Below, piece by piece: positions 1 through 64,000 of a stretch of DNA of 64,000 bases. The stretch spans positions 1-64,000 of the forward strand of contig JABWCP010000004.1 of assembly GCA_013360215.1 (NCBI GenBank), given 5' to 3'. The stretch is from a bacterium. GTDB taxonomy: Bacteria > CLD3 > SB21. The notes under the pieces are model-generated. The model had not been told where the DNA came from. It searched no databases and worked only from the letters and a program-made list of their open reading frames with translations. The first letter of the stretch is position 1; every line of letters begins with the position of its first letter. Both the position numbers and the translations under genes were made by a program.

Positions 1-1154
1 GCTACCAATCAACAACTTGATCGTCGAATCCGTAGCACGCAATACACCCTGATTCATCGTAAACGATGTCGTAAAACGTATCGGCGCTTTTACCAATAAG
101 GTCGAGCTTGTACTATTCAGTGTCGCACTTCCTAATATCAACGAATCACCCGTAAGCACCTGCACACTTCCGCCGCTCATTGCAAGCGTGGAACCAATAT
201 TCAACAATGTCCCCGCTGTACCATTGAACAACAATGTCCCGTTTGATGCCGTCGTCGTCCCTGTAATATTATATGTTCCTTGTATGGTTCGGGTGCCGCC
301 GGTTGTTACTGTGGTTACATTACCAGCCCCTGTAATGGAGGAATTGGCATCAATCGTACACGATGTCCCATTGAGTTGTAGTGTTGCGCCTGAAGCGATC
401 GTTATGTCCGCATCCGTAGTAACTAATGCGCTGATAAAGGATGTCACACCGGTTTGAATATCTACAACCGACCCGCTATAAGAATAGAAATCCATCCCGA
501 CTTGAAACGAGTTAGCATTTGAAGAACGGCGAAATGTACCATAATTATTAACCCGTGAAGTCGCACCATTAAAGTGGGAAAGCTGAGGAAAACCCGTGCT
601 CGACTTACATTCAAACAGGCCATAGTTATTGATCACAAGACCTGAATCACCGGTCACGGCGTTGCTTGTATTGCCCGACCAATCAATCGTGCCATCATTT
701 ACTATCGTAACCCTCTGCAAGCGCAACGTGGACGTGGGATTAAGTGTGAGCGTCTGGCCGCTGCCGACCAATAACTTGATCGTCGAATCCGTCGCACGCA
801 ATACGCCTTGATTCATCGTAAACGATGTCGTAAAACGAATCGGAGCATTTACTAATAAGGTTGAACTCGAACCACTTAAAGTGCCGCTTCCTAAAATTAA
901 CGAATCACCGGTCAGCACTTGTAAGCTGCCGTTACCGATGGAGAGATTTGAACCGATATTGATCAATGTTCCGCTAGTGCCCCTAAACGCCAGCGTGCCA
1001 CCCGATGTTGTCGTAGTACCTGTAATATTGTAAGTACCGTTCATATTCACGGTCGCATTACATGTCACATTTCCTGAGCCGGAGATCATACTTCCGGCGT
1101 CCAGCGTATGCGTACCGGAGCTATAATTCAATGTTGCGCCGGAAGAAATTAGGT
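1..1154 (-). repeat. Tandem coding repeat, 759-nt (253-codon) period
   Basis: Bases 1-395 align with bases 760-1154 at an offset of 759 nt; for example the stretch encoding TIKLLVGS lies near 760-782 and again near 1-24. The period is a multiple of three, so it repeats protein modules. At least one full unit plus a partial second is visible, and more probably lie beyond the window edge. Confidence 0.8.
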
Positions 1155-1695
1155 ATTTGCCCGCATATGCCGTATCCGTACCGCTAACATTAAGCGTACC
1201 ATTGGCGACAAATACACTACCATAATTGGTCAAACCACCGCTTATAGAGATAGAGGCGCTTGAAACATAAACGCTGTCATAGTTGACAATCTTTGGAGCA
1301 AAGGTAAACGACCCATTTGTCAATCGAATAGTACCATAATTAATTACAGAGGCGGCTGAATACGTACCTGCAATGCCCCACAAAACACCATTTGTGTTGA
1401 TAGTAATTGTCGAACTGTCAACAAGAACATTTCCCGGATTATAAAGCGTTTGTATTCCGGACGAACCACCAATAATAATCGCTTTTACGCCTGAATAATT
1501 TGCATTGTATGTAACAGTATAGTCTCCACTCAACGTAATATAAACCGTATCGCTTGAACCGGGAATGGCATTTTCCAACCAGTTGGACGCGGTACCCCAA
1601 TTTCCACCGGATGCGTTATTCCATGTTTTTGTACCCGCCAATGTGGTAAATCCGACAGAAAGCATGAGTAGCAGCTTCAGTAAGGCTGATCTCAT
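1..1695 (-). CDS. Giant secreted repeat protein, N-terminal part (3' end outside window)
   Basis: This reverse-strand frame is open from an ATG at 1695 to the window edge, so at least 565 residues are present and the C-terminus is missing. The start has a strong ribosome site (AGGAGGAAG) a few bases upstream. Residues 1-21 form a signal peptide (MRSALLKLLLMLSVGFTTLAG), followed by a GNWGTASNW-type motif common at the front of secreted beta-solenoid proteins. The rest is Ser/Thr/Gly/Asn-rich with short hydrophobic steps (VINYGTIRLTNG, SGTLINIGSNLSIGNG), as expected for a right-handed beta-helix. From about residue 180 on, a long unit starts to repeat with a 253-residue period. The role is probably a surface or secreted adhesin-like structural protein, by inference only. 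In such proteins a sorting domain usually sits at the missing C-terminus. Confidence 0.8.
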   Translation of the reverse strand, partial: MRSALLKLLLMLSVGFTTLAGTKTWNNASGGNWGTASNWLENAIPGSSDTVYITLSGDYTVTYNANYSGVKAIIIGGSSGIQTLYNPGNVLVDSSTITINTNGVLWGIAGTYSAASVINYGTIRLTNGSFTFAPKIVNYDSVYVSSASISISGGLTNYGSVFVANGTLNVSGTDTAYAGKYLISSGATLNYSSGTHTLDAGSMISGSGNVTCNATVNMNGTYNITGTTTTSGGTLAFRGTSGTLINIGSNLSIGNGSLQVLTGDSLILGSGTLSGSSSTLLVNAPIRFTTSFTMNQGVLRATDSTIKLLVGSGQTLTLNPTSTLRLQRVTIVNDGTIDWSGNTSNAVTGDSGLVINNYGLFECKSSTGFPQLSHFNGATSRVNNYGTFRRSSNANSFQVGMDFYSYSGSVVDIQTGVTSFISALVTTDADITIASGATLQLNGTSCTIDANSSITGAGNVTTVTTGGTRTIQGTYNITGTTTASNGTLLFNGTAGTLLNIGSTLAMSGGSVQVLTGDSLILGSATLNSTSSTLLVKAPIRFTTSFTMNQGVLRATDSTIKLLIGS

Positions 1696-2040
1696 ATATC
1701 TTCCTCCTATGATAAAGGCGACGTATTATGTAATAAAAAATATATTAAACGAACCTTGAGAGATGCCTACAAAGTCGCCCTAACTGATCGTGAAATCCAT
1801 CCCATAAAGATGGGATATACAAGCCAGACATTGAAGAATAGAACTGATGAGGCAAGAACCGATAAAACTTAACTTATAGTTTATACCAAGGCAAAGAAAA
1901 TGGCATGCTCTACTGAAATACGTATTTCTATGTATAGTCCGATTTTCGTGCTTTTTAAAACAAAAAAACTTAATATTTACAGCGTTTACGATATGGTTCT
2001 GTCGTAAATAAACACATACCACATTTCAGGAGAATATCCC
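1696..2040. other. Intergenic region between divergent genes
   Basis: This AT-rich stretch separates the reverse repeat-protein gene from the forward CsgG-like gene, so it should hold both promoters. I see no RNA gene, no strong inverted repeat and no convincing small gene in it. Confidence 0.5.
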
Positions 2041-2541
2041 ATGCGTTTAGTATGGTTGTTTTTGATCACGGTTACTGTACCGATATATGGCCAACTCGAT
2101 ACGACAGAACAAAGCCAAACTAAAACACGCATGGCCGTAGTACCATTTAAAAACAATACCGGTTCAAAACAATTTGAAATTATCACGGCAGGTATCGCTG
2201 AAAGCATAACCACCGCGCTTTCAGGCTCAGGAAAATTTGATTTTGTCGAACGCTTGCAGGTAGATAAAGCCCTGTCGGAACAGGATTTTCAGATGACAGA
2301 TCTCGTGGATTCCAAAACCGTGCAGTCTATGGGTGCTATTCTCGGCGTGGAATACATCATTATCGGCGACTTACAAAAAATCGGCACTCGATTTCGTATC
2401 AATGCGCGCCGCATGCGTGTAAGCGACGGCAAACTGGCGGAATCGGCCAGCGCTTCCGGTGAAGAGGATGATTTGTTTGATATGCAGGATGAAGTCGCAG
2501 AAAAGCTGATCGAACAGTTTGAACAGCATAATGAAAAATAA
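2041..2541 (+). CDS. CsgG/FlgO-like periplasmic or outer-membrane protein
   Basis: The product has 166 residues. A signal peptide covers about residues 1-18 (MRLVWLFLITVTVPIYGQ) with no lipobox cysteine. From residue 30 it has the fold signature of CsgG-N/FlgO/LpoB proteins: RMAVVPFKN, then a helix IITAGIAESITTALSGSG, the strand FDFVERLQVDK, and later ILGVEYIIIGDLQKIG followed by a strand with MRVSDGKLAES. Such proteins form or recruit envelope assemblies; the exact partner cannot be told here. The start is supported by AGGAGA about 8 nt upstream. It converges on lptG with 7 nt between stops. A second protein with a related N-terminal domain is encoded at 60749-62122. Confidence 0.75.
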   Translation: MRLVWLFLITVTVPIYGQLDTTEQSQTKTRMAVVPFKNNTGSKQFEIITAGIAESITTALSGSGKFDFVERLQVDKALSEQDFQMTDLVDSKTVQSMGAILGVEYIIIGDLQKIGTRFRINARRMRVSDGKLAESASASGEEDDLFDMQDEVAEKLIEQFEQHNEK

Positions 2542-2548
2542 CGTCTAT

Positions 2549-3646
2549 TCAGCTTTTCATTCGCAAAAAAATCAACAACGATAAAACGCCGAACACCGAA
2601 TTACCCAACCACGCCGCCGTGACTGGATCCATGGATTGATTGTATCCCATAAAACGACCGGTTTGTATTACACTCCAGTACGCCAAACAGATAACCAACG
2701 TAAAAAAAATATTTATCCCTGCGCCGCTTTTTTTACGTGAGGCTGCCAGCGGAGCGCCAAAAAGTACCATAAAAAAACAGGTAAGAGGGTATGCAAACTT
2801 AAGCTGATAGTCCGTTTCCCAGCGTTCCGTCTGTGCACCGCCGCGTTTGAGTTTGCTGATAAAATCTCTCAGTTCGATAAAATTCATCTCATCCGGATTT
2901 TGCTCTCTGCGCAGGATATCATTCGGATCAAAAAAAAGATCGTGTTTGGCCAGTGTGGGATGTTTGATCACCGTTTCCGTGCTATCGGTAAAACGCCTTT
3001 CGACGACATCGCGCAGCATCCATGCCGCTTCCGTACTATCCCATGTCGCTTCACCCGCATCGATGCGAGATATGAGTTTGGTACCATAAAACTGCTGGAT
3101 GGACATGACGGAAATGATGCGATTTCGTTTGTCAAATTTGTCGATAAACACTTTGGTACCGCTTGGATCATAGATATGGATATCCGTACCAATCACCTTT
3201 CGATTAGCTGAAGCGCGTTCGACGTAGGATTTCCATATTTCCGATTTGGTAATATTGGCCGGAGGGACTATCGCCTCACTGATATAAAAATTAACTGCGC
3301 TGACCAACAGTGCGAGTACGATAATCGGAAACAGTACGCGATACAGACTTCGTCCGCCGGCTTTGATCGCCGTCAATTCGTTGAAACGCGCCAGGGAACC
3401 TATGGAAAAAAGACTGGCCAGCAAAATATCCACCGGCAAGGTGAGCGTGATGATGTGCGGAATAAAGTTAAGGTAATATTCGGCGATTATATTTCCGGGC
3501 ACTTTGCGGTCAATAAAACGGTCGGCGTTTTCGACATAATTAACCGCTACAAATATCGTCACCATTCCGGCAAGTGCGAAAAATAATACCGAAAGAAATT
3601 TTTTGATCAGATAACGATCAAGAATATTGATGCCGGGAAATCTCAT
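2549..3646 (-). CDS. lptG: LptF/LptG-family permease of the LPS export ABC transporter
   Basis: This 365-residue protein belongs to the YjgP/YjgQ family, which forms the membrane half of the LptB2FG transporter moving lipopolysaccharide from the inner membrane to the Lpt bridge. It starts with the typical LDRYLIKKFLSVLFFALAG first helix, has two more N-terminal helices (ITLTLPVDILLASLFSIGSL; VLFPIIVLALLVSAVNFYI), a large periplasmic domain (about residues 125-270) and three C-terminal helices. Length and order match LptG/LptF; the choice of G over F is a guess because only one copy is in the window. The gene lies 20 nt downstream of rnr on the same strand, so the two are probably cotranscribed. 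Confidence 0.82.
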   Translation of the reverse strand: MRFPGINILDRYLIKKFLSVLFFALAGMVTIFVAVNYVENADRFIDRKVPGNIIAEYYLNFIPHIITLTLPVDILLASLFSIGSLARFNELTAIKAGGRSLYRVLFPIIVLALLVSAVNFYISEAIVPPANITKSEIWKSYVERASANRKVIGTDIHIYDPSGTKVFIDKFDKRNRIISVMSIQQFYGTKLISRIDAGEATWDSTEAAWMLRDVVERRFTDSTETVIKHPTLAKHDLFFDPNDILRREQNPDEMNFIELRDFISKLKRGGAQTERWETDYQLKFAYPLTCFFMVLFGAPLAASRKKSGAGINIFFTLVICLAYWSVIQTGRFMGYNQSMDPVTAAWLGNSVFGVLSLLIFLRMKS

Positions 3647-3666
3647 ATGTGAATTGAAATCAGTTT

Positions 3667-5784
3667 TTATTCCACGATGGTAAAATCAACTTCGCGTTTA
3701 TCGCGGTTGACACGGGCAACTTTGATGCGAATCCGATCACCGAGACGAAACGTTGCTTTTCGCCGCTGACCGGTCAGGCGGTAATTTTTTTCGTCAAACA
3801 CATAATAATCGCCTTTGAGATCGCGCACATGGATAAGCCCCTCGATGAGGTATTGGGATATCTCAACAAAAATACCGTATTGGATCACACCGCTGACGAT
3901 ACCGTCAAATTCTTCGCCCAAAAAGCGTTCAATAAATTCCGCTTGTTTCACCTTGATGGAATCGCGTTCCGCTTCCGTAGCGACGCGCTCCCGATCGGAA
4001 CAATGCCGCGCCATTTCCGGCAGTTTGGATGACCACCAGGCGATTCGTTCACGCAACATACCCGCGTTATACTCTTTGAGCATGCGATGCACGATCAAAT
4101 CCGGATAACGTCGGATGGGTGAGGTAAAATGCGAATAATAATCAAACGCTAAACCGAAGTGGCCGATATTTTTATCGGAATATTCCGCTTTGGCCATGGA
4201 GCGAATTGCCACTTTTTCGATCAGATTGTCCTCTTTGGAACCTTTTACCGATTCGATCACTTTCTGCACGTGTTTGGGTGTAAGCAAGTCCATGGATTTA
4301 GGCAGGTGTGTCGCATGACCGAGCACCTTCATCAGATGTACAAAATTCTCAAACTTTTCTTTGACGGGTTTATCGTGTACGCGATACAGAAAAGGTAATT
4401 CATTTTTTTTGCCGCCGAGGCCGATATGTTTGCTGACATATTGATTGGCCAAAAGCATAAACTCTTCGATCAAACGGTGAGCATCCAAACGCTCTTTGCG
4501 GTAGCATTCCACCGGAATGCCGTTTTCGTCCAACTTGAATTTGGTTTCCGGTGTGTCAAAATCTATGCTGCCTTCCGCCATCCGTTTTTTAGTAAGCCGT
4601 TTAGACAAAGCATACGCATCGGTAACCGCTTTTTTCACTTCCGGTGAAAGATTATCCAAAGGTTTGCCTTCGATGACTTGTTGCACTTCTTCATACGTAA
4701 ACCGTCGTTTGCTGTGAATAACCGTTTCTACGACATCATAATCCACGACATGCCCTTTGGCATCAATTTCCATAAAACAACTGTACGTGAGTTTATCCTC
4801 ATGGGGCCGAAGGCTGCACAACTCGTTAGAAAGTTTTTCCGGTAACATCGGTGTCACTTGATCAACCAGATACGTACTTGTTCCACGCTTGTAAGCTTCC
4901 CGGTCAAGTGCGGTGTTTTCGCGTACATAATAACTCACATCTGCGATATGTACGCCGAGAAGGGTGTGTCCTTGCGGACCTTCATCTATGGAAATCGCAT
5001 CATCAAAATCTTTGGCATCAAAAGGATCTATCGTAAAAACCAGTGCTGCACGAAAATCCAACCGCCGTGCGATTTCATCATCCGGTATAGTTGCCGGGAT
5101 ACGCGCACACTCCGCTTCGACCGCTTCCGGAAAATCAAAATGAATATCGTGCTGTTTGACCACCGACAAGACATCGACGCCTTTATCGCCGGGATAACCG
5201 ATGATTTCTATGATGGCGCCTTCGGGATTCAACGAAGGATCGTCCCATTTTTCCAAGGAAACCACCACTTTTTGTCCGTGTTTGGCGCCATTGGTTTTTT
5301 CAGGAGCCACATAAATATCCCGACGCAACCGGCGATCGTCGGGTATGACTACAAAAAAATCTCCGGTACTGTCCACCGTGCCCACGATGCGCGTCCGTGC
5401 ACGTTCTACGATGCCGATGATTTCGCCTTCGGGCCGCTTACCGGTTCGTTTACGGAGATAGGGAATCATCATCACCGTATCTTTATTCATCGCGGTTTTG
5501 AGCCGGGACGGTGAGATGAAAAAATCTTCTTCATATCCTTCGACCGTTACAAAACCCTCACCGGCTTTATTAATCGAAAGTGTTCCCGTCAACGACACGG
5601 CACGGGCAAAATACTTGTTACCCTTTTTTCCGATAGACCCCGAAGCAACGAGTTTCTGCAATATACCGTGGGCCTCGTCGTGCTGATCCGCCCGTATATG
5701 CAGTTCACGAAGTATATCTTTGGATTTGAAAGAAGACTGCGCGTTACTCTGCAGGAATTGTAAAATTTTTTGTTCTGGCAACAA
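3667..5784 (-). CDS. rnr: Ribonuclease R (RNase II/VacB family 3'-5' exoribonuclease)
   Basis: This 705-residue protein is a processive hydrolytic exoribonuclease able to degrade structured RNA. Domain order: N-terminal winged helix (about residues 1-70), cold-shock OB domains (about 75-230), the RNB catalytic domain (about 245-580) and a C-terminal S1 domain (about 620-702, IVSGVIQYGIFVEISQYLIEG). The RNB signature IDPFDAKDFDDAISID carries the metal-binding aspartates, and the HFTSPIRRYPDLIVHR motif is also intact. The N-terminal helix-turn-helix and length favour RNase R over RNase II. Long open frames on the opposite strand, such as 4858-5514, are shadows of this gene. Confidence 0.93.
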   Translation of the reverse strand: MLPEQKILQFLQSNAQSSFKSKDILRELHIRADQHDEAHGILQKLVASGSIGKKGNKYFARAVSLTGTLSINKAGEGFVTVEGYEEDFFISPSRLKTAMNKDTVMMIPYLRKRTGKRPEGEIIGIVERARTRIVGTVDSTGDFFVVIPDDRRLRRDIYVAPEKTNGAKHGQKVVVSLEKWDDPSLNPEGAIIEIIGYPGDKGVDVLSVVKQHDIHFDFPEAVEAECARIPATIPDDEIARRLDFRAALVFTIDPFDAKDFDDAISIDEGPQGHTLLGVHIADVSYYVRENTALDREAYKRGTSTYLVDQVTPMLPEKLSNELCSLRPHEDKLTYSCFMEIDAKGHVVDYDVVETVIHSKRRFTYEEVQQVIEGKPLDNLSPEVKKAVTDAYALSKRLTKKRMAEGSIDFDTPETKFKLDENGIPVECYRKERLDAHRLIEEFMLLANQYVSKHIGLGGKKNELPFLYRVHDKPVKEKFENFVHLMKVLGHATHLPKSMDLLTPKHVQKVIESVKGSKEDNLIEKVAIRSMAKAEYSDKNIGHFGLAFDYYSHFTSPIRRYPDLIVHRMLKEYNAGMLRERIAWWSSKLPEMARHCSDRERVATEAERDSIKVKQAEFIERFLGEEFDGIVSGVIQYGIFVEISQYLIEGLIHVRDLKGDYYVFDEKNYRLTGQRRKATFRLGDRIRIKVARVNRDKREVDFTIVE

Positions 5785-6009
5785 GGTGTTTTCCGGTTAT
5801 AAACAACCACCCGATGGGAATATTCCATACAGGATAAGACATCAAATCAAACAGGAAAATATAAGGCGGAATAAAGGCTTACACTAATGTTTTTATTGAA
5901 ATCTGAATATCCACTGCTAAATTAAATTTACGTTTGTTTGAACGATAATCACCCGATTCAACTCCGCTTATTATGAATTGTAGATTAAGTTGATTCTTCT
6001 ACATTTTTA

Positions 6010-6081
6010 TGGACACCCACATGCGCGGGTGAGACAATACGCATCCCACTGATCTGTCGTTCCCGCAAAAGCGGGAACCCA
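6010..6081 (-). repeat. Two-palindrome repeat unit abutting the GIY-YIG gene (3' side)
   Basis: Read on the reverse strand, the unit starts right after the GIY-YIG stop codon with palindrome P1 (GTTCCCGC-TTTT-GCGGGAAC), then about 30 nt including GTATTGTCTC, then palindrome P2 (CACCCGCGCATGTGGGTG). The same order is seen in the units at 6398-6490, 8964-9085, 37254-37382 and 37696-37790. The remaining intergenic DNA from 5785 to 6009 is AT-rich and shows nothing else. Confidence 0.8.
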
Positions 6082-6369
6082 TCATATAACATCATGATAT
6101 AAGTCTTCCCACGTTGGGTTCATTTTTTCTATTAATTCGATCTTCCAGGCTCTTCGCCATTTTTTAATTCGTTTTTCACGAGTGATGGCTTCTCGTATGT
6201 CATTAAATTGTTCGAAATACACAAGCGTATGAACCTTATACCGTGAAGTAAATCCGGGAACAATTTCGTTTTTATGTTCATACGTGCGTCGTATTAGGTT
6301 ATTCGTCACGCCCGTATAGAGCGTACCGTTACGTTTGCTGGCGAGAATATATACGTAATATGATTTCAT
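6082..6369 (-). CDS. Small GIY-YIG (URI-type) endonuclease-like protein, copy A
   Basis: This 95-residue protein is a stand-alone GIY-YIG domain of the COG2827 type. The motif is YYVYILASKRNGTLYTGVT near the N-terminus (YVY...YTG in place of GIY-YIG), followed by NNLIRRTYEHKN with the conserved arginine, and a C-terminal half typical of the family (REKRIKKWRRAWKIELI). The family cuts or is predicted to cut DNA; the physiological role of these stand-alone proteins is poorly known. No ribosome site is visible ahead of the ATG. Copy B at 37408-37695 is identical at 91 of 95 residues and nearly identical in DNA, and both copies sit between direct copies of the same palindromic unit, which suggests that gene and flanks moved together. 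Confidence 0.85.
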   Translation of the reverse strand: MKSYYVYILASKRNGTLYTGVTNNLIRRTYEHKNEIVPGFTSRYKVHTLVYFEQFNDIREAITREKRIKKWRRAWKIELIEKMNPTWEDLYHDVI

Positions 6370-6397
6370 TGAAAAAATTTGATTCTATTCTTGTCTT

Positions 6398-6490
6398 GTG
6401 GACACCCGCGTTCGCGGGTGAGACAATGCCAGAGTCTTCTGTCGTTCCCACGCATGCCCCGAGCAAAGTCGAAGGGAAAGCGGGAACTCA
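6398..6490 (-). repeat. Two-palindrome repeat unit upstream of GIY-YIG copy A
   Basis: On the reverse strand this holds a P1 version with an enlarged loop (GTTCCCGC ... GTGGGAAC), the link GACAGAAGACTCTGGCATTG, and P2 (CACCCGCG-AA-CGCGGGTG) ending about 30 nt before the GIY-YIG start. The loop of P1 contains CCTTCGACTTTGCTCGGGG, a type of sequence often found in dispersed bacterial repeats. Orientation matches the unit on the other side of the gene. Confidence 0.8.
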
Positions 6491-6541
6491 CAACCATCTG
6501 TAAGTATGTAGAAACTATAATGCCAATCCTCAGTACAAACT

Positions 6542-7135
6542 TCAATCCTTCACACAACGAATGGAAAACCCGTCACCTTTACTGTCCCTTTTCAGATAGG
6601 CACTGCGGGTAACACTGTAGACGGTCAGATTCAACGCGTGATCTGTATCGCTCTCCGACGAGGACCAGAAGTTAGCGATGCCGCCGAGGTAGTTGTAAGG
6701 GCCGTAGCGGTCTCGACAACCGCCGAACAAAACGTGAAATGAGCAATCGCTGGTCTTAGTTAATTCGGAATAGGCCCCCTCTCTGTCTTCTCCAATGAAT
6801 TTCAGCATTTGTTCGAACTCACTCTTGCTAGGCAAATGCCAGCCTTTCGGTACCGCTCTCTTGGCCGCTTCCCAAGTGTACAGCTTTCCGTATTTCGCAC
6901 AGTTGGATATCTTGTCGTCATAGCAGTATGTACCCTCGCCGGCATCATAGTTCAGATTTTTCGCCATCCAGACCTGATTGCCGATCTCCACGGTTTTGTA
7001 AGTTCTCCCGTCCCGCGGGTCAGTAAAACTGCCGATTTTTGACTCACTCTTTTTCGTCGCATTCAGAATCATATTCGCAGCGAATTCATAATTTTTGTTA
7101 TTCACCGCATCCACGAGCGTGATCTTGTCTATCAT
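6542..7135 (-). CDS. FISUMP-domain protein, probably the detached C-terminus of the caspase-like protein
   Basis: The 197-residue frame carries a full Fibrobacter succinogenes major paralogous (FISUMP) domain from about residue 40: FTDPRDGRTYKTVEIGNQVW, MAKNLNYD, GKLYTWEAA, PKGWHLPSKSEFEQML, and the closing FWSSSESD and GFSIRCVKD. This domain is typical of secreted or surface proteins; its function is unknown. The ATG used has no good ribosome site and no signal peptide follows it. The same frame is open further upstream through 7198, giving ANESILDLNATLLFSADQK, until it reaches an 8-bp tandem repeat shared with the caspase gene. Removing one repeat copy joins both frames, so this is best read as the 3' part of one gene put out of frame. 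Confidence 0.75.
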   Translation of the reverse strand: MIDKITLVDAVNNKNYEFAANMILNATKKSESKIGSFTDPRDGRTYKTVEIGNQVWMAKNLNYDAGEGTYCYDDKISNCAKYGKLYTWEAAKRAVPKGWHLPSKSEFEQMLKFIGEDREGAYSELTKTSDCSFHVLFGGCRDRYGPYNYLGGIANFWSSSESDTDHALNLTVYSVTRSAYLKRDSKGDGFSIRCVKD

Positions 7136-7170
7136 CAGCTTCTGATCGGCGCTGAAGAGAAGCGTCGCAT

Positions 7171-8814
7171 TCAGGTCAAGTATGGACTCGTTGGCACGAA
7201 GCGTCTTCGCGTCTTCGCGTCTTCGCGCTGTGCATAGATTTTGGAATTGACCGTATTCTGAATGGGATTCTTGTCGCAGGAATCTATTTCTTGCGCCTCA
7301 ATCACCGTGACCGGGAAATATCCGCCGTCCACATTGTATGTACCGAGTTTGACCGATAGGCGATCCTTGAAGACATTGTATTTCTTGGAGGTGATGGCCG
7401 CGACTTCGTCCAAGAAGGCTTTCTTGCTTCGCGCTTTAAGCACTTCGTATTCATCGTCAACCTGTTTACGCCTTTGGTTATTGTTATACAGCCGCGTATT
7501 ATATTCCTGCTGAGTTTCGAATTCGCCTCTCGGTGTCTCGTCCACCGCCAGCGTGATAGCTTTTTGTTTCTGCTCGTCGAAATCTATTTCTACTTTCGCC
7601 ATCTTATCCTGAAGTTCACCGATGCGTTCGATGGCTTGAAGAAGCGTTATGCCGTAGCCTATCGTTACCTGTTTTTTCTTTTCTTCTACGATTCGGGCGA
7701 GAAGCTCCTGCTTGCGTTTGTTTTCTTCTATAGTTTTTTTCTGCTCTTCCAACCGTCTTGCCTCTTCGATTTCGGCCAGTTTTTTCTTTTCTTCAAGCGC
7801 AGACATCTGAGCTTTGAGTTCTTGCTGTTTTTTCAGATTTTCCAATCTGGCTTTTTCGTTCTTCTGATCTTCGAGTTGTTTGTTCTGATTTTGCAGTAGG
7901 GCGAGTTCCTTGGCCAGTACGTCTTCGGAATTCACGTTCTGAGCGGCTTTGGTGATGAAGACAAAATCACCCTCGCCGAGTAGGTTGCCGAATTGCGGGT
8001 TTTGTTTATGATTGCGATCGACGGCGTCACTGAAAACCTTCTTTGGAATGTATAGTCCGAGTTCGGAGGCAGTGATGTAGTTTTCAGTCTGTTCGAGTTT
8101 TTCGATCAGGCGACCGGTGAAGACGGAATGGCCTTGAGGCCCGCCATCAAGCACCTGTTCGCTTTTGCCTCCGGCGGTGAGTACCTGTCGGACATTGGAT
8201 GCGGTGATGGACTTGAGGTAGCTGTAGTCCACAGTTTTTTCTTTGACTTCCGCACCGCGCTTGAGCAGAGTGCCGGAATAACAAGCATCCATCACATAAA
8301 AAATATGCTTGGCTTTCAGCGTCTTTGAGATGTTATCGCGCAATTCGACCATGGAGACGTTTTTATACATCGCATCGTCACTGAAAGAGCCATCGGATGG
8401 AATGATGAATCCGACGTCTTCGCCGCCGATGCCGTTTTGGGTATATCCGTGGCCCGCAAAGAATACAAAAATCGCATCGTCCGGACCTGTCTTCGACAGA
8501 TCGCCCTGAAGAGTTTTCAGAATACTCTCTTTCGTGGCGTTTTCATCATAAAGCTCATAGAATTTGTCGAAAACGAATTTGTCTGAAAGAAGTTTCTTTA
8601 TGCCTTTGGCATCACTGACGGCGTTTTTGAGTTGTTGATTGAAATCCAAATTCTTATAGCGGTCAATGCCGATAATGACCGCGTAGGTTTTCTGGTACAG
8701 TGTGAGTTCCTGTGGAATTCCCTTTTGGTCTTTAGCGATAAGTTTTAGACCGCGCGTATCCTGGGCAAAAGCCGCGTCGGACACAAGAAGAATCAGGAGT
8801 AAGAAACGATTCAT
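7171..8814 (-). CDS. Secreted caspase-like (peptidase C14) protein with coiled coil; frame ends in an 8-bp repeat
   Basis: The frame encodes 547 residues. A signal peptide covers residues 1-18 (MNRFLLLILLVSDAAFAQ). The C14 domain spans about 40-285: YAVIIGIDRY, catalytic His122 in FFAGHGYTQ and catalytic Cys178 in YVMDACYSGTL. A charged coiled coil follows (about 295-400, many EEKKKLAEIEEAR-like heptads), then a further domain of about 110 residues. The last 20 or so residues (QREDAKTRRRFVPTSPYLT) are low-complexity and come from three copies of GCGAAGAC plus out-of-frame sequence, so the natural C-terminus has been replaced. The downstream FISUMP frame is the likely lost part. A periplasmic or surface location is inferred from the signal peptide; substrates are unknown. 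Confidence 0.85.
   Translation of the reverse strand: MNRFLLLILLVSDAAFAQDTRGLKLIAKDQKGIPQELTLYQKTYAVIIGIDRYKNLDFNQQLKNAVSDAKGIKKLLSDKFVFDKFYELYDENATKESILKTLQGDLSKTGPDDAIFVFFAGHGYTQNGIGGEDVGFIIPSDGSFSDDAMYKNVSMVELRDNISKTLKAKHIFYVMDACYSGTLLKRGAEVKEKTVDYSYLKSITASNVRQVLTAGGKSEQVLDGGPQGHSVFTGRLIEKLEQTENYITASELGLYIPKKVFSDAVDRNHKQNPQFGNLLGEGDFVFITKAAQNVNSEDVLAKELALLQNQNKQLEDQKNEKARLENLKKQQELKAQMSALEEKKKLAEIEEARRLEEQKKTIEENKRKQELLARIVEEKKKQVTIGYGITLLQAIERIGELQDKMAKVEIDFDEQKQKAITLAVDETPRGEFETQQEYNTRLYNNNQRRKQVDDEYEVLKARSKKAFLDEVAAITSKKYNVFKDRLSVKLGTYNVDGGYFPVTVIEAQEIDSCDKNPIQNTVNSKIYAQREDAKTRRRFVPTSPYLT
7201..7226 (-). repeat. 8-bp tandem repeat (GCGAAGAC x3) at the caspase/FISUMP frame break
   Basis: Three perfect copies of GCGAAGAC followed by a partial GC lie inside the coding region, read on the reverse strand. 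Because eight is not a multiple of three, each gain or loss changes the frame. With two copies (or five) the caspase frame reads on as IYAQREDAKTLRANESILD into the FISUMP domain; with the present three copies it stops 28 bases later at 7171-7173. Confidence 0.9.
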
Positions 8815-9142
8815 GTCACCCCCCCCGTTTGAATTGAGTTAAAAACGATTTTGACTGATATTGTTTGGCTGATATTGTAGTATCAATTGGCTAAAATGTA
8901 AGCGATGAAATGGCTGATTTCAAAGGAATTTTCCATCGAAAGGAATAGTTAGGTTTGCAGCTAATGGACACCCGCGTTCGCGGGTGAGACAATACCAGAG
9001 TCTTCTGTCGTTCCCATAACTTGCCCCAAGACCTCGGCGTGAGTCACGCCATAGGCGTGATCGAACGCCAGCCGAGAGAAAACGCTTGTCATTATAAATT
9101 TGATTCTTTGGTCTTGTCATTACAAATACGCGGTTCTTGATA
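8815..9142. other. Intergenic region with a solo repeat unit
   Basis: The caspase promoter should lie at the left of this region. The middle holds the solo palindromic unit (8964-9085). Apparent open frames here share the peptide GNDRRLW.CLTRERGCP with a spurious frame at 6366-6557; both are merely translations of the palindromic repeat. Confidence 0.6.
8964..9085 (-). repeat. Solo two-palindrome repeat unit without a GIY-YIG gene
   Basis: Read on the reverse strand it contains GGCGTTCGATCACGCC, GGCGTGACTCACGCC, ATGGGAACGACAGAAGACTC, GTATTGTCTC and P2 (CACCCGCG-AA-CGCGGGTG)TCCA. The distal part is shared with the unit at 37254-37382 and the proximal part with the one at 6398-6490. No nuclease gene is attached, so it looks like a non-autonomous copy. 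Confidence 0.8.
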
Positions 9143-9180
9143 ATAAAAAACCGCCGGGTATTAATATCACACCCGGCGGC
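9143..9180 (-). terminator. Rho-independent terminator of the amidase gene
   Basis: On the reverse strand a 9-bp perfect stem (CCGCCGGGT / ACCCGGCGG) with a loop of 11 nt is followed by TTTTTTATTA. It lies about 30 nt after the amidase stop codon. Confidence 0.85.
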
Positions 9181-9211
9181 TCTAAAATTTTGGTTTGAAA
9201 GTAAGTTATAG

Positions 9212-10879
9212 TTAGAAACGTAAACCCGGATGCCGCTTATGATAATCCGTCGCATCTTGGTATTGTTTGGCTAACGCTAAAATTTCAGCTTCACCGAAAA
9301 GTTTTCCCATAAAACACACGCTGGTTGGAAGATTACGTTCTGTAAATCCGTTAGGTACGACCACACACGGATGACCGGTCAAATTGGTAAGTATCAGGTT
9401 GTCGCCTTCAAACGGAGGAGCGATATATACATCTATCGTGTCCATCAGGCTTTGCATATCTTGAATAAGCTGAGTACGAATGCGATTGGCTTGAATATAT
9501 TCAACCGCCGGGATAAAGCGTGAAGCACGAAACACAGTGGGCCATGCGTTTTTTATTTGCCGAACAAGTTGATCATCCTTACCGCTGCGCGTCAGTTCGT
9601 CAAAAGCCGCCCCCGCCTCCGCCGATAAGATGATCGCCATATCATACACCGGATATTGCGGCAACTGGATCGGGGTCAATTTTGCACCCAGTTTTCTCAA
9701 TACAGCCAGCGTCGTATCGTAATAGGCTTTGCGCGTAGAATCTCTATCCATATCCGATTTCAGATACCCGATACGCAGATTGCTGATTTTCAAAGAAGCG
9801 TCGTAATTGAATGCCGCATCCACCAAGGTTTTATCCAAACCGTCCGGTCCGTACATAGCATTAAATATCAGTGCACAATCTTCCGCTGAACGTGCGATAG
9901 GCCCGATCTTATCCATTGACCAACTAAGTGCCATAGCACCATAACGACTTACACGACCATATGTCGGTCGCAGACCGCTCGTTCCGCATTCCGTCGAAGG
10001 AGATACGATCGAACCCCAGGTTTCAGTCCCGATTGCGAAAGGCAGCAATCCGGCTGAAACCGCCGACGCGGAGCCGGCCGATGAACCGCTTGATCCGCGT
10101 GTCGTATCCCAAGGATTACGCGTTTTACCGCCGTACCACACATCACCCCAAGCCAATTCGCCCATAGTTAATTTAGCAACAAGTACCGCTCCCGCTTCTT
10201 CCAATCTACGAACAACCGTCGCATCTTCGTCAATGAGTTGCTCTTTATATGGTACAGAGCCCCATGTCGTCTTATAACCTACCGTCGCCAGGAGATCTTT
10301 GACGCCGTAAGGAATGCCGTGCAATGGGCCGCGATATTTGCCTTGAGCAATTTCGGCGTCGGCTTTGCGTGCTTGTTTGATAGCTAATCCTTCGGTGATC
10401 GTAATCACATTTTCGAGTTTGGGCCCGTAACGTCGCAAACGATCTAAAAACATTTTGGTCAACAATTCAGACGTAACCTTTTTGTTTTTGATAAGCCACG
10501 CCAACTCACTGACCGAATAATACGCGAGATCCTCCAATGCCGGCGGCGGTATCACGTTATCCAAACGCGCCGGTTTGAATGATTTTTTATCCTGATCTAT
10601 TTTAAATCCGACGGGGATAGGATTGAACTGCAACGCCGGCGCAACGGAATTATCCAGTTTGATTTTTCGCATCGCTTCGTAGTTACCCAGCTGTTCCTGC
10701 AGAGACTCCAGCATCGAATCACGCTTGGCCTCGTTGAACTGCAATCCGAAAAGTTTCTCGGCGTGAGCGATCATATCTTTGGTTAGGGTTATTTTACCCT
10801 TTTCCTGCAATACCATACCAAGCAAAAGCACAGCGGTTATCGCGGAAATAAATAAAACGATCCGGCGAGTCGGTTTCAT
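9212..10879 (-). CDS. Amidase signature-family hydrolase, exported or membrane-anchored
   Basis: This 555-residue protein starts with basic residues and one hydrophobic segment (IVLFISAITAVLLLGMVLQ), so it is anchored to or exported across the inner membrane. The amidase-signature core runs from about residue 120 on. The Ser-cisSer-Lys machinery is visible: Lys in GIPYGVKDLLAT, the Gly/Ser-rich loop RGSSGSSAGSASAVSAG, and the nucleophile region GTETWGSIVSPSTECG. The family hydrolyses amide bonds, including Asp/Glu-tRNA amidation (GatA), fatty amides and peptide amides. No gatB/gatC is nearby and the export signal rules against GatA, so the substrate is unknown. A terminator follows directly. 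Confidence 0.85.
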   Translation of the reverse strand: MKPTRRIVLFISAITAVLLLGMVLQEKGKITLTKDMIAHAEKLFGLQFNEAKRDSMLESLQEQLGNYEAMRKIKLDNSVAPALQFNPIPVGFKIDQDKKSFKPARLDNVIPPPALEDLAYYSVSELAWLIKNKKVTSELLTKMFLDRLRRYGPKLENVITITEGLAIKQARKADAEIAQGKYRGPLHGIPYGVKDLLATVGYKTTWGSVPYKEQLIDEDATVVRRLEEAGAVLVAKLTMGELAWGDVWYGGKTRNPWDTTRGSSGSSAGSASAVSAGLLPFAIGTETWGSIVSPSTECGTSGLRPTYGRVSRYGAMALSWSMDKIGPIARSAEDCALIFNAMYGPDGLDKTLVDAAFNYDASLKISNLRIGYLKSDMDRDSTRKAYYDTTLAVLRKLGAKLTPIQLPQYPVYDMAIILSAEAGAAFDELTRSGKDDQLVRQIKNAWPTVFRASRFIPAVEYIQANRIRTQLIQDMQSLMDTIDVYIAPPFEGDNLILTNLTGHPCVVVPNGFTERNLPTSVCFMGKLFGEAEILALAKQYQDATDYHKRHPGLRF

Positions 10880-11209
10880 ACAAAATCCTCATTAGATTTG
10901 GATAGAAAAATATACGAATACCTTAGATAAAACAAAGCCTCTTATTGTAAACGAATAATTTATTAGCAAATGGTAATCTGTCACGAAAGCTGATTAACGT
11001 TTTTTGGGCTTTATAAGCTCCGCAAAAACGGATGCCCTGCGATATGTTCAAAAAAAACGCTCGCAAAGTCGCAAAGCATTAAAAAGGTTAGCATGCTTTT
11101 CTCTTAGCACCTTGGCGAGAATAGCCACTTCGTTTCTCTTACAGACAATACTCTGGTGTGACGCCCGGAATTTAGCATTCTCTAGTATATTTTAGAAGGG
11201 CTCGCTTAT
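10880..11209. other. Intergenic region with an imperfect repeat/hairpin
   Basis: The left part is AT-rich and should hold the amidase promoter. Around 11055-11135 lies a repeat with CTCGCAAAGTCGCAAAGC on one arm and CCTTGGCGAGA on the other, forming an imperfect long hairpin. Sequences with GCAAAG.CGCAAAG spacing recur between genes in many bacterial genomes. A 63-codon open frame on the forward strand (11004-11195) crosses it and has no protein-like features. Confidence 0.45.
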
Positions 11210-12787
11210 TTATTCGAATAATCCGCCAACCCACATGCGAAATCCACCCCACGCTTCGCGCCAACTCATCCATTTCTCTGAATCCAAGTCCGAAGTTATA
11301 ACTGGTCGTTTATCATGATCGGCTATTTTGATGATTGAGCGAGCCACGGTTTCTGTTTGACCGGCCATAATTTTAAAACTCACAGGCGCTTTGTATAATT
11401 CATCCGTTGTTTGATGGTAGTAATTCATAAAGTATTCCATACCACTTTTCATTTCACTGATCGGAAGACCGCATGCAATGTGGATGGACGGAATACCTGC
11501 CCTAGCGAATACTACCGCATCGCTGCGATAAAAAAACGAGGGAATCGTATTAGACCCCACACGCACACCGGACTCATCGGCCGCATCTTCGATGAAATCA
11601 CCCATATTATTGTATTCCGCACCAAGTAAAGTGACATAAGGTTCTTCGGATTTATAATAATACCCCGTGATGTCCAAATTGATATTGGCAATAATTTGGG
11701 ATTGGGGTATCGGCAGATGATCGGTAAAATATTGCGATCCGATAAATCCCATTTCCTCTGCGCCGGTTGCAACAAAAAGTACACTACGCCGGGGTTTTGT
11801 TTGCGATGAATACAACATTCGCGCCGCTTCCAACATAGTCGCCACTCCGGACGCATTGTCTAACATACCATTACAGATGGAGTCCCCGTTGATTTTTTTA
11901 CCAACACCAATATGGTCATAGTGTGCGGTTACGACGATATATTCGTTGGCCAGATCCGTACCTTCTAATTTGCCGATCACATTGGCGCTTTTAAGCCAGT
12001 ATCCGTCTATACGCGTATTAATTCTGACCGGTGCGGTAAGCTTCATCACAGGCTCAATACGTTCTTGTGTTATGTTGAAATAACGTTGAATGAAGGCGTA
12101 TCCGTTCTGTATAGATATCCAAAAAAAATTATCAGAAAAAGGCCGATACACCTCTGAATACGATGCAGAATTGAATCGTTTTTTATTTGACCCCGGGTTG
12201 TTCTCCAGCAAAACAAGTCCCCGTGCACCACGGGTTCTTGCCCAAGATGCCAACTGCATGTGATCATAATTTAAAGGTTCACCAAGACGCGTACGATCAA
12301 TCAGTGACGGCTGGAGCGCAACGACGATTTTACCGTGAACATCATTTCCACCGTATGCATCGTACGATTTTCCGGGCCCATCAATGCCATATCCCAGAAA
12401 AACCATGTCACTCTCGATTTCAGATCTTTTCTCCGGCACTTCATAGGTCGAAAAATCGGTAAGATAACGCAACGTATCCTCATTGATAATAACATACGAA
12501 GAGGCGTTGATGCGCCCGCGCGGCAGAAGAAACGGTTGTAAGTAGCTCGTACCGATAAACGGGCTTAAACCGATGTTTTGGAATTGATTTTCAATGTAGG
12601 ATGCTGTTTTTTGTTCGCCCTCATAACCGGCTCTGCGTCCGCGCATGCTATCGTGCGACATGGTCATTACGTGATGTTTCAGTCGCGTCGTATCGGCGGA
12701 CATGTTTTTGGTTTGGGCTACAGATGTCCAAGCTAATGCTGATATAAATTGCAGACATATAAAAACAATGACCCTCGTATGCGCCAT
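11210..12787 (-). CDS. Secreted M28-family zinc metallopeptidase with PA domain
   Basis: This 525-residue protein carries a signal peptide (about residues 1-24, ending in SVAQ). A protease-associated (PA) domain lies roughly at 130-250 (DVHGKIVVALQP), placed before the catalytic core as in aminopeptidases of the M28 family. Co-catalytic zinc ligands are visible: VVTAHYDHIGVG, GMLDNASGVATMLE, the glutamate pair in ATGAEEMGFIG, the Asp in NLDITGYY, and a late His in PSIHIACG. The expected role is removal of N-terminal amino acids from peptides in the periplasm or outside the cell. It lies downstream of two thioredoxin-fold genes but is separated from them by a terminator. Confidence 0.88.
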   Translation of the reverse strand: MAHTRVIVFICLQFISALAWTSVAQTKNMSADTTRLKHHVMTMSHDSMRGRRAGYEGEQKTASYIENQFQNIGLSPFIGTSYLQPFLLPRGRINASSYVIINEDTLRYLTDFSTYEVPEKRSEIESDMVFLGYGIDGPGKSYDAYGGNDVHGKIVVALQPSLIDRTRLGEPLNYDHMQLASWARTRGARGLVLLENNPGSNKKRFNSASYSEVYRPFSDNFFWISIQNGYAFIQRYFNITQERIEPVMKLTAPVRINTRIDGYWLKSANVIGKLEGTDLANEYIVVTAHYDHIGVGKKINGDSICNGMLDNASGVATMLEAARMLYSSQTKPRRSVLFVATGAEEMGFIGSQYFTDHLPIPQSQIIANINLDITGYYYKSEEPYVTLLGAEYNNMGDFIEDAADESGVRVGSNTIPSFFYRSDAVVFARAGIPSIHIACGLPISEMKSGMEYFMNYYHQTTDELYKAPVSFKIMAGQTETVARSIIKIADHDKRPVITSDLDSEKWMSWREAWGGFRMWVGGLFE

Positions 12788-12802
12788 GTATTCTCCACTT
12801 TT

Positions 12803-12836
12803 AAAAAAATTAACCCGCTTGTTTTTGAAGCGGGTT
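12803..12836 (-). terminator. Rho-independent terminator after the thioredoxin-fold gene pair
   Basis: On the reverse strand a 9-bp stem (AACCCGCTT / AAGCGGGTT) with a 7-nt loop is followed by AATTTTTTT. It closes the 13969-12863 unit just before the M28 peptidase start. Confidence 0.85.
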
Positions 12837-12862
12837 GTATAAAAATATTTTATTAACCAAGA

Positions 12863-13468
12863 TTACGATTTTTTCCACTTGATCGTACAGCCGATAGCTT
12901 TGGTGAATGTCGTACTCGGCTTTTGGCCTTTGAGTAGAGCATCCACGGCCCACTCGACGTATTTATTTTTTGCCGCCGATGCGTTTTCGGTGTTTTCATC
13001 AATAGCACCGATATAAGCCACTTCTAATCCGGCGGATGTTTTTTGGAGAACATACATGTGCGGAGTGCGCGTTGCGCCATATGCACGAGCTATGTTTTGC
13101 GTTTCATCTACCAAGTATGGAAACGTATAACCTTTTTCTTTGGCACGGGCGATCATATTTTCATACGAATCTTCAGGATATCCTACCGGATCATTAGGAT
13201 TGATCGCAATCACCGGATAACCAAGCGGTCTGTATTTTTTATCCAGCGCCATGATACGTTCCTCATAGGCTTTGGCATAAGGACAATGATTGCAGGTAAA
13301 AGTAACGATAAAACCTTTAGCGTCTTTATAATCGGCAAGCGACACTGTTTTCCCGTCTATATTTTTCAGACGAAAATCTATCGCTTTATCGCCGACGTTA
13401 TAACCCTGAGCTAACAGGGAAATCTGAAAAATCATCGCGATGAGGGATAACCAAAGAAAACGTTTCAT
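12863..13468 (-). CDS. Exported thioredoxin-fold protein (AhpC/TSA-like, redoxin)
   Basis: This 201-residue protein has a signal peptide (about residues 1-20, SLLAQ) and an AhpC/TSA-type thioredoxin fold: VGDKAIDFRLKNIDGKTVSL, then FIVTFTCNHCPYAKAYEERI with a CNHC redox pair, and the cis-Pro region GATRTPHMYVL. The CNHCPYA variant is typical of a periplasmic redoxin subfamily often annotated as thioredoxin family protein. It should act as a thiol reductant or peroxidase in the envelope. It follows the TlpA-like gene by 3 nt and they form one operon. Confidence 0.83.
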   Translation of the reverse strand: MKRFLWLSLIAMIFQISLLAQGYNVGDKAIDFRLKNIDGKTVSLADYKDAKGFIVTFTCNHCPYAKAYEERIMALDKKYRPLGYPVIAINPNDPVGYPEDSYENMIARAKEKGYTFPYLVDETQNIARAYGATRTPHMYVLQKTSAGLEVAYIGAIDENTENASAAKNKYVEWAVDALLKGQKPSTTFTKAIGCTIKWKKS

Positions 13469-13471
13469 GGT

Positions 13472-13969
13472 TCATTGCCTTTCAATAAAATGAAATATGC
13501 TTTGTTTTAGATCGTCATAGGATTCAAATTTTCGCTCGATGAGTTTACGTTCACCGGTGGAAGGGCGAATCAACAGCGTAGCCGGTATCGCACCGCTCCA
13601 GTCGTGGTGCATCCGATTGATATACACATTGGCATCCGATTCGTCCAGAAGAATCACCGGCGCTTTCAATCGCTGTTTGATCACAAACGGTTTTACCTTG
13701 GACTCCAGTTGTGAAGCAAAATCCAAACTGACTAACATAACCGATACGTTTCTTTTCTCAGATTTATAATTCGCAGCATTTTGGTATAACGAATCAAACA
13801 GCGGTAATTCCTCAATACAAGGACTGCACCACGTAGCCCAAAAATTGACAACAAGGACACTGTCCCTATTAAGCATTAATCGTCGTTCAAGTTCAGGCAG
13901 TGACACTTTTTCCACTTGTCCCATTACAGAACAAGTTATCAACCACAGTAAAAGAAAATTCCGACGCAT
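13472..13969 (-). CDS. TlpA/ResA-like exported thiol-disulfide oxidoreductase
   Basis: This 165-residue protein has a signal peptide (about 1-17, CSVMGQ) and a thioredoxin domain with LVVNFWATWCSPCIEELPLF, the classic WCxPC active site, followed by a cis-Pro loop GAIPATLLI. TlpA/ResA proteins reduce disulfides in the periplasm, including apocytochrome c CxxCH cysteines. The window encodes 39 CxxCH motifs nearby at 19217-23248, so a supporting role in cytochrome maturation is possible, though that is inference only. It is the first gene of the two-gene unit ending at 12863. Confidence 0.83.
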   Translation of the reverse strand: MRRNFLLLWLITCSVMGQVEKVSLPELERRLMLNRDSVLVVNFWATWCSPCIEELPLFDSLYQNAANYKSEKRNVSVMLVSLDFASQLESKVKPFVIKQRLKAPVILLDESDANVYINRMHHDWSGAIPATLLIRPSTGERKLIERKFESYDDLKQSIFHFIERQ

Positions 13970-13985
13970 TTTTTATCAGGGATTT

Positions 13986-14022
13986 AATAAAACCAGGCAA
14001 GGCACAGGATGTGGCTTGCCTG
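13986..14022 (-). terminator. Rho-independent terminator after the APC permease/SRPBCC unit
   Basis: On the reverse strand CAGGCAAG / CTTGCCTG forms an 8-bp stem with a 13-nt loop, followed by GTTTTATTA. Confidence 0.7.
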
Positions 14023-14137
14023 ACAATTTATTATACAGGAGCTGGTGTTTTTACGTTAGCGGTTACGAAAAAGTTTCAATCCCTTAAAGCGCTTCGACGC
14101 AGGATTTCAGTTTAATCAAATCCCCGTCTTGAAGTTT

Positions 14138-14521
14138 TTAGAATACCCCCTTCATCAGCGGCATCATCAGTTTGAAAAGGAAGGTGTGGAAGGTTACGTG
14201 AACTGTCGCGGTCATTTGTGTATGAGTACCATCGATCTCAATAAATTCGGTCTTGATGACAGATCGCATACTTTGATGATCCAGTGTGCCGTGAAAACGT
14301 TGATATTTTTCTTTAAGCGTTATTTCTTCGATCATCTCGATGGTACGACCGCGTTCTTCATACACATGCTTTGCTTTCGCGCCGACCTCTCCCTGCGTAC
14401 CACAGATCGGTTCTAACCGCTTAAATCCGGTAAGCCACAGAAGTAAATTGGCGGGATTATCAAAAAACGTTCACACTTCTTTTACCGGGCGACGAATCGA
14501 AACGCGGCTAATGATCGTCAC
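14138..14521 (-). pseudogene. SRPBCC (START-like) family gene with a premature TGA stop
   Basis: Read from a GTG at 14521, the frame gives VTIISRVSIRRPVKEV, then TGA at 14471-14473, then continues in the same frame as TFFDNPANLLLWLTGFKRLE and on to a TAA at 14138, about 127 residues in all. N-terminal RPVKEV-x-TFFDNPANLLLW is the usual opening of polyketide cyclase/SRPBCC proteins, where the lost codon is normally Trp (TGG), so a single G to A change explains it. The C-terminus (TLKEKYQRFHGTLDH..., FKLMMPLMKGVF) also fits. No good start codon with a ribosome site is seen. It lies 12 nt after the permease gene. A sequencing error remains possible. Confidence 0.7.
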
Positions 14522-14533
14522 ACTAAAATTCTT

Positions 14534-16204
14534 TTATGATTTGGACTCCGAAAGGTGACTGTTTTTATAACCGTACATAAAATACACCGAAAGCCCTACA
14601 GCCATCCATATAAAAAAGACAAACCAGCTTTTGACGGGTATTTCGATCATCAGGTATAAACAACACATCATGCCGAGTATCGGTATGAGAGAATAGTTTC
14701 GCACAAACGTAAGCACCGCCATCACAACGGCGATAACCATAAAAATGAGGAACAACACTTCCTGATACGCTTCGTTGCCGATATGCGTCATCGCGCTGCC
14801 GATACGATCGGAAAAGAAATATATAAAAACCAGCAACAGCAAAGGCACAATCCATTTACCATTGATATAAGGCAAATGGAAACGGTTATCATCCTGTTCC
14901 TTTTTCGCCGGCAAAAGTAATACGCCGCCGCATACTAAGACAAATGCGAACAGTGTCCCGATACTCGTCAGGTCGGTAACGATGCCGCCTTCGATAAAAA
15001 GCGCAGGAATCGCCACGATCACGCCGGTGACAATCGTTGCAAAGCCGGGTGTATGGTATTTCGGATGAATCTCGGCAAATTTTTTAGGAAGCAGCCCGTC
15101 ACGACTCATACTCATCCAAATGCGCGGCTGGCCGATCTGAAACACCAAAAGAACACTTGTCGCCGCCACGACGGCGCTGAACGAAATAATATACCCGAGT
15201 TTTTCCATCTGGATTTTTTCAAACACATACGCGAGCGGATCCGATACGCCTTGAAATTCTTTGTAATTGACCATACCCGTGATCACCAATGTTGTGATCA
15301 CATAAATGATCGTACAAATGATCAGCGAATACATCATACCGCGCGGTAAATCCCGTTTGGGATTGGAACATTCCTCCGCCGTAGTGGAAATCGCATCAAA
15401 ACCGATATATGCAAAAAACACGGCGGATACGCCTTTGAGCACGCCCGTAAAATCATTGGGCATGAACGGTGTCCAGTTATCCGTATTAATATAAAAAACA
15501 CCGACTGCGATCACGACAAATAGCACCAACAATTTGAGAGCAACCATCAGATTGGCACTGTTTTTACTCTCTTTGATACCGACATAAGCCAAAATCGTAA
15601 TTAAAATGACGATTATACAAGCCGGTAAATTCATCACTACTTTCAGACCCGCAAAACTCGGAGCCATAGTCCAAACTAACTGATCGGTCGGCAAGTTATT
15701 CCGAAGTGCATCCTGGTAAATGTTACGTGCCGTCTGGTAATCCACCGTAAGCCACACCGGAAGATGCAAACCAAGCCCTTCCAGAAGATTATTGAAATAA
15801 CTGCTCCAGGAAATCGCCACGACGATATTACCGATGGCGTATTCCAGTATCAGCGCCCAGCCGATAATCCATGCGATAACTTCGCCAAATGTGACGTACG
15901 AATAAGTATAAGCGCTACCGGCTACGGGAACGCGGCTTGCAAACTCCGCATAACATAAAGCGGTAAACCCGCACGTCACAGCCGTGATCAAAAACAAAAA
16001 AATCACGCCGGGTCCGCCGTCATACGCGGCTGCACCGATCGTGGAAAAAATACCGGCGCCAATCACAGCCGCGACACCAAGCGCCGTAAGATCCCGTACA
16101 CCAAATGTTTTGGATAGATGCGGCGTATGCGCGTCGGAAATACCCTCCTCGGCTTCGCGCATAATTTTATCAATAGATTTTGTCCTGAAAAGCGAATTTG
16201 CCAT
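14534..16204 (-). CDS. APC-superfamily amino acid permease (CAT/YfnA-like)
   Basis: This 556-residue protein has 12 to 14 predicted transmembrane helices and the APC opening LTALGVAAVIGAGIFSTIG, followed by GGPGVIFLFLITAVTCGF and CYAEFASRVPVAGSAYTYSY, which are the substrate and sodium/proton-binding segments of helices 1 to 3. The block FAYIGFDAISTTAEECSNPK in the middle is diagnostic of the cationic amino acid transporter (CAT) group. It imports amino acids across the inner membrane; specificity cannot be read from sequence. It is transcribed away from the cytochrome operon, and 16205-16439 should hold both promoters. Confidence 0.88.
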   Translation of the reverse strand: MANSLFRTKSIDKIMREAEEGISDAHTPHLSKTFGVRDLTALGVAAVIGAGIFSTIGAAAYDGGPGVIFLFLITAVTCGFTALCYAEFASRVPVAGSAYTYSYVTFGEVIAWIIGWALILEYAIGNIVVAISWSSYFNNLLEGLGLHLPVWLTVDYQTARNIYQDALRNNLPTDQLVWTMAPSFAGLKVVMNLPACIIVILITILAYVGIKESKNSANLMVALKLLVLFVVIAVGVFYINTDNWTPFMPNDFTGVLKGVSAVFFAYIGFDAISTTAEECSNPKRDLPRGMMYSLIICTIIYVITTLVITGMVNYKEFQGVSDPLAYVFEKIQMEKLGYIISFSAVVAATSVLLVFQIGQPRIWMSMSRDGLLPKKFAEIHPKYHTPGFATIVTGVIVAIPALFIEGGIVTDLTSIGTLFAFVLVCGGVLLLPAKKEQDDNRFHLPYINGKWIVPLLLLVFIYFFSDRIGSAMTHIGNEAYQEVLFLIFMVIAVVMAVLTFVRNYSLIPILGMMCCLYLMIEIPVKSWFVFFIWMAVGLSVYFMYGYKNSHLSESKS

Positions 16205-16439
16205 GCGATTTACTTTACACTATGTTGAGAAATTGAGATTGGATTACAGAAAAGCGTTGGGCATTGTACATATTTTATCATCCTATATCAAGTAGAGATT
16301 AGATCGCTTAAAGTTTAATCTCCAATTAAGTGTGCGCGTTTTTTTAACATTAAAGCTTTTTAACTATGACGCAACGATCGATTTTAGCAATTTATTATCA
16401 TAAATCACGGTAAATGCATCGCATAATGTAACATAATCT

Positions 16440-17771
16440 ATGTCGGAAACGATTTTAACGCTTATCATCAGTGTATCACTTTTTGCATTGGTATTTATCC
16501 CTTACCTTTGGTACACCAACAAAAAACGAGCGCGTTTCGAAGCCAAAAAAAGGGAAGCTATCACACTGGGGCATGATAAACCGGTAGCCCAGCATCCCTT
16601 GATCGATCAATCCCGCTGTATCGGTTGTGCGGCCTGTGTGATCGCCTGCCCCGAACATGCACTGGGCATGATTGATGGTTTGGCGGAACTCGTTTACCCG
16701 GCCAAATGTGTCGGCCATGGCATTTGTGCCGAAGCGTGTCCGGTGTCCGGCATTCGTATCGTACTCGATCCGACCAAATCCACCACAGAATTACCTTTGT
16801 TAGATGAATCGTTTCAATCCAATATACCTAATCTTTTTTTGATCGGTGAATTAGGCGGTATGGCGCTTATACGAAACGCCATTTTTCAGGGCCGTTCTGT
16901 GATCGAATATATTACCGAAAACGTACGAAATACCGATTCTTCATCCACATCGTCCGATATTCACGATGTCGTCATCGTAGGTGCCGGTCCTGCAGGACTC
17001 AGTGCAGGACTGACGGCCAAAAAGAACGGATTAGACTATGTGCTTCTCGAAAAAGAAACTCAAGCGGGCGGGGCTATTTTGAGTTATCCGCGTCAAAAAC
17101 TTGTAATGACGACATCGGTGGAAATTCCGCTTTACGGATTACTCAAACAGCGTGAGTTATCCAAAGAAACTCTGCTCTCCATGTGGAATGACATTATCCA
17201 AAAAACCGATTTAGCTGTCCGCTGTGATGAAAAAATAGTGAATGTAAACTGTGAAAATAAAATTTTTACCGTGTACACAGCCGCCGGGCATACATACCGG
17301 TCACGCCACGTTGTCTTGGCGCTCGGTCGCCGAGGTACGCCCAAAAAACTACAAATTCCCGGAGAAGATTTGCCAAAAGTGGCATACCAACTTCTTGAAA
17401 CCGTACGCTACAAACATAGCCGTTCACTGGTCGTGGGGGCAGGCGACAGCGCGATCGAAGCCGCACTTGCTTTATCCAAACAAACCGGGGCCGAAGTCAC
17501 TTTGATCAATCGCGGTGGAGATTTTTATCGTGCCAAACCTAAAAATCAAGATCGTATCCGTGACGCGGAACGGGATCAGAAAATAAAAATTTATTACCAA
17601 TCTCATGTTTTACAAATTGATCCGACGTCGGTACTTATTCAGGCATCGAACGGGCCGGTATCGGTAGAAAATGATTTTGTATTTATTTTTGCCGGCGGTG
17701 AAATGCCGACTCCGTTCCTTAAACAAATCGGGATCGAATTCATTCAAAAATCCAAGGTGATCGCAGCATGA
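16440..17771 (+). CDS. Membrane-anchored ferredoxin-flavin NAD(P)H oxidoreductase (first gene of cytochrome operon)
   Basis: This 443-residue protein has an N-terminal transmembrane helix (about 5-24), then a two-cluster ferredoxin domain (about 50-115): CIGCAACVIACPEHA is a standard 4Fe-4S site, while CVGHGICAEACPVSG has His in place of the second Cys. The segment LFLIGELGGMALIRNAIFQG links to a thioredoxin-reductase-like flavoprotein domain (about 175-435) with FAD motif VVIVGAGPAGLSAG and NAD(P) motif LVVGAGDSAIEAA. The CxxC of thioredoxin reductases is absent, so it is more like YpdA-type oxidoreductases. It could pass electrons from NAD(P)H through FAD and Fe-S to the membrane proteins encoded next. 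Its last codons overlap the next start by 4 nt. Confidence 0.88.
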   Translation: MSETILTLIISVSLFALVFIPYLWYTNKKRARFEAKKREAITLGHDKPVAQHPLIDQSRCIGCAACVIACPEHALGMIDGLAELVYPAKCVGHGICAEACPVSGIRIVLDPTKSTTELPLLDESFQSNIPNLFLIGELGGMALIRNAIFQGRSVIEYITENVRNTDSSSTSSDIHDVVIVGAGPAGLSAGLTAKKNGLDYVLLEKETQAGGAILSYPRQKLVMTTSVEIPLYGLLKQRELSKETLLSMWNDIIQKTDLAVRCDEKIVNVNCENKIFTVYTAAGHTYRSRHVVLALGRRGTPKKLQIPGEDLPKVAYQLLETVRYKHSRSLVVGAGDSAIEAALALSKQTGAEVTLINRGGDFYRAKPKNQDRIRDAERDQKIKIYYQSHVLQIDPTSVLIQASNGPVSVENDFVFIFAGGEMPTPFLKQIGIEFIQKSKVIAA

Positions 17772-18646
17772 ATAAACGAATGCATCGCTGGTACATCCTT
17801 TCGATGACAGTTGCAGGATTCATCGTTGTTTTCAGTATCGGAATTTACGGCTGGGATTATTACGGCACACCGCTTCCTTTGCGACCCGATCATGCACAAC
17901 ACGGATTATTAAGCCCTACCGGTTTTTGGGGCCACGGGATGGGTTTCATCGGTGCATTCCTTATGACATTCGGCGTACTATTGTATTCCTTACGAAAACG
18001 AGCCCGATGGATGGCTGCTGTCGGGCAGATCAAACACATACTTGAACTGCATATTTTTTTGTGCCTTCTCGGACCTGCATTGATCGTGTTTCATTCCGCA
18101 TTCAAGTTTGGTGGTATTATCGGAGTAAGTTTTTGGTGTATGGTGATCGTCGTCGCAAGCGGGGTTATCGGTCGCTATCTATATCTTCAAATTCCAAAAA
18201 CCATTACAGGTCGGGAAATCACACCAATCGAATTGGAAAAGCAAATCACCACACTGCGTGATCGCTTGCAGAAAGATGACGGCATAGAAGAAGATCTTTT
18301 ACAGCGTTTAGACGCGCTTTCCGCCGCATTTACAAAAACCTCGCGACTCTCGATCATTCGTGCTTTTCCGGCAATGATGATACAAAACATACGTCACGAT
18401 GCGCGGGTTCGCACCCTACTTCAGGAGTTTGAAAAAAACCGTAACCCGCTTTCGTCAGACGCCCATACACGACTGACCTTGAAAGCGCATCTGCAACGCC
18501 AATTGGCCAATCTCACGCTTACACAAAAAATGTTTCGGTACTGGCACATGTTTCACCTTCCGTTTGCCGTAGTCATGTTCATCATCATGATAGCTCATAT
18601 AGTGACGGCTTTTTTATTCGGCTACGGATGGATTTTTACGTCATGA
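17768..18646 (+). CDS. Histidine-rich four-helix membrane protein, possible cytochrome b
   Basis: This 292-residue membrane protein starts at an ATGA overlap with the oxidoreductase gene. It has about five hydrophobic helices: one near the N-terminus, one around 60-78, one with HILELHIFLCLLGPALIVFH, one with VSFWCMVIVVASGVIGRYLY, and a last with WHMFHLPFAVVMFIIMIAHI. Paired histidines in helices (H-x3-H, H...H across helices) are what b-type heme ligands look like, as in ferric reductase-like or NarI/DmsC-like subunits. A soluble helical insert (about 145-250) lies between. It is probably the quinone or heme b relay between the flavoprotein and the periplasmic cytochromes; no exact family was recognised. 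Confidence 0.75.
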   Translation: MNKRMHRWYILSMTVAGFIVVFSIGIYGWDYYGTPLPLRPDHAQHGLLSPTGFWGHGMGFIGAFLMTFGVLLYSLRKRARWMAAVGQIKHILELHIFLCLLGPALIVFHSAFKFGGIIGVSFWCMVIVVASGVIGRYLYLQIPKTITGREITPIELEKQITTLRDRLQKDDGIEEDLLQRLDALSAAFTKTSRLSIIRAFPAMMIQNIRHDARVRTLLQEFEKNRNPLSSDAHTRLTLKAHLQRQLANLTLTQKMFRYWHMFHLPFAVVMFIIMIAHIVTAFLFGYGWIFTS

Positions 18647-18653
18647 GGCGACT

Positions 18654-19226
18654 ATGAATAGTAACGTACATTATTTGCTATGGTTTGTCGCTCTTTTCAC
18701 ATCTCTGATCCTGAGCGCCGTCGCCTTAGACGGATTATTGCATTACCTGAATATGGCGTGGGTAGGACGCTATTTGGGAATCATCGGAACTGTGACTTTA
18801 TTGATTTCCTTTTTGTATAGCGCACGAAAACGAAAATTGGTTAGCCGTGGCAATATGCCGTCATGGCTGCGCTCACATGAATACCTTGCGTGGTGCGGAA
18901 CCATGATGATTCTCGTGCATGGCGGTATTCACTTTAATGCATGGCTACCCTGGTATGCATTGATCGCGATGGTGATCGCTGCTGCAAGCGGACTTATCGG
19001 GAAGCTTCTCATGCGACGGTCACAAGATTTACTGACGGAAAAAACAAAAGATTTACGGCAAATCGGTTTGTCCGATACTGAAATTCGTGAGCGAATTTAC
19101 TGGGATGCATTGACTTTTAGTCTTATGCGTAGATGGCGCTCGGTTCATATACCGGTTACACTTATGTTTGCTATACTTTCAATTTATCACATTATAGCCA
19201 TTCTGATATTTTGGTCATGGCGATGA
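18654..19226 (+). CDS. Second histidine-rich membrane protein, related to its neighbour
   Basis: This 190-residue protein has about four membrane helices and the same plan as the preceding one: a helix pair, then RSHEYLAWCGTMMILVHGGI, a helix ending SGLIGKLLMRR, a charged linker and a final helix with WRSVHIPVTLMFAILSIYHI. Conserved histidines sit in equivalent places (H in helix 3, two H in the last helix), so the two may pair as a heterodimer around b hemes. The start follows the previous stop by 7 nt, with GAGGCGA as a likely ribosome site. Its stop overlaps the next gene. Confidence 0.72.
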   Translation: MNSNVHYLLWFVALFTSLILSAVALDGLLHYLNMAWVGRYLGIIGTVTLLISFLYSARKRKLVSRGNMPSWLRSHEYLAWCGTMMILVHGGIHFNAWLPWYALIAMVIAAASGLIGKLLMRRSQDLLTEKTKDLRQIGLSDTEIRERIYWDALTFSLMRRWRSVHIPVTLMFAILSIYHIIAILIFWSWR

Positions 19227-20095
19227 AATCAATTTTATTCTTCAGTATTACAGCTGCCGCGGTTGTTTTTATGTTTCTATTATTAAAGGTTCCTCACAGT
19301 ATGATGAATCCCGGCGAACTTACGGAAGCCCATGCCAAACAAGAACACGAATGTTTTTCATGCCATATCCCGTTTCGCGGGGTTTCAGCCGACAAATGTA
19401 TGAGTTGTCATCGCCTTGACCATATCGGTGTGGATTCGCTCAGCTCCGTTTCCTCCATTCTCAAAAAAACCGCTTTCCATGATAAGCTTCAAAAAAATCA
19501 ATGCATTGATTGTCATACCGACCATCAGGGGCGTACTTCTACCAAACCGCGATTTGATCATGCCTTGCTGACGTCCGAAATGGTCGGACAATGCCGAACC
19601 TGCCATGCTTCACCAAATTCACCCATGCACTTGGATTCCACACGAGCTTGTTCCCAATGTCATGTCACGACGCTCTGGAGTCAGGTACACTTTGCACATG
19701 AAAAATTGAACGGAACAACACGAGAAGCTTGTACACCATGCCACTTAAAACCGAACACCTCGCTGCATCAATCTTTTTCGAATGATTGCGGGACGTGCCA
19801 CACCGTCAATGCGTGGACTCCGGCCACATTTGCTCATGAATCGTATTTTAGATTGGACGGCGATCACCAAAGCCCCTGCGTAATATGCCATGTGCAAGAT
19901 AATTTCCAGACCTATACCTGCTATGGTTGTCATGAGCACTCAAAAGAAAAGATTGCTCGCGAGCATCAGAAGGAAGGTATTCGTGATTTTCAGAAATGCG
20001 TTCAATGTCATCGCAGCGCCAATAAACATGACATAGAGAATAAGTCCTCTAACGACAAAAACGCACGTGGAGAGAAAGATCATGATGATGATTAG
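19217..20095 (+). CDS. Decaheme c-type cytochrome, membrane-anchored
   Basis: The ATG at 19217 overlaps the end of the previous gene and is followed by one hydrophobic segment (ILFFSITAAAVVFMFLLL), so the product (292 residues) is anchored to the inner membrane or cleaved. It has 10 CxxCH heme-binding motifs: CFSCH, CMSCH, CIDCH, CRTCH, CSQCH, CTPCH, CGTCH, CVICH, CYGCH, CVQCH. Elements of the form F-x-H ... G-x-H ... CxxCH supply likely distal histidines. The protein ends in an acidic tail (EKDHDDD). It should accept electrons from the membrane proteins and move them into the periplasm. An upstream in-frame ATG at 19133 would lie inside the previous gene and is less likely. Confidence 0.88.
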   Translation: MAMKSILFFSITAAAVVFMFLLLKVPHSMMNPGELTEAHAKQEHECFSCHIPFRGVSADKCMSCHRLDHIGVDSLSSVSSILKKTAFHDKLQKNQCIDCHTDHQGRTSTKPRFDHALLTSEMVGQCRTCHASPNSPMHLDSTRACSQCHVTTLWSQVHFAHEKLNGTTREACTPCHLKPNTSLHQSFSNDCGTCHTVNAWTPATFAHESYFRLDGDHQSPCVICHVQDNFQTYTCYGCHEHSKEKIAREHQKEGIRDFQKCVQCHRSANKHDIENKSSNDKNARGEKDHDDD

Positions 20096-20730
20096 TGCAA
20101 ATAAGTTTTCGGCTCGACCCGATCAAAAATAAAATCGAATATCAGATGATACATCATTCAAAACAACTTTGGGTCCTTATCGCCGGACTGGGGTTACTGG
20201 GTATAGCGCTATGGCAAACCAACGAAGCGTCAGACACCATACCGCCTGGAGTATCGCCATCTGCATCATCATTCTCGTGGCAAAATACTCCTCAAAACTC
20301 ACAGGTGAATGTAGAATTCACAAACGACGTTCAAGAACTCAACCGCTACTTGAATCGTCATCCTGACGATACCGAACATTGGATTCAGTTGGGTAATTTA
20401 CTGTTTGATAACGGTAATTTTGCAGATGCCGTAAAACCATACACGGAAGCCTTGCGTTTACAACCTGAAAACCCCGACGTCCGAACCGACCTCGGCGTGT
20501 GTTTATTTAATACCGGCATGAATGATGAAGCCATTCTGCAGTTTGAACGTGCTTTACAATATGCCCCCGACCACATCACGGCGACATTCAATCTGGGAAT
20601 AGTGCACGCGCGCATGGGGCGCACTCAGTCCGCTGTGCAATACTGGAGAAAGACAATACGCTTAGGTCCGGATACCGATATGGGAAAAAAAGCAACGCGT
20701 GCCCTGACCGATGCGGGATATAAACCATAA
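20095..20730 (+). CDS. Membrane-anchored TPR protein of the cytochrome operon
   Basis: The frame opens with a GTG at 20095 that overlaps the previous stop (TAGTG); an internal ATG at 20146 is an equally good start. One membrane anchor (LWVLIAGLGLLGIALWQ) is followed by a linker and at least three tetratricopeptide repeats (about residues 90-200): WIQLGNLLFDNGNFADAVKP, VRTDLGVCLFNTGMNDEAIL, TATFNLGIVHARMGRTQSAV. TPR proteins of this shape (CcmH/NrfG-like) help in cytochrome c maturation or act as assembly scaffolds, which fits the position between cytochrome genes. That role is inference. Confidence 0.8.
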   Translation: MQISFRLDPIKNKIEYQMIHHSKQLWVLIAGLGLLGIALWQTNEASDTIPPGVSPSASSFSWQNTPQNSQVNVEFTNDVQELNRYLNRHPDDTEHWIQLGNLLFDNGNFADAVKPYTEALRLQPENPDVRTDLGVCLFNTGMNDEAILQFERALQYAPDHITATFNLGIVHARMGRTQSAVQYWRKTIRLGPDTDMGKKATRALTDAGYKP

Positions 20731-20732
20731 AC

Positions 20733-22496
20733 ATGAAACACTTTCTACATACTATATTATCGGTGATGACGGCGTGGTCGCTTCACGCACAGTTTTCTCC
20801 GGGTGATTTGGCTTCGTCGCATAAACAACTCGAAGGCATTCAGCAATGTACGCAATGCCACGACCTCGGCAAAAAAATAGACGACGCACGATGTCTTGAT
20901 TGCCATACCTTGATAAAAACCCGCATCGCAAACAATAAAGGTTTTCACGGTTCGACTGAAACCAAAAACAAAGCCTGCATCGAATGCCATCATGACCACC
21001 TCGGACGAGACTATGCGATGATCCAATGGAAACCATCCCGAGAGAAATTTGACCATAAACAAACCGGATATATCCTCGAAGGAAAACATCAAACGACCCA
21101 ATGTGAAGTTTGCCACAAAGAGGCCTTCATCAAAGATAATGCGGTGCGCGCACGAACCGGCGACGGGTTACTGCTCAACAAAACCTTTTTGGGTTTATCG
21201 CAAGATTGCCGTTCATGCCACTTTGACGAACACCGTGATCAGTTTGACCAATGTTTGAATTGCCACGATTTTAATGATTGGAAAAAATCTTCAGACAAAA
21301 TTTTTGACCACAACAAATCAAAATATCCGCTCACGGGATTGCACACCAAAGTATCCTGTAAAAAATGCCACACTTCTGTTGCCGACCCGCGTCAAAAAGC
21401 CGATCATAAAACAGACGAAACCTACTTCAAATACCGGCCGCTTCAGTTTGCCAATTGTACACCATGCCATGCCGATCCGCATCAAAACCGATTCGGCCAA
21501 GATTGTCAAAAATGCCATTTGACGGTTTCGTGGAAACAAATAAAAAACGCCTTATTTGATCACCGGCAAACGCGTTATCCTCTGGAAGGCCTACACATCA
21601 CAGTGCGCTGCGAAAAATGCCATCAACCGGATACAAAAAAAGCCGCCGTCTATAAAAATATGAATTTTTCTAACTGTACCGATTGCCATACTGACGCGCA
21701 TGCCGGTCAATTAACTCAGCGATCCGATCAAGGCCGTTGCGAAACCTGCCATGATGTCAACGGTTTCCGTCCGTCGCGTTTTACGATCAGCATGCATGCA
21801 ACCGAGAGTTCCTATCCGCTTATCGGCGCTCATGAAAAAACAGATTGTAATAAATGCCATATCAAAGCCAATGCGTCTGAATTTTTACGTCGAACCGGTA
21901 TCCGACCTCGCGTTGACAGCGCGCATGTCATCCTGAAATTCAAAGAAAAAACATGCCAATCGTGCCATATAGATATTCATCGCGGGCAATTTGCAGATAA
22001 ACTAAAAAGTAATGATTGCGACATCTGCCACAAAACCACAACATGGAAAGACATTGTTTTTGATCATCAAAAAAATTCTGATTTCAAATTAATAGGAAAA
22101 CACGAAAAAACACCGTGTGAAAAATGCCATCCTTTGGTAGATGTGGACACGGAGATAAAACGCACATTGTACAAACCGATACCGACATACTGCGAGCACT
22201 GCCACAACGATATTCATGAAGGTCAGTTTGCCGAATACAAAACCATGACGCCTTCGCATCCGAAAACCGATTGCGCTAAGTGCCATTCTAACGACGCTTT
22301 CAAGCCGGCAATTTTTGATCACGAAAAGCAGTCTCAGTTTCCGCTAACCGGCGCTCACATCAAAGTGGAATGCGCCAAATGCCATATTCGTGCACGGATT
22401 ACGTCGGACACACTAAATGTAGTCTACAAACCCATCAGTACCGAGTGCGCGGCATGCCATCCGGATCAACACGAAGGAGTGTTTCAACAACGATGA
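20733..22496 (+). CDS. Secreted 20-heme c-type cytochrome built from repeated modules
   Basis: This 587-residue protein has a signal peptide (about 1-19, SLHAQ) and 20 CxxCH motifs, spread over the whole length. Most of the chain is made of a recurring module of the form FDH-x6-PL-x-G-x-H-x4-C-x2-C-H, seen six times (for example FDHNKSKYPLTGLHTKVSC and FDHEKQSQFPLTGAHIKVEC), alternating with CxxCH-xDxH elements such as CHADPHQNRFG and CHIDIHRGQFA. The extra histidines are candidate sixth ligands. With no membrane segment it would be periplasmic or on the outer membrane, acting as a heme wire. It starts 2 nt after the TPR gene and overlaps the next gene by 4 nt. Confidence 0.9.
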   Translation: MKHFLHTILSVMTAWSLHAQFSPGDLASSHKQLEGIQQCTQCHDLGKKIDDARCLDCHTLIKTRIANNKGFHGSTETKNKACIECHHDHLGRDYAMIQWKPSREKFDHKQTGYILEGKHQTTQCEVCHKEAFIKDNAVRARTGDGLLLNKTFLGLSQDCRSCHFDEHRDQFDQCLNCHDFNDWKKSSDKIFDHNKSKYPLTGLHTKVSCKKCHTSVADPRQKADHKTDETYFKYRPLQFANCTPCHADPHQNRFGQDCQKCHLTVSWKQIKNALFDHRQTRYPLEGLHITVRCEKCHQPDTKKAAVYKNMNFSNCTDCHTDAHAGQLTQRSDQGRCETCHDVNGFRPSRFTISMHATESSYPLIGAHEKTDCNKCHIKANASEFLRRTGIRPRVDSAHVILKFKEKTCQSCHIDIHRGQFADKLKSNDCDICHKTTTWKDIVFDHQKNSDFKLIGKHEKTPCEKCHPLVDVDTEIKRTLYKPIPTYCEHCHNDIHEGQFAEYKTMTPSHPKTDCAKCHSNDAFKPAIFDHEKQSQFPLTGAHIKVECAKCHIRARITSDTLNVVYKPISTECAACHPDQHEGVFQQR

Positions 22497-23248
22497 ACCG
22501 AAGCCTTATCATCGCGGCTGCACTACTCAGTATGGCCGCCTATTTACCGCAACCGGATCCCGAGTATACGGCGTGGACTTACGCACGCCCTGCCGCGGAT
22601 ACACCGTATGTAAAAATACCGCATAAGCCGTTTGACATTCCGTGCGATGCTTGTCACACCACGACGACGTGGAAAACATTAAAATCTAAAATCGAATACG
22701 ACCACACCAAAACAGGGTTTCCGCTTGTCGGCGCCCATCTTCAGACGGCATGCAGCCAATGCCATGGCGGCGGTGTGTTTCGTTCGGCCATTCGCGAATG
22801 TTTCATATGCCATGCCGATCCGCATCAGGCACAACTTGGATTGGAGTGTGAGCGGTGCCACACGGAGTATGCGTGGGCGCCTTCGATTTTTAAACATGAG
22901 GATCAAAATTTATTCATGTTCGGCGCACACAAAGGTCTAGATTGCGCCGGCTGCCATAAAAACCTCATCACGTTTGCAATGCCCAACGTGCAGGAGTGCG
23001 GCGATTGCCATATCCCGCTCGGCGCAACCACCGATCATAATGCGTACAAATCCATCGGCGACTGCATGGCCTGCCATAACATGAACGGCTGGAGTAATTA
23101 TCCGCATGCCGACGAATGGTTTTCTTTGACCGGGCATCATCGCCGAAGCTGCGAGACATGCCACAAGCAGATACCCAACTATACGACCTATACATGCCGG
23201 GACTGTCATCGTTTTGATCATAAAGGGGAAGGGGACGATGATGATTAG
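22493..23248 (+). CDS. Nonaheme c-type cytochrome
   Basis: The start at 22493 overlaps the previous stop (ATGA). The product has 251 residues, a signal peptide (about 1-20, MAAYLPQ) and nine CxxCH motifs: CDACH, CSQCH, CFICH, CERCH, CAGCH, CGDCH, CMACH, CETCH, CRDCH. It uses the same module as the 20-heme protein (YDHTKTGFPLVGAHLQTAC, FKHEDQNLFMFGAHKGLDC), so the two arose from a common unit. Like the decaheme protein it ends in an acidic tail (KGEGDDDD). An open frame extending back to 22370 overlaps the previous gene and is not needed. It probably hands electrons to or across the outer membrane with the barrel protein encoded next. Confidence 0.88.
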   Translation: MNRSLIIAAALLSMAAYLPQPDPEYTAWTYARPAADTPYVKIPHKPFDIPCDACHTTTTWKTLKSKIEYDHTKTGFPLVGAHLQTACSQCHGGGVFRSAIRECFICHADPHQAQLGLECERCHTEYAWAPSIFKHEDQNLFMFGAHKGLDCAGCHKNLITFAMPNVQECGDCHIPLGATTDHNAYKSIGDCMACHNMNGWSNYPHADEWFSLTGHHRRSCETCHKQIPNYTTYTCRDCHRFDHKGEGDDDD

Positions 23249-24539
23249 ATTTTTAAACCGAGTCATCGTTATCATATTAATCGCGTACCTATTTGTAAAA
23301 GACGGCCGTTCGCAATCTCTCACAGGCAACAAAAAGCCTTTTATTGCACGATTTTCTTCCGGATGGAATTATTATTCCCGCGGCGCTTCGCTCAATCCGC
23401 AGCTAAGCGAGTTTACACAGTATGCGATGCTCAATTATCGCACGCTCGATGACAGTAATAGAATTATCTGGCAAATACGTACCGATATTTACCAAAAAGA
23501 CGCCGTAACACAAACTCGTCTGCGAAATCAAAACGAGCCGTTTGATCACCGAACGGTAATTCGTCAAGCCTACGGATCTTATACACTACACGATGGCGAA
23601 GTCAAACTGGGGCGCTTCGTCCCGCTCGGCACCCATACCGACGCTTATCCCATCAATGGTCTCGGCGCCGAAAATACACGTATCACCTCGCGGTGGAGAG
23701 GCTCTGTTTATGGCGGGAAAATTTTTGATGAATACGACAATCGCCCTGAAGGCATCGGCTATAGTACGGGCGGAAGTCTGACGTATGACCAAACCCGGTG
23801 GCAAGCCGGAGCCGGATTGAGCGCTGAACAACTGCGCAATACCCGTCTTACCAAAGCTTATCTTTTCGGTGAATACCGACCTTCCTACACATGGCGCATC
23901 GTATCTAACAATCAATACGTAGTGAACAAAGCGCTGCTCGGCTATTCGCAAAACACCTTGTATTATCGTTTAAACAAAAATCTAAGCACCCGTTTTTTTG
24001 CGGAATACCATGACCGGCGCGCCTACTTTCCTGCGCCAACCGACAGCCTTAGTATGGATCGTTTTTTTAAAACATCGCAGGAATTGATGATCGGCGGTTC
24101 CGTGCGTTACCGGATATTCCAATGGCGCAAAATCGGAATGTTAGAAACAATACCGTCGGTAAAAAAACGACTTGGCCATGACGACCTGACCTACGCGGCG
24201 CTTCAGCTTTTTTATCAAAATTATTTTTTCTGGCGATTCAACCTGAATACCGGATTCAGCTATACGGATAATCAGTGGATTCGCAATTATCGTACCCATA
24301 TTTCGCTTAATCGGGATTTTTTTGCTTCACGTTTGGACGCTTCATTTTCTCTCATCGCTAATACCTATACGTGGAACTCAGCTTCCTCACGCGCCAAACT
24401 TTTGACTACCGTTTCGGCCGACGTCACGTATCGATTTGACGCATCGTGGTATATGTCCGCAGGAATTTATGAAGAAATAGGTAGCGCCACCGATCCCCAT
24501 TCCGGTGTTAATATCCGCATGTTTTATTATCTGCATTGA
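23238..24539 (+). CDS. Outer-membrane beta-barrel protein closing the cytochrome operon
   Basis: This 433-residue protein starts at the first ATG of ATGATG inside the end of the previous gene, with GGGGAAGGGG as a good ribosome site. A signal peptide (about 1-25) is followed by alternating amphipathic strands rich in Tyr, Trp and Arg (SSGWNYYSRGASLNP, WQIRTDIYQK, TWRIVSNNQYVVNK) and ends in an aromatic strand (VNIRMFYYLH), as outer-membrane barrels do. No close named family was recognised. By position it could be the porin sheath for the multiheme proteins, in the manner of MtrB or porin-cytochrome conduits, but it is not an obvious MtrB homologue. Confidence 0.75.
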   Translation: MMIRFLNRVIVIILIAYLFVKDGRSQSLTGNKKPFIARFSSGWNYYSRGASLNPQLSEFTQYAMLNYRTLDDSNRIIWQIRTDIYQKDAVTQTRLRNQNEPFDHRTVIRQAYGSYTLHDGEVKLGRFVPLGTHTDAYPINGLGAENTRITSRWRGSVYGGKIFDEYDNRPEGIGYSTGGSLTYDQTRWQAGAGLSAEQLRNTRLTKAYLFGEYRPSYTWRIVSNNQYVVNKALLGYSQNTLYYRLNKNLSTRFFAEYHDRRAYFPAPTDSLSMDRFFKTSQELMIGGSVRYRIFQWRKIGMLETIPSVKKRLGHDDLTYAALQLFYQNYFFWRFNLNTGFSYTDNQWIRNYRTHISLNRDFFASRLDASFSLIANTYTWNSASSRAKLLTTVSADVTYRFDASWYMSAGIYEEIGSATDPHSGVNIRMFYYLH

Positions 24540-24625
24540 CCCCGTACTTTATAGCATTTTGCTAATACAGCGATAGTTTGGACGTAATAAACGATTTGTA
24601 TTTTTTTCGAAAAGACAAATCTCCT

Positions 24626-25627
24626 ATGGCTGTTGCCGACTTAAACAGGAAAACTATACTCCAAGGCGATATCGCACAATCCGGCATGACGAGCATACTT
24701 TCGCTCATCAAGTTATCGCAAAAATCCGGCACGCTACGTCTCAGGGACGGCGAAAAAAACGCCTCGATCCGGATCGAAAAAAACTATTTCATCGAAGCCT
24801 CCGCACCGGAAGAAATCCTGCTAGGGGAATTTCTTGTGCGCGAAGGTTATCTGACCGAACAAGATTTAGCTAAAACCCTGCCGTTACAAAAGCGCATGCA
24901 CATCCCGTTGGGCCAATTGCTCCAAGGTATGGGATATTTTGGATTGGACGCAAATGCGTTGACCCGGATACTCAATCGGTATTTACGAGAAGTGATTTTT
25001 AGAATTATGAAATGGAATAGAGGCACATTCACTGTGGAAGAAACCGTAAAAAAAGATTTCCCTGTGCGAGAAGAAATCCCGGTGCGCCTTAACATGGATT
25101 TTGTTTTATTGGATACCACCCAACGGCTGGATGAATGGAAACGACTTGCCAGCGGTGTTACGTCGTTGCAATCGGCACTAAAAATCAACCGCCGGGCCAT
25201 CCCTGAAAATGCATCGCTTACATTAAACGCCGATCAACTCACCGTGCTATCGTATGTCAACGGGCGGCGAACGCTTGTGCGCATTCTGGAAAAAATCGGC
25301 CACAACGAAATGTTCTACCTTTCCGTAATAGACGATCTTCTCAAACGCCGCATACTGATCGAACGCCAGGCCGAAGCGATGCGCGTTATCATACCGGGAC
25401 GCATCAAAGCTGATGCTGTAAATCGAAACCGCCAGTTTCCTGGCAAATTTGCGGCTAACCTTTTATATAAAGAAATCGACGGCAAAAAGAACCTTCTTGA
25501 GTTAGCCGATAGTCTTCATTTCGAACTCCCGGATCTATGGGAAAATATTTCCCTGCTGCTCAAAAACGAGGCCGTCGAAATCATCGAAGGCCGCCGAGAG
25601 TTTCACAATCTAAGCGAAGAGATGTAA
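24626..25627 (+). CDS. DUF4388 (PATAN) domain protein
   Basis: From the ATG at 24626 the product has 333 residues; a TTG at 24578 would add 16. Residues about 10-110 match the DUF4388/PATAN domain (GDIAQSGMTSILSLIKLSQK, SGTLRLRDG, FIEASAPEE, LLGEFLVREGYLTEQDLAKT), which is common in signalling and gliding or pilus control proteins of environmental bacteria. The rest (about 200-333) contains two more winged-helix-like segments (VLSYVNGRRTLVRILEKIG; LLYKEIDGKKNLLELADS). No enzyme motif is seen. It lies 86 nt after the cytochrome operon and may be read through from it, or be separate. Confidence 0.75.
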   Translation: MAVADLNRKTILQGDIAQSGMTSILSLIKLSQKSGTLRLRDGEKNASIRIEKNYFIEASAPEEILLGEFLVREGYLTEQDLAKTLPLQKRMHIPLGQLLQGMGYFGLDANALTRILNRYLREVIFRIMKWNRGTFTVEETVKKDFPVREEIPVRLNMDFVLLDTTQRLDEWKRLASGVTSLQSALKINRRAIPENASLTLNADQLTVLSYVNGRRTLVRILEKIGHNEMFYLSVIDDLLKRRILIERQAEAMRVIIPGRIKADAVNRNRQFPGKFAANLLYKEIDGKKNLLELADSLHFELPDLWENISLLLKNEAVEIIEGRREFHNLSEEM

Positions 25628-25850
25628 AACTAACAATACTTACTACAGAATACTTTAGTCCGGTATTATTAAATTTGTGTTACCAAATCATTACACTCCA
25701 GGTTTTTAATACTCTTGCCAACTTCGTGATAACATTTCGCTAATTTTTAAGCTCAAACAATAACACTTCGATAATTCTCTCCTAATACACTTCCTTTATC
25801 TTTCGGCGATTTCGAAAAGCATTTAACCTAACCATCGTTAAGGAAGTCGT

Positions 25851-28532
25851 ATGAAAAACCGTTTACCGCGTTTTCCTCTTTATCTTGCCGCTGTTTTATT
25901 TTTTGTCATTCCGACATTTTTGCAGGCGCAAGTGGTCGGCAAAATCACCGGAACTATCGTTGACGCATCCAATGGTGATCCGCTGATTGGCGCAAACGTA
26001 TTTGTGCTTGGCACAAAACTGGGCGGCATCACCGATCTCGACGGTAATTTTATCATCGGTAAAATTCCCGTCGGTACATACAGTATTGAAATTTCATGCC
26101 TCTCCTACAAAAAGAAAACTGTCCATAATCTTACCGTCAATGACGGCCTTGCTTCTACGCTCAAAATTTCGCTGGAACCGGAGGCATTGGAAGGAGAAGA
26201 AGTTGTCGTCGAAGCCGAAGTGCTCAAAACTCAGGAATCGGGTCTTTTGCTGGCACAGAAAAAATCTTCCAAAGTGATGGACGGCGTCAGTTCCGAACAA
26301 ATCGCCAAAACGTCGGACGGCAATGCCGGTGCGGCGCTCAAACGTGTTACCGGCGTGACGATCGTCGGCGATAAAGACGTCTATGTTCGCGGCCTCGGAA
26401 ACCGCTATAGCAATGTCCAGCTCAATGGCTCCGTACTGCCGTCCACCAATCCCAATCAGAAAGAAACACCCCTTAATATTTTTTCATCCAACGTGATAGA
26501 CAATATCATCGTTCAAAAAACCTACACGCCGGATCAACCGGGCGAATTTTCCGGCGGTTCGGTGCAAATCGAAACCAAAGACTTTCCGGAATCCCGTACG
26601 ATCAAAATCGGCGTATCCAGCATGTTCAACAGCAATAGCCTCGGCAATGACTATCTGAACTACAACGGCGGTGGATCGGATTTTCTGGGATTTGATGACG
26701 GCACGCGAAAACTCCCTACGGCCGCAAAACAAGGTCGTATCGGTACATCCCAAGGTGTTACGGCCATCCGCCAGTTTCAAAATTCCTGGTCACCGCGTTC
26801 TTCACGTGTCGCGCCGGGTCAAAGCTACAGTATATCGTATGGCGATCAAGTGGCCGTCGGATCGCGCGCACTCGGATTTATCGCCGCGATCAACTACAGC
26901 TATCAAAATCAGGTGCGCAACGAAGTACTGCGCAATCTTCAGCAAGCGCAATCCCTCGCTTCCGACTATGATGCCTCCCGAGGCATGACCAGCACTCTGC
27001 TCAGCGGTATGCTCAATGTATCCTACAAAATAAATCCGACATCCAAAGTCAGCCTGCGCAATCTGTACACCAACGTGTCCGATAATACAGCAAGCCGTGT
27101 CGAAGGATATTACTACAATTCAGGCGGTGATTACCGGCAAACCCAATTACGCTTTTCACAACGATCCATCTTCGCTTCCAATCTCCAATACGATACCTAC
27201 ATCAAAGAATGGATGGATTCCAAAATCCTGATCGAAGCGACCATGGCCGCCGCCAATGCTTACGAACCCGATACGCGCAATACGCACTACGCATATAATA
27301 GCACACTCAATCAATACGAGATCGTATTGGATCAACGCACCAATACCCACTTCTTCTCCGACCAAAAAGACCGCGACTATAATGTCAAACTCAATTGGGA
27401 TTTGAAACTTCTGCCGACATTACGACTAAAAACCGGCGGTTTGTTCTACGATAAGCAGCGTGATTTCGAAGCCCGCCGATTTGCTATAGCCGGCGATCCG
27501 CAGTCCGTATATCCCGCTGAACTCAAAACGACCAACCCGGAAGAAGCATTGAATCCGGATTTGTTTTCCAACGGCGGGTTAATTTTCTTTGAAACAACGC
27601 GTAACACGGACTCTTATAAAGGCGATCAAAATATCTTTGCCGGTTATCTCTCGGCAGACCTCACGCTCGGAAACCGTTGGAATCTTATCGCCGGTGCCCG
27701 TGCCGAACATTCCATTCAGCGCATTGATAAAAACGAAGTGCTCAACACGGCGGACATTCTTCCCGCGATAAACTTGACTTTCAAAGTAAGTGATCGTGCC
27801 AACCTCCGCGCCGCTTTCTCGACTACGCTCGCCCGTCCGGAGTTTCGCGAACTATCCAACTTCTTCTATTCGGACTTTGTCGGAGCGCGTACCGTGTACG
27901 GTAATCCCGATTTGAAACGAACCAAAATCCAGAACTACGATCTGCGGTGGGAAACGTATCCTGGAATCGGCGAATATTTTGCAGTGAGCGGTTTTTATAA
28001 ACACTTTACGAATCCGATCGAAATTTTTCACCGCCTCAGCACCAATCCGGAAGTGTATTACGGTAATATCGCTGAAGCCGATCTGTGGGGCATAGAGCTC
28101 GAAGCACGTAAAGCACTGACCGAAGCGTTACGCGTAACCGCCAACCTCGCTCTAATGACGTCTTCTGTCAATTACGGGAAAGCTGTTTTTTCGCAAGCCA
28201 ACCGCAACCGCCCTATGTATGGCCAGTCCCCGTATACGATAAACCTCAATGGTTTTTATGTACTCCGTTCAGCGACAGAGTTCAGCCTGGCCTATAACCG
28301 GTTCGGCAAACGCCTGAGTTCCGTAGGCAATGTTAGTCAGGGCGAAGATGAATACGAAATGCCGTTTGATAAATTGGATTTCACGGCCACCCAAAAATTT
28401 GGAAAATGGACTTATAAACTGTCTATGCAAAACTTACTCAACGACCGTGTCATCAATCGTCAGGGCGATACCATTACACGCAAGTACGCACCCGGCATCA
28501 CCTATAGCGTAGGCGCATCTTACGACTTTTGA
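25851..28532 (+). CDS. TonB-dependent outer-membrane receptor
   Basis: This 893-residue protein has a signal peptide (about 1-26, TFLQAQ), a carboxypeptidase-like regulatory domain (about 30-115, KITGTIVDASNGDPLIGANV), a plug domain (about 135-245, AGAALKRVTGVTIV, VYVRGLGNRYSNVQLNG) and a 22-strand barrel ending in GITYSVGASYDF. The architecture is typical of the FCB group, where such receptors import oligomers or metal chelates with energy from TonB-ExbBD. The substrate is unknown. A 223-nt gap lies upstream. The next gene encodes a beta-helix lipoprotein 104 nt away, which may be its surface partner, much as SusD-like proteins partner SusC. Confidence 0.9.
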   Translation: MKNRLPRFPLYLAAVLFFVIPTFLQAQVVGKITGTIVDASNGDPLIGANVFVLGTKLGGITDLDGNFIIGKIPVGTYSIEISCLSYKKKTVHNLTVNDGLASTLKISLEPEALEGEEVVVEAEVLKTQESGLLLAQKKSSKVMDGVSSEQIAKTSDGNAGAALKRVTGVTIVGDKDVYVRGLGNRYSNVQLNGSVLPSTNPNQKETPLNIFSSNVIDNIIVQKTYTPDQPGEFSGGSVQIETKDFPESRTIKIGVSSMFNSNSLGNDYLNYNGGGSDFLGFDDGTRKLPTAAKQGRIGTSQGVTAIRQFQNSWSPRSSRVAPGQSYSISYGDQVAVGSRALGFIAAINYSYQNQVRNEVLRNLQQAQSLASDYDASRGMTSTLLSGMLNVSYKINPTSKVSLRNLYTNVSDNTASRVEGYYYNSGGDYRQTQLRFSQRSIFASNLQYDTYIKEWMDSKILIEATMAAANAYEPDTRNTHYAYNSTLNQYEIVLDQRTNTHFFSDQKDRDYNVKLNWDLKLLPTLRLKTGGLFYDKQRDFEARRFAIAGDPQSVYPAELKTTNPEEALNPDLFSNGGLIFFETTRNTDSYKGDQNIFAGYLSADLTLGNRWNLIAGARAEHSIQRIDKNEVLNTADILPAINLTFKVSDRANLRAAFSTTLARPEFRELSNFFYSDFVGARTVYGNPDLKRTKIQNYDLRWETYPGIGEYFAVSGFYKHFTNPIEIFHRLSTNPEVYYGNIAEADLWGIELEARKALTEALRVTANLALMTSSVNYGKAVFSQANRNRPMYGQSPYTINLNGFYVLRSATEFSLAYNRFGKRLSSVGNVSQGEDEYEMPFDKLDFTATQKFGKWTYKLSMQNLLNDRVINRQGDTITRKYAPGITYSVGASYDF

Positions 28533-28636
28533 TCGCTTATGATGCAAAGGTAATATTCGCATAATTCCGACATAACATGCTCATTTTAGATTGTGCTATA
28601 CCAAAATAACTACATAACAAGCGTAAGGAGTTTTTC

Positions 28637-29977
28637 ATGAAAAGAAGTTTGCTTTTGTTGCTACTCATCGGTTCGATCCAACTGATTTCATGCGGTGACG
28701 ATGACAAAAAGGATACACCGGCCGAAGTGCCCACGGCGTACGCCTCGCTGCCCGGTACATTGATCGCCGAAGATGAAACCTGGAGCGGTACAAAAACTCT
28801 GACAGGTGCCTATTATATATTGCCCGGTGTAACACTGACCGTCGAACCCGGCACAGTGATTCAGTTTACTTACCACAACAACAATCCGGACAGTGTCGGC
28901 GCTATTTTTGCACTCAAAGCCGATCCGACCAATTTTTCCAGCCCGCGTGCAAGCGCACGTCTTGAAGCCGTAGGAACGGCCGCCAATCCGATTGTTTTTA
29001 CTTCTGCCAGAACGACCAAAACGGCCGGCGACTGGGGCGGTATCGTGCTGATCGGTGAAGCGCCGAACAATATTCCTGGCGGTATCGGTGATGTCGAAGG
29101 TGTTTCGTCGGAAATCCAATACGGCGGAACCAATGCGACCGATAACAGCGGCACGCTCAAGTATGTACGTATCGAATACTGTGGATTCGGATTGATCACG
29201 GATTCCGAGCTCAACGGATTGAGCTTATATTCGTGCGGTAGCGGTACGACGTTGGAACACGTACAAGTCTATAAATGTACAGACGATGGTTTTGAATTCT
29301 TTGGCGGCAGTGTCAATGCGAAATATTTAATTTCTGCTTACAATGATGACGACAGCTTTGATCACGATCAGGGTTGGAACGGTAAAGGCCAATTTTGGCT
29401 TGGCGTACAAACGACCGGTGCGGACAATGGCTTTGAATCCGACGGTCGCCATACTCTTGGTTCCGGAAACCCGACCAAACCGACGATCTACAACGTAACG
29501 CTCTACGGACTTGGAACCGGCAAAGATGCGTCGGATGCAAATCGCGGAATGCGTTTACGTGAAGACTTTGAAGGTACGCTCAAAAATTTCTTAGTAACCA
29601 ATTTCGCCGGTGTCGCATGGCGCCTTGATAACTCAAGCAGCGACTCGACCTCGCGTAACTATGACAAAGGCCTTCTCACGATCACCAATGCCGTCGTATA
29701 TAATAACGACCGCGACGTGACGGTTGCCGGAAACTACGGCGGATTCAACAGCCTCAACGATTCGACCCGCTTTTTCGCCGCAGCCAATGTTACCGAAGCT
29801 AATCCGAACTTCACCAATGTCGGCTCCAAAGATTTCTCCGTGCTAGCCGGTTCACCGTGCCTCAGCAATGCGGCCACGCCACCGAGTGATGGATTCTTTG
29901 ATGTGAGCGCGACCTACCGCGGTGCGATGGGTTCCACCAATTGGGCCACAGGTAGCTGGGTGCGCTGGTCGGACTAA
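28637..29977 (+). CDS. Surface lipoprotein with right-handed beta-helix fold
   Basis: This 446-residue protein begins with a lipoprotein signal peptide with lipobox LISC (Cys19), followed by acidic DDDKKD, so it is exported to the outer membrane. The body has parallel beta-helix features: TLTVEPGTVIQFTYHNN near the start, GDWGGIVLIGEAPNN, LKYVRIEYCG, LEHVQVYKCTDDGFEFFGG and YLISAYNDDDSFDHDQGW. The short rung pattern is as in secreted pectate-lyase-like folds, but no catalytic pattern is clear. GTAAGGAG provides the ribosome site. It follows the TonB-dependent receptor gene and is closed by a terminator, so the pair is probably a transport or attachment unit. Confidence 0.8.
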   Translation: MKRSLLLLLLIGSIQLISCGDDDKKDTPAEVPTAYASLPGTLIAEDETWSGTKTLTGAYYILPGVTLTVEPGTVIQFTYHNNNPDSVGAIFALKADPTNFSSPRASARLEAVGTAANPIVFTSARTTKTAGDWGGIVLIGEAPNNIPGGIGDVEGVSSEIQYGGTNATDNSGTLKYVRIEYCGFGLITDSELNGLSLYSCGSGTTLEHVQVYKCTDDGFEFFGGSVNAKYLISAYNDDDSFDHDQGWNGKGQFWLGVQTTGADNGFESDGRHTLGSGNPTKPTIYNVTLYGLGTGKDASDANRGMRLREDFEGTLKNFLVTNFAGVAWRLDNSSSDSTSRNYDKGLLTITNAVVYNNDRDVTVAGNYGGFNSLNDSTRFFAAANVTEANPNFTNVGSKDFSVLAGSPCLSNAATPPSDGFFDVSATYRGAMGSTNWATGSWVRWSD

Positions 29978-30028
29978 AAACGATGATTTGAAAATCCTTC
30001 TCCATGGTTAGGTTGGAGATACATGCAG

Positions 30029-30064
30029 TCCCGCGTTTGTTCTTACAGGCGCGGGATTTTTATT
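30029..30064 (+). terminator. Rho-independent terminator after the beta-helix lipoprotein gene
   Basis: Stem TCCCGCG / CGCGGGA with a 14-nt loop, followed by TTTTTATT. Confidence 0.8.
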
Positions 30065-30073
30065 GTGAATAAA

Positions 30074-30160
30074 TATCACCTTTTTTATGATGACATTCTC
30101 AAGGCGGGTATTTATCTTTTCAAACCCAAGTCATAGCATCAGGAGACACGGTTATGAATT
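30074..30160 (+). repeat. Left 87-bp direct repeat flanking the AT-rich insert (copy of the DinB upstream region)
   Basis: This copy matches 33802-33888 at all but three positions. It includes the ribosome site CAGGAGACACGG and the ATGAATT that begins the DinB gene in the other copy; here the frame stops at once (ATGAATTGA). Shared sequence ends at 30160. Confidence 0.9.
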
Positions 30161-30181
30161 GATCAAACTAAAAGTCATTGA

Positions 30182-30766
30182 TTATAAGGATTTTAACCTT
30201 TGAATTTCCTTGGCCAACTCAGATTTTTCCCAGTCTGAGTTTACTGAAACTACAGGAAAAGCAGCATTAACAATCTTTACTTCATTCAAACTTTGTTGGA
30301 ACAATCCTAATAGAAAAAAATTCTCTGCCTTTAAAATATGCAAATCAACATGCGTTAGAGAAAGAGTATTTGATTTGGTAAACACCCAAAATGTATCTAT
30401 CGCAAGCGCATCAGAGGCCTTAATACTAGAGTACGCATAATCTTTTTTTGCATTAAGGGCATAAGCCCATCCTGCAAACAAATCTGCATTGACGAGTGAT
30501 TTAGTTGAAGCAATTTGAAAGTATTGAATTGAAAGATTGAGGCAATCGGTTTTCATATATGACCAACATACGCCTATATACGCATCTATTCTTTCCGGCG
30601 ATTTCTCAATTGCATCATTAAACTCCTTAATCGCACGAGAATATTTATTTTTAGAAAAATAAACCCATCCTTGATTCGTTAAATCATCATAACTGTTTTC
30701 AGAATTGCGTGTATTGCAAGCAAGAAATGAAACTACTAATATAAGAAAAAACAAAAAACACTTCAA
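30182..30766 (-). CDS. TPR-containing lipoprotein in AT-rich insert
   Basis: This 194-residue protein has a lipobox signal (FLILVVSFLAC, Cys17). Residues about 28-100 contain two TPR-like helix pairs (NQGWVYFSKNKYSRAIKEFN, YIGVCWSYMKTDCLNLSIQY), and the rest is helical without a clear motif. The gene starts 20 nt after the stop of the LRR/T9SS gene and they are probably one unit. Codon use is AT-rich like the whole segment, consistent with recent gain. Function is unknown; a scaffold or binding role is the usual expectation for TPR lipoproteins. Confidence 0.72.
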   Translation of the reverse strand: MKCFLFFLILVVSFLACNTRNSENSYDDLTNQGWVYFSKNKYSRAIKEFNDAIEKSPERIDAYIGVCWSYMKTDCLNLSIQYFQIASTKSLVNADLFAGWAYALNAKKDYAYSSIKASDALAIDTFWVFTKSNTLSLTHVDLHILKAENFFLLGLFQQSLNEVKIVNAAFPVVSVNSDWEKSELAKEIQRLKSL

Positions 30767-30786
30767 TTGTTCTCACCCTCCTATTT

Positions 30787-33678
30787 TTATTTAATATACA
30801 TCATTTTTTTCGCTTGAATGAAACCTTCAGATTCAAGTTTATATATATATATTCCAGATGCCATGAATTTTCCTAACGCGTTCTGACCATTCCATGAAAC
30901 AGTATATTTACCAGGCTCATGTATCTTCGACACAAGCGTGGTTATTTCTTGACCTAAAATATTATATATCTTTATTGATATGAAACTTTTGCTTGGTACA
31001 TCATAAGCGATAAATGTCGAAGGATTAAAGGGGTTGGGGTAATTTTGTCTCAAAAAAAAAGTCGATGGTACTTCTGAACCAAGATTTTCTTTATACCCCA
31101 CCTTAAACTTACCTAGTTTTGAAATATTTGCTATCAAAGCATCGTTTGACTTGCTTAATTGACTGGGAATCTGTACCCAACCACCAGGGGTTTCTTGAAA
31201 AATAGCCAATTTTGTTTTTTCTGATAGTTGTTCGGGTTCTAGTAAAATTTCTATTTCTGATGGCTTTTGAAACTTGAATTCTGTGGGCCCATACTCATAT
31301 ACTACTTCTTCTCCATTTTTCTGATAGTTCTGCGACAAAAAGTAATTGTCATCGAAAAACGGCGTTTTGATTATAAGATTTGATTTACTGTTCAATGATT
31401 TAATAGTTTTAAATTCTCCTTTCTTAACTAAGGTGACCCCATAAGTTACAACCTGAGCTGTATCACCTCCTGACGGAGTAAGGGTTTTCACAAAAAAATT
31501 CACCTGCCCAGGCTCACTAAATTTTCCAGAACCTCTAAATATATTTTGTGAGTTATTTACTGGAGTAGAAACAATGGATGATGTATCATTTTGACCCGTC
31601 AACCACATCCGAACGATAGGATTTATCGCCAATTTTGATTCTGCTATAACTGCAATATCAAAGTGTTTTGTTAATACAGGATTCTGATATACAACAATCG
31701 TTGCTTTTGCTGCGATCGCATAAAACGCAGCTGTTGCTTCATTTGAAAAAGCACTTTGATTTCCGAATGTATCTACTGCACTCACATTAAACGTGTATTG
31801 AGTTCCCTTTGATAATTTAGTGTAGTTTCTGACAGTATCCGTACTTGATATTGACGAATCAATTTGACCAAATAGATTTTCTAAAGTTGAACTATATATC
31901 CGATACTTTTTAAAATCTCCTTCTCTACTTACATTCCATTTCAGCAAAATAAAACCATCTCCAGAAGTTGCCTTTAAGTCACTAGGAGGAAGCGGTGGAG
32001 TGCTATCAAACGGGAGGGACTCGACGCTAGTAGAAAAATAGCTAGCATTGTTTGCAGAATCCACAGAAGTAACATAAAATCGATAATTTCTGCCCGGCAC
32101 TAAATTATAAATTGTTTTGGTAATAGTATAAAAAGAGCTTTGCTGAACGCTGTCAATTTGAACAGGCGATGTAAATCCGTTGCCTGTATAGATTCGATAC
32201 TTTAGCACATCGTTTTCTAAGTTCGTTTTCCATGAAAGCAGCACCTTTGAATCTCCAGCACTAGCCGTCAGTTCAACAGGAGCAGACGGAGGCGTAATAT
32301 CGAAATTCACTATCGCGAATTCTCCAAAATTTTTAAGTCCACTAACCATAATATAAGGAGTCCACAAATATGTTATTAACACTCCATCATTCGATAAAAC
32401 ATCTTTCCAAGGACTTTGTGAGTTTTCACGCATAATTACACGCAACCCATTAAAGCTTTCTATACCCGGTAAACCGCTTAAGTCGAAAAGCATGTTATAT
32501 TGACCATTAAAGTCCGAATTGATAACACTCCAGTATTTTGAACTTATCAAATTAATTGTTCCGGGAGGAAGTGAACCAACTATATTTGGAAACGAATCTA
32601 CTTTAAACGTAAAAGCTGATTTTGTACTTTTGTTTTCCGTAACAACGATAGAGACACCGATTGAATCTAGAACTATTGCACCAGTTTTGTATGAAGGTAA
32701 TTCGTTATTCGAAAAATCGGTTACTTTGATTGCTACTTGCGTTCCATCACCAATAGAAAAAGCCGCATTCAGGTTAGCTGTTATTATTAATGGCAACGGG
32801 TTTCCATAGCATCTAGCTTCAATTACAGCAGGATTGTTTGATAAGTCTAATAAGCCTATTTGGTTACGATTTATATTTATTGTTTCTAGATTAGGGCATT
32901 GCGATAAATCCAAATCTGAAAGTTGATTGTCATCGCATTCAATGTATCGAAGATTTAATGCAGAGTCTAAAGTCAACGACTTCAATTGACCTTGTGAACA
33001 AAACAAAAACTCTAATAATGGATTTGAATTAATTACAAGTGTATCAATTCGAGTCCTATAACATTTTACAGTGTTTAAACTTCTGTTGTTTGATATTGAA
33101 AGTCTCGAAATAGGAGTATCAGCACAATTCAAGTGAGTCAACATCAAATTTGAAGATATGTCAATTTCAGAAATAGGGGTTTCAGAAATATAAAGATACC
33201 GTAAAGCGCTATTTTGTTTTACATACAAATTTTGTAGCCCATTACTAAAACAAAAAAGCTCTTCCAAAAGGGGTTTATCCGAAAGATCAAGACTTGATAT
33301 TTGGTTGCTGTTACACCACAAATATTTTAGTTTTGTTAAACCCGTTAAATTAATTGAAGTGATTCCATTGTAACCACAATGCACATATTCTAAAGAAGTG
33401 TTTGAAGATAAATCTAAGTTTGTGAGATAATTCGAACTACAATTAATACTATCTAACGACGTAAAAGCCTCAATTCCGCTTAGATCAAAAATACCTTGTC
33501 CCGATACATCTAAATGTTTAATCAATAAGACTGCTTCAGGGTTTATAATCAAATTATTAACATCAAAGTTAACTTCGTATTTGTTTTGAAGAACAGACCT
33601 AAATTGAGGATCATTAACAGTTATCTGAGCGATAGAAAGTTTGCAGAAAAGACAAAACAACAAACATAAACATTTCAT
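30787..33678 (-). CDS. Secreted leucine-rich-repeat protein with FN3 domains and T9SS sorting domain
   Basis: This 963-residue protein has a signal peptide (about 1-17, LSIAQ). Residues about 45-300 are leucine-rich repeats of the short type with cysteine (LDLSSNTSLEYVHCGYNG, LKYLWCNSNQISSLDLS). Two fibronectin type III domains follow (about 463-555 and 560-655; APVELTASAGDSKVLLSWKT). The C-terminal 80 residues are a type IX secretion type A sorting domain: FFLRQNYPNPFNPSTFIAY, IYNILGQEITTLV, GKYTVSWNGQN, GIYIYKL. It should be exported through T9SS and attached to the surface. No T9SS machinery gene is in the window. It lies in the AT-rich insert, which suggests horizontal gain of a surface protein. 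Confidence 0.88.
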   Translation of the reverse strand: MKCLCLLFCLFCKLSIAQITVNDPQFRSVLQNKYEVNFDVNNLIINPEAVLLIKHLDVSGQGIFDLSGIEAFTSLDSINCSSNYLTNLDLSSNTSLEYVHCGYNGITSINLTGLTKLKYLWCNSNQISSLDLSDKPLLEELFCFSNGLQNLYVKQNSALRYLYISETPISEIDISSNLMLTHLNCADTPISRLSISNNRSLNTVKCYRTRIDTLVINSNPLLEFLFCSQGQLKSLTLDSALNLRYIECDDNQLSDLDLSQCPNLETININRNQIGLLDLSNNPAVIEARCYGNPLPLIITANLNAAFSIGDGTQVAIKVTDFSNNELPSYKTGAIVLDSIGVSIVVTENKSTKSAFTFKVDSFPNIVGSLPPGTINLISSKYWSVINSDFNGQYNMLFDLSGLPGIESFNGLRVIMRENSQSPWKDVLSNDGVLITYLWTPYIMVSGLKNFGEFAIVNFDITPPSAPVELTASAGDSKVLLSWKTNLENDVLKYRIYTGNGFTSPVQIDSVQQSSFYTITKTIYNLVPGRNYRFYVTSVDSANNASYFSTSVESLPFDSTPPLPPSDLKATSGDGFILLKWNVSREGDFKKYRIYSSTLENLFGQIDSSISSTDTVRNYTKLSKGTQYTFNVSAVDTFGNQSAFSNEATAAFYAIAAKATIVVYQNPVLTKHFDIAVIAESKLAINPIVRMWLTGQNDTSSIVSTPVNNSQNIFRGSGKFSEPGQVNFFVKTLTPSGGDTAQVVTYGVTLVKKGEFKTIKSLNSKSNLIIKTPFFDDNYFLSQNYQKNGEEVVYEYGPTEFKFQKPSEIEILLEPEQLSEKTKLAIFQETPGGWVQIPSQLSKSNDALIANISKLGKFKVGYKENLGSEVPSTFFLRQNYPNPFNPSTFIAYDVPSKSFISIKIYNILGQEITTLVSKIHEPGKYTVSWNGQNALGKFMASGIYIYKLESEGFIQAKKMMYIK

Positions 33679-33801
33679 CTCAATTTCCCTTTTGATATAA
33701 AAAACACCAACGATGTTTTAAATATATATTCTCAATAATTTTTAATCAACATATTTGAATTGCAACTTCATTATTAACTATTCAAAATAGTATGATGAGT
33801 T

Positions 33802-33888
33802 TATCACCTTTTTTATGATGACATTCTCAAGACGGGTATTTATCTTTTCAAACCCAAGTCACAGCATCAGGAGACACGGTAATGAATT
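33802..33888 (+). repeat. Right 87-bp direct repeat (native DinB upstream region)
   Basis: It contains ATGATGACATTCTC, CAAACCCAAGTC, the ribosome site CAGGAGACACGG and the first codons of the DinB gene. The matching copy is at 30074-30160. Confidence 0.9.
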
Positions 33889-34406
33889 TTTCTCTGACTC
33901 AATCCATCGAAATCCTCGAACGTACCCCGATGATTCTGACAGCGTGGCTTGACGGATTATCACCGGAATGGACTTCGTCCAATGAGGGCCCCGATACATG
34001 GTCAGCTTACGACATCGTCGGGCACCTGATTCACGGAGAAAAAACCGACTGGATCACACGTGCAGAAATCATTTTATCCGATTTACCTGATAAAACATTC
34101 AAACCATTTGACCGTTTTGCACAATTTGAAGACAGCAAAGATAAAACCCTTCGGCAACTGTTAACCGCATTCACCGAGCTGCGCGCGAAAAATATTAAAA
34201 AACTCCAATCGCTGAATATTTCAGAACAAGATATGAACCGCACCGGTCTTCATCCCGCGTTTGGCACGGTCACCTTGGTGCAGCTCCTTTCGACGTGGGC
34301 GGTGCACGATCTCGATCACATCAGTCAGATCGCGCGCGTTTTGGCCAAGCGCTACAAAGACGATACCGGGCCGTGGGTTGCCTATCTCAAAATCTTGCGG
34401 CAATAA
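33882..34406 (+). CDS. DinB-family putative metal-dependent hydrolase/transferase
   Basis: This 174-residue protein belongs to the DinB/YfiT four-helix-bundle superfamily: the N-terminal NFSLTQSIEILERTPMILTA, WSAYDIVGHLIHGEKTDW with the first metal-binding His, and the C-terminal WAVHDLDHISQIARVLAK with the second and third His. These proteins bind a divalent metal; many use mycothiol or bacillithiol, others have no known reaction. The ribosome site CAGGAGAC lies in the duplicated leader. The intact gene lies just right of the AT-rich insert, whose left repeat holds a broken copy of the leader only. Confidence 0.85.
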   Translation: MNFSLTQSIEILERTPMILTAWLDGLSPEWTSSNEGPDTWSAYDIVGHLIHGEKTDWITRAEIILSDLPDKTFKPFDRFAQFEDSKDKTLRQLLTAFTELRAKNIKKLQSLNISEQDMNRTGLHPAFGTVTLVQLLSTWAVHDLDHISQIARVLAKRYKDDTGPWVAYLKILRQ

Positions 34407-34474
34407 TCACCCGATAATGAACAGCATATTTAATGTACGTTTTTAAATAATCGTTTTATTCGGAGGAAAAACCC

Positions 34475-34894
34475 ATGAACGTCATCATTCGAAATGTTTT
34501 TGCTGTGATTGTCGGAGCGATCGTCGGCAGTATTGTCAATATGAGTATCATTATGATTGGCGGCCAATTGATTCCTCCGCCTGCGGGTGCCGATGCGACG
34601 ACGATGGAAGGACTCAAAGCATCTATGCATTTGTTTGAACCGCGGCACTTTCTTATGCCGTTTTTAGCGCATGCACTGGGAACGCTGGCCGGTGCCGCCG
34701 TAGCCGCTTTGATAGCGGCCAATCATAAGATGAAGTTTGCCTTGAGTATCGGATTTGTTTTTTTACTGGGCGGCCTGATCAGCGTATTTAGTCTCCCTTC
34801 TCCGGTATGGTTTACCATCTTGGATTTGGCTGGCGCCTATTTACCGATGGCTTATCTCGGCGGCCGATGGATGTCAAAAAATCAAAATATTTGA
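34475..34894 (+). CDS. Small four-helix membrane protein of unknown function
   Basis: This 139-residue protein has about four hydrophobic helices: residues 5-30 (VFAVIVGAIVGSIVNMSII), about 65-88 (FLMPFLAHALGTLAGAAVAA), about 92-112 and about 118-135. Helix 2 carries HFLMPFLAHALG. No catalytic motif is visible. The ribosome site CGGAGG is good. It follows DinB by 68 nt. I do not recognise the family beyond membrane proteins of this type often left as hypothetical. Confidence 0.7.
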   Translation: MNVIIRNVFAVIVGAIVGSIVNMSIIMIGGQLIPPPAGADATTMEGLKASMHLFEPRHFLMPFLAHALGTLAGAAVAALIAANHKMKFALSIGFVFLLGGLISVFSLPSPVWFTILDLAGAYLPMAYLGGRWMSKNQNI

Positions 34895-35158
34895 TCTTCG
34901 CAGGATCCGTTGAAATATTTCTTCTCAGACAAGATCAAATCGTTTAATAGGATACGATAACCTTTCAAAGTAACCGGGGTGTGAAGCAACACATTCCTAG
35001 CGGTTATGCTTTCTCTTTTTTCTACGGATTTATGTCCTTTCAAAACGAAATAAAACCTTAACCGGATGAGAATCCTCCTTATTTGATTTTTTCCCTTCCA
35101 TTTTCTATTTTCCCCCGCTAAAAATTATTTTTTCAAACATTTTATGAGGTGAATTTTT

Positions 35159-37021
35159 ATGTCTTCGCAGACACTCGAATTTAAAACGGAGGTTAAAGAA
35201 TTACTTCATTTGATGATTCACTCCTTGTACTCGCACAAGGAAATATTTCTCCGTGAACTTATTTCAAATGCTTCCGATGCGATTGATAAAGTGCGCTACC
35301 TTTCCCTCACCGACAGCCAAATATCAGGTGGTGATGCCGATTGGAAAATCAAACTCAAAATTGACAAAGAAGCCGGCACACTGACCATTTCCGATAACGG
35401 TATCGGTATGACCGAAGAAGAAATAATCCGGTCTCTCGGCACGATCGCACATTCCGGCACGCGCGACTTCATCCAACGCCTTACGGAAAAACAGGTCAAA
35501 GATAACCCTGAATTGATCGGCCAATTTGGTGTCGGTTTTTATTCTTCATTTATGGTCGCTGATCGTGTGGTCGTCATTTCACGCAAAGCCGGAGAACCGC
35601 AGGATAAAGCTATTCGATGGGAATCCAAAGCGGATGGTGTGTTTACGGTGGAATCGTTTGAAAAAGCAACCCGCGGCACGGACGTGATTCTTTTTATGAA
35701 CGAAGAGGGCAAAAAGTACCTGGAAGAGTGGGAAATACGCAGTGTCGTTCGTAAATATTCCGACTACATCGAACATCCGATTTGTATGGATGTCGAAAAA
35801 GATAAAAAAATTGAAGAAGAAACGCTCAATTCGCGTAAAGCCATTTGGCTCAAAGATAAAAGCGAAATCACCACGGAAGAATACAACGATTTTTACAAAC
35901 ACGTCTCGCATGATTTCGGTGAACCGCTGAAAACCATCCATTTTCGCGCCGAGGGTACATCGGAATTTTCAGCGCTGCTTTTTATTCCCAAAAAAGCGCC
36001 GTTTGATCTGTTTTATAAAGAATTCAAAATCGGTCCGATGCTGTATGTCAAACGCGTTCAGATCATGGATCATTGCGAACAGGCCATTCCTACGTATCTT
36101 CGTTTTGTCAAAGGCGTTGTCGAGTCATCGGATCTGCCGCTCAATGTCTCGCGTGAAATTCTGCAAGCCAACAAACAAATGGAAGTCATCAAGAAAAACA
36201 TTGCCAAAAAAATTCTCGATGCCCTTTCCGATATGAAAACGCACGAGTTTGAAAAGTATGTGGAGTTTTACAACGAATTTAATCGTGCTCTCAAAGAGGG
36301 ACTGTATTCCGATCATCAGCGCAAAGAATCCTTACGCGATCTCATGCTGTTCGAATCCACACGCACCGAAAAGGGTAAATATACCTCGCTCAAAACTTAC
36401 GTGGATGGAATGAAATCCGATCAGGAATTTATCTACTACATGACCGGCGCTTCGCGTGAAGAGCTCGAACGCTCACCGTATTTGGAAGCGGTCAAAGATA
36501 AGGATTACGAAGTGCTCTTTTTGACCGATGAGATTGACGAATTTATCGTATCCGAACTCGAATACGGCGGTAAAAAACTCAAATCTTTGACCAAAGGCGA
36601 CATCGAACTCGACAAGGATAAAAAAGAATCCAAAAAAGAAGCCGAAAAGAAATACGGTAAACTGATTGACCTGCTCAAAGATCAGTTGAAGGAAGAGATC
36701 AAAGATGTACGGGTTTCGGCACGACTCAAAGATTCAGCTTGCTGCCTTGTTGCCGACGAAGACGGCATGGACCAAAACATGGAACGAATCATGAAAGCCC
36801 TGGGTCAAAATGTTCCGTCCGGCAAACGTACGCTCGAAATCAATCCGGACCATCCTCTGATCGGGAAAATGCAGATGATGTTTGATACCGATAAAGATCA
36901 ACCGTTGCTCAAAGACTATACGGCGATGTTGTATGATCAGGCGCTCGTACTGGAAGGCAGTAAACCCAAAGATCCGGTGCTTTTTGCCAAGCGTATCGCT
37001 GAAATAATGGTAAAAGCATAA
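35159..37021 (+). CDS. htpG: HtpG, bacterial Hsp90 chaperone
   Basis: This 620-residue protein is the ATP-dependent chaperone HtpG. The GHKL ATP-binding domain (about 1-220) shows ELISNASDAIDKVR, the Mg/ATP loop ISDNGIGMTEEE, the lid GTIAHSGT and GQFGVGFYSSFMVAD. The middle domain has the conserved SSDLPLNVSREILQ with the catalytic arginine region. The C-terminal dimerisation domain ends in LVLEGSKPKDPVLFAKRI. Length is as usual. A 264-nt leader region lies upstream (34895-35158) with TGAGGTG as ribosome site. A canonical promoter for another transcript begins right after its stop. Confidence 0.95.
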   Translation: MSSQTLEFKTEVKELLHLMIHSLYSHKEIFLRELISNASDAIDKVRYLSLTDSQISGGDADWKIKLKIDKEAGTLTISDNGIGMTEEEIIRSLGTIAHSGTRDFIQRLTEKQVKDNPELIGQFGVGFYSSFMVADRVVVISRKAGEPQDKAIRWESKADGVFTVESFEKATRGTDVILFMNEEGKKYLEEWEIRSVVRKYSDYIEHPICMDVEKDKKIEEETLNSRKAIWLKDKSEITTEEYNDFYKHVSHDFGEPLKTIHFRAEGTSEFSALLFIPKKAPFDLFYKEFKIGPMLYVKRVQIMDHCEQAIPTYLRFVKGVVESSDLPLNVSREILQANKQMEVIKKNIAKKILDALSDMKTHEFEKYVEFYNEFNRALKEGLYSDHQRKESLRDLMLFESTRTEKGKYTSLKTYVDGMKSDQEFIYYMTGASREELERSPYLEAVKDKDYEVLFLTDEIDEFIVSELEYGGKKLKSLTKGDIELDKDKKESKKEAEKKYGKLIDLLKDQLKEEIKDVRVSARLKDSACCLVADEDGMDQNMERIMKALGQNVPSGKRTLEINPDHPLIGKMQMMFDTDKDQPLLKDYTAMLYDQALVLEGSKPKDPVLFAKRIAEIMVKA

Positions 37022-37028
37022 AAAAGAT

Positions 37029-37057
37029 TTGCAAAACAAAAATAGATCGGTTATAAT
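37029..37057 (+). promoter_or_regulatory. Sigma70-type promoter of a short transcript
   Basis: TTGCAA at 37029-37034, a spacer of exactly 17 nt, and TATAAT at 37052-37057. The expected start point, about 7 nt downstream, falls within a base or two of the ATG at 37066. It overlaps the end of the htpG region by only a few nucleotides of spacing. Confidence 0.7.
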
Positions 37058-37063
37058 TCTGCG

Positions 37064-37230
37064 CTATGAAAAAGAACAACAACATATGTTATTACCGTTT
37101 AAATGGGCTTACCCTTCGTCGTCATACACGTATGGATCAAGCCAATCTGATATATTGGAGCGCATGAGCCGATTTTAATTTTTTGAATATTTTTTCTAAC
37201 CCCGGCTCCGTGAACAGCCGGGGTTTTTTA
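37064..37230 (+). ncRNA. Candidate short transcript (leader peptide or small RNA)
   Basis: The region between the strong promoter and the terminator is about 165 nt. It holds a short open frame (37066-37167, 33 residues, MKKNNNICYYRFNGL...ANLIYWSA) that would be leaderless or nearly so, followed by two T-rich tracts (ATTTTAATTTTTTG, ATATTTTTTC) and the terminator. This layout resembles a transcription attenuation leader, but no operon follows: the next gene is GIY-YIG copy B. It may instead be a small RNA or a leader orphaned by insertion of the GIY-YIG element. Coding status is uncertain. Confidence 0.45.
37198..37230 (+). terminator. Rho-independent terminator of the short transcript
   Basis: Stem ACCCCGGCT / AGCCGGGGT with a small loop, followed by TTTTTTATT. 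Confidence 0.85.
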
Positions 37231-37253
37231 TTATTAATGAGTAGGTTCTTGTT

Positions 37254-37382
37254 TCCCTTCGACTGGCGTTCGATCAAGCTTATGGCGTGACTCACACTGA
37301 GTTCTCAAGGCATGCGCGGGAACGACAATTCAGAATTTTGTGTTGTGTAGTGTCTCACCCGCGAACGCGGGTGTCCACAAGA
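37254..37382 (+). repeat. Two-palindrome repeat unit upstream of GIY-YIG copy B
   Basis: It carries CCCTTCGACTGGCGTTCGAT, ATGGCGTGACTCACACTGAG, GGCATGCGCGGGAACGAC, then GTGTCTCACCCGCG-AA-CGCGGGTGTCCACAAG. The right half matches the unit upstream of copy A and the left half matches the solo unit at 8964-9085. Confidence 0.8.
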
Positions 37383-37407
37383 TAAGAATTGAACGAATTT
37401 TTTAAAA

Positions 37408-37695
37408 ATGAAAATTTTCTACGTTTATATTCTCGCCAGCAAACGTAACGGCACGCTCTATACAGGGGTGACGAATAACCTAATACGACGCATTTATGAA
37501 CATAAAAACGAAATTGTTCCCGGATTTACTTCACGGTATAAGGTTCATACGCTTGTGTATTTCGAACAATTTAATGACATACGCGAAGCCATTATCCGTG
37601 AAAAACGAATCAAAAAATGGCGAAGAGCATGGAAGATCGAATTAATTGAAAAAATGAACCCGACGTGGGAGGACTTATATCATGACGTTATATGA
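37408..37695 (+). CDS. Small GIY-YIG (URI-type) endonuclease-like protein, copy B
   Basis: This 95-residue protein differs from copy A (6082-6369) at only four residues (Ile3, Phe4, Ile29, Ile63 here). Motifs are the same: FYVYILASKRNGTLYTGVT, NNLIRRIYEHKN, KWRRAWKIELIEKMNPTWED. DNA similarity continues beyond the stop through the next palindrome (GATGGGTTCCC...GGGAACGAC) and upstream through the P2 palindrome, so the duplicated block is larger than the gene. It lies on the opposite strand to copy A, 31 kb away. No ribosome site is seen in front of its ATG either. A role as nuclease of a small mobile unit is inference. Confidence 0.85.
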   Translation: MKIFYVYILASKRNGTLYTGVTNNLIRRIYEHKNEIVPGFTSRYKVHTLVYFEQFNDIREAIIREKRIKKWRRAWKIELIEKMNPTWEDLYHDVI

Positions 37696-37790
37696 TGGGT
37701 TCCCACTTTCGTGGGAACGACTGATTAGTGACCTGCGTATTGTCGTCCCACCCGAGCCCTTCCCGCGAAAGCGGGAAGGGTGTACACAAA
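37696..37790 (+). repeat. Two-palindrome repeat unit downstream of GIY-YIG copy B
   Basis: P1 (GTTCCCACTTTCGTGGGAAC), a link with GTATTGTCGTCCCACCCG, and then a different hairpin CTTCCCGCGAAAGCGGGAAG ending GTGTACACA. The order matches the unit at 6010-6081, with the P2 position rewritten. Confidence 0.75.
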
Positions 37791-38203
37791 AAGGAACAAG
37801 GGAATTCTCATCAATGCATCGCCCTCAACATCGGCTTCCCGCTGCCTAACCCCAACAATTTTTAATTTTTATAAAACGCTTGATTTTTCTCTCATTATTG
37901 AAACAATTAAGTAGCAACTTACGTAAAGGTCTTTTACTTTTCCATTATGGCCCCTTTTTTTGGTTCTTTTCTTATCTATTTAGATATATAACCTTATGGC
38001 CGGTGTTATTTGATGGCTGTTATTTTTGATTACTTAGTTTCACTCATCTGATTTTATTGAATTTATACAAAAATATTTCTTTAAAACACTCGGCCGTATA
38101 TGTCTGAAATATGGCGACCGTGTAATTATGTTTTGTATCACCTTAAAAATTCTATAGAAATGTCATCACATCACATACGCTATTTTTAATGGAGTTTTCT
38201 GTT
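37791..38203. other. AT-rich intergenic region upstream of the Asp-box protein gene
   Basis: This stretch is AT-rich with several T tracts and should contain the promoter of the gene starting at 38204. I see no RNA gene or further repeat in it. Confidence 0.5.
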
Positions 38204-41200
38204 ATGAAAAAAGTCGTGTTTTATTGGCTTGTTACCGTTTTGTGCTTGGCTTCATTTGCTACTGCGCAATACGACAGTTCATTATTCAGCGGCATGAAAG
38301 CCCGGAGTATCGGCCCTGCCGGCATGAGCGGGCGTATCGCTTCGATTGACGCCGTCAAATGCGATCCAAACATCATCTATGTCGGAGCCGCTACCGGCGG
38401 TGTCTGGAAATCCATTAACGGCGGCATTACGTGGAACTCTATTTTCGACGATCAATCCACCGGCTCCATTGGTTCGGTTGCGATTTTCCAAAAAAACCCC
38501 AATATCGTTTGGGTCGGTACCGGCGAATCCAATGTGCGCAATTCCGTAGGCGTCGGTCGCGGTATTTTCAAATCCATAGATGCCGGCAAAACATGGCAAT
38601 TCTTCGGTCTTGAAAAAGCCGAAAAAATTGCACGCGTTATTCTACATCCTGAAAACGCCGATATCGCGTGGGTAGCCGCCATGGGAACCACCTGGGGCGA
38701 AAACAAAGAACGTGGCGTTTATAAAACAACCGACGGCGGTAAAACATGGAAACAAGTACTCTATGTGGACGAAAAAACCGGCGCCGCGGAACTGGTGATG
38801 GATCCCTCCAATCCCAATAAACTTTTGTGCGGTATGTGGGAACATCGCCGCTACCCATGGTATTTCAAATCGGGCGGTACAAGCAGCGGTTTGCATATAT
38901 CTACAGATGGCGGTGACACATGGAAAAAACAAACCACCAAAGACGGTTTGCCTGAGGGCGAACTGGGTCGCATCGCATTATCTTTTTCGCGCAACAAAAC
39001 GTCCATCGTGTACGCGCTTGTCGAAGCCTCCGAAAGCGTATTGCTCCGTTCCGATGATGGCGGCGACAAATGGCGAACCGTCAACAAAGAAAAAAATGTT
39101 CACCCCCGCCCGTTCTATTTCAGCACTATAGATGTTAACCCCGTCAACGAAAACATCGTTTACAGAACTCATACTACATTTGATGTGAGCGAAGACGGCG
39201 GCAAAAATTTTTCTCTTCTGACACCGTACCAAAACATTCACCCCGATTTTCATGCCTTGTGGATGCATCCCAATGGCGAAATGATGATCGCCGGAAATGA
39301 CGGCGGTTTGGCCTTCACTTACGACCGCGGTAAAACATGGCGCTTTGTTCAAAACCTGCCCGTCGGCCAGTTTTATCATATCAGCTATGACATGGAATAT
39401 CCCTATAATATCTACGGCGGATTGCAAGACAACGGCTCCTGGCGCGGTCCGAGTACCACATTCAAGCGGGATGCTATTTATAACGACGTCTGGGATATGG
39501 TTGCGTTCGGCGATGGATTTGATACGGAACCCGATCCCGAAAATGCCGATTTTGGATACGCGATGTCCCAAGGCGGCGCTTTGGTGTATTTCAATCACAA
39601 AACCGGTTTACAAAAATTCATTCGCCCGACGGAATCTGCCGTCAAACACCGGTATAACTGGAATGCCGGATTTGCACTGGACCCTTTTGATGCGAAAACC
39701 ATTTATTATGGAAGCCAGTTTTTACACAAGAGTACGGATAAAGGCGATACATGGGAAATCATAAGCCCTGATCTCACTACCAACGATACGACGAAAATCA
39801 ATCTTGGCAAAGAAACCGGCGGATTGACGCTCGATGTATCCGGCGCTGAAAATCATTGTACCATTCTCACCATCGCACCAAGTTCCGTCAAGCGCGGCGT
39901 GATCTGGGTCGGAACCGACGACGGTAATGTCCAAGTCACACAAGACGGCGGTAAAACATGGACACTGGTTTCAAAAAACAAATCCATCGCAGCACCCGCA
40001 GGAACATGGGTGCCTCATATTGAAGCGTCCAAATTTGATGCCGGCACGGCGTACGTCGTGTTTGACGATCATCGCCGGTCTAATTGGTCAACCTACGTCT
40101 ATGGTACACGCGATTTCGGAAAAACATGGACTAATCTAGCGACCAAAGAAATTGACGGATTCGTTCACTGCTTCGAAGAAGATCCGGTAAACAAAGACCT
40201 TCTGTGGCTTGGCACCGAGTACGGACTTTACGTTTCTTTTAACAGCGGCAAAAACTGGATGAAGTGGCGCGCCGGTGTACCCACCGTGCCGGTCTATGAT
40301 CTTGCAACTCATCCGCGCGAACATGATCTCATCATCGGTACGCACGGACGCGGTATCTATCTTCTCGATGATATTACACCGCTACGAAAGTTTGCTGAAA
40401 ACTCCAAAAAGAACGCGCATCTGTACGAAGTCAATCCCGGCTATCAGTATAATTATTCGTTTTGGTCCGGGTCCAACGCTACCGGCCCGGGCAACGCCGC
40501 CTTCAAAGGTGAACAACGCCCGTACGGTTCCATCATTACGTATTTTGTGAATACATCCGATAGCATCAAGGCTTTAGAAGACACCCCCAAAGAACCGAAG
40601 ATGAAAATCGAAATATTGGATAAAGATTCGGTTATACGTGTGATCAAAGGCGGCATGAAGCGCGGTATGAATCGTGTAGCTTGGGATTTGTCCCGCGGCG
40701 CTTTCAAAGGCATATCCTCCGTCGATAGTACCGATCTTGAAGCTTCCGGCATCTATGTATTGCCCGGTATGTATACCGTGCGCATGCGGTATAACGGTCA
40801 GGAATATAAACAATCCGTCGAAGTTAAGAACGATCCGCGATTTGTTATTTCCACCGATGGCCGCAAAGCCATGCAAACATGGGCCGAAAAGGCTGGTGAA
40901 CTTCAAACCGCGGCCGCAACCGTTTATCAACAAATCACCGAATCCAAAAAATCCATAACCGCGATGCTGGCCGTCACAGGCAATCTGGATTCTGCCAAAT
41001 CCAATCCGATCAAACGTCTCGCGGAGTCCGCACAGAAAAAAATGTCCGGCATTCAGGATAAAATTCAGTCGGAGCTGTCCAAACAAGGATTCAATGACAA
41101 CTCGGATGAGTTATTACAACAGATCGGTGAACTGCAGTTTTATATCACGTCACACTACGAAGCCCCGACGCAACAGGCCAAAGTGAAATACGAACGCCTG

Positions 41201-41335
41201 CGGAAAATGCTCGAAGGATTGATCGAAGATCATAAAAAAATTCAGAATACCGATATCCCCGAATTGCAAAAATTGATCTCCAATGCCGGTGTGAATTATT
41301 TCAAACAACCGCAGGAAATAAAACTCAACAAATAA
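38204..41335 (+). CDS. Secreted sortilin/BNR Asp-box beta-propeller protein
   Basis: From the ATG at 38204 (GGAG 9 nt upstream) the product has 1043 residues. A signal peptide (about 1-22, SFATAQ) is followed by a VPS10/sortilin-like propeller with about 11 Asp-boxes of the SxDGGxTW type: SINGGITW, SIDAGKTW, TTDGGKTW, STDGGDTW, SDDGGDKW, SEDGGKNF, TYDRGKTW, STDKGDTW, TQDGGKTW, TRDFGKTW, SFNSGKNW. The first part (AATGGVWKS, WVGTGE) resembles proteins annotated as glycosyl hydrolase or WD40/YVTN/BNR-like. The C-terminal quarter (from about residue 740) is an immunoglobulin-like segment and then a coiled helical region (about 890-1040). Asp-boxes are structural, so hydrolase activity is not proven. 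It is probably surface-exposed or periplasmic. Confidence 0.83.
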   Translation: MKKVVFYWLVTVLCLASFATAQYDSSLFSGMKARSIGPAGMSGRIASIDAVKCDPNIIYVGAATGGVWKSINGGITWNSIFDDQSTGSIGSVAIFQKNPNIVWVGTGESNVRNSVGVGRGIFKSIDAGKTWQFFGLEKAEKIARVILHPENADIAWVAAMGTTWGENKERGVYKTTDGGKTWKQVLYVDEKTGAAELVMDPSNPNKLLCGMWEHRRYPWYFKSGGTSSGLHISTDGGDTWKKQTTKDGLPEGELGRIALSFSRNKTSIVYALVEASESVLLRSDDGGDKWRTVNKEKNVHPRPFYFSTIDVNPVNENIVYRTHTTFDVSEDGGKNFSLLTPYQNIHPDFHALWMHPNGEMMIAGNDGGLAFTYDRGKTWRFVQNLPVGQFYHISYDMEYPYNIYGGLQDNGSWRGPSTTFKRDAIYNDVWDMVAFGDGFDTEPDPENADFGYAMSQGGALVYFNHKTGLQKFIRPTESAVKHRYNWNAGFALDPFDAKTIYYGSQFLHKSTDKGDTWEIISPDLTTNDTTKINLGKETGGLTLDVSGAENHCTILTIAPSSVKRGVIWVGTDDGNVQVTQDGGKTWTLVSKNKSIAAPAGTWVPHIEASKFDAGTAYVVFDDHRRSNWSTYVYGTRDFGKTWTNLATKEIDGFVHCFEEDPVNKDLLWLGTEYGLYVSFNSGKNWMKWRAGVPTVPVYDLATHPREHDLIIGTHGRGIYLLDDITPLRKFAENSKKNAHLYEVNPGYQYNYSFWSGSNATGPGNAAFKGEQRPYGSIITYFVNTSDSIKALEDTPKEPKMKIEILDKDSVIRVIKGGMKRGMNRVAWDLSRGAFKGISSVDSTDLEASGIYVLPGMYTVRMRYNGQEYKQSVEVKNDPRFVISTDGRKAMQTWAEKAGELQTAAATVYQQITESKKSITAMLAVTGNLDSAKSNPIKRLAESAQKKMSGIQDKIQSELSKQGFNDNSDELLQQIGELQFYITSHYEAPTQQAKVKYERLRKMLEGLIEDHKKIQNTDIPELQKLISNAGVNYFKQPQEIKLNK

Positions 41336-41354
41336 GATTTGATCTGTATGTAAA

Positions 41355-41397
41355 AAAGGGAAGGTTTGTGCCGCTAAGGACTCAAACCTTCCCTTTT
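41355..41397. terminator. Rho-independent terminator, works in both directions
   Basis: A long perfect stem AAAGGGAAGGTTTG / CAAACCTTCCCTTT (14 bp) with T-rich flank on the right and A-rich flank on the left. It follows the Asp-box gene and precedes aroB. Confidence 0.85.
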
Positions 41398-41436
41398 CTG
41401 TTTTAGAATAGTTTTTTTTTGTGTATTATAGCGGTC

Positions 41437-42564
41437 ATGAAAACAAAAGCGGCCTCAACAAAAAAAATAACCGTTCCCCTCGGCCAACGAAGCTATCCCA
41501 TTACCATTTCCGATAAAATCAGTACGTCCTTCGTACCACAAAAAAAATCCGTAGAAAAAACCATCGTCATCACCAATGAAACACTCGCTTTTTTGTATCA
41601 AAAAAAATTGAGTCGTGTTTTTTCGGTCCGCTGGATAGTTATACCGGACGGTGAATCCCATAAAACATTTTCTACACTCGAACACATTGTCACGCAGTTG
41701 ATTGATTTTCGAGCGGATCGCCAAACGCAGATTTTAGCTTTCGGAGGCGGTGTTATCGGCGATATCGCCGGATTGGCCGCCGCTACTTTTATGCGCGGCA
41801 TTCCTTACGTACAAGTGCCTACATCGTTATTGGCTATGGTTGACAGCGCCGTCGGCGGCAAAGTCGCCGTCAATCATCCGCTGGGTAAAAACATGATCGG
41901 TGCATTTTACCAGCCCCGATCGGTTCACATCGCTACGGATTTTCTTAAAACACTTCCCGATCGTGAAATGCGTTGCGGCTTGGCTGAAATCATAAAGTAC
42001 GGCATCGCGTTAGACGCTAAGTTTTTCGATTGGCTGGAAAATAATCAGGATTTGGTGCTGACACGCCAACCGGAAGCCGTTTCTTTTTGCATCCATCGCG
42101 CGTGCAGCATAAAAGCCGCCGTGGTGGCTTCCGACGAAAAAGACACCGGCCGACGAATGATTCTCAACTTCGGTCATACCTTTGCTCATGCGATCGAGCG
42201 TGTGTCCGGGTATGAACCGATCAAACACGGCGAAGCGGTTTTTTTGGGTATGGTGGCCGCATTGTGTATTTCGCTGCGATTAAAAAAATTATCCGGTGCG
42301 AATTTTGATCGTATGATGGGCGTCCTCTTACCGCACGTTGATGATATCTTCTCGCGTTCGGAAGTAAAAAAATCATGGTTGGCTCTGGATAAAAAAGACG
42401 TTCTAAACGCTTTATATCACGATAAAAAAGTTTCCCAAAACCAAATTCAGTGGATCATGAGCACCGCTGTAGGAAAAACTGAAATCGTATCCGGGATTCA
42501 TAAAAAACATACCGAAGAAGCATTCGATTTTTTAAACTACATCATTCATGAAACCCTTGCATAA
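41437..42564 (+). CDS. aroB: 3-dehydroquinate synthase
   Basis: This 375-residue enzyme makes 3-dehydroquinate from DAHP in the shikimate pathway, using NAD and a metal. Hallmarks: LAFGGGVIGDIAGLAAATFM (NAD loop), YVQVPTSLLAMVDSAVGGKV, HPLGKNMIGAFYQP and the metal-binding LNFGHTFAHAIE and PIKHGEAVFLGM. The ATG at 41437 was chosen over a GTG at 41419 because the conserved fold starts shortly after. No clear ribosome site is seen. The gene overlaps the Lon-N-like gene by 17 nt, and murJ and the NtrC-type regulator gene follow closely, so this is a run of four genes in one direction. Confidence 0.92.
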   Translation: MKTKAASTKKITVPLGQRSYPITISDKISTSFVPQKKSVEKTIVITNETLAFLYQKKLSRVFSVRWIVIPDGESHKTFSTLEHIVTQLIDFRADRQTQILAFGGGVIGDIAGLAAATFMRGIPYVQVPTSLLAMVDSAVGGKVAVNHPLGKNMIGAFYQPRSVHIATDFLKTLPDREMRCGLAEIIKYGIALDAKFFDWLENNQDLVLTRQPEAVSFCIHRACSIKAAVVASDEKDTGRRMILNFGHTFAHAIERVSGYEPIKHGEAVFLGMVAALCISLRLKKLSGANFDRMMGVLLPHVDDIFSRSEVKKSWLALDKKDVLNALYHDKKVSQNQIQWIMSTAVGKTEIVSGIHKKHTEEAFDFLNYIIHETLA

Positions 42565-43186
42565 AATACCGCTGTTTCCGCTCGGCGTCGTTCTTTTTCC
42601 GGGTATGCCGTTGCCGCTACACATTTTTGAAGAGCGTTACAAAGCGATGATCGCCGAATGTTTGGAACAGCAATCGGTTTTCGGTGTGGTGTACTACACC
42701 GGAGAAAATTTTTATAAGATCGGTTGCACCGCCCGTATCCGCGACGTACTCAAACGTTTTGACGACGGACGCATGAATATCGTCACCGAAGGGTGCGACC
42801 GGTTTTCGATCCATCGCGTGACCAACGATAAACCTTACCTGCAAGGCGAAGTGGAGTACATTGACGACATCTCGGATAATATCGTCGAAGAAACCGAATT
42901 GTCACGGGCGGCGGCGCAAACATTTAAAGACGCTGTAAAATTGATCAATAAAGAAGATGTACCCGACCTCAATCTGCTGGATGCCAAACGTATCTCTTAT
43001 ATCATCGCCTCCAGCGCAGGATTTAGTTTAAACGAGCGCCAGGCTTTTTTGGAAATGAATTCTACCGCCGAGCGCCTTCGCAAAGCCACGTCCGCCTTGC
43101 GCCGGTTGATGGAGCGTCACAAAATGACCAGCGACATCGAAAGCATCATTTCCGGCAACGGTTATTTGCATAATTCTAAATTATAA
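42548..43186 (+). CDS. LON substrate-binding-domain protein
   Basis: This 212-residue protein is a stand-alone Lon N-terminal (LAN/PUA-like) domain protein: PLHKIPLFPLGVVLFPGMPLP, LHIFEERYKAMIAECLEQ, then FGVVYYTG and a Gly-rich strand GCTARIRDVLKRF. It lacks the ATPase and protease parts of Lon and has the usual length of the stand-alone family, whose function is uncertain (possible peptide or protein-quality binding). It starts inside the end of aroB, so translational coupling is likely. Confidence 0.85.
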   Translation: MKPLHKIPLFPLGVVLFPGMPLPLHIFEERYKAMIAECLEQQSVFGVVYYTGENFYKIGCTARIRDVLKRFDDGRMNIVTEGCDRFSIHRVTNDKPYLQGEVEYIDDISDNIVEETELSRAAAQTFKDAVKLINKEDVPDLNLLDAKRISYIIASSAGFSLNERQAFLEMNSTAERLRKATSALRRLMERHKMTSDIESIISGNGYLHNSKL

Positions 43187-43203
43187 TACGTCCGGAGTCA
43201 CCC

Positions 43204-44811
43204 GTGTCCGATCTTCACAATAACGGAAAAAAAATATTTCGCTCGCAGCAGGCCGGCATCGCGGCGCTTTTTGTAACCATAGCTACGCTCCTGAGCACGG
43301 TCCTCGGTCTTGTACGCGATAAAGTGATGGCGCATTATTTCGGCGCAAGTTTGGACACCGATTTGTATAACTACGGCACGCGTATCCCGGATGCTTTGCA
43401 GACCATATTGATTATGGGCGTTACGTCGTCGTCATTCATACCGATGTTTAGCGAATTTCTTGCCCAGAGAGGTCATGAAGCCGCCAATCGTCTGGCCAGC
43501 AGTTTTCTCAATATTACTTTGACCGTATTTATCGGCATCTGTTTACTCATCGGTATCGGTATGCCGGTGATATGCGATGTATGGCTTTCGCCGGATCTGC
43601 CTCCGGATCAAAAAAGCACCATCGTTCATATTTCCCGTATCTTTCTTGCATCGCAGATCGCTTTTGCATTAAGCAAAATCCTGAGCGGTATTTTACAAAC
43701 CCACAAACATTTTACAGCGTACGGGTTGGCGCTTTTGGTTTACAATCCGGCCATCATTTTGGGTATGGTTCTTTTTCACGATACGATGGGTATTGATTCG
43801 GCGGCTTACGGTGCACTCCTCGGTTCGATATTTGTCGTTTTGGTGACGCTGCTGGATCTGCGCGGCACCGGATATCAATATAACTTTCAGTGGTTTTTCG
43901 ACAAAGAAGGGGTTCGTCGTATTTTTATTTTGGCTATACCCAATTTTCTAAACATGGCGCTGCTTCAGTTTGTCATACTGGCGTATTCTAAAATTTCAAT
44001 TCACATGCCGGATGGCAGTTTTAGTGCCTTTAATTACGCGCTCAATTTTGAAAGTTTTCCCGTAAGCGTTTTTGGAATTTCATTTGTTACGGCGATTTTT
44101 CCGTATTTGTCGGAAAACGCCAGTCAGCGCAATTTTCAAAATTTTAACTACAACATTCAAAATTCGCTCCGTCAGATATTATTTTTGACTTTGCCGTCGG
44201 GTATCGGCATGGCTATCCTAAGTTATCCCATCATCAGCCTGATATTGGGCGGCGGACGATTTGGTTCGGAAGCGATCGAGATGACCGCGTCCACATTATT
44301 TTTTTACGCATTAGTTGTTCCGCTGGAAAGTTTATGGTATCTTTTCGCACGTGCTTTTTATGCGATCAAAGATACGTGGAGTCCTTTTTGGTACCGGTTT
44401 ATCGGTACGGTGATCAATCTCGGCATTAGTTATTCGTTAGCCCAATCCATGGGACCGTCGGCCTTTTCACTGGGGCTACTCGCGGCGTTTCTTATTCAGA
44501 TTGTTCTTTTTACGTTTGGCCTCAAGCGGCGTGTTCCCGAAGTGGATATCCGAAGCGCGGCGGTTACCGGCGGCAAACTCCTCGCTTGCGCACTCGCACA
44601 GGGTGCGGTCGTCTGGATGCTCGTTCAGTGGTTACCGACGTTAAGTTTTATCCAGCAAAAAGCACAACGTATGCAAGACCTTATGGTGGTCGGTATCAGC
44701 ATTTTCGCCGGTATGATCATTTATTTTACCCTGACGGCTGTTTTTAAGTGCGCTGACTTTTCCGTATTGCAAAGGGTGCTCAATCGAATTATGAAAAAAG
44801 AGAGTGCATAG
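43204..44811 (+). CDS. murJ: Lipid II flippase MurJ
   Basis: This 535-residue protein starts at a GTG with GGAGTC upstream. It is a MOP-superfamily protein with about 14 membrane helices: IAALFVTIATLLSTVLGLVR, DKVMAHYFGASLDTDLYNYG (the conserved AxxFGxGxxxDAF-like region), FIPMFSEFLAQRG and the later segment PLESLWYLFARAFYAIKDTW. MurJ moves lipid II across the inner membrane for peptidoglycan synthesis. It lies 17 nt after the Lon-N-like gene and 3 nt before the regulator gene. Confidence 0.92.
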   Translation: MSDLHNNGKKIFRSQQAGIAALFVTIATLLSTVLGLVRDKVMAHYFGASLDTDLYNYGTRIPDALQTILIMGVTSSSFIPMFSEFLAQRGHEAANRLASSFLNITLTVFIGICLLIGIGMPVICDVWLSPDLPPDQKSTIVHISRIFLASQIAFALSKILSGILQTHKHFTAYGLALLVYNPAIILGMVLFHDTMGIDSAAYGALLGSIFVVLVTLLDLRGTGYQYNFQWFFDKEGVRRIFILAIPNFLNMALLQFVILAYSKISIHMPDGSFSAFNYALNFESFPVSVFGISFVTAIFPYLSENASQRNFQNFNYNIQNSLRQILFLTLPSGIGMAILSYPIISLILGGGRFGSEAIEMTASTLFFYALVVPLESLWYLFARAFYAIKDTWSPFWYRFIGTVINLGISYSLAQSMGPSAFSLGLLAAFLIQIVLFTFGLKRRVPEVDIRSAAVTGGKLLACALAQGAVVWMLVQWLPTLSFIQQKAQRMQDLMVVGISIFAGMIIYFTLTAVFKCADFSVLQRVLNRIMKKESA

Positions 44812-44814
44812 ATC

Positions 44815-46188
44815 ATGAGCCATGTTTTGATCGTTGACGACGAAAAAAATATTCGTCGAACCGTAGAGATGATTTTACAAGATACCTACACCGTCTCGAC
44901 GGCCGAAAGCGGGCGGGAGGCTTTTAATCTTCTAAAAGAACATACGATTGACCTCGTTTTTTTAGATCTATTAATGCCGGAGATGAATGGGATTGACGTG
45001 CTCAAAGAAATACGTACGATCAATCCGGATACGACGGTTGTCATGATGTCGGGTCACGGCACCATCGAAAACGCCGTGGAAGCCGTCAAACTCGGCGCAT
45101 ACGATTTTATCGAAAAACCGCTGACCAAAGAAAAACTCATCATCACAGCCAAAAATGCGCTCGAGCGCGTTTCGCTCAAAGAAGAAAACCGAATTCTGCG
45201 GCAGGAAGTAAATAAACGTTTTGAAATGGTCGGCGAAAGCCCGGGCATGAAAGAAATCAAAGCCACGATTTCCAAAATTTCCCCGACCAATGCCCGCGTA
45301 TTGATTTTAGGCGAAAGCGGCACCGGTAAAGAATTGGTCGCCCGCGCCATCCATGATAACAGTCCGCGCAAATCCAAACCGTTTATCAAAGTCAACTGCG
45401 CTGCGATCCCCGAAGAACTTATTGAAAGTGAATTATTTGGCGCGGTCAAAGGCGCTTTCACCGGCGCCGTAGCCGATCGCGACGGCAAGTTTGTTTTGGC
45501 TGACAAGGGTTCTATTTTTTTGGATGAAATCGGCGACATGAGCCTCAAAGTGCAGGCCAAAGTGCTTCGTGCACTGCAGGAGGGCGAATTTGAAAAAGTC
45601 GGCGGCACCAAAACGATCAAAGTAGATGTACGCGTTATCGCGGCAACCAATAAGGACCTGAAAGAAGAAGTCAAAAAAGGAACGTTCCGCGAAGATCTTT
45701 ATTTTCGTTTGAATGTCGTACCGATTTTGATGCCGCCTTTACGCCAAAGAAAAGCCGACGTCCCGTTTCTGATCCAACATTTTGTCAAACTTTGCGCCGC
45801 CGAAGGCGGACTTCCGGAAAAAACATTTTCGGATGAAGCGCTGCAAACATTATCGGATTACGGATGGCCGGGTAATATACGCGAACTGCGTAATGTCGTC
45901 GAACGCACACTGATCCTCAGCCTGACCGATATCGTGCAGCGGGAAGACCTCCCGCGTCAGATATTGGCCGCCGAAAGTACGACGGCCGTGGCGACCAACC
46001 TAAACTATGAAGACGGTAAAACGCTCAAAGACTTCAAAGAAGAAGCGGAAAAACAATACATCATACAAGTGTTGCAAAAAAATAACTGGAATGTATCGCG
46101 GGCGGCGGAGGAATTGGATGTAGAACGAACGAATCTACACAAAAAGCTGAAGCAGTATAATATCGAAATGGATAAATCGGCGAATTGA
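44815..46188 (+). CDS. Sigma-54-dependent NtrC-type response regulator
   Basis: This 457-residue protein has a receiver domain (about 1-120; phosphoacceptor Asp51 in VFLDLLMPEMNG), a sigma-54 AAA+ domain (about 140-375; Walker A GESGTGKE at 166-173, GAFTGA loop at 213-218, Walker B SIFLDEIGDM, arginine finger region) and a Fis-type helix-turn-helix (about 410-450, NNWNVSRAAEELDVERTNLH). It activates sigma-54 promoters when phosphorylated. No histidine kinase gene is adjacent, so its partner and targets are unknown. Confidence 0.93.
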   Translation: MSHVLIVDDEKNIRRTVEMILQDTYTVSTAESGREAFNLLKEHTIDLVFLDLLMPEMNGIDVLKEIRTINPDTTVVMMSGHGTIENAVEAVKLGAYDFIEKPLTKEKLIITAKNALERVSLKEENRILRQEVNKRFEMVGESPGMKEIKATISKISPTNARVLILGESGTGKELVARAIHDNSPRKSKPFIKVNCAAIPEELIESELFGAVKGAFTGAVADRDGKFVLADKGSIFLDEIGDMSLKVQAKVLRALQEGEFEKVGGTKTIKVDVRVIAATNKDLKEEVKKGTFREDLYFRLNVVPILMPPLRQRKADVPFLIQHFVKLCAAEGGLPEKTFSDEALQTLSDYGWPGNIRELRNVVERTLILSLTDIVQREDLPRQILAAESTTAVATNLNYEDGKTLKDFKEEAEKQYIIQVLQKNNWNVSRAAEELDVERTNLHKKLKQYNIEMDKSAN

Positions 46189-46200
46189 TGGTGTTTTTCG

Positions 46201-46302
46201 TTATTTATAATAACGGTGCATCACAAAAAGCGTCGCACAAAAAAAGAAAAACACGGACACCAATAGTACCATAAGCAGCAAGTCTTGATTAGCAGAAGTC
46301 AT
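46201..46302 (-). CDS. Small single-span membrane protein (33 residues)
   Basis: A 33-codon reverse frame encodes MTSANQDLLLMVLLVSVFFF followed by FCATLFVMHRYYK. It has one strongly hydrophobic segment with a short polar N-terminus and a basic, tyrosine-rich end, so an N-out, C-in orientation is expected. A good ribosome site, AAAGGA, lies about 9 nt before the ATG. It sits alone between the convergent regulator gene and the divergent SpoIID gene. No family can be assigned from so short a chain; the layout of start, ribosome site and hydrophobic span argues for a real gene. Confidence 0.6.
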   Translation of the reverse strand: MTSANQDLLLMVLLVSVFFFFCATLFVMHRYYK

Positions 46303-46364
46303 ATAACGCGATCCTTTGTGAGGGTAAATTACTTATACAAATATTCTAACCAAGCGGTCACACT

Positions 46365-47621
46365 ATGAAAAAAATGTTTTTATTGATTACCGGGAGCATG
46401 CTCCTCTGGGCGGGCTGTACCTCCGCACCCCGTATGCGTTCGATACCGGAAGACGCTGTAATACCTGAAGTTAAAGTACTTATTGCCCGCTCCTCCCAAT
46501 CCGTGAATATCTCTTCCAAAGAAGCTTTTGCCGTCAAAACGGATGACAATCAGGATGTCGGATTTATTTCAGCTGGTCAGAATGTGGAACTGCGTTTCAA
46601 CGAAAACCGCGTGGAAATCTATGATGCGACCGGCAAATCGTTGGGTGCGTACGGTAATCTGATTTTTACGACCAAGTCGTCCTCGCAGCGCTACATCATC
46701 AATAACAAACAATACCGCGGCAGTTTATGGGTAACGACGCAAGAGGGTAAAATATTGGTCATCAACCGCCTCGATATGGAATCGTACCTGATGGGTGTCG
46801 TGCGCAATGAAATCGGAAATCTCGGAATGGATCAAATCGAAGCTTCCAAGGCGCAAGCCGTCGCGGCCAGAACCTATGCGATCAAAAATAAAGGCAAATA
46901 CAAAATTTTTGATTTCCAGAGCGACATCAATGATCAGGTATATGACGGCGCAGGTACGGAAACCGAGGTAAGCAATCAGGCGGTGATCGAAACTCTCGGC
47001 GAAGTAGCGGAATATGACAGCAAGCCGATAGACGCCGTATTTTATTCGACAGCCGGAGGCGTCACTACGCGTTCGCACTGGGTATGGAGAAGCTCCGATC
47101 CGAAACCATATCTCAACAGCATCAGCACCAAAATCGGAGATAAAGCGCTGGACGAAGCTTCGCCGCATTATCGGTGGGAAGTGAAGTGGACCGGTGAAGA
47201 GATCGAAAAAATCATCAAAACCAATCTGCCCACGGTTTTAGCGGTCGTCTATCCCAATGAAGATTTTAGCAAATTAGCCACACAACGGCTTTACAATCTT
47301 GCCGTCGTTTCGCGCGACTCGTCACAGCGCGTGCAGGAATTCAAAATCGGCTTCACCAAAGACAGCTATACCGTCACGGGCGAGCAGGCACGTCGCATCA
47401 TGCGCGGTGAAAAATACATGTTATACAGTTCGCTTTTCAGACTCGATGTGATGCGCCATGCCGACGGCACCATCCAGACGGTCAACTGCAAAGGCGCCGG
47501 ATTTGGTCACGGTGTCGGTATGTGCCAATACAGTGCACGCGAAATGGCCAAAACCGGTTATTCGTACAAACAGATTCTCAAATTCTTTTATCGCGGCACC
47601 GATATTCGCAAGATGTATTGA
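46365..47621 (+). CDS. SpoIID/LytB-domain lipoprotein
   Basis: This 418-residue protein has a lipobox signal (SMLLWAGC, Cys18). Residues about 125-400 carry the SpoIID/LytB domain: YRGSLWVTTQEGKILVINRL, MESYLMGVVRNEIGN, EASKAQAVAARTYAIKN, FYSTAGGVTTRSHWVW and near the C-terminus GAGFGHGVGMCQYSAREMAK. SpoIID proteins are lytic transglycosylases in sporulation, and non-sporulating bacteria use relatives as peptidoglycan-modifying enzymes or amidase enhancers. It probably acts on murein in the periplasm. A terminator follows about 60 nt later. Confidence 0.88.
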   Translation: MKKMFLLITGSMLLWAGCTSAPRMRSIPEDAVIPEVKVLIARSSQSVNISSKEAFAVKTDDNQDVGFISAGQNVELRFNENRVEIYDATGKSLGAYGNLIFTTKSSSQRYIINNKQYRGSLWVTTQEGKILVINRLDMESYLMGVVRNEIGNLGMDQIEASKAQAVAARTYAIKNKGKYKIFDFQSDINDQVYDGAGTETEVSNQAVIETLGEVAEYDSKPIDAVFYSTAGGVTTRSHWVWRSSDPKPYLNSISTKIGDKALDEASPHYRWEVKWTGEEIEKIIKTNLPTVLAVVYPNEDFSKLATQRLYNLAVVSRDSSQRVQEFKIGFTKDSYTVTGEQARRIMRGEKYMLYSSLFRLDVMRHADGTIQTVNCKGAGFGHGVGMCQYSAREMAKTGYSYKQILKFFYRGTDIRKMY

Positions 47622-47679
47622 GATGCTGTATCGCCTTAGCTCGGCGTGTATAGACGATTTTACAAACTTCCTGAACATG

Positions 47680-47712
47680 AATCCCGCCTTATTTCGGCGG
47701 GATTTACTTTTT
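47680..47712 (+). terminator. Rho-independent terminator after the SpoIID gene
   Basis: Stem AATCCCGCC / GGCGGGATT with a 7-nt loop, followed by TACTTTTTT. Confidence 0.85.
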
Positions 47713-48485
47713 TCAATCAATCACAAACTTGATTTAGGATATCTTCTCTCCGTGGAGGATCTGAAAAACGTCCCGCCTTCGGGCGGGACACACAACTTTG
47801 GTTTCCGCTTCCGTCTTCCGATTTCCCTACCCGCCGCCGATACATCTCGCACATACGTATGTAAGCGCGGGCGCGCGTCACGTCCTGAGCCTGTCGAAGG
47901 GCGGGATCAGTGCGCACGCGCGACATCTTGAAAGGATAGCTCTACTAAACCATAATCCACGATGTCGACTAAGAAAAAGCTACACGACGTGGCTCCGCCA
48001 AAGGCGGTGACATGTCAGCGTCCAGTAAGGTCAAGCAAAACTCTAATATGGCAGAATCAACGGTGCTGAAGGCATGAGCCTGCCCCGCGCACCAGACGCG
48101 GGGTATAGCGGAACTTAGGCGATTGGTCGGGATTCAGACTTGCCCTCGCAAAAGCGGCCTCGAGCGGTGGACGCCGGTTTTTATCTCCTCACTTGGGATC
48201 AACGCACAAAACACGAATGAATCACCAAACTGGATTATTTACTCTTAGCGAGCACGGCAGAACGTAGGGCTGAGAGAGTGCGAGCGGTCTGAGGCGGACA
48301 GAGCAAGCGACGAGGCAAGGGACGAGGAGTGAAGCCAGCGTGGGACGCATTACAACACAACTCCCCGCCGGCGGGTTCCCTTGCGAGCGGTAGCGAGCAG
48401 CTTGTCTGCGCAGACATTAAAAAAATCCCGCACTCGCACGAAGGGCGGCGCGGGCTCGAATAGAATTCTTATCTAAAATTCTACG
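47713..48485. other. Gene-poor stretch with short hairpins and unusual composition
   Basis: About 770 nt without a convincing gene. It holds a hairpin GTCCCGCC-TTC-GGGCGGGAC (about 47770-47789), the dispersed-repeat sequence CCTGAGCCTGTCGAAGG near 47884, CCGCC-AAA-GGCGG near 47997, and purine-rich, GC-richer sequence from about 48060 (GAGCGAGC..., GACGAGGCAAGGGACGAGG). A reverse open frame of 60 codons (48235-48417) shows no protein features. It looks like acquired or decayed DNA next to the Rhs and IS region. Confidence 0.4.
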
Positions 48486-48848
48486 TTACTGGGTTTCGTA
48501 CCTGTATAAATCGTGCAGGAATTCTGTGTTATCATCATTCAACAATTCTCGCTGATAATCTGTCACAAAATAGAGCTCCAATGTGCCCTTCTCTTCTGTG
48601 TCCTCTATTGCAGCAACGCCATCAAGTACACAAAAAAAATCAAAAATACTACCATCTATGGCAAATTCAACAATCCGCCTAAGCATCTGTTTATCCGAAT
48701 CCCCTAGCTTATTGTACCATCTAGATATTTCGATGAGATTTTGCGCTGGCTTGATTCCTGGTGGATTCTGTAAGACATCAAATGTCCCATTGATTGATGA
48801 ATCGCGCACAACAGTTTTAATGTTCTTAACAAAGTCTTCCTTAGTCAT
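48486..48848 (-). CDS. Putative immunity protein of the Rhs toxin
   Basis: The ATG at 48848 has an AGGAG ribosome site and follows the Rhs stop codon by 10 nt, giving a 120-residue soluble protein (MTKEDFVKNIKTVVRDSSIN...). It is acidic and contains IEISRWYNKLGDSDKQMLRR and VEFAIDGSIFDFFCVLDGVA. No signal peptide or known enzyme motif is seen. Position immediately 3' of a polymorphic toxin C-terminus, same strand, is the standard place of the immunity gene, which neutralises the toxin in the cytoplasm. The family is not recognised. Confidence 0.65.
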   Translation of the reverse strand: MTKEDFVKNIKTVVRDSSINGTFDVLQNPPGIKPAQNLIEISRWYNKLGDSDKQMLRRIVEFAIDGSIFDFFCVLDGVAAIEDTEEKGTLELYFVTDYQRELLNDDNTEFLHDLYRYETQ

Positions 48849-48858
48849 TGCTTCACTC

Positions 48859-51342
48859 CTATTTTGAAAAAGCTGAAGGGAACATCTCATTATTCATGTT
48901 AATGAGTTGTTTAAGAGCGCTATTTGGAGCCGCTGTATTGTTTCTTAAATCCCAAATATCTTTCGCCAATAATTGACGAGCTGTGCCAGCAAAATTTCCT
49001 CGAATAGTGGGTATCATTTGATGTTCTCGATTTGAAATCGCGATTGCTGGAGCAATCTTCCCATTATAACCAGGAATTGCTTGTAATGCAGGATGTGATT
49101 GCACAACATGATGAATCTGCAGTTGATCACCTGTTACTGATACGGCACGCAAAACGTTTGCCGGACCGACATCATACTTCGACACAGCCTTTAAAGTGTT
49201 TGATGCGGCTGTCCCAGATACAAATGGTATTAAAGCAGCAGCATGAGACAGTTTTAATCCGTTTTGGGCGATATCTTGAGCGGTATAAAAATAATCTGCA
49301 GGCTCAAACACGATCGGAGCGGCAACCTTAAGAGCGTCCACACCATGACGACTTGGATCGAACATCGCCGCAAAAATATGGTGAAAGCCCATGTCAACCA
49401 TGAAATTTGCAACCGACCGCCCAACGTCTTTAACAATTGAAGGTCGTTCAGCATACACCGTTACTTCGGGCATTACAAACTCTGCATTTGTAACGGTATT
49501 GTTGTTATCTACTTGCCAAGGGTCACCATCGGCGCCATCGGGATCAATCCAATTGACGGGGTCATTCCCAACGTAGCAGTACGGCGAATGAAACTCATCT
49601 AGAGGATCAATTTTCATCCATCGACCCAGCTGTGCATCGTATGATCTCCAACCGTATTCATACCAATTCAGCCCAAAATCGTCCGTCAATTCTTTACCGT
49701 TGTACAAAAATTTATTGTCACTCTGTTTGCCAAGCCCCTCAATTCGCATACCGAAGGCGTAGTAGTGGCTTTCCATCAGTATATCCGGTTGCTGATTGGG
49801 CGTCGGCAGCAGATCAGCAAATGAAATTCGCGTATTGCCAAGATGATCTTTGATATCGTATTCATACTGTAGATCGCCGGTTCCGGTTCTTTTGATGCGG
49901 CCGGTTTCCGTAAAAAAGTAGTCCAATGTATAATTCAGATTATTCGATGTATATACGAATCCGCTGACATAGTCAATCGTGGAAGTAACTGTTCCGTTGG
50001 TGTAAACCGTTTTTCTGAGTTTGGCTCCGGTTACTGCATATTTCCACTCGATCCTGTTACTGCTGCTGCCAAACTCCACTTTGGTCGGAAGATTAAGATA
50101 ATTATAAGTGACACTTGTGATATTTTTATTTTTATCCGAGATCATACTCCCATTGGCATCGTATTGATTTTCCGTACCTATACCCATATCCCCATTGGCA
50201 TTGATCGAGTGATCGGCCGTCAATAGCTGACCAAGTTTATCGTATTTGAAAAGATATGAATAATCCGTCGGACTACCTGCAAACTTATAATCGAAAACGA
50301 CTTTGGCGATATTGCCATTGTAGTACGCCGCACCGCCGTAACCTCCGGAAGTGTAATAAATGTCCTCTGTAATATAAGGATCATTGATCTGCTTGAGCCA
50401 ACCTACGGATTCGTATAAATAGTTACGTTTTATCGTTGTGTCTTTAAGTTTTTCATTAGCCATCGAGCCGTCGGGGTTATAGGTGTATGCAGCAAAATAA
50501 TCAGGATCACCGGCATTTCCAATACTTGTCAAACGACCTAACGAATTGTATCGGTACGTCACGACTGTAGCGCTCGGATCAGGAGTTCCCATAGACTGAG
50601 ATGCGGCCATCATCTGAAATGCAACATTTTCCGTCACTGGTGTTAACGCAAATTTTTCGCTGTTATTTGCTCCTGGTTTTGCAGAAACGTCTGCCCCATT
50701 GGAGTTAAATTCGCCGGTCATTACGATATCACCACCTGATTCGTATGTGACATTGGCATCTGAAGATAATGTCGTATTTTCGATAACTAAATGTTCCGCA
50801 TTCACCGGACCGCTCATGATGGCCTGCGCCCCGCCTCCTACGGCTTTGTAAGGATAAATTATTTTTGTAACGTTGCCTGAATAATCGTATTCATAATACG
50901 TTGTGTATGTATAATTATCAAAATCCACGACACGTACACTTTTAGAAGTAAGTCTGCCAAATATATCGTATTCGTATTTCTCTTCTACTTCTTCGGGATC
51001 ATCGGTATCGTTATTGGTTAGTGCTTTAAGCAGTTGACCTTTACTATAAGTTATCGTGCCATCACCATCATAGGTATATTTCTTTCGCCATGTCGTAGGT
51101 GTAGCCGGCCAAAACGGATCGTCGGCATTGGCCTGAGATATGGAAGTCCAATTATAACTATAGTAACCCTCTTCGAGTTTACGGCCATAAATATCATATT
51201 TAAAATAGAGAATATTGTCCGGTGTAGCCGCATCGTAGGCGTACTTGAGGATACGCAGCACGGTTGCGCCGTTTTTGATCGTATCCGCGATGGGCATATT
51301 GCGATAGTCGTAGGCAAAATTATTGGCACCGTCGCTCGTCAT
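48859..51342 (-). CDS. Rhs-repeat polymorphic toxin, N-terminally truncated
   Basis: The frame is open from about 51423, right next to an IS30-type element, to 48859; the first ATG gives 827 residues. Most of it consists of YD/Rhs repeats (YEYDYSGNVTKIIYPYKA, YRYNSLGRLTSIGN, KYDKLGQLLTAD) up to the core end (DHLGNTRISFADLL, LQYEYDIKDHLGNT, LNWYEYGWRSYDAQLGRWM, NDPVNWIDPDG). The last 200 or so residues are a variable toxin part ending in LQIHHVVQSHPALQ and SNREHQMIPTIRG, a His-rich pattern like HNH/EndoVII-fold nucleases (AHH/LHH type). Missing signal peptide and front part mean it is probably a broken or silent cassette. The likely immunity gene follows at once. Confidence 0.8.
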   Translation of the reverse strand: MTSDGANNFAYDYRNMPIADTIKNGATVLRILKYAYDAATPDNILYFKYDIYGRKLEEGYYSYNWTSISQANADDPFWPATPTTWRKKYTYDGDGTITYSKGQLLKALTNNDTDDPEEVEEKYEYDIFGRLTSKSVRVVDFDNYTYTTYYEYDYSGNVTKIIYPYKAVGGGAQAIMSGPVNAEHLVIENTTLSSDANVTYESGGDIVMTGEFNSNGADVSAKPGANNSEKFALTPVTENVAFQMMAASQSMGTPDPSATVVTYRYNSLGRLTSIGNAGDPDYFAAYTYNPDGSMANEKLKDTTIKRNYLYESVGWLKQINDPYITEDIYYTSGGYGGAAYYNGNIAKVVFDYKFAGSPTDYSYLFKYDKLGQLLTADHSINANGDMGIGTENQYDANGSMISDKNKNITSVTYNYLNLPTKVEFGSSSNRIEWKYAVTGAKLRKTVYTNGTVTSTIDYVSGFVYTSNNLNYTLDYFFTETGRIKRTGTGDLQYEYDIKDHLGNTRISFADLLPTPNQQPDILMESHYYAFGMRIEGLGKQSDNKFLYNGKELTDDFGLNWYEYGWRSYDAQLGRWMKIDPLDEFHSPYCYVGNDPVNWIDPDGADGDPWQVDNNNTVTNAEFVMPEVTVYAERPSIVKDVGRSVANFMVDMGFHHIFAAMFDPSRHGVDALKVAAPIVFEPADYFYTAQDIAQNGLKLSHAAALIPFVSGTAASNTLKAVSKYDVGPANVLRAVSVTGDQLQIHHVVQSHPALQAIPGYNGKIAPAIAISNREHQMIPTIRGNFAGTARQLLAKDIWDLRNNTAAPNSALKQLINMNNEMFPSAFSK

Positions 51343-51440
51343 ATTGCCATTGGCATCATAAGTAATTTTTTTTCTGAAAAATTGATCGTGTTCTGTAAAA
51401 ACTGAGTTTATGTAGAAAATGAATTACCTGCATTCAACAT

Positions 51441-52424
51441 TTAAGTGCAACACCGGTTAAAGGTTTCTAGAGGCGTGGAAAAAGATAAACATTTTCTCGG
51501 TCTGTTGTTTAACAAGTTTTCGAGTTTTTTGACGTCGCGATGAGAGATGTGGTCGAAGTTGAATTTTTTCGGAAAAACACGTCGGATGAGACCGGCGGTG
51601 TTTTCGACCGTAGCTTTCTCCCAACTGTGAAAAGGTTCAAAGAAAAACGATCTGGTGTTTAAGGCTTTGTTGGTGCGCATGTGCTCAACGTTTTCGGATC
51701 CGTTGTCGTAAGTAATCGTTCGTCGCGCCCTTTTGGGCAGCGACTTTAAAGCCTTGGTAATGGCGCGATGTGTATTCTTGGCTGTTCTTTGACTCATTTT
51801 GGTGATTTTGGTCAGTCTGCTCTTACGCTCAACAAGCACATTAAGTGCGGCACGGCTCTGCCGGGAGACAACCGCATCGGCCTCCCAGTGACCGATTTGT
51901 GAACGCGTGTTAACACTTTGAGGACGCTCGTGAATAGACACACGCGAAGGAATATGCGAGTCTTTATGCGTATGGCGATGTCCTTTGATGCGTCGCTTCT
52001 TGTGGGCCCGAGCCAAGTAAGGCACTAAATTCTCTTGTTTGCGAAGCTCAGGCTCATAGACAAACTGGTAAATGGCTTCATGGCTGATGCGCATGTTGAG
52101 GTGGTCTTTCTTGAGTCGTCCTGCAATCTGTTCCGGCGACCAGCCTTTCTTGAGACGCTGGGTTACATAGTTACGGATATACGCATCTTTAAGGCGTGAC
52201 CGCTGATGAGCCTGGCTCTTGCGCAACGCGGCGCGTCTTTCAGCTGGGTGCGGCGAGTAAGCATCATACAACGGAGCGCCATTTCGCTTGAGCTCCCGTG
52301 AAAGCGTACTCTTATGTCGACGCAATTGAGCCGCTATATCACCAAGGCTAATTCCTTTAGCCCGGAGCATCGCAATTTTGTCTCTCTCCTCAGGAGAGAG
52401 ATGACTGTACTTTCTTATTTTCAT
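51441..52424 (-). CDS. IS30-family transposase
   Basis: This 327-residue transposase has an N-terminal helix-turn-helix (KYSHLSPEERDKIAMLRAKG, LGDIAAQLRRHKSTLSRELK) and a DDE catalytic core: first Asp in QIGHWEADAVVSRQ, second in ITYDNGSENVEH, and the Glu region in SFFFEPFHSWEKATVENTAG (IS30 spacing). Length and end structure agree with an intact IS30 copy, so it may still be active. The stop codon TAA is made by the terminal repeat. Confidence 0.9.
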   Translation of the reverse strand: MKIRKYSHLSPEERDKIAMLRAKGISLGDIAAQLRRHKSTLSRELKRNGAPLYDAYSPHPAERRAALRKSQAHQRSRLKDAYIRNYVTQRLKKGWSPEQIAGRLKKDHLNMRISHEAIYQFVYEPELRKQENLVPYLARAHKKRRIKGHRHTHKDSHIPSRVSIHERPQSVNTRSQIGHWEADAVVSRQSRAALNVLVERKSRLTKITKMSQRTAKNTHRAITKALKSLPKRARRTITYDNGSENVEHMRTNKALNTRSFFFEPFHSWEKATVENTAGLIRRVFPKKFNFDHISHRDVKKLENLLNNRPRKCLSFSTPLETFNRCCT

Positions 52425-52466
52425 AACACCCAGGATAGTAATTTCTATCCAAGGTGTTGCACTTAA
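51441..52466 (-). mobile_element. IS30-family insertion sequence
   Basis: The inverted ends are TTAAGTGCAACACC at 51441-51454 and its complement GGTGTTGCACTTAA at 52453-52466. The transposase gene fills the interior, and its stop codon lies inside the left inverted repeat. No clear target duplication is visible. Its left end lies about 20 nt from the open Rhs frame, and no Rhs sequence continues on the right side, so the 5' part of the toxin gene was lost rather than just interrupted. Confidence 0.82.
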
Positions 52467-52584
52467 TTATTGAACTCGCGTTATGAATTTTCAAACTAAG
52501 GATCGAATTACTTAAAAAATTTTACTTTTTTTGCGTTTGTTCGTTTACATGCGAATTACAATTCTAACTACTTTGATAGATCAC

Positions 52585-52622
52585 AAAAAACCCCCGCACT
52601 TCGCAGTACGGGGGTTTTTTTA
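52585..52622 (-). terminator. Rho-independent terminator after the Cys-rich peptide gene
   Basis: Stem AAAAAACCCCCG / CGGGGGTTTTTT with a 12-nt loop; A/T flanks on both sides allow use in either direction. Confidence 0.85.
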
Positions 52623-52634
52623 ATTAACAAAGCA

Positions 52635-52784
52635 CTACTTTTTGCAGCACTCTTTGGGGGCGCATACTTTTGTGCCGCAGTTTTCTTTATTGGGGCACGA
52701 ACCGCAATTATCCTGACCCATACCGGCAAATACAAAAGACGTGACCATCAAAGCGGCCGCAGCGACAAGCATTAATTTTTTCAT
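52635..52784 (-). CDS. Small secreted Cys-rich peptide
   Basis: The ATG at 52784 is preceded by AGGAAA and gives 49 residues: a signal peptide (MKKLMLVAAAALMVTSFVFA) and a mature part of about 29 residues with seven cysteines (CGSCPNKENCGTKVCAPKEC then CKK). This looks like a metal-binding or disulfide-rich exported peptide. A longer frame reaching 52907 has no such features and contains no other start with a ribosome site. It is followed by a terminator and preceded by another Cys-rich secreted gene, so both may belong to one metal-related response. No family name can be given. Confidence 0.72.
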   Translation of the reverse strand: MKKLMLVAAAALMVTSFVFAGMGQDNCGSCPNKENCGTKVCAPKECCKK

Positions 52785-52870
52785 ATATAAATTTCCTGTT
52801 TTTTTAAAAATTGATATCATAGCAAATAACATATTTGCTACATACATAATAGTTTTGTGATGTTTATTTT

Positions 52871-53245
52871 TTATGCGTTCGGGATGACAGCGTTCGGAGG
52901 GTGCCAAATGATGCGAAGGATTTCCGGATTATATCCGGATTCCGGTGCAAAAAAAATCTGATGTTGTATCTGTTTTCCGGGTGAAAGGGAAATTGATTCT
53001 ACCGATTCATAGATGCAGCATACCTGACAACTTACAACCGGAGGGCACGCTTCTTTAGGGCAATTTTTTTTGGAATCATGGTGCTGCGATTTGTTGCACG
53101 CACCCGCACTTGATTTACCGCAGCAATTTTTCTTTGTTTGAAAAATCACAGACGATGTCATCGGCACACTAGTCGTCACGACAAACGATAGTGTCAGTAA
53201 TACAACACTTAAAGAATAAAAATTATGTGTGCTCTTATATTTCAT
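52871..53245 (-). CDS. Exported Cys/His-rich protein of unknown function
   Basis: From the ATG at 53245 the product has 124 residues; a TTG at 53278 would add 11. A hydrophobic segment (YSLSVVLLTLSFVVTTSV) works as signal or anchor. It is followed by a cluster of cysteines and histidines (KKNCCGKSSAGACNKSQHHD, KNCPKEACPPVVSCQVCC) and a C-terminal strand-rich part (FAPESGYNPEILRIIWH). This pattern is common in small proteins around copper or other heavy-metal handling genes. It lies 86 nt upstream of the Cys-rich peptide gene on the same strand. Confidence 0.6.
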   Translation of the reverse strand: MKYKSTHNFYSLSVVLLTLSFVVTTSVPMTSSVIFQTKKNCCGKSSAGACNKSQHHDSKKNCPKEACPPVVSCQVCCIYESVESISLSPGKQIQHQIFFAPESGYNPEILRIIWHPPNAVIPNA

Positions 53246-53370
53246 ACGTAACCAAAGATTACTCTTCAAATCGCTCAAAAACCATGATCCGGATCAGGAA
53301 ACAGAGATAAAACTAATGTAACTACGAAAAAACAAGGGTTTGGTTTCAATAAATCGTTTTTTATGGTGCG

Positions 53371-54366
53371 TTATATACTTGGTTTTGGTAATCTTTTTTT
53401 CATGACTTTACGCCAGATCGGCGGGATAACGGCTAACCAAAAACAACCGTAATAGCCGGTGGGCAGATTAGGACTTTCCCGATAGGTTCTTAGTTTCCAA
53501 TATTCACGGGATGCGATATAGTGATGATCGGCGTGACGTGTCAATTCGACCAAAGTCCAACGGCTCCACCGATGATTGCTTTGCCAGCTATGCTCGGGTT
53601 GAACCCGCGAACCCACAGGCCTTTGCAATCCCCAATGCCGGATATAGTTCACATACTCCAACAAAAAAACGGCGAAGGCGCTTTGAATCAACCAGGCAAA
53701 CAAAATGTATTTCCCCAATAGGAAATAAACGACGATCCATGAAACGATTTGTACTATTAAAAATAAAAAAACCGGATTGAGCAGCCATGAATTTGCACGA
53801 GGATTCATGATCTTGTAGGCATTTATAAATTGACCCGGAATCGTCCTGATTAAAAAAAACCAAAAATTTTCATCAACTCGGGCTGAAGCCGGGTCTTCTA
53901 TCGTAGCCACGCTTTTGTGATGTCCGCGGACGTGTTCAAAATAAAAATGCATATAGTTGACCGTCCACAAAAGAAAAACACCCGTAACGCGTTGGAACGC
54001 GTATCGGCGATGAATCAATTCGTGTGCGATCACGATCGATGAAATGCCGGAATTCAGACCGGTGGAAATCGAAGCAAGCACTGCAAAATAATTCCACCCG
54101 TCTCTTTGGATCAGAAGCGCCAAACTGAGCAAACAAACGATCTGTAAAACCGCATGCACCATCAAAATGGTATCAAAATAAAACGGCTCGGAATCTTCTA
54201 AATTATTGCTTTCCGACTCCCCCAGTAACCAATCTAACAAAGGATAGATCACCAGTCCGACTACAGCGCCCGACCTCGCAAAGTGACCGCCAAGTGTATT
54301 ACCCGCAATAACACTCAACGGATACAAAAAACTAAAAACATATACCCACCGGTTTTGTGTTTTCAT
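53371..54366 (-). CDS. alkB: AlkB-like alkane 1-monooxygenase (membrane di-iron hydroxylase)
   Basis: This 331-residue integral membrane protein carries the histidine boxes of the AlkB branch of the fatty-acid desaturase superfamily: AHELIHRR (about 114-121), FEHVRGHHKSVA (about 138-149), the NYIRHWGLQRP segment (equivalent to NYIEHYGL) and ELTRHADHHY near the end. Six hydrophobic helices surround them. AlkB hydroxylates the terminal carbon of medium-chain alkanes with O2 and electrons from rubredoxin; no rubredoxin gene is seen next to it. It could also act on other hydrophobic substrates. It is 42 nt downstream of the phosphofructokinase gene on the same strand. Confidence 0.85.
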   Translation of the reverse strand: MKTQNRWVYVFSFLYPLSVIAGNTLGGHFARSGAVVGLVIYPLLDWLLGESESNNLEDSEPFYFDTILMVHAVLQIVCLLSLALLIQRDGWNYFAVLASISTGLNSGISSIVIAHELIHRRYAFQRVTGVFLLWTVNYMHFYFEHVRGHHKSVATIEDPASARVDENFWFFLIRTIPGQFINAYKIMNPRANSWLLNPVFLFLIVQIVSWIVVYFLLGKYILFAWLIQSAFAVFLLEYVNYIRHWGLQRPVGSRVQPEHSWQSNHRWSRWTLVELTRHADHHYIASREYWKLRTYRESPNLPTGYYGCFWLAVIPPIWRKVMKKRLPKPSI

Positions 54367-54408
54367 AATAATTATCTTAACGGGCTTTTTTTTTAATATG
54401 CGTGTTGA

Positions 54409-55572
54409 TCAGTACAGAAACATAGGCTTGTGCATGACATTAAAAACTTTCGGACGATAGTTATTCACGTCATAAAGTTCTTTTACATCCACATTGCGTT
54501 TGCCTTGTATGATAGTTTCCGCAGGTACCGTGGTATAGCGCCCATCCTGTAAAGCCGTCATCATGCCAAAGCGATTTTTGGTCAAAAGATCAATCGCCAA
54601 TCCGGCAAAATTCATGGCCACCATACGATCAAGAGCATCCGGTTCACCGCTGCGCATGAGATACGCGAGAGATTGGTAGATCATGTGCTGGCCTGTGATT
54701 TTTTTGATAGCCTCCGCAGTGATTTCGCCGATGCCTCCGAGTTTTTTATGCCCGTATGCGTCTTCTTGACCGTATTCGATGATCTTGCCGCCTTCCATGG
54801 TAGCGCCTTCGGATATGGTCATGATCGCATAATTACTGGGATTGTTTCTTTTATCATTCAAAAGCATTTCCGATAATTTTTCGGGATCAAACGGCACTTC
54901 GGAAATAATGGCCCGATCCGCATTGGCCAGCAGAGCTGAAATCAACGATGTTTCTCCGGAATTACGACCAAATAACTCCACGACTGCTATACGCTCATGT
55001 GAACCGGCCGGCGTCCTGAGCATATTGATAAAGTGTACCGAACGCGTGACAGCGGTAGAAAATCCGATACAGTAATCCGTACCATACACATCATTATCCA
55101 TCGTTTTGGGAATCGCTACGACCGGAAAATCTTCGTTATGCAGACGCACGCTATAACTCAGTGTATCGTCACCGCCTATCGTTACCAACGCGTCAATTTT
55201 TAAATGCTTCAGTACACGAAAAATATGCGGCGTGAAATCAATTTTTGTTTTGGGATCCAGTGTATCATGTTCGGGCTTTTTCAAAAAATCGGGCACGTCA
55301 CTTTTGCTGACTTTGCCGGGATTGGTTCGTGACGTATGTAAAAAGGTACCCCCGCTGCGATCAATCGTGCGTGTATTGATAAGGTCCAGCGGTGTAATCC
55401 ATTTTTTACTGCCTTCCGGATCATCAGGATTGTATCTCAATAATCCACCCCAACCGCTTCGTATTCCGACCACTTCCATACCGGCATGAATCGCATCATA
55501 AACCAGCGCTTTGATACAAGGATTGAGACCCGGCACATCGCCGCCACCCGTCAATACTCCGATCCGCTTCAT
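54409..55572 (-). CDS. pfkA: 6-phosphofructokinase, probably PPi-dependent
   Basis: This 387-residue PFKA-family enzyme converts fructose 6-phosphate to the 1,6-bisphosphate. Motifs: [16 protein letters not shown], the phosphate-donor loop TIGGDDTLS (Asp136) and [12 protein letters not shown] (Lys156), then [15 protein letters not shown] and [13 protein letters not shown]. In ATP-using enzymes these positions are Gly (GGDGS) and Gly (PGTIDND); Asp plus Lys is the known signature for pyrophosphate as donor, so I expect a PPi-dependent enzyme. That would make glycolysis here partly reversible and cheaper in ATP. The symbol is generic for the family. Confidence 0.85.
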
Positions 55573-55714
55573 AAATACACCTCATTAGGTTATAAAATCA
55601 ATATAAGATGAGGATTCCCGCCACGAAAAGACATGAGAAATGTTGGGAAATATAACTTATGTGCTGTTTAAAAAAAATGGAATTAGGTAAGAATAATCTA
55701 GGATAGGCAAAAAA

Positions 55715-56944
55715 TCAGATATTTTTTTTACCGTCAAAAAATTCCAATTCTGTAGGTTTGGTGTCGTCCCATTTGGAAACACGCATGACGATTTGATCTT
55801 TTTGACGGACGATCGCGTATCCGCGTTGAAGCGTATTTTTGGGGTTGAGTGTTTGTAATTGGCGAGCTAAGGCGGTGATCGTCTGCCCGGAAACGATAAG
55901 TTTGTGGCGCAAAACGCGCATCATGGTTTTTTCAAAATCATCTACTTGCTGACGGTATTGACCGACTAAGTTTTCCGGTTGACGAAAAGCATATCTATTC
56001 TTCAGATTATGCAGCTGTTTTTGATAATCGCTGATTCGTTTTTTTACATTTTGTGATAGCGTGTATTGAAGATTGACGATATAACTTCGCATATCTTCCT
56101 GATCTACCGTTACCATCTCCGCCGCCGCCGAAGGCGTGGCCGCACGATAATCGGCAACATAATCACTGATGGAGATATCTATTTCATGGCCGACGGCGCT
56201 GATCGTCGGTATCGAACAGGCATAAATAGCCCGCGCTGTAGCCTCTTCATTAAAAGCCCATAAATCTTCTAAAGATCCGCCCCCGCGACCTACGATCAAA
56301 ACATCCACGGCTCCGTATTTTTCAAATTCACGAATCGCATGCGCTATTTCCTCGGCCGCCCCTTCGCCTTGTACTTTGACCGGATACAAAATCAATTCGA
56401 TCCACGGCATGCGTCGCCGTGCAACGCTAAGTATATCGCGGATGGCCGCTCCGGTAGGAGAAGTTATGATGCCGACGCGCTGAATATATTTTGGGATAGA
56501 TTTTTTATGCGAGGTATCAAATAATCCTTCGGCATACAGCTTTTGTTTAAGCTTTTCGAAAGCTTCCTGCAGTGCTCCAACGCCCTCTTGTTGGATCTTT
56601 TGAACGGTTATTTGATAGTAGCCGCCTTTTTCATAAACCGCGATATTTCCTCGAGCAATGACCTTTTTCCCGTCCTTCAAAGCATCCGATTGGGATGCCG
56701 ACGAACTTTTCCATATCACGGCTTTGATTTGTGCGCCGGCATCTTTGAGTGTAAAATATACGTGGCCGCTAGAGGCACGGGTCAGATTGGAAATTTCGCC
56801 GGAAACGGTAATCGCGGGGAATGAATCTTCAAGATTGGTTTTTATTAAGCGGGTTATTTCGGTAATAGAATAAACAACAGGCTTCTTTTCCTGTTGCTGA
56901 ACAAGATCGGACGAATTCTCATTTTGACCTGAAAATAGATCCAT
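55715..56944 (-). CDS. xseA: Exodeoxyribonuclease VII large subunit
   Basis: This 409-residue protein has the N-terminal OB domain (about 25-120, VYSITEITRLIKTNLEDSF, SGEISNLTRASSGHVYFTLK) and the catalytic domain with GVGALQEAFEKLKQKLYAEG, RVGIITSPTGAAIRDIL, IVGRGGGSLEDLWAFNEE and ISAVGHEIDISISDYVAD. XseA with XseB degrades single-stranded DNA in both directions; no xseB is visible in the window. The C-terminal coiled region is shorter than in E. coli but normal for relatives. It lies downstream of two envelope-protein genes, 5 nt after the second. Confidence 0.92.
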   Translation of the reverse strand: MDLFSGQNENSSDLVQQQEKKPVVYSITEITRLIKTNLEDSFPAITVSGEISNLTRASSGHVYFTLKDAGAQIKAVIWKSSSASQSDALKDGKKVIARGNIAVYEKGGYYQITVQKIQQEGVGALQEAFEKLKQKLYAEGLFDTSHKKSIPKYIQRVGIITSPTGAAIRDILSVARRRMPWIELILYPVKVQGEGAAEEIAHAIREFEKYGAVDVLIVGRGGGSLEDLWAFNEEATARAIYACSIPTISAVGHEIDISISDYVADYRAATPSAAAEMVTVDQEDMRSYIVNLQYTLSQNVKKRISDYQKQLHNLKNRYAFRQPENLVGQYRQQVDDFEKTMMRVLRHKLIVSGQTITALARQLQTLNPKNTLQRGYAIVRQKDQIVMRVSKWDDTKPTELEFFDGKKNI

Positions 56945-56949
56945 TCTGT

Positions 56950-57609
56950 TTATAGCTTCATTACAAAATTGATCCCGCCCTGGAAAAAAGCACCATTTAT
57001 CTTGGAATGGAAAGTACTCTTAAACGGTGTGGCCATAATACCACCGCCGATGAAGGGGGTTAGATACATACCCTCATCAGTCTCTAGTCTATAACTTACA
57101 CGTCCAAACACGCTAAAAAATTTGACATCCGGTCCGGGACGATAATACGGTTCGTCCGTAATATTATAAATTTTAGCGTTGTGCTTTTTAAAAAAATAGT
57201 GACCTCCGACGCCTAATGTCCAAGCAAACCCTTGTTTATATTTTGACAAATAATTATTCATACAAATATGAGCGCCAAAACCATGCACCATTTCCGTTTT
57301 ATTAGTCAATGAGGTATCTAAAACGATATACGGAGATTCAAACTTTACTCGTCTAAATGAATAGCCCGCTTCTAAACTATATGTGCTTTTATTGGATTTG
57401 CCCACGGCTTCCACGACCACACCTGTAATCCCGGAATAAGCTGTGGTAGCGCCAATAAGGTAGGTTGTTTTGCCTTTGTCTTTTTTTGTTTCTTTTTTGG
57501 GTTCCATCCTTTTTGTCGGTTTGCGCCTCACTTGCGCATCGGCCGATAACCCACAAACAGTAAAAAGTACGACGAACATAAACCATCCAATACGTTTTGC
57601 TGAACTCAT
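56950..57609 (-). CDS. Putative outer-membrane beta-barrel protein
   Basis: This 219-residue protein has a signal peptide (about 1-25, CGLSADAQ) and a basic linker (RRKPTKRMEPKKETKKDKGK). The rest alternates in beta-strand manner (TYLIGATTAYSGITGVVVEA, TYSLEAGYSFRRVKF, WTLGVGGHYFF, MYLTPFIGGGIMATPF) and ends in FQGGINFVMKL, like an eight-stranded outer-membrane barrel. Start overlaps the end of the LolA-like gene by 4 nt. No named family was recognised. The operon suggests a role in envelope biogenesis or just co-transcription with xseA. Confidence 0.7.
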   Translation of the reverse strand: MSSAKRIGWFMFVVLFTVCGLSADAQVRRKPTKRMEPKKETKKDKGKTTYLIGATTAYSGITGVVVEAVGKSNKSTYSLEAGYSFRRVKFESPYIVLDTSLTNKTEMVHGFGAHICMNNYLSKYKQGFAWTLGVGGHYFFKKHNAKIYNITDEPYYRPGPDVKFFSVFGRVSYRLETDEGMYLTPFIGGGIMATPFKSTFHSKINGAFFQGGINFVMKL

Positions 57610-58298
57610 TTTTTTTCCAGATTTTTAACTTGAAATCCTCTAGGTGTTTCTTGCTTAAATACATCAGCATTGATCGCTTGGTTTAACCGGAAATCCGAGA
57701 ATTCCCAAATCGTTTTATCCCCATCGGCTTCACTAAGCTCTGCCTGATAGGGTAACCACAAATCATCTCTGACGTAAATAATGATGTTTTCCATTTTGTC
57801 ATAAAACTTGCTCCCGCGCTTGGGAGTAAGCGTCAGTTTGTAAGAACCAAATTTCTTTTGAATTTGTTTTGCGTCAACTTGCACATCAAAATATTTTTCG
57901 AGCATTTCGAGTGAATTACCAAAACCCAACAAGTACTGACTGAAGTTAATTTCATTATCAGACGTCGTTGTAACGGTTTTGTTTTTCCTATTGATAATCC
58001 ATAACGAATTATTGTTTACAATATATTGGTTTTCGGAATCAGAAGACGGATTAAGCGCATATTTTCCAGGTTTTTGGTAATAAAAATCTGCCTTCGTAAC
58101 AATCTCTTTATCCATAAATGATGATTGTTTACGCTGTTTCATTTTAGCCTGAAGAGAGGTTGTCGCTTCATTGGCTGTCCGCATACTCGATATAACTACT
58201 TTTTTTTCTTCATCGCCGGATCCGGCATGCAGCGTGAATGACAAAGAAAAAAGGACGATAATACAAAAACCGATTATTCGTTTTTCTGATTTTCTCAT
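57606..58298 (-). CDS. LolA-like outer-membrane lipoprotein carrier protein
   Basis: From the ATG at 58298 the product has 230 residues with a signal peptide (about 1-25, SLSFTLHAG). The mature part has the LolA/LolB-like half-barrel pattern: MRTANEATTSLQAKMKQRKQ, TKADFYYQKPGKYALN, SLWIINRKNKTVTT, YKLTLTPKRGSKFYDKMENI and the late DDLWLPYQAELSEADGDKTI. LolA-type proteins carry lipoproteins across the periplasm, and this branch resembles outer-membrane lipoprotein-sorting proteins. A longer frame to 58424 lacks a ribosome site and spoils the signal peptide. It overlaps the barrel gene by 4 nt. Confidence 0.75.
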   Translation of the reverse strand: MRKSEKRIIGFCIIVLFSLSFTLHAGSGDEEKKVVISSMRTANEATTSLQAKMKQRKQSSFMDKEIVTKADFYYQKPGKYALNPSSDSENQYIVNNNSLWIINRKNKTVTTTSDNEINFSQYLLGFGNSLEMLEKYFDVQVDAKQIQKKFGSYKLTLTPKRGSKFYDKMENIIIYVRDDLWLPYQAELSEADGDKTIWEFSDFRLNQAINADVFKQETPRGFQVKNLEKK

Positions 58299-58589
58299 AA
58301 ATATCTTTCTTGATCTGATTTTTCCGTTGATGAATTCCGGTGAACCTATGGGAATCCATATCCGCTTTTTGATACACGTAAACGCCATACAAACGTGGTA
58401 TGATAAAAATTTTGGATCATGCAATCAATCATAATCAACAAGCAGGCAACATGCTTATTCAACACGTCTAACCGCACAAAACTGTTCTTAGTAGCTTACA
58501 ACATAAAAACGAATGTAAATAATTTTGCAAATTATGGTATCTACCCCTACATTTCGACGAATCTATTTATGTTAGTAAAGATTATATCC

Positions 58590-59144
58590 ATGTCATTGCG
58601 AAAACTGGCGTACGATGAAATAAAAATGCTCCGATCAACGCCTGAGGAGTTGGCTTCAAAAAAAAGGTTTCCTATATACGGAGTTTTAGAAAACATTCGA
58701 AGCATGTACAATGTAGGCGCGGCATTCCGTACATCGGATGCAGCATGTGTCCAGGAATTAATACTTTGTGGTTATACAGCCCAACCTCCGCGCTCGCAAA
58801 TCGAAAAAACAGCTCTCGGTGCTACAGAAACCGTTCCATGGCGGCATTTTAACAACACCCTCGACAGCATTAGTTATCTAAAAGATCAAGGCATCACTGT
58901 AGTTGCTTTGGAACATTGCGAAGAAAGCAAAAATCTATTTACTACGGAGTTGCCTTTCCCGGTTGCGTTACTTGTGGGCAACGAAGTGGATGGTTTAAAC
59001 GAAGAAACCGTCGCTCGTTGCGATATGGCTTGTGAAATACCTATGTTTGGCTCGAAACAATCCCTCAATGCGGCCGTCGCTTATGGTATCGCTGTATTTG
59101 AGTTGACTAGGAAATACTTGATCTTAAGTGAAAAGAAAGGATAA
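58590..59144 (+). CDS. SpoU/TrmH-family RNA 2'-O-methyltransferase
   Basis: From the ATG at 58590 the product has 184 residues. It is a SPOUT-class methyltransferase: motif 1 PIYGVLENIRSMYNVGAAFR, motif 2 PVALLVGNEVDGLNEETVAR and motif 3 IPMFGSKQSLNAAVAYGIAV, which bind S-adenosylmethionine in a deep trefoil knot. The target is tRNA or rRNA ribose; it cannot be fixed by sequence alone. There is no extra RNA-binding domain. The long frame upstream to 58419 is AT-rich and not needed. It is divergent from the LolA-like operon. Confidence 0.88.
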   Translation: MSLRKLAYDEIKMLRSTPEELASKKRFPIYGVLENIRSMYNVGAAFRTSDAACVQELILCGYTAQPPRSQIEKTALGATETVPWRHFNNTLDSISYLKDQGITVVALEHCEESKNLFTTELPFPVALLVGNEVDGLNEETVARCDMACEIPMFGSKQSLNAAVAYGIAVFELTRKYLILSEKKG

Positions 59145-59148
59145 TTTC

Positions 59149-59733
59149 ATGCGTTTATTGGTTGTAGCAATAGTTTTCAATTTTACTTCCGTTTATAGTC
59201 AGGACATAACTCTCGGTTGGACGAAAGCAAATACAGCCAATGGCTCGGAGTTTAAAAAATACGAATCACAAACTTCTAGTTTTTTTCTTAAATATCGTAA
59301 GCCCTTTACCGAAGATATTACTTGGGGCTTGGGCTTAGAAGTATTAGAGTTTCGAAAACCCGCTGTCCCTGAAAGGCTTGTCAAAATGAAAGGCTTATTT
59401 GGAGAAATTGGATATTTTTTTCGTCAAATACCTGGTTTAACTTTACTTGGTTCTACGTCTGTCGGAATAATGCAATGCGAATATGAATTTATTGATCCAC
59501 CCTCCGAGTTAAAAGGTTCCAAGGGAATAGGTATTTCTCTTGAACCATCCGTGTCGTTTTTATTTCCACTCACGAAAAAACTGACTTTTACTCCTTCTAT
59601 TGGATATTTAATGGTGTTTGATCAGATGGGTTTTAAGTCAACAGACTCTAAACAACCCGTTGGAAAATTGGATTCTCATATGTTCGCTACGACCTATCGA
59701 CTTGCCTTGTCTTGGCGCTTACGGAAAGAATAA
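59149..59733 (+). CDS. Putative outer-membrane protein, small beta-barrel
   Basis: The ATG at 59149 has AAAGGA as ribosome site and gives 194 residues. A short signal peptide ([18 protein letters not shown]) is followed by strand-like segments ([64 protein letters not shown]) and ends with [14 protein letters not shown], consistent with an outer-membrane barrel of eight strands. Family unknown. It follows the methyltransferase gene by 4 nt and precedes nadA by 4 nt, so the three are cotranscribed. Confidence 0.65.
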
Positions 59734-59737
59734 CACA

Positions 59738-60718
59738 ATGATTTTTAAAAAAAATACATACTCGAATGATGAAGTAAACATACAACGAATCAGCCCGGGT
59801 ATTGATTTGTTTAAGGAAATAAATCGGCTGCGCAAAGATTTGAATGCCGTTATCCTTGCTCATTATTATCAGGAATCAGAAATTCAGGATTTGGCAGACT
59901 TTGTCGGTGATAGTTTAGAATTAGCAAGGCAAGCCGCCAAAACGAAAGCGGATGTAATCGTTTTTGCCGGTGTGCATTTTATGGCCGAGACCGCTAAAAT
60001 TCTCAATCCGGAAAAATTAGTTTTACTGCCCGATCTTAAAGCCGGATGTTCATTAGCCGACAGTTGCCCGGCGGATGAATTCAAAAAATTTCGTGAAGCG
60101 CATCCCGATCATTTTGCCATTACTTACATCAATTGCACGGCCGAAGTCAAAGCATTAAGCGATCTGATTTGTACATCCAGCAATGCCGAACGGCTTATCG
60201 CTCAGATTCCCGAATCTACGCCCATCTTATTTTCACCGGATAAAAACCTCGGCGCTTATATACGTAAGAAAACAGGCCGCCCCATGATTTTGTGGCAAGG
60301 CTCATGTATGGTACATGAGATTTTTTCTGAAAAGAAATTAGTACAACTGCAAGCAACACATCCCGAAGCTAAGATTATTGCACATCCAGAATGTGAAGAG
60401 ACCGTACTGAATATGGCGGATTTTATCGGATCCACAAGCGGGCTTCTCAAATTTGTCCAGCAATCACCGGATCGTACATTTATCGTCGCGACGGAGGCGG
60501 GTATTATTCATCAAATGGAAAAAGCTTGCCCGGACAAAACATTTATCGCAGCGCCGCCCAATAATAACTGTGCTTGCAACGAATGCCCGCATATGAAACT
60601 GAATACTTTAGAGAAACTATATCTCTGCATGAAAAATAAAACTCCGGAAATTACACTTCCGGAGGACGTACGCACGCGCGCATTAAAGCCGATTTTGCGA
60701 ATGCTTGAAATGAGTTAA
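59738..60718 (+). CDS. nadA: Quinolinate synthase
   Basis: This 326-residue enzyme condenses iminoaspartate with dihydroxyacetone phosphate to quinolinate in NAD synthesis, using a 4Fe-4S cluster. Hallmarks: [63 protein letters not shown] (first cluster Cys), AYINC-like [24 protein letters not shown] and the late C-A-C-N-E-C region ([12 protein letters not shown]). Length fits. A frame upstream to 59618 overlaps the previous gene and is not used. nadB and nadC are not in the window. Confidence 0.93.
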
Positions 60719-60748
60719 CTTGTTCCAATAACTCATTGTCATAAACGT

Positions 60749-62122
60749 TTATTTTTTACTGAGCCTTTTTTTTAAAACATTAATATTCTTTTGTATAACA
60801 TCCGCATCGCGTTGCCCGGGATCAAGCGCAAGTGTTTGCTCCAGATGATGTATCGCCTTTTTGACCTGCTTTTTATCGTTCATATATACGATCCCTAAAC
60901 TGCGATGGGTCTTTGCGTTGTTTGGATTCAAAGCCAGTGATTTTTCAAACAGCCGTTGTGCTTCTTTATGTTGTTTTTTCCCTTTAAGCAGAATACCCAA
61001 ATTGAGATATGCATCGTATAAATTAGAATCCAACGCAATCGCTTTGCGATAATGCGTTTCGGCTTTGACGTAATCCAAGTTGTCATCATACCCGACAGCG
61101 CATCCGTAGTGCACTAACGCACGGAGCGAGTCTATCTTTAACGCTGATTCATAAGCTGCCAGCGCTTCGGGCGCTTTTCCTTTTTCGCTCAATACTACAC
61201 CTAAGTTAACCCACGCATCTACATATTTCGAATTTAGTTCTAAGGCTCTGCGATATTGTAATACGGCAACATCCCACTCTTTGCGCGCCTGATAAACATT
61301 TCCTAAATTAAAAACAGCATCGGCATTTTCGGGCTGAAATTCGATTGCACGATTATAACCGGTGATAGCCGAAGGCCAATCGTTATTTCGATAGGCCATA
61401 TTACCTGCTCGAAGATACGCCGCTGATATATTTTTTTCCGATTTTAGTGAATTACTATAATCCAAACGGCGGGCTTTTTCGAAAAACAAAATCGCATCGG
61501 AATCGTTATTTTTTTCATAAGCCGAAACGCCTAAACTATAATAACCAAGAGCTTCCCATTTTTGAACATAGAGCGCATACTCTTCGTGATCGCTTGCGAT
61601 CGTCCGCAATCTTTCATGTCCCTGCAACACACCGTTTGGGCTCAAAAGATTTTTTTCAGTATGATTGATTCGTTGGAATAAATATTCAACCGCACGGTAC
61701 ATGGTTTTATAGAAATCCGTGTAGTTTTTAATCGGTCCATAGATTCGCTCTTGTGCGACGTTTACATTGCCGTTATCGCCCAAAAGCTCAAACTCCATTT
61801 CGATGGAGTCGCTTCGCATACAATATTTTCCTCGCACAACGAGGTCTTTTTTATCATCAGCTATGAGGTCTAATTTCTCTGAATGTTTATCATCCGATAT
61901 AATGCTTTCGTTTTCTAACGTATTAAATATTGCATCTTGTGAAATTACCGTCAATTCACCGGTGGCACTCAATACATCTGAAAGCATATAGCTTAGATAA
62001 TAAGCTGGTTTATTATCCGAGTTACATGTCGAAGTAAACGGGAGCACTGCAATTTTTTTATTTTGTGCTGTGAGAGTGTATGTGGATATAAAAAACACCG
62101 TTACAAAAATAAACCGTTTCAT
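60749..62122 (-). CDS. TPR protein with CsgG/TolB-like N-terminal domain
   Basis: This 457-residue protein has a signal peptide (about 1-19, STYTLTAQ), then a domain of about 130 residues that starts KKIAVLPFTSTCNSDNKPAY and resembles the CsgG/TolB-N fold (AVLPF, LSDVLSATGELTVISQDAIF). From about residue 190 on there are seven or so TPRs with classic spacing (YALYVQKWEALGYYSLGVSA, AVFNLGNVYQARKEWDVAVL, AWVNLGVVLSEKGKAPEALA, AYLNLGILLKGKKQHKEAQR, THRSLGIVYMNDKKQVKKAI). It is probably a periplasmic scaffold. Compare the smaller CsgG-like protein at 2041-2541. It is encoded 3 nt downstream of zwf. Confidence 0.78.
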   Translation of the reverse strand: MKRFIFVTVFFISTYTLTAQNKKIAVLPFTSTCNSDNKPAYYLSYMLSDVLSATGELTVISQDAIFNTLENESIISDDKHSEKLDLIADDKKDLVVRGKYCMRSDSIEMEFELLGDNGNVNVAQERIYGPIKNYTDFYKTMYRAVEYLFQRINHTEKNLLSPNGVLQGHERLRTIASDHEEYALYVQKWEALGYYSLGVSAYEKNNDSDAILFFEKARRLDYSNSLKSEKNISAAYLRAGNMAYRNNDWPSAITGYNRAIEFQPENADAVFNLGNVYQARKEWDVAVLQYRRALELNSKYVDAWVNLGVVLSEKGKAPEALAAYESALKIDSLRALVHYGCAVGYDDNLDYVKAETHYRKAIALDSNLYDAYLNLGILLKGKKQHKEAQRLFEKSLALNPNNAKTHRSLGIVYMNDKKQVKKAIHHLEQTLALDPGQRDADVIQKNINVLKKRLSKK

Positions 62123-62125
62123 TCT

Positions 62126-63658
62126 TTAAGATCTCCATTTACGACCGTCTTTATTCAATAACTTATCCGCCGCTTCCGGTCCCCAAGAACCCGCAGCATA
62201 ATTTGGAAACTCCGCTTTATTGTTTTTCCAATGTTCTAAAACCGGCATTACGAGCCACCACGCTACCTCGACCATATCTTTACGCATAAAAAGCGTTGCG
62301 TCGCCGCGCATACAGTCGAGAATCAATCTTTGATAGGCTTCGGCAATTTCCACCTGAAACGCTTCTTTATAATTAAAATGCATATCTACCGACTGGAGCT
62401 GCATTTCCGGACCCGGTACTTTGGCTTCAAAACTCATCGTAATACTTTCATCCGGCTGGATTTGTATCACCAGTACATTGGGCGCCACATCATCGGCCGC
62501 CGTCTGAGTAAACATCATATGCGGTGTTCGTTTAAAAAAGATCGCTATCTCCGAATCACGTCGAGGCATTCTTTTTCCAGTCCGCAAATAAAACGGTACG
62601 CCCGCCCAGCGCCAATTATCCACATAAAATTTTGCTGCAACATAGGTTTCGGTATTTGATTGAGGATCCACTTTGGGCTCGGTGCGATAGCCGGGAACCG
62701 GTTTGCCATTGATCTGTCCGGCTCCGTATTGCCCGCGCACAAAATAATCATTCACCTGATCAGGTTTTACGGGGCGAATGGCGCGCATGACTTTGACGCG
62801 CTCGTCACGTACAGCATTAGCATCAAATGTAGTAGGTGGCTCCATCGCAACGAGCGCCATGACTTGAAGCACATGATTTTGTATCATATCTCTCAAAGCG
62901 CCGGCATTGTCATAATAACCGCCCCGATCTTCGACTCCCAAAGCTTCCGCCGCTGTTATTTGTATATGGTCTATATAATTGCGATTCCACAAAGGTTCAA
63001 AAATCCCGTTCGCAAAACGAAACGCCAATACGTTTTGAACGGTCTCTTTTCCGAGGTAGTGATCTATACGATAGACCTGCCATTCTTCGAAAGCTTTAGC
63101 CACTTCCGCATTGAGTGCACGCGCCGATTCGAGATCACGGCCAAATGGTTTTTCGATAATAATGCGTCGCCAGTAATTACCTCCGCGCACCTGTGACATA
63201 TTGTGTTCAGCCAACTTCTGACATATCGTAGCAAATACCGTAGGCGGCGTCGCGAGATAATAGATACGGTTATCATTACAGGCACGCGTCGCGCAGTTGT
63301 TTTTGATCAGCGAATCCATAGTTTGATACAATGCATTCTCATCAAAACCTCCGCCGACATAAAAGGAGTTTTGAACAAATTCATTCACGATTTTCGGATA
63401 TACGGCATCGGATTTGGCAAATTCACGCAATGCAGCGCTTACCATTTCGCGATATGCTTCGCTGCTCATCTCCGGTTTGCCGCATCCTATTACTGTGAAT
63501 TTCTCAGGAAGCAAACCTTCTTTGGCACTATTAAAAAGCGCCGGTAAAATTTTACGTCGCGCCAGATCACCGGAACCGCCGAAGATAATCACCGAACATG
63601 TGCCGGCACGCGCATCGGATTTGACCTGCCGCAAAGCTTCTGTGACGTGAGCTGCCAT
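62126..63658 (-). CDS. zwf: Glucose-6-phosphate 1-dehydrogenase
   Basis: This 510-residue enzyme oxidises glucose 6-phosphate to 6-phosphogluconolactone with NADP (or NAD), the first step of the oxidative pentose phosphate route. Motifs: the dinucleotide loop VIIFGGSGDLARRKILPALF, the substrate and catalytic segment YRIDHYLGKETVQNVLAF and the later QPDESITMSFEAKVPG and AYQRLILDCMRGDATLF. Start at 63658 with GGAGGC upstream is sound (AGAGCCTCC region on the forward strand is the ribosome site). A 6-phosphogluconate or lactonase gene is not adjacent. Confidence 0.94.
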   Translation of the reverse strand: MAAHVTEALRQVKSDARAGTCSVIIFGGSGDLARRKILPALFNSAKEGLLPEKFTVIGCGKPEMSSEAYREMVSAALREFAKSDAVYPKIVNEFVQNSFYVGGGFDENALYQTMDSLIKNNCATRACNDNRIYYLATPPTVFATICQKLAEHNMSQVRGGNYWRRIIIEKPFGRDLESARALNAEVAKAFEEWQVYRIDHYLGKETVQNVLAFRFANGIFEPLWNRNYIDHIQITAAEALGVEDRGGYYDNAGALRDMIQNHVLQVMALVAMEPPTTFDANAVRDERVKVMRAIRPVKPDQVNDYFVRGQYGAGQINGKPVPGYRTEPKVDPQSNTETYVAAKFYVDNWRWAGVPFYLRTGKRMPRRDSEIAIFFKRTPHMMFTQTAADDVAPNVLVIQIQPDESITMSFEAKVPGPEMQLQSVDMHFNYKEAFQVEIAEAYQRLILDCMRGDATLFMRKDMVEVAWWLVMPVLEHWKNNKAEFPNYAAGSWGPEAADKLLNKDGRKWRS

Positions 63659-63725
63659 GAAGAGCCTCCAGATAAAAGTTATACTGTTATTTTAAATCAA
63701 TATGATTACAAATAATCATCCGTTT

Positions 63726-64000
63726 TTAAGCACAACGGAGTGTGATCACGGTGATTTCGGGTGGAGAACCGATACGCATTGGCGGGCCCCAATAACCGGT
63801 TCCGCGATTGACATACACCCACATATTTTCATGCCGATGCAGTCCTTTCAAATACGGTTGTGCCATCGCCGCCAATAGATTACCCGGAAAAAATTGTCCG
63901 CCGTGTGTGTGTCCTGACAGCTGCAAATCAAAACCCGCTGCCGATGCTGCCGGCGCACTTTTAGGTTGATGCGCAAGCAATATTCGCGAATAATCTGATG
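63726..64000 (-). CDS. Calcineurin-like phosphoesterase, C-terminal part (5' end outside window)
   Basis: The reverse frame is open from the window edge (…[13 protein letters not shown]) to a stop at 63726; at least 91 residues are seen. [16 protein letters not shown] is the last metal-binding GHTHGGQ motif of the metallophosphoesterase fold, and [20 protein letters not shown] plus the ending [10 protein letters not shown] are typical of the YkuE-like or membrane-associated branch (UDP-2,3-diacylglucosamine pyrophosphatase-like or related phosphoesterases). The part with the other ligands lies outside the window, so the substrate class is open. Confidence 0.85.

Follow-up and report, generated by a model that had tools for sequence, protein, structure and literature searches.

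What electron-transfer pathway is encoded by the run of eight genes at positions 16440-24539 of a 64-kb stretch of DNA (the window), and from where its electrons would be drawn, are the questions raised by this locus. The list of open reading frames places all eight genes, here called A to H, on the + strand (Table 1). Motif counting gave 10, 20 and 9 CxxCH sites in the products of D, F and G, respectively; these 39 sites are all of the + strand CxxCH motifs in the window, and the - strand carries just three, each outside 16440-24539. Junction lengths were computed after picking likely start codons and range from -11 to +50 nt over the seven junctions: -4 nt for A/B, +7 nt for B/C, -4 nt for C/D (with D starting at ATG 19223, not 19133), about +50 nt for D/E (or -1 nt with the alternative start of E), +2 nt for E/F, -4 nt for F/G (with G starting at ATG 22493, not 22370) and about -11 nt for G/H (with H starting at ATG 23238). 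A search of the eight-gene set for promoter- and terminator-like sites found none above shuffled sequence; the assignment as an operon is therefore based on spacing and conservation, with no contribution from such signals. The upstream neighbour is a divergent amino-acid permease gene. The downstream neighbour, a DUF4388 gene at 24578-25627, was left out of the set because in the related locus L031 H is not succeeded by a DUF4388 gene.

Table 1. The eight genes of the operon, with the predicted product of each and the evidence used for the assignment.
Gene	Coordinates	Strand	Predicted product	Evidence
A	16440..17771	+	Membrane-anchored ferredoxin-flavoprotein	Pfam, NCBIfam and PDB matches; motifs
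B	17768..18646	+	PCC3-type inner-membrane dihaem cytochrome b, 292 aa	Alignment; AlphaFold; PCC3 definition (PMC5566968)
C	18654..19226	+	Small (190 aa) dihaem b protein of the inner membrane with SGxxG and two WX3HX13H	Alignment; motif positions
D	19223..20095	+	Decahaem cytochrome c paired with C; hydrophobic anchor at the N terminus	10 CxxCH; recurring pairing
E	20146..20730 (or GTG start 20095)	+	N-terminally anchored TPR protein	Pfam
F	20733..22496	+	20-haem periplasmic cytochrome c, PCC3 periplasmic wire	20 CxxCH; alignment
G	22493..23248	+	9-haem cytochrome c with signal peptide	9 CxxCH
H	23238..24539	+	Beta-barrel of the outer membrane, about 20 strands; signal peptide	Structure model; Foldseek

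An initial, sequence-only reading had described eight forward genes with 10, 20 and 9 CxxCH motifs and junctions nearly all overlapping or within 8 nt, and the open reading frames, motif counts and recomputed starts agree with this. It had also described B and C as two His-rich membrane proteins. The membrane assignment stands, but neither protein is rich in histidine overall (13 of 292 residues in B and 7 of 190 in C); each does contain two HX13H haem-b motifs, made up of four His.

The same reading found no named conduit to which the set belonged. That view could not be kept when the genes were compared with PCC3, a porin-cytochrome complex defined by He et al. (2017; PMC5566968) as a porin, an extracellular multihaem cytochrome (MHC; median 34 haems), a periplasmic MHC (median 21 haems) and an inner-membrane protein (IMP) of about 300 aa with five transmembrane (TM) segments, SGxxG and two WX3HX13H motifs. 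PCC3, which is also covered in PMC10734462, is a genomic prediction only (PMC12442390), and published accounts place it in Proteobacteria (PMC5566968; PMC10734462; PMC12442390). Judged against this definition and against Pseudomonadota PCC3-like loci, which stood in for the Sideroxydans ES-1 and Leptothrix proteins, the window set has an IMP in B (size, five TM segments, two HX13H motifs and SGxxG), a periplasmic cytochrome of about the expected 21 haems in F, a possible counterpart in G of the second cytochrome with its variable haem number, a barrel in H (20 strands and porin matches, from a low-confidence model) and few residues per haem (28-29 aa in D, F and G, and 29 in F). The 9 haems of G fall just short of the 10-85 reported for the extracellular cytochrome of PCC3. 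The core of the operon matches the predicted PCC3 complex, and a novel-conduit reading was dropped once B and F had been matched.

Several features set the window apart from PCC3 as described. A, E and the C-D pair are additions, the terminal cytochrome has only 9 haems, the barrel is short, and the host belongs to the FCB group rather than the Proteobacteria. The sequence-only reading had said that a match of all eight genes to a characterised complex would count against it, but no such match emerged: PCC3 itself is predicted, and A, C, D and E lie outside its four-gene definition. The PCC3 descriptions consulted (PMC5566968; PMC10734462; PMC12442390) make no mention of a flavoprotein. Unnamed new PCC types have been reported in Bacteroidetes (He et al., 2019; PMC6344600), and an anode-enriched Bacteroidetes MAG contains an uncharacterised seven-gene cytochrome-barrel cluster (PMC8258643).

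Other conduits resemble the set more distantly. MtrCAB, MtoAB and PioAB share with it a barrel and a periplasmic multihaem cytochrome, but the window operon has no CymA-type donor. The MtrB/PioB barrel family PF11854 found no match in the host's own genome, and D and F scored 20.6 and 29 bits, respectively, against the DmsE/MtrA decahaem model TIGR03508 (cut-off 192), which rules out MtrB or DmsE membership. The Geobacter Pcc conduit consists of the barrel OmbB, the octahaem OmaB and the dodecahaem OmcB. Both this and the Ext conduits combine a barrel and multihaem cytochromes in one operon; judged from haem counts, the operon, with 20 and 9, lacks the 8- and 12-haem pair, and its inner-membrane part is different.

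The five TM segments of B carry H95 and H109 on TM3, G132 and G135 of SGxxG on TM4, and H263 and H277 on TM5. In an alignment of 61 proteins from several phyla, including Pseudomonadota, the four His, both Gly and W259, which precedes the second HX13H motif, are invariant; the first motif of the window protein has no W at -4. The AlphaFold model (pLDDT 94.7) displays a long cytoplasmic helical hairpin, and B has a cytoplasmic loop of 117 aa. Relatives of B match the Ferric_reduct family and, weakly, DUF4405 and Ni_hydr_CYTB (cytochrome b561 type). PF01794 was matched by 8 of the 61 relatives (best 5e-6) and not by window B itself. A Foldseek comparison of the B model with the PDB returned nothing significant (best match Dcytb, E 0.22), and a PDB search with the B profile gave no useful match. 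A parallel may be drawn with the NADPH oxidases and ferric reductases (FRD, PF01794), in which a two-haem TM cytochrome b with paired HX13H motifs is fed from cytoplasmic FAD and NAD(P)H, as is proposed for B. Here, however, the flavoprotein forms a subunit of its own, is YpdA-like and carries a ferredoxin domain, and the proposed acceptor is a cytochrome wire rather than O2 or soluble iron.

That separate subunit is A, which comprises an N-terminal TM helix, a two-cluster ferredoxin domain (CX2CX2CX3CP and CX2HX2CX3CP) and a YpdA/thioredoxin-reductase-like FAD/NAD(P)H domain. It matches Pyr_redox_3 (2e-45) and Fer4 in Pfam, and YpdA 7a7b in the PDB (5e-30). YpdA, a bacillithiol disulfide reductase, has the FAD and NAD(P)H domain in common with A but not the TM helix or the ferredoxin domain, and although YpdA TIGR04018 is the best NCBIfam match, the score of 173.5 bits is far under the cut-off of 339.9. 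Among 90 relatives of A, the second cluster is CX2HX2CX3C in 89 and the N-terminal TM helix is present in 89, whereas the thioredoxin-reductase CxxC is missing from 87; the first cluster has Ser as its second ligand in 53, Thr in 20, Cys in 15 and another residue in 2. A function as a thioredoxin or bacillithiol reductase was ruled out by the missing CxxC and the sub-cut-off YpdA score. Because the clusters and the TM helix are kept and the CxxC is absent, we infer that A acts as an electron-transfer flavoprotein rather than a disulfide reductase. The residues past its second GxGxxA, RGxxFxRAKxKN, suggest by analogy with thioredoxin reductases that NADPH would be preferred.

Next, the association of A with B was followed across genomes. 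B-like matches occur in 19 of the 145 genomes searched; when named genome contigs were scanned, at least 467 B relatives were confirmed. The best 80 of these loci belong to Bacteroidota and Ignavibacteriota, including cultured Draconibacterium, Mariniphaga, Maribellus and Yeosuana, and most commonly have the order B-(E)-A-F (20 or 23 haems)-cytochrome (mostly 13-82 haems)-barrel. When only loci flanked by at least 9 kb on both sides were considered (n = 36, Bacteroidota and Ignavibacteriota, a set biased toward near relatives), A and F were present in 36/36 and the barrel in 35/36, with the core B-A-F-MHC-barrel complete in 35 of 36. In Pseudomonadota, found through a phylum-level search, B loci hold a PCC3-like cytochrome of 21, 26, 35, 44, 47 or 51 haems (some of these being apparent fusions), and in four loci with B and such a cytochrome A is adjacent (L190, L191, L194 and L196; 514-623 bits). 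A class-level search around genome G031 found solely pairs of a small IMP with a 7- to 10-haem cytochrome, and no PCC3. Strong matches to A were found in 13 of about 140 genomes (about 137 genera), all 13 of which contain B; conversely, 13 of the 14 genomes with strong B have A, whereas none of the remaining genomes (about 126) has a strong A match (Fisher p 2e-17, a descriptive value that ignores phylogeny).

To our knowledge, the inner-membrane donors of outer-membrane conduits (CymA, CbcL, ImcH) all draw on quinol. That A, B, F and the barrel are conserved supports the proposal, made in the sequence-only reading, of a different donor within a coherent set that connects NAD(P)H with the outer membrane, and the recurrence of A beside B suggests a wire fed straight from, or feeding straight into, the NAD(P)H pool. 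Alternatively, B might trade electrons with the menaquinone pool, with A serving as a regulator or side entry. He et al. (2017; PMC5566968) indeed proposed a quinone role for the IMP, on the ground that IMPs resembling cytochrome b can be active with quinones, and both the weak Ni_hydr_CYTB and DUF4405 matches and the one strong-B genome without A (G067) would be in keeping with this. However, A adjoins B at nearly every locus, the two co-occur almost perfectly, and the 117-aa loop of B provides a docking surface for a cytoplasmic partner; a quinone-linked B is for these reasons regarded as unlikely.

On the periplasmic side, all 20 haem motif columns of F line up with motifs of a 21-haem protein encoded at a PCC3-like locus in Pseudomonadota, and the register extends across FCB and Pseudomonadota loci; a PDB search with F gave no useful match. 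G lacks a lipobox. Its position is held in relatives by the larger cytochromes described above, and it is probably the terminal (outer-membrane or extracellular) cytochrome. H was modelled as an all-beta protein with 20 predicted strands at low confidence (pLDDT 54.6), and its top Foldseek matches, all outer-membrane barrels or porins, are taken solely as indicating a barrel. Pfam gave no match to H, and an HMM of the ~540-aa barrels missed it, but profile-profile comparison with these barrels gave a probability of 77 (E 2e-5, 15% identity). H is probably a short, lineage-specific form of the PCC3-like barrel. Within the sample, short-barrel relatives of H are confined to the host's own family, with a 9-haem G alongside wherever the contig allows; one relative (L034/L053) has the same set followed by a second 20-haem gene and a 32-haem gene. 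The short, lineage-restricted H, the missing lipobox of G and the occurrence elsewhere of a C-D type pair without a barrel could all be accommodated if the cytochromes did no more than store electrons or act as a reductase in the periplasm, the barrel being an unrelated solute porin. This is very improbable given that a barrel comes after the final cytochrome in 35 of the 36 fully flanked loci and in several Pseudomonadota PCC3-like loci, and that terminal cytochromes of up to 82 haems are hard to account for within the periplasm.

The haem-b motif of C is of the same type as that of B. C-D type pairs also occur at L047, L050, L048, L108 and L163: at L047 and L050 without a nearby B, and at L108, a Flavobacteriales locus, directly upstream of B. 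The pair of the window is present in genome G004 (L048) and missing from L031 and L032. It resembles the pairs of a small IMP and a multihaem cytochrome termed 'other MHC' by He et al. (2017), except that here it sits within a PCC3-type operon, with D immediately downstream of C and overlapping it by 4 nt. The TPR domain of E resembles that of CcmH/CycH (NrfG/CcmI; PF23914, 50.1 bits against a cut-off of 42), and E also adjoins B in Ignavibacteriota operons; it is a probable cytochrome assembly factor. With its short barrel, 9-haem terminal cytochrome and added C-D pair, the window version is lineage-specific.

Taken together, the gene set very likely encodes a continuous Fe-S/haem wire from the cell interior to the outside, and a PCC3-type trans-envelope conduit equipped with its own NAD(P)H module is, with somewhat better than even confidence, the best explanation. 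Cytoplasmic NAD(P)H would reduce the FAD of A, and the two Fe-S clusters of A would then relay the electrons to B, first to the b haem on the cytoplasmic side (H95-H263) and next to the one on the periplasmic side (H109-H277). F would bridge the periplasm, delivering electrons to barrel H, with its presumably inserted cytochrome, and 9-haem G, and so to an extracellular acceptor such as minerals, humics, an electrode or a partner cell. C and D may form a second, small cytochrome b and decahaem entry or exit point in the periplasm, while E would assist assembly of the haem-dense cytochromes. A quinone would not be obligatory, and the same wiring could run inward. Points counting against this explanation are that A might serve another partner, that the IMP was given a quinone role by He et al., that H is short, modelled with low confidence and missed by the HMM of the ~540-aa barrels, that Foldseek gave no significant PDB match for B, that the host has quinol-linked proteins encoded elsewhere, and that G has no lipobox.

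The probable direction of flow was considered alongside the host's other electron routes, its haem content having been sampled by protein families. Elsewhere the genome encodes CbcL-like and NapC/ImcH-like proteins (L215), NrfHA (L217), an ACIII-like plus caa3-type set (L218), a cbb3-type set (L221), the oxidase sets being assigned from gene layout and COX1 matches, and cytochrome c assembly genes. The host thus has other routes, quinol-linked ones among them in view of the CbcL-like and NapC/ImcH-like proteins, and the operon would add a further one tied to NAD(P)H. The ACIII-like, caa3-type, cbb3-type and NrfHA genes also provide internal acceptors. These would suit a scheme in which extracellular Fe(II), minerals or a partner cell feed electrons inward and A, at the expense of membrane potential, reduces NADP+ for use in biosynthesis. 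PCC3 was, moreover, first described in Fe(II) oxidisers (PMC5566968). Such uptake is nevertheless quite doubtful for two reasons. Electron entry into the negatively charged cytoplasm up to the potential of NADPH is uphill from most extracellular donors, and among the relatives are isolates of Draconibacterium, Mariniphaga and Maribellus, sediment genera known as heterotrophs. A role of the PCC3-type conduit in electron disposal would fit, because outward flow from the negative cytoplasm would be electrogenic, at a cost in membrane potential.

By extension, the PCC3 complexes of at least three phyla may export electrons to the cell exterior (or import them), driven by NAD(P)H and independently of quinone. 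In them a split NOX-like TM reductase with an unusual Cys3His/Cys3Ser(Thr) double-cluster ferredoxin would be wired directly to an outer-membrane conduit and would bypass the quinone pool; this generalisation is held tentatively, at slightly less than even confidence. Overall, the PCC3 class would be extended through Bacteroidota and Ignavibacteriota, including cultured Draconibacterium, Maribellus, Mariniphaga and Yeosuana. If A is tied to B, the class gains a candidate cytoplasmic electron donor or partner, and the A-B link would suggest a quinone-independent, electrogenic route.

Terminal cytochromes carrying 69-82 CxxCH motifs are encoded in loci L097, L102, L060, L074 and L118, the first two being contigs from one Saprospiraceae MAG. 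The upper value comes close to 85, the largest haem number quoted for the predicted porin-cytochrome complex PCC3 (He et al., 2017; PMC5566968). In a Pseudomonadota PCC3-like locus, a 703-aa ankyrin-repeat protein is encoded between genes A and B. In one relative (L034/L053), two more multihaem genes lie after the window-type set, another with 20 haems and one with 32, and they extend almost to the end of the contig; the layout looks as though one A-B module served two conduits.

The DUF4388 protein contains a weak match to the MshE-like c-di-GMP motif, and it may have a regulatory role. Unlike in the window, the barrel gene of the related locus L031 is not followed by a DUF4388 gene.

Features in the window, the host genome (G000) and fetched loci
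Feature	Position	Strand or context
Caspase-like peptidase (C14) gene	window:7171-8814	-
DUF4388 protein gene	window:24578-25627	directly 3' of operon
Ankyrin-repeat protein gene	L194:11412-13523	
Extended set	L034:12794-17246 (L053)	
CbcL-like fusion and adjacent ImcH-like protein genes	G000:C5:218538-222285 (= L215:6539-10285)	

The host genome also encodes a CbcL-like fusion protein that combines a 13-haem cytochrome with a membrane domain of the b561 type; next to it is an ImcH-like, NapC/NirT-type 6-haem protein, and this pair probably constitutes a quinol-linked electron route apart from the operon.
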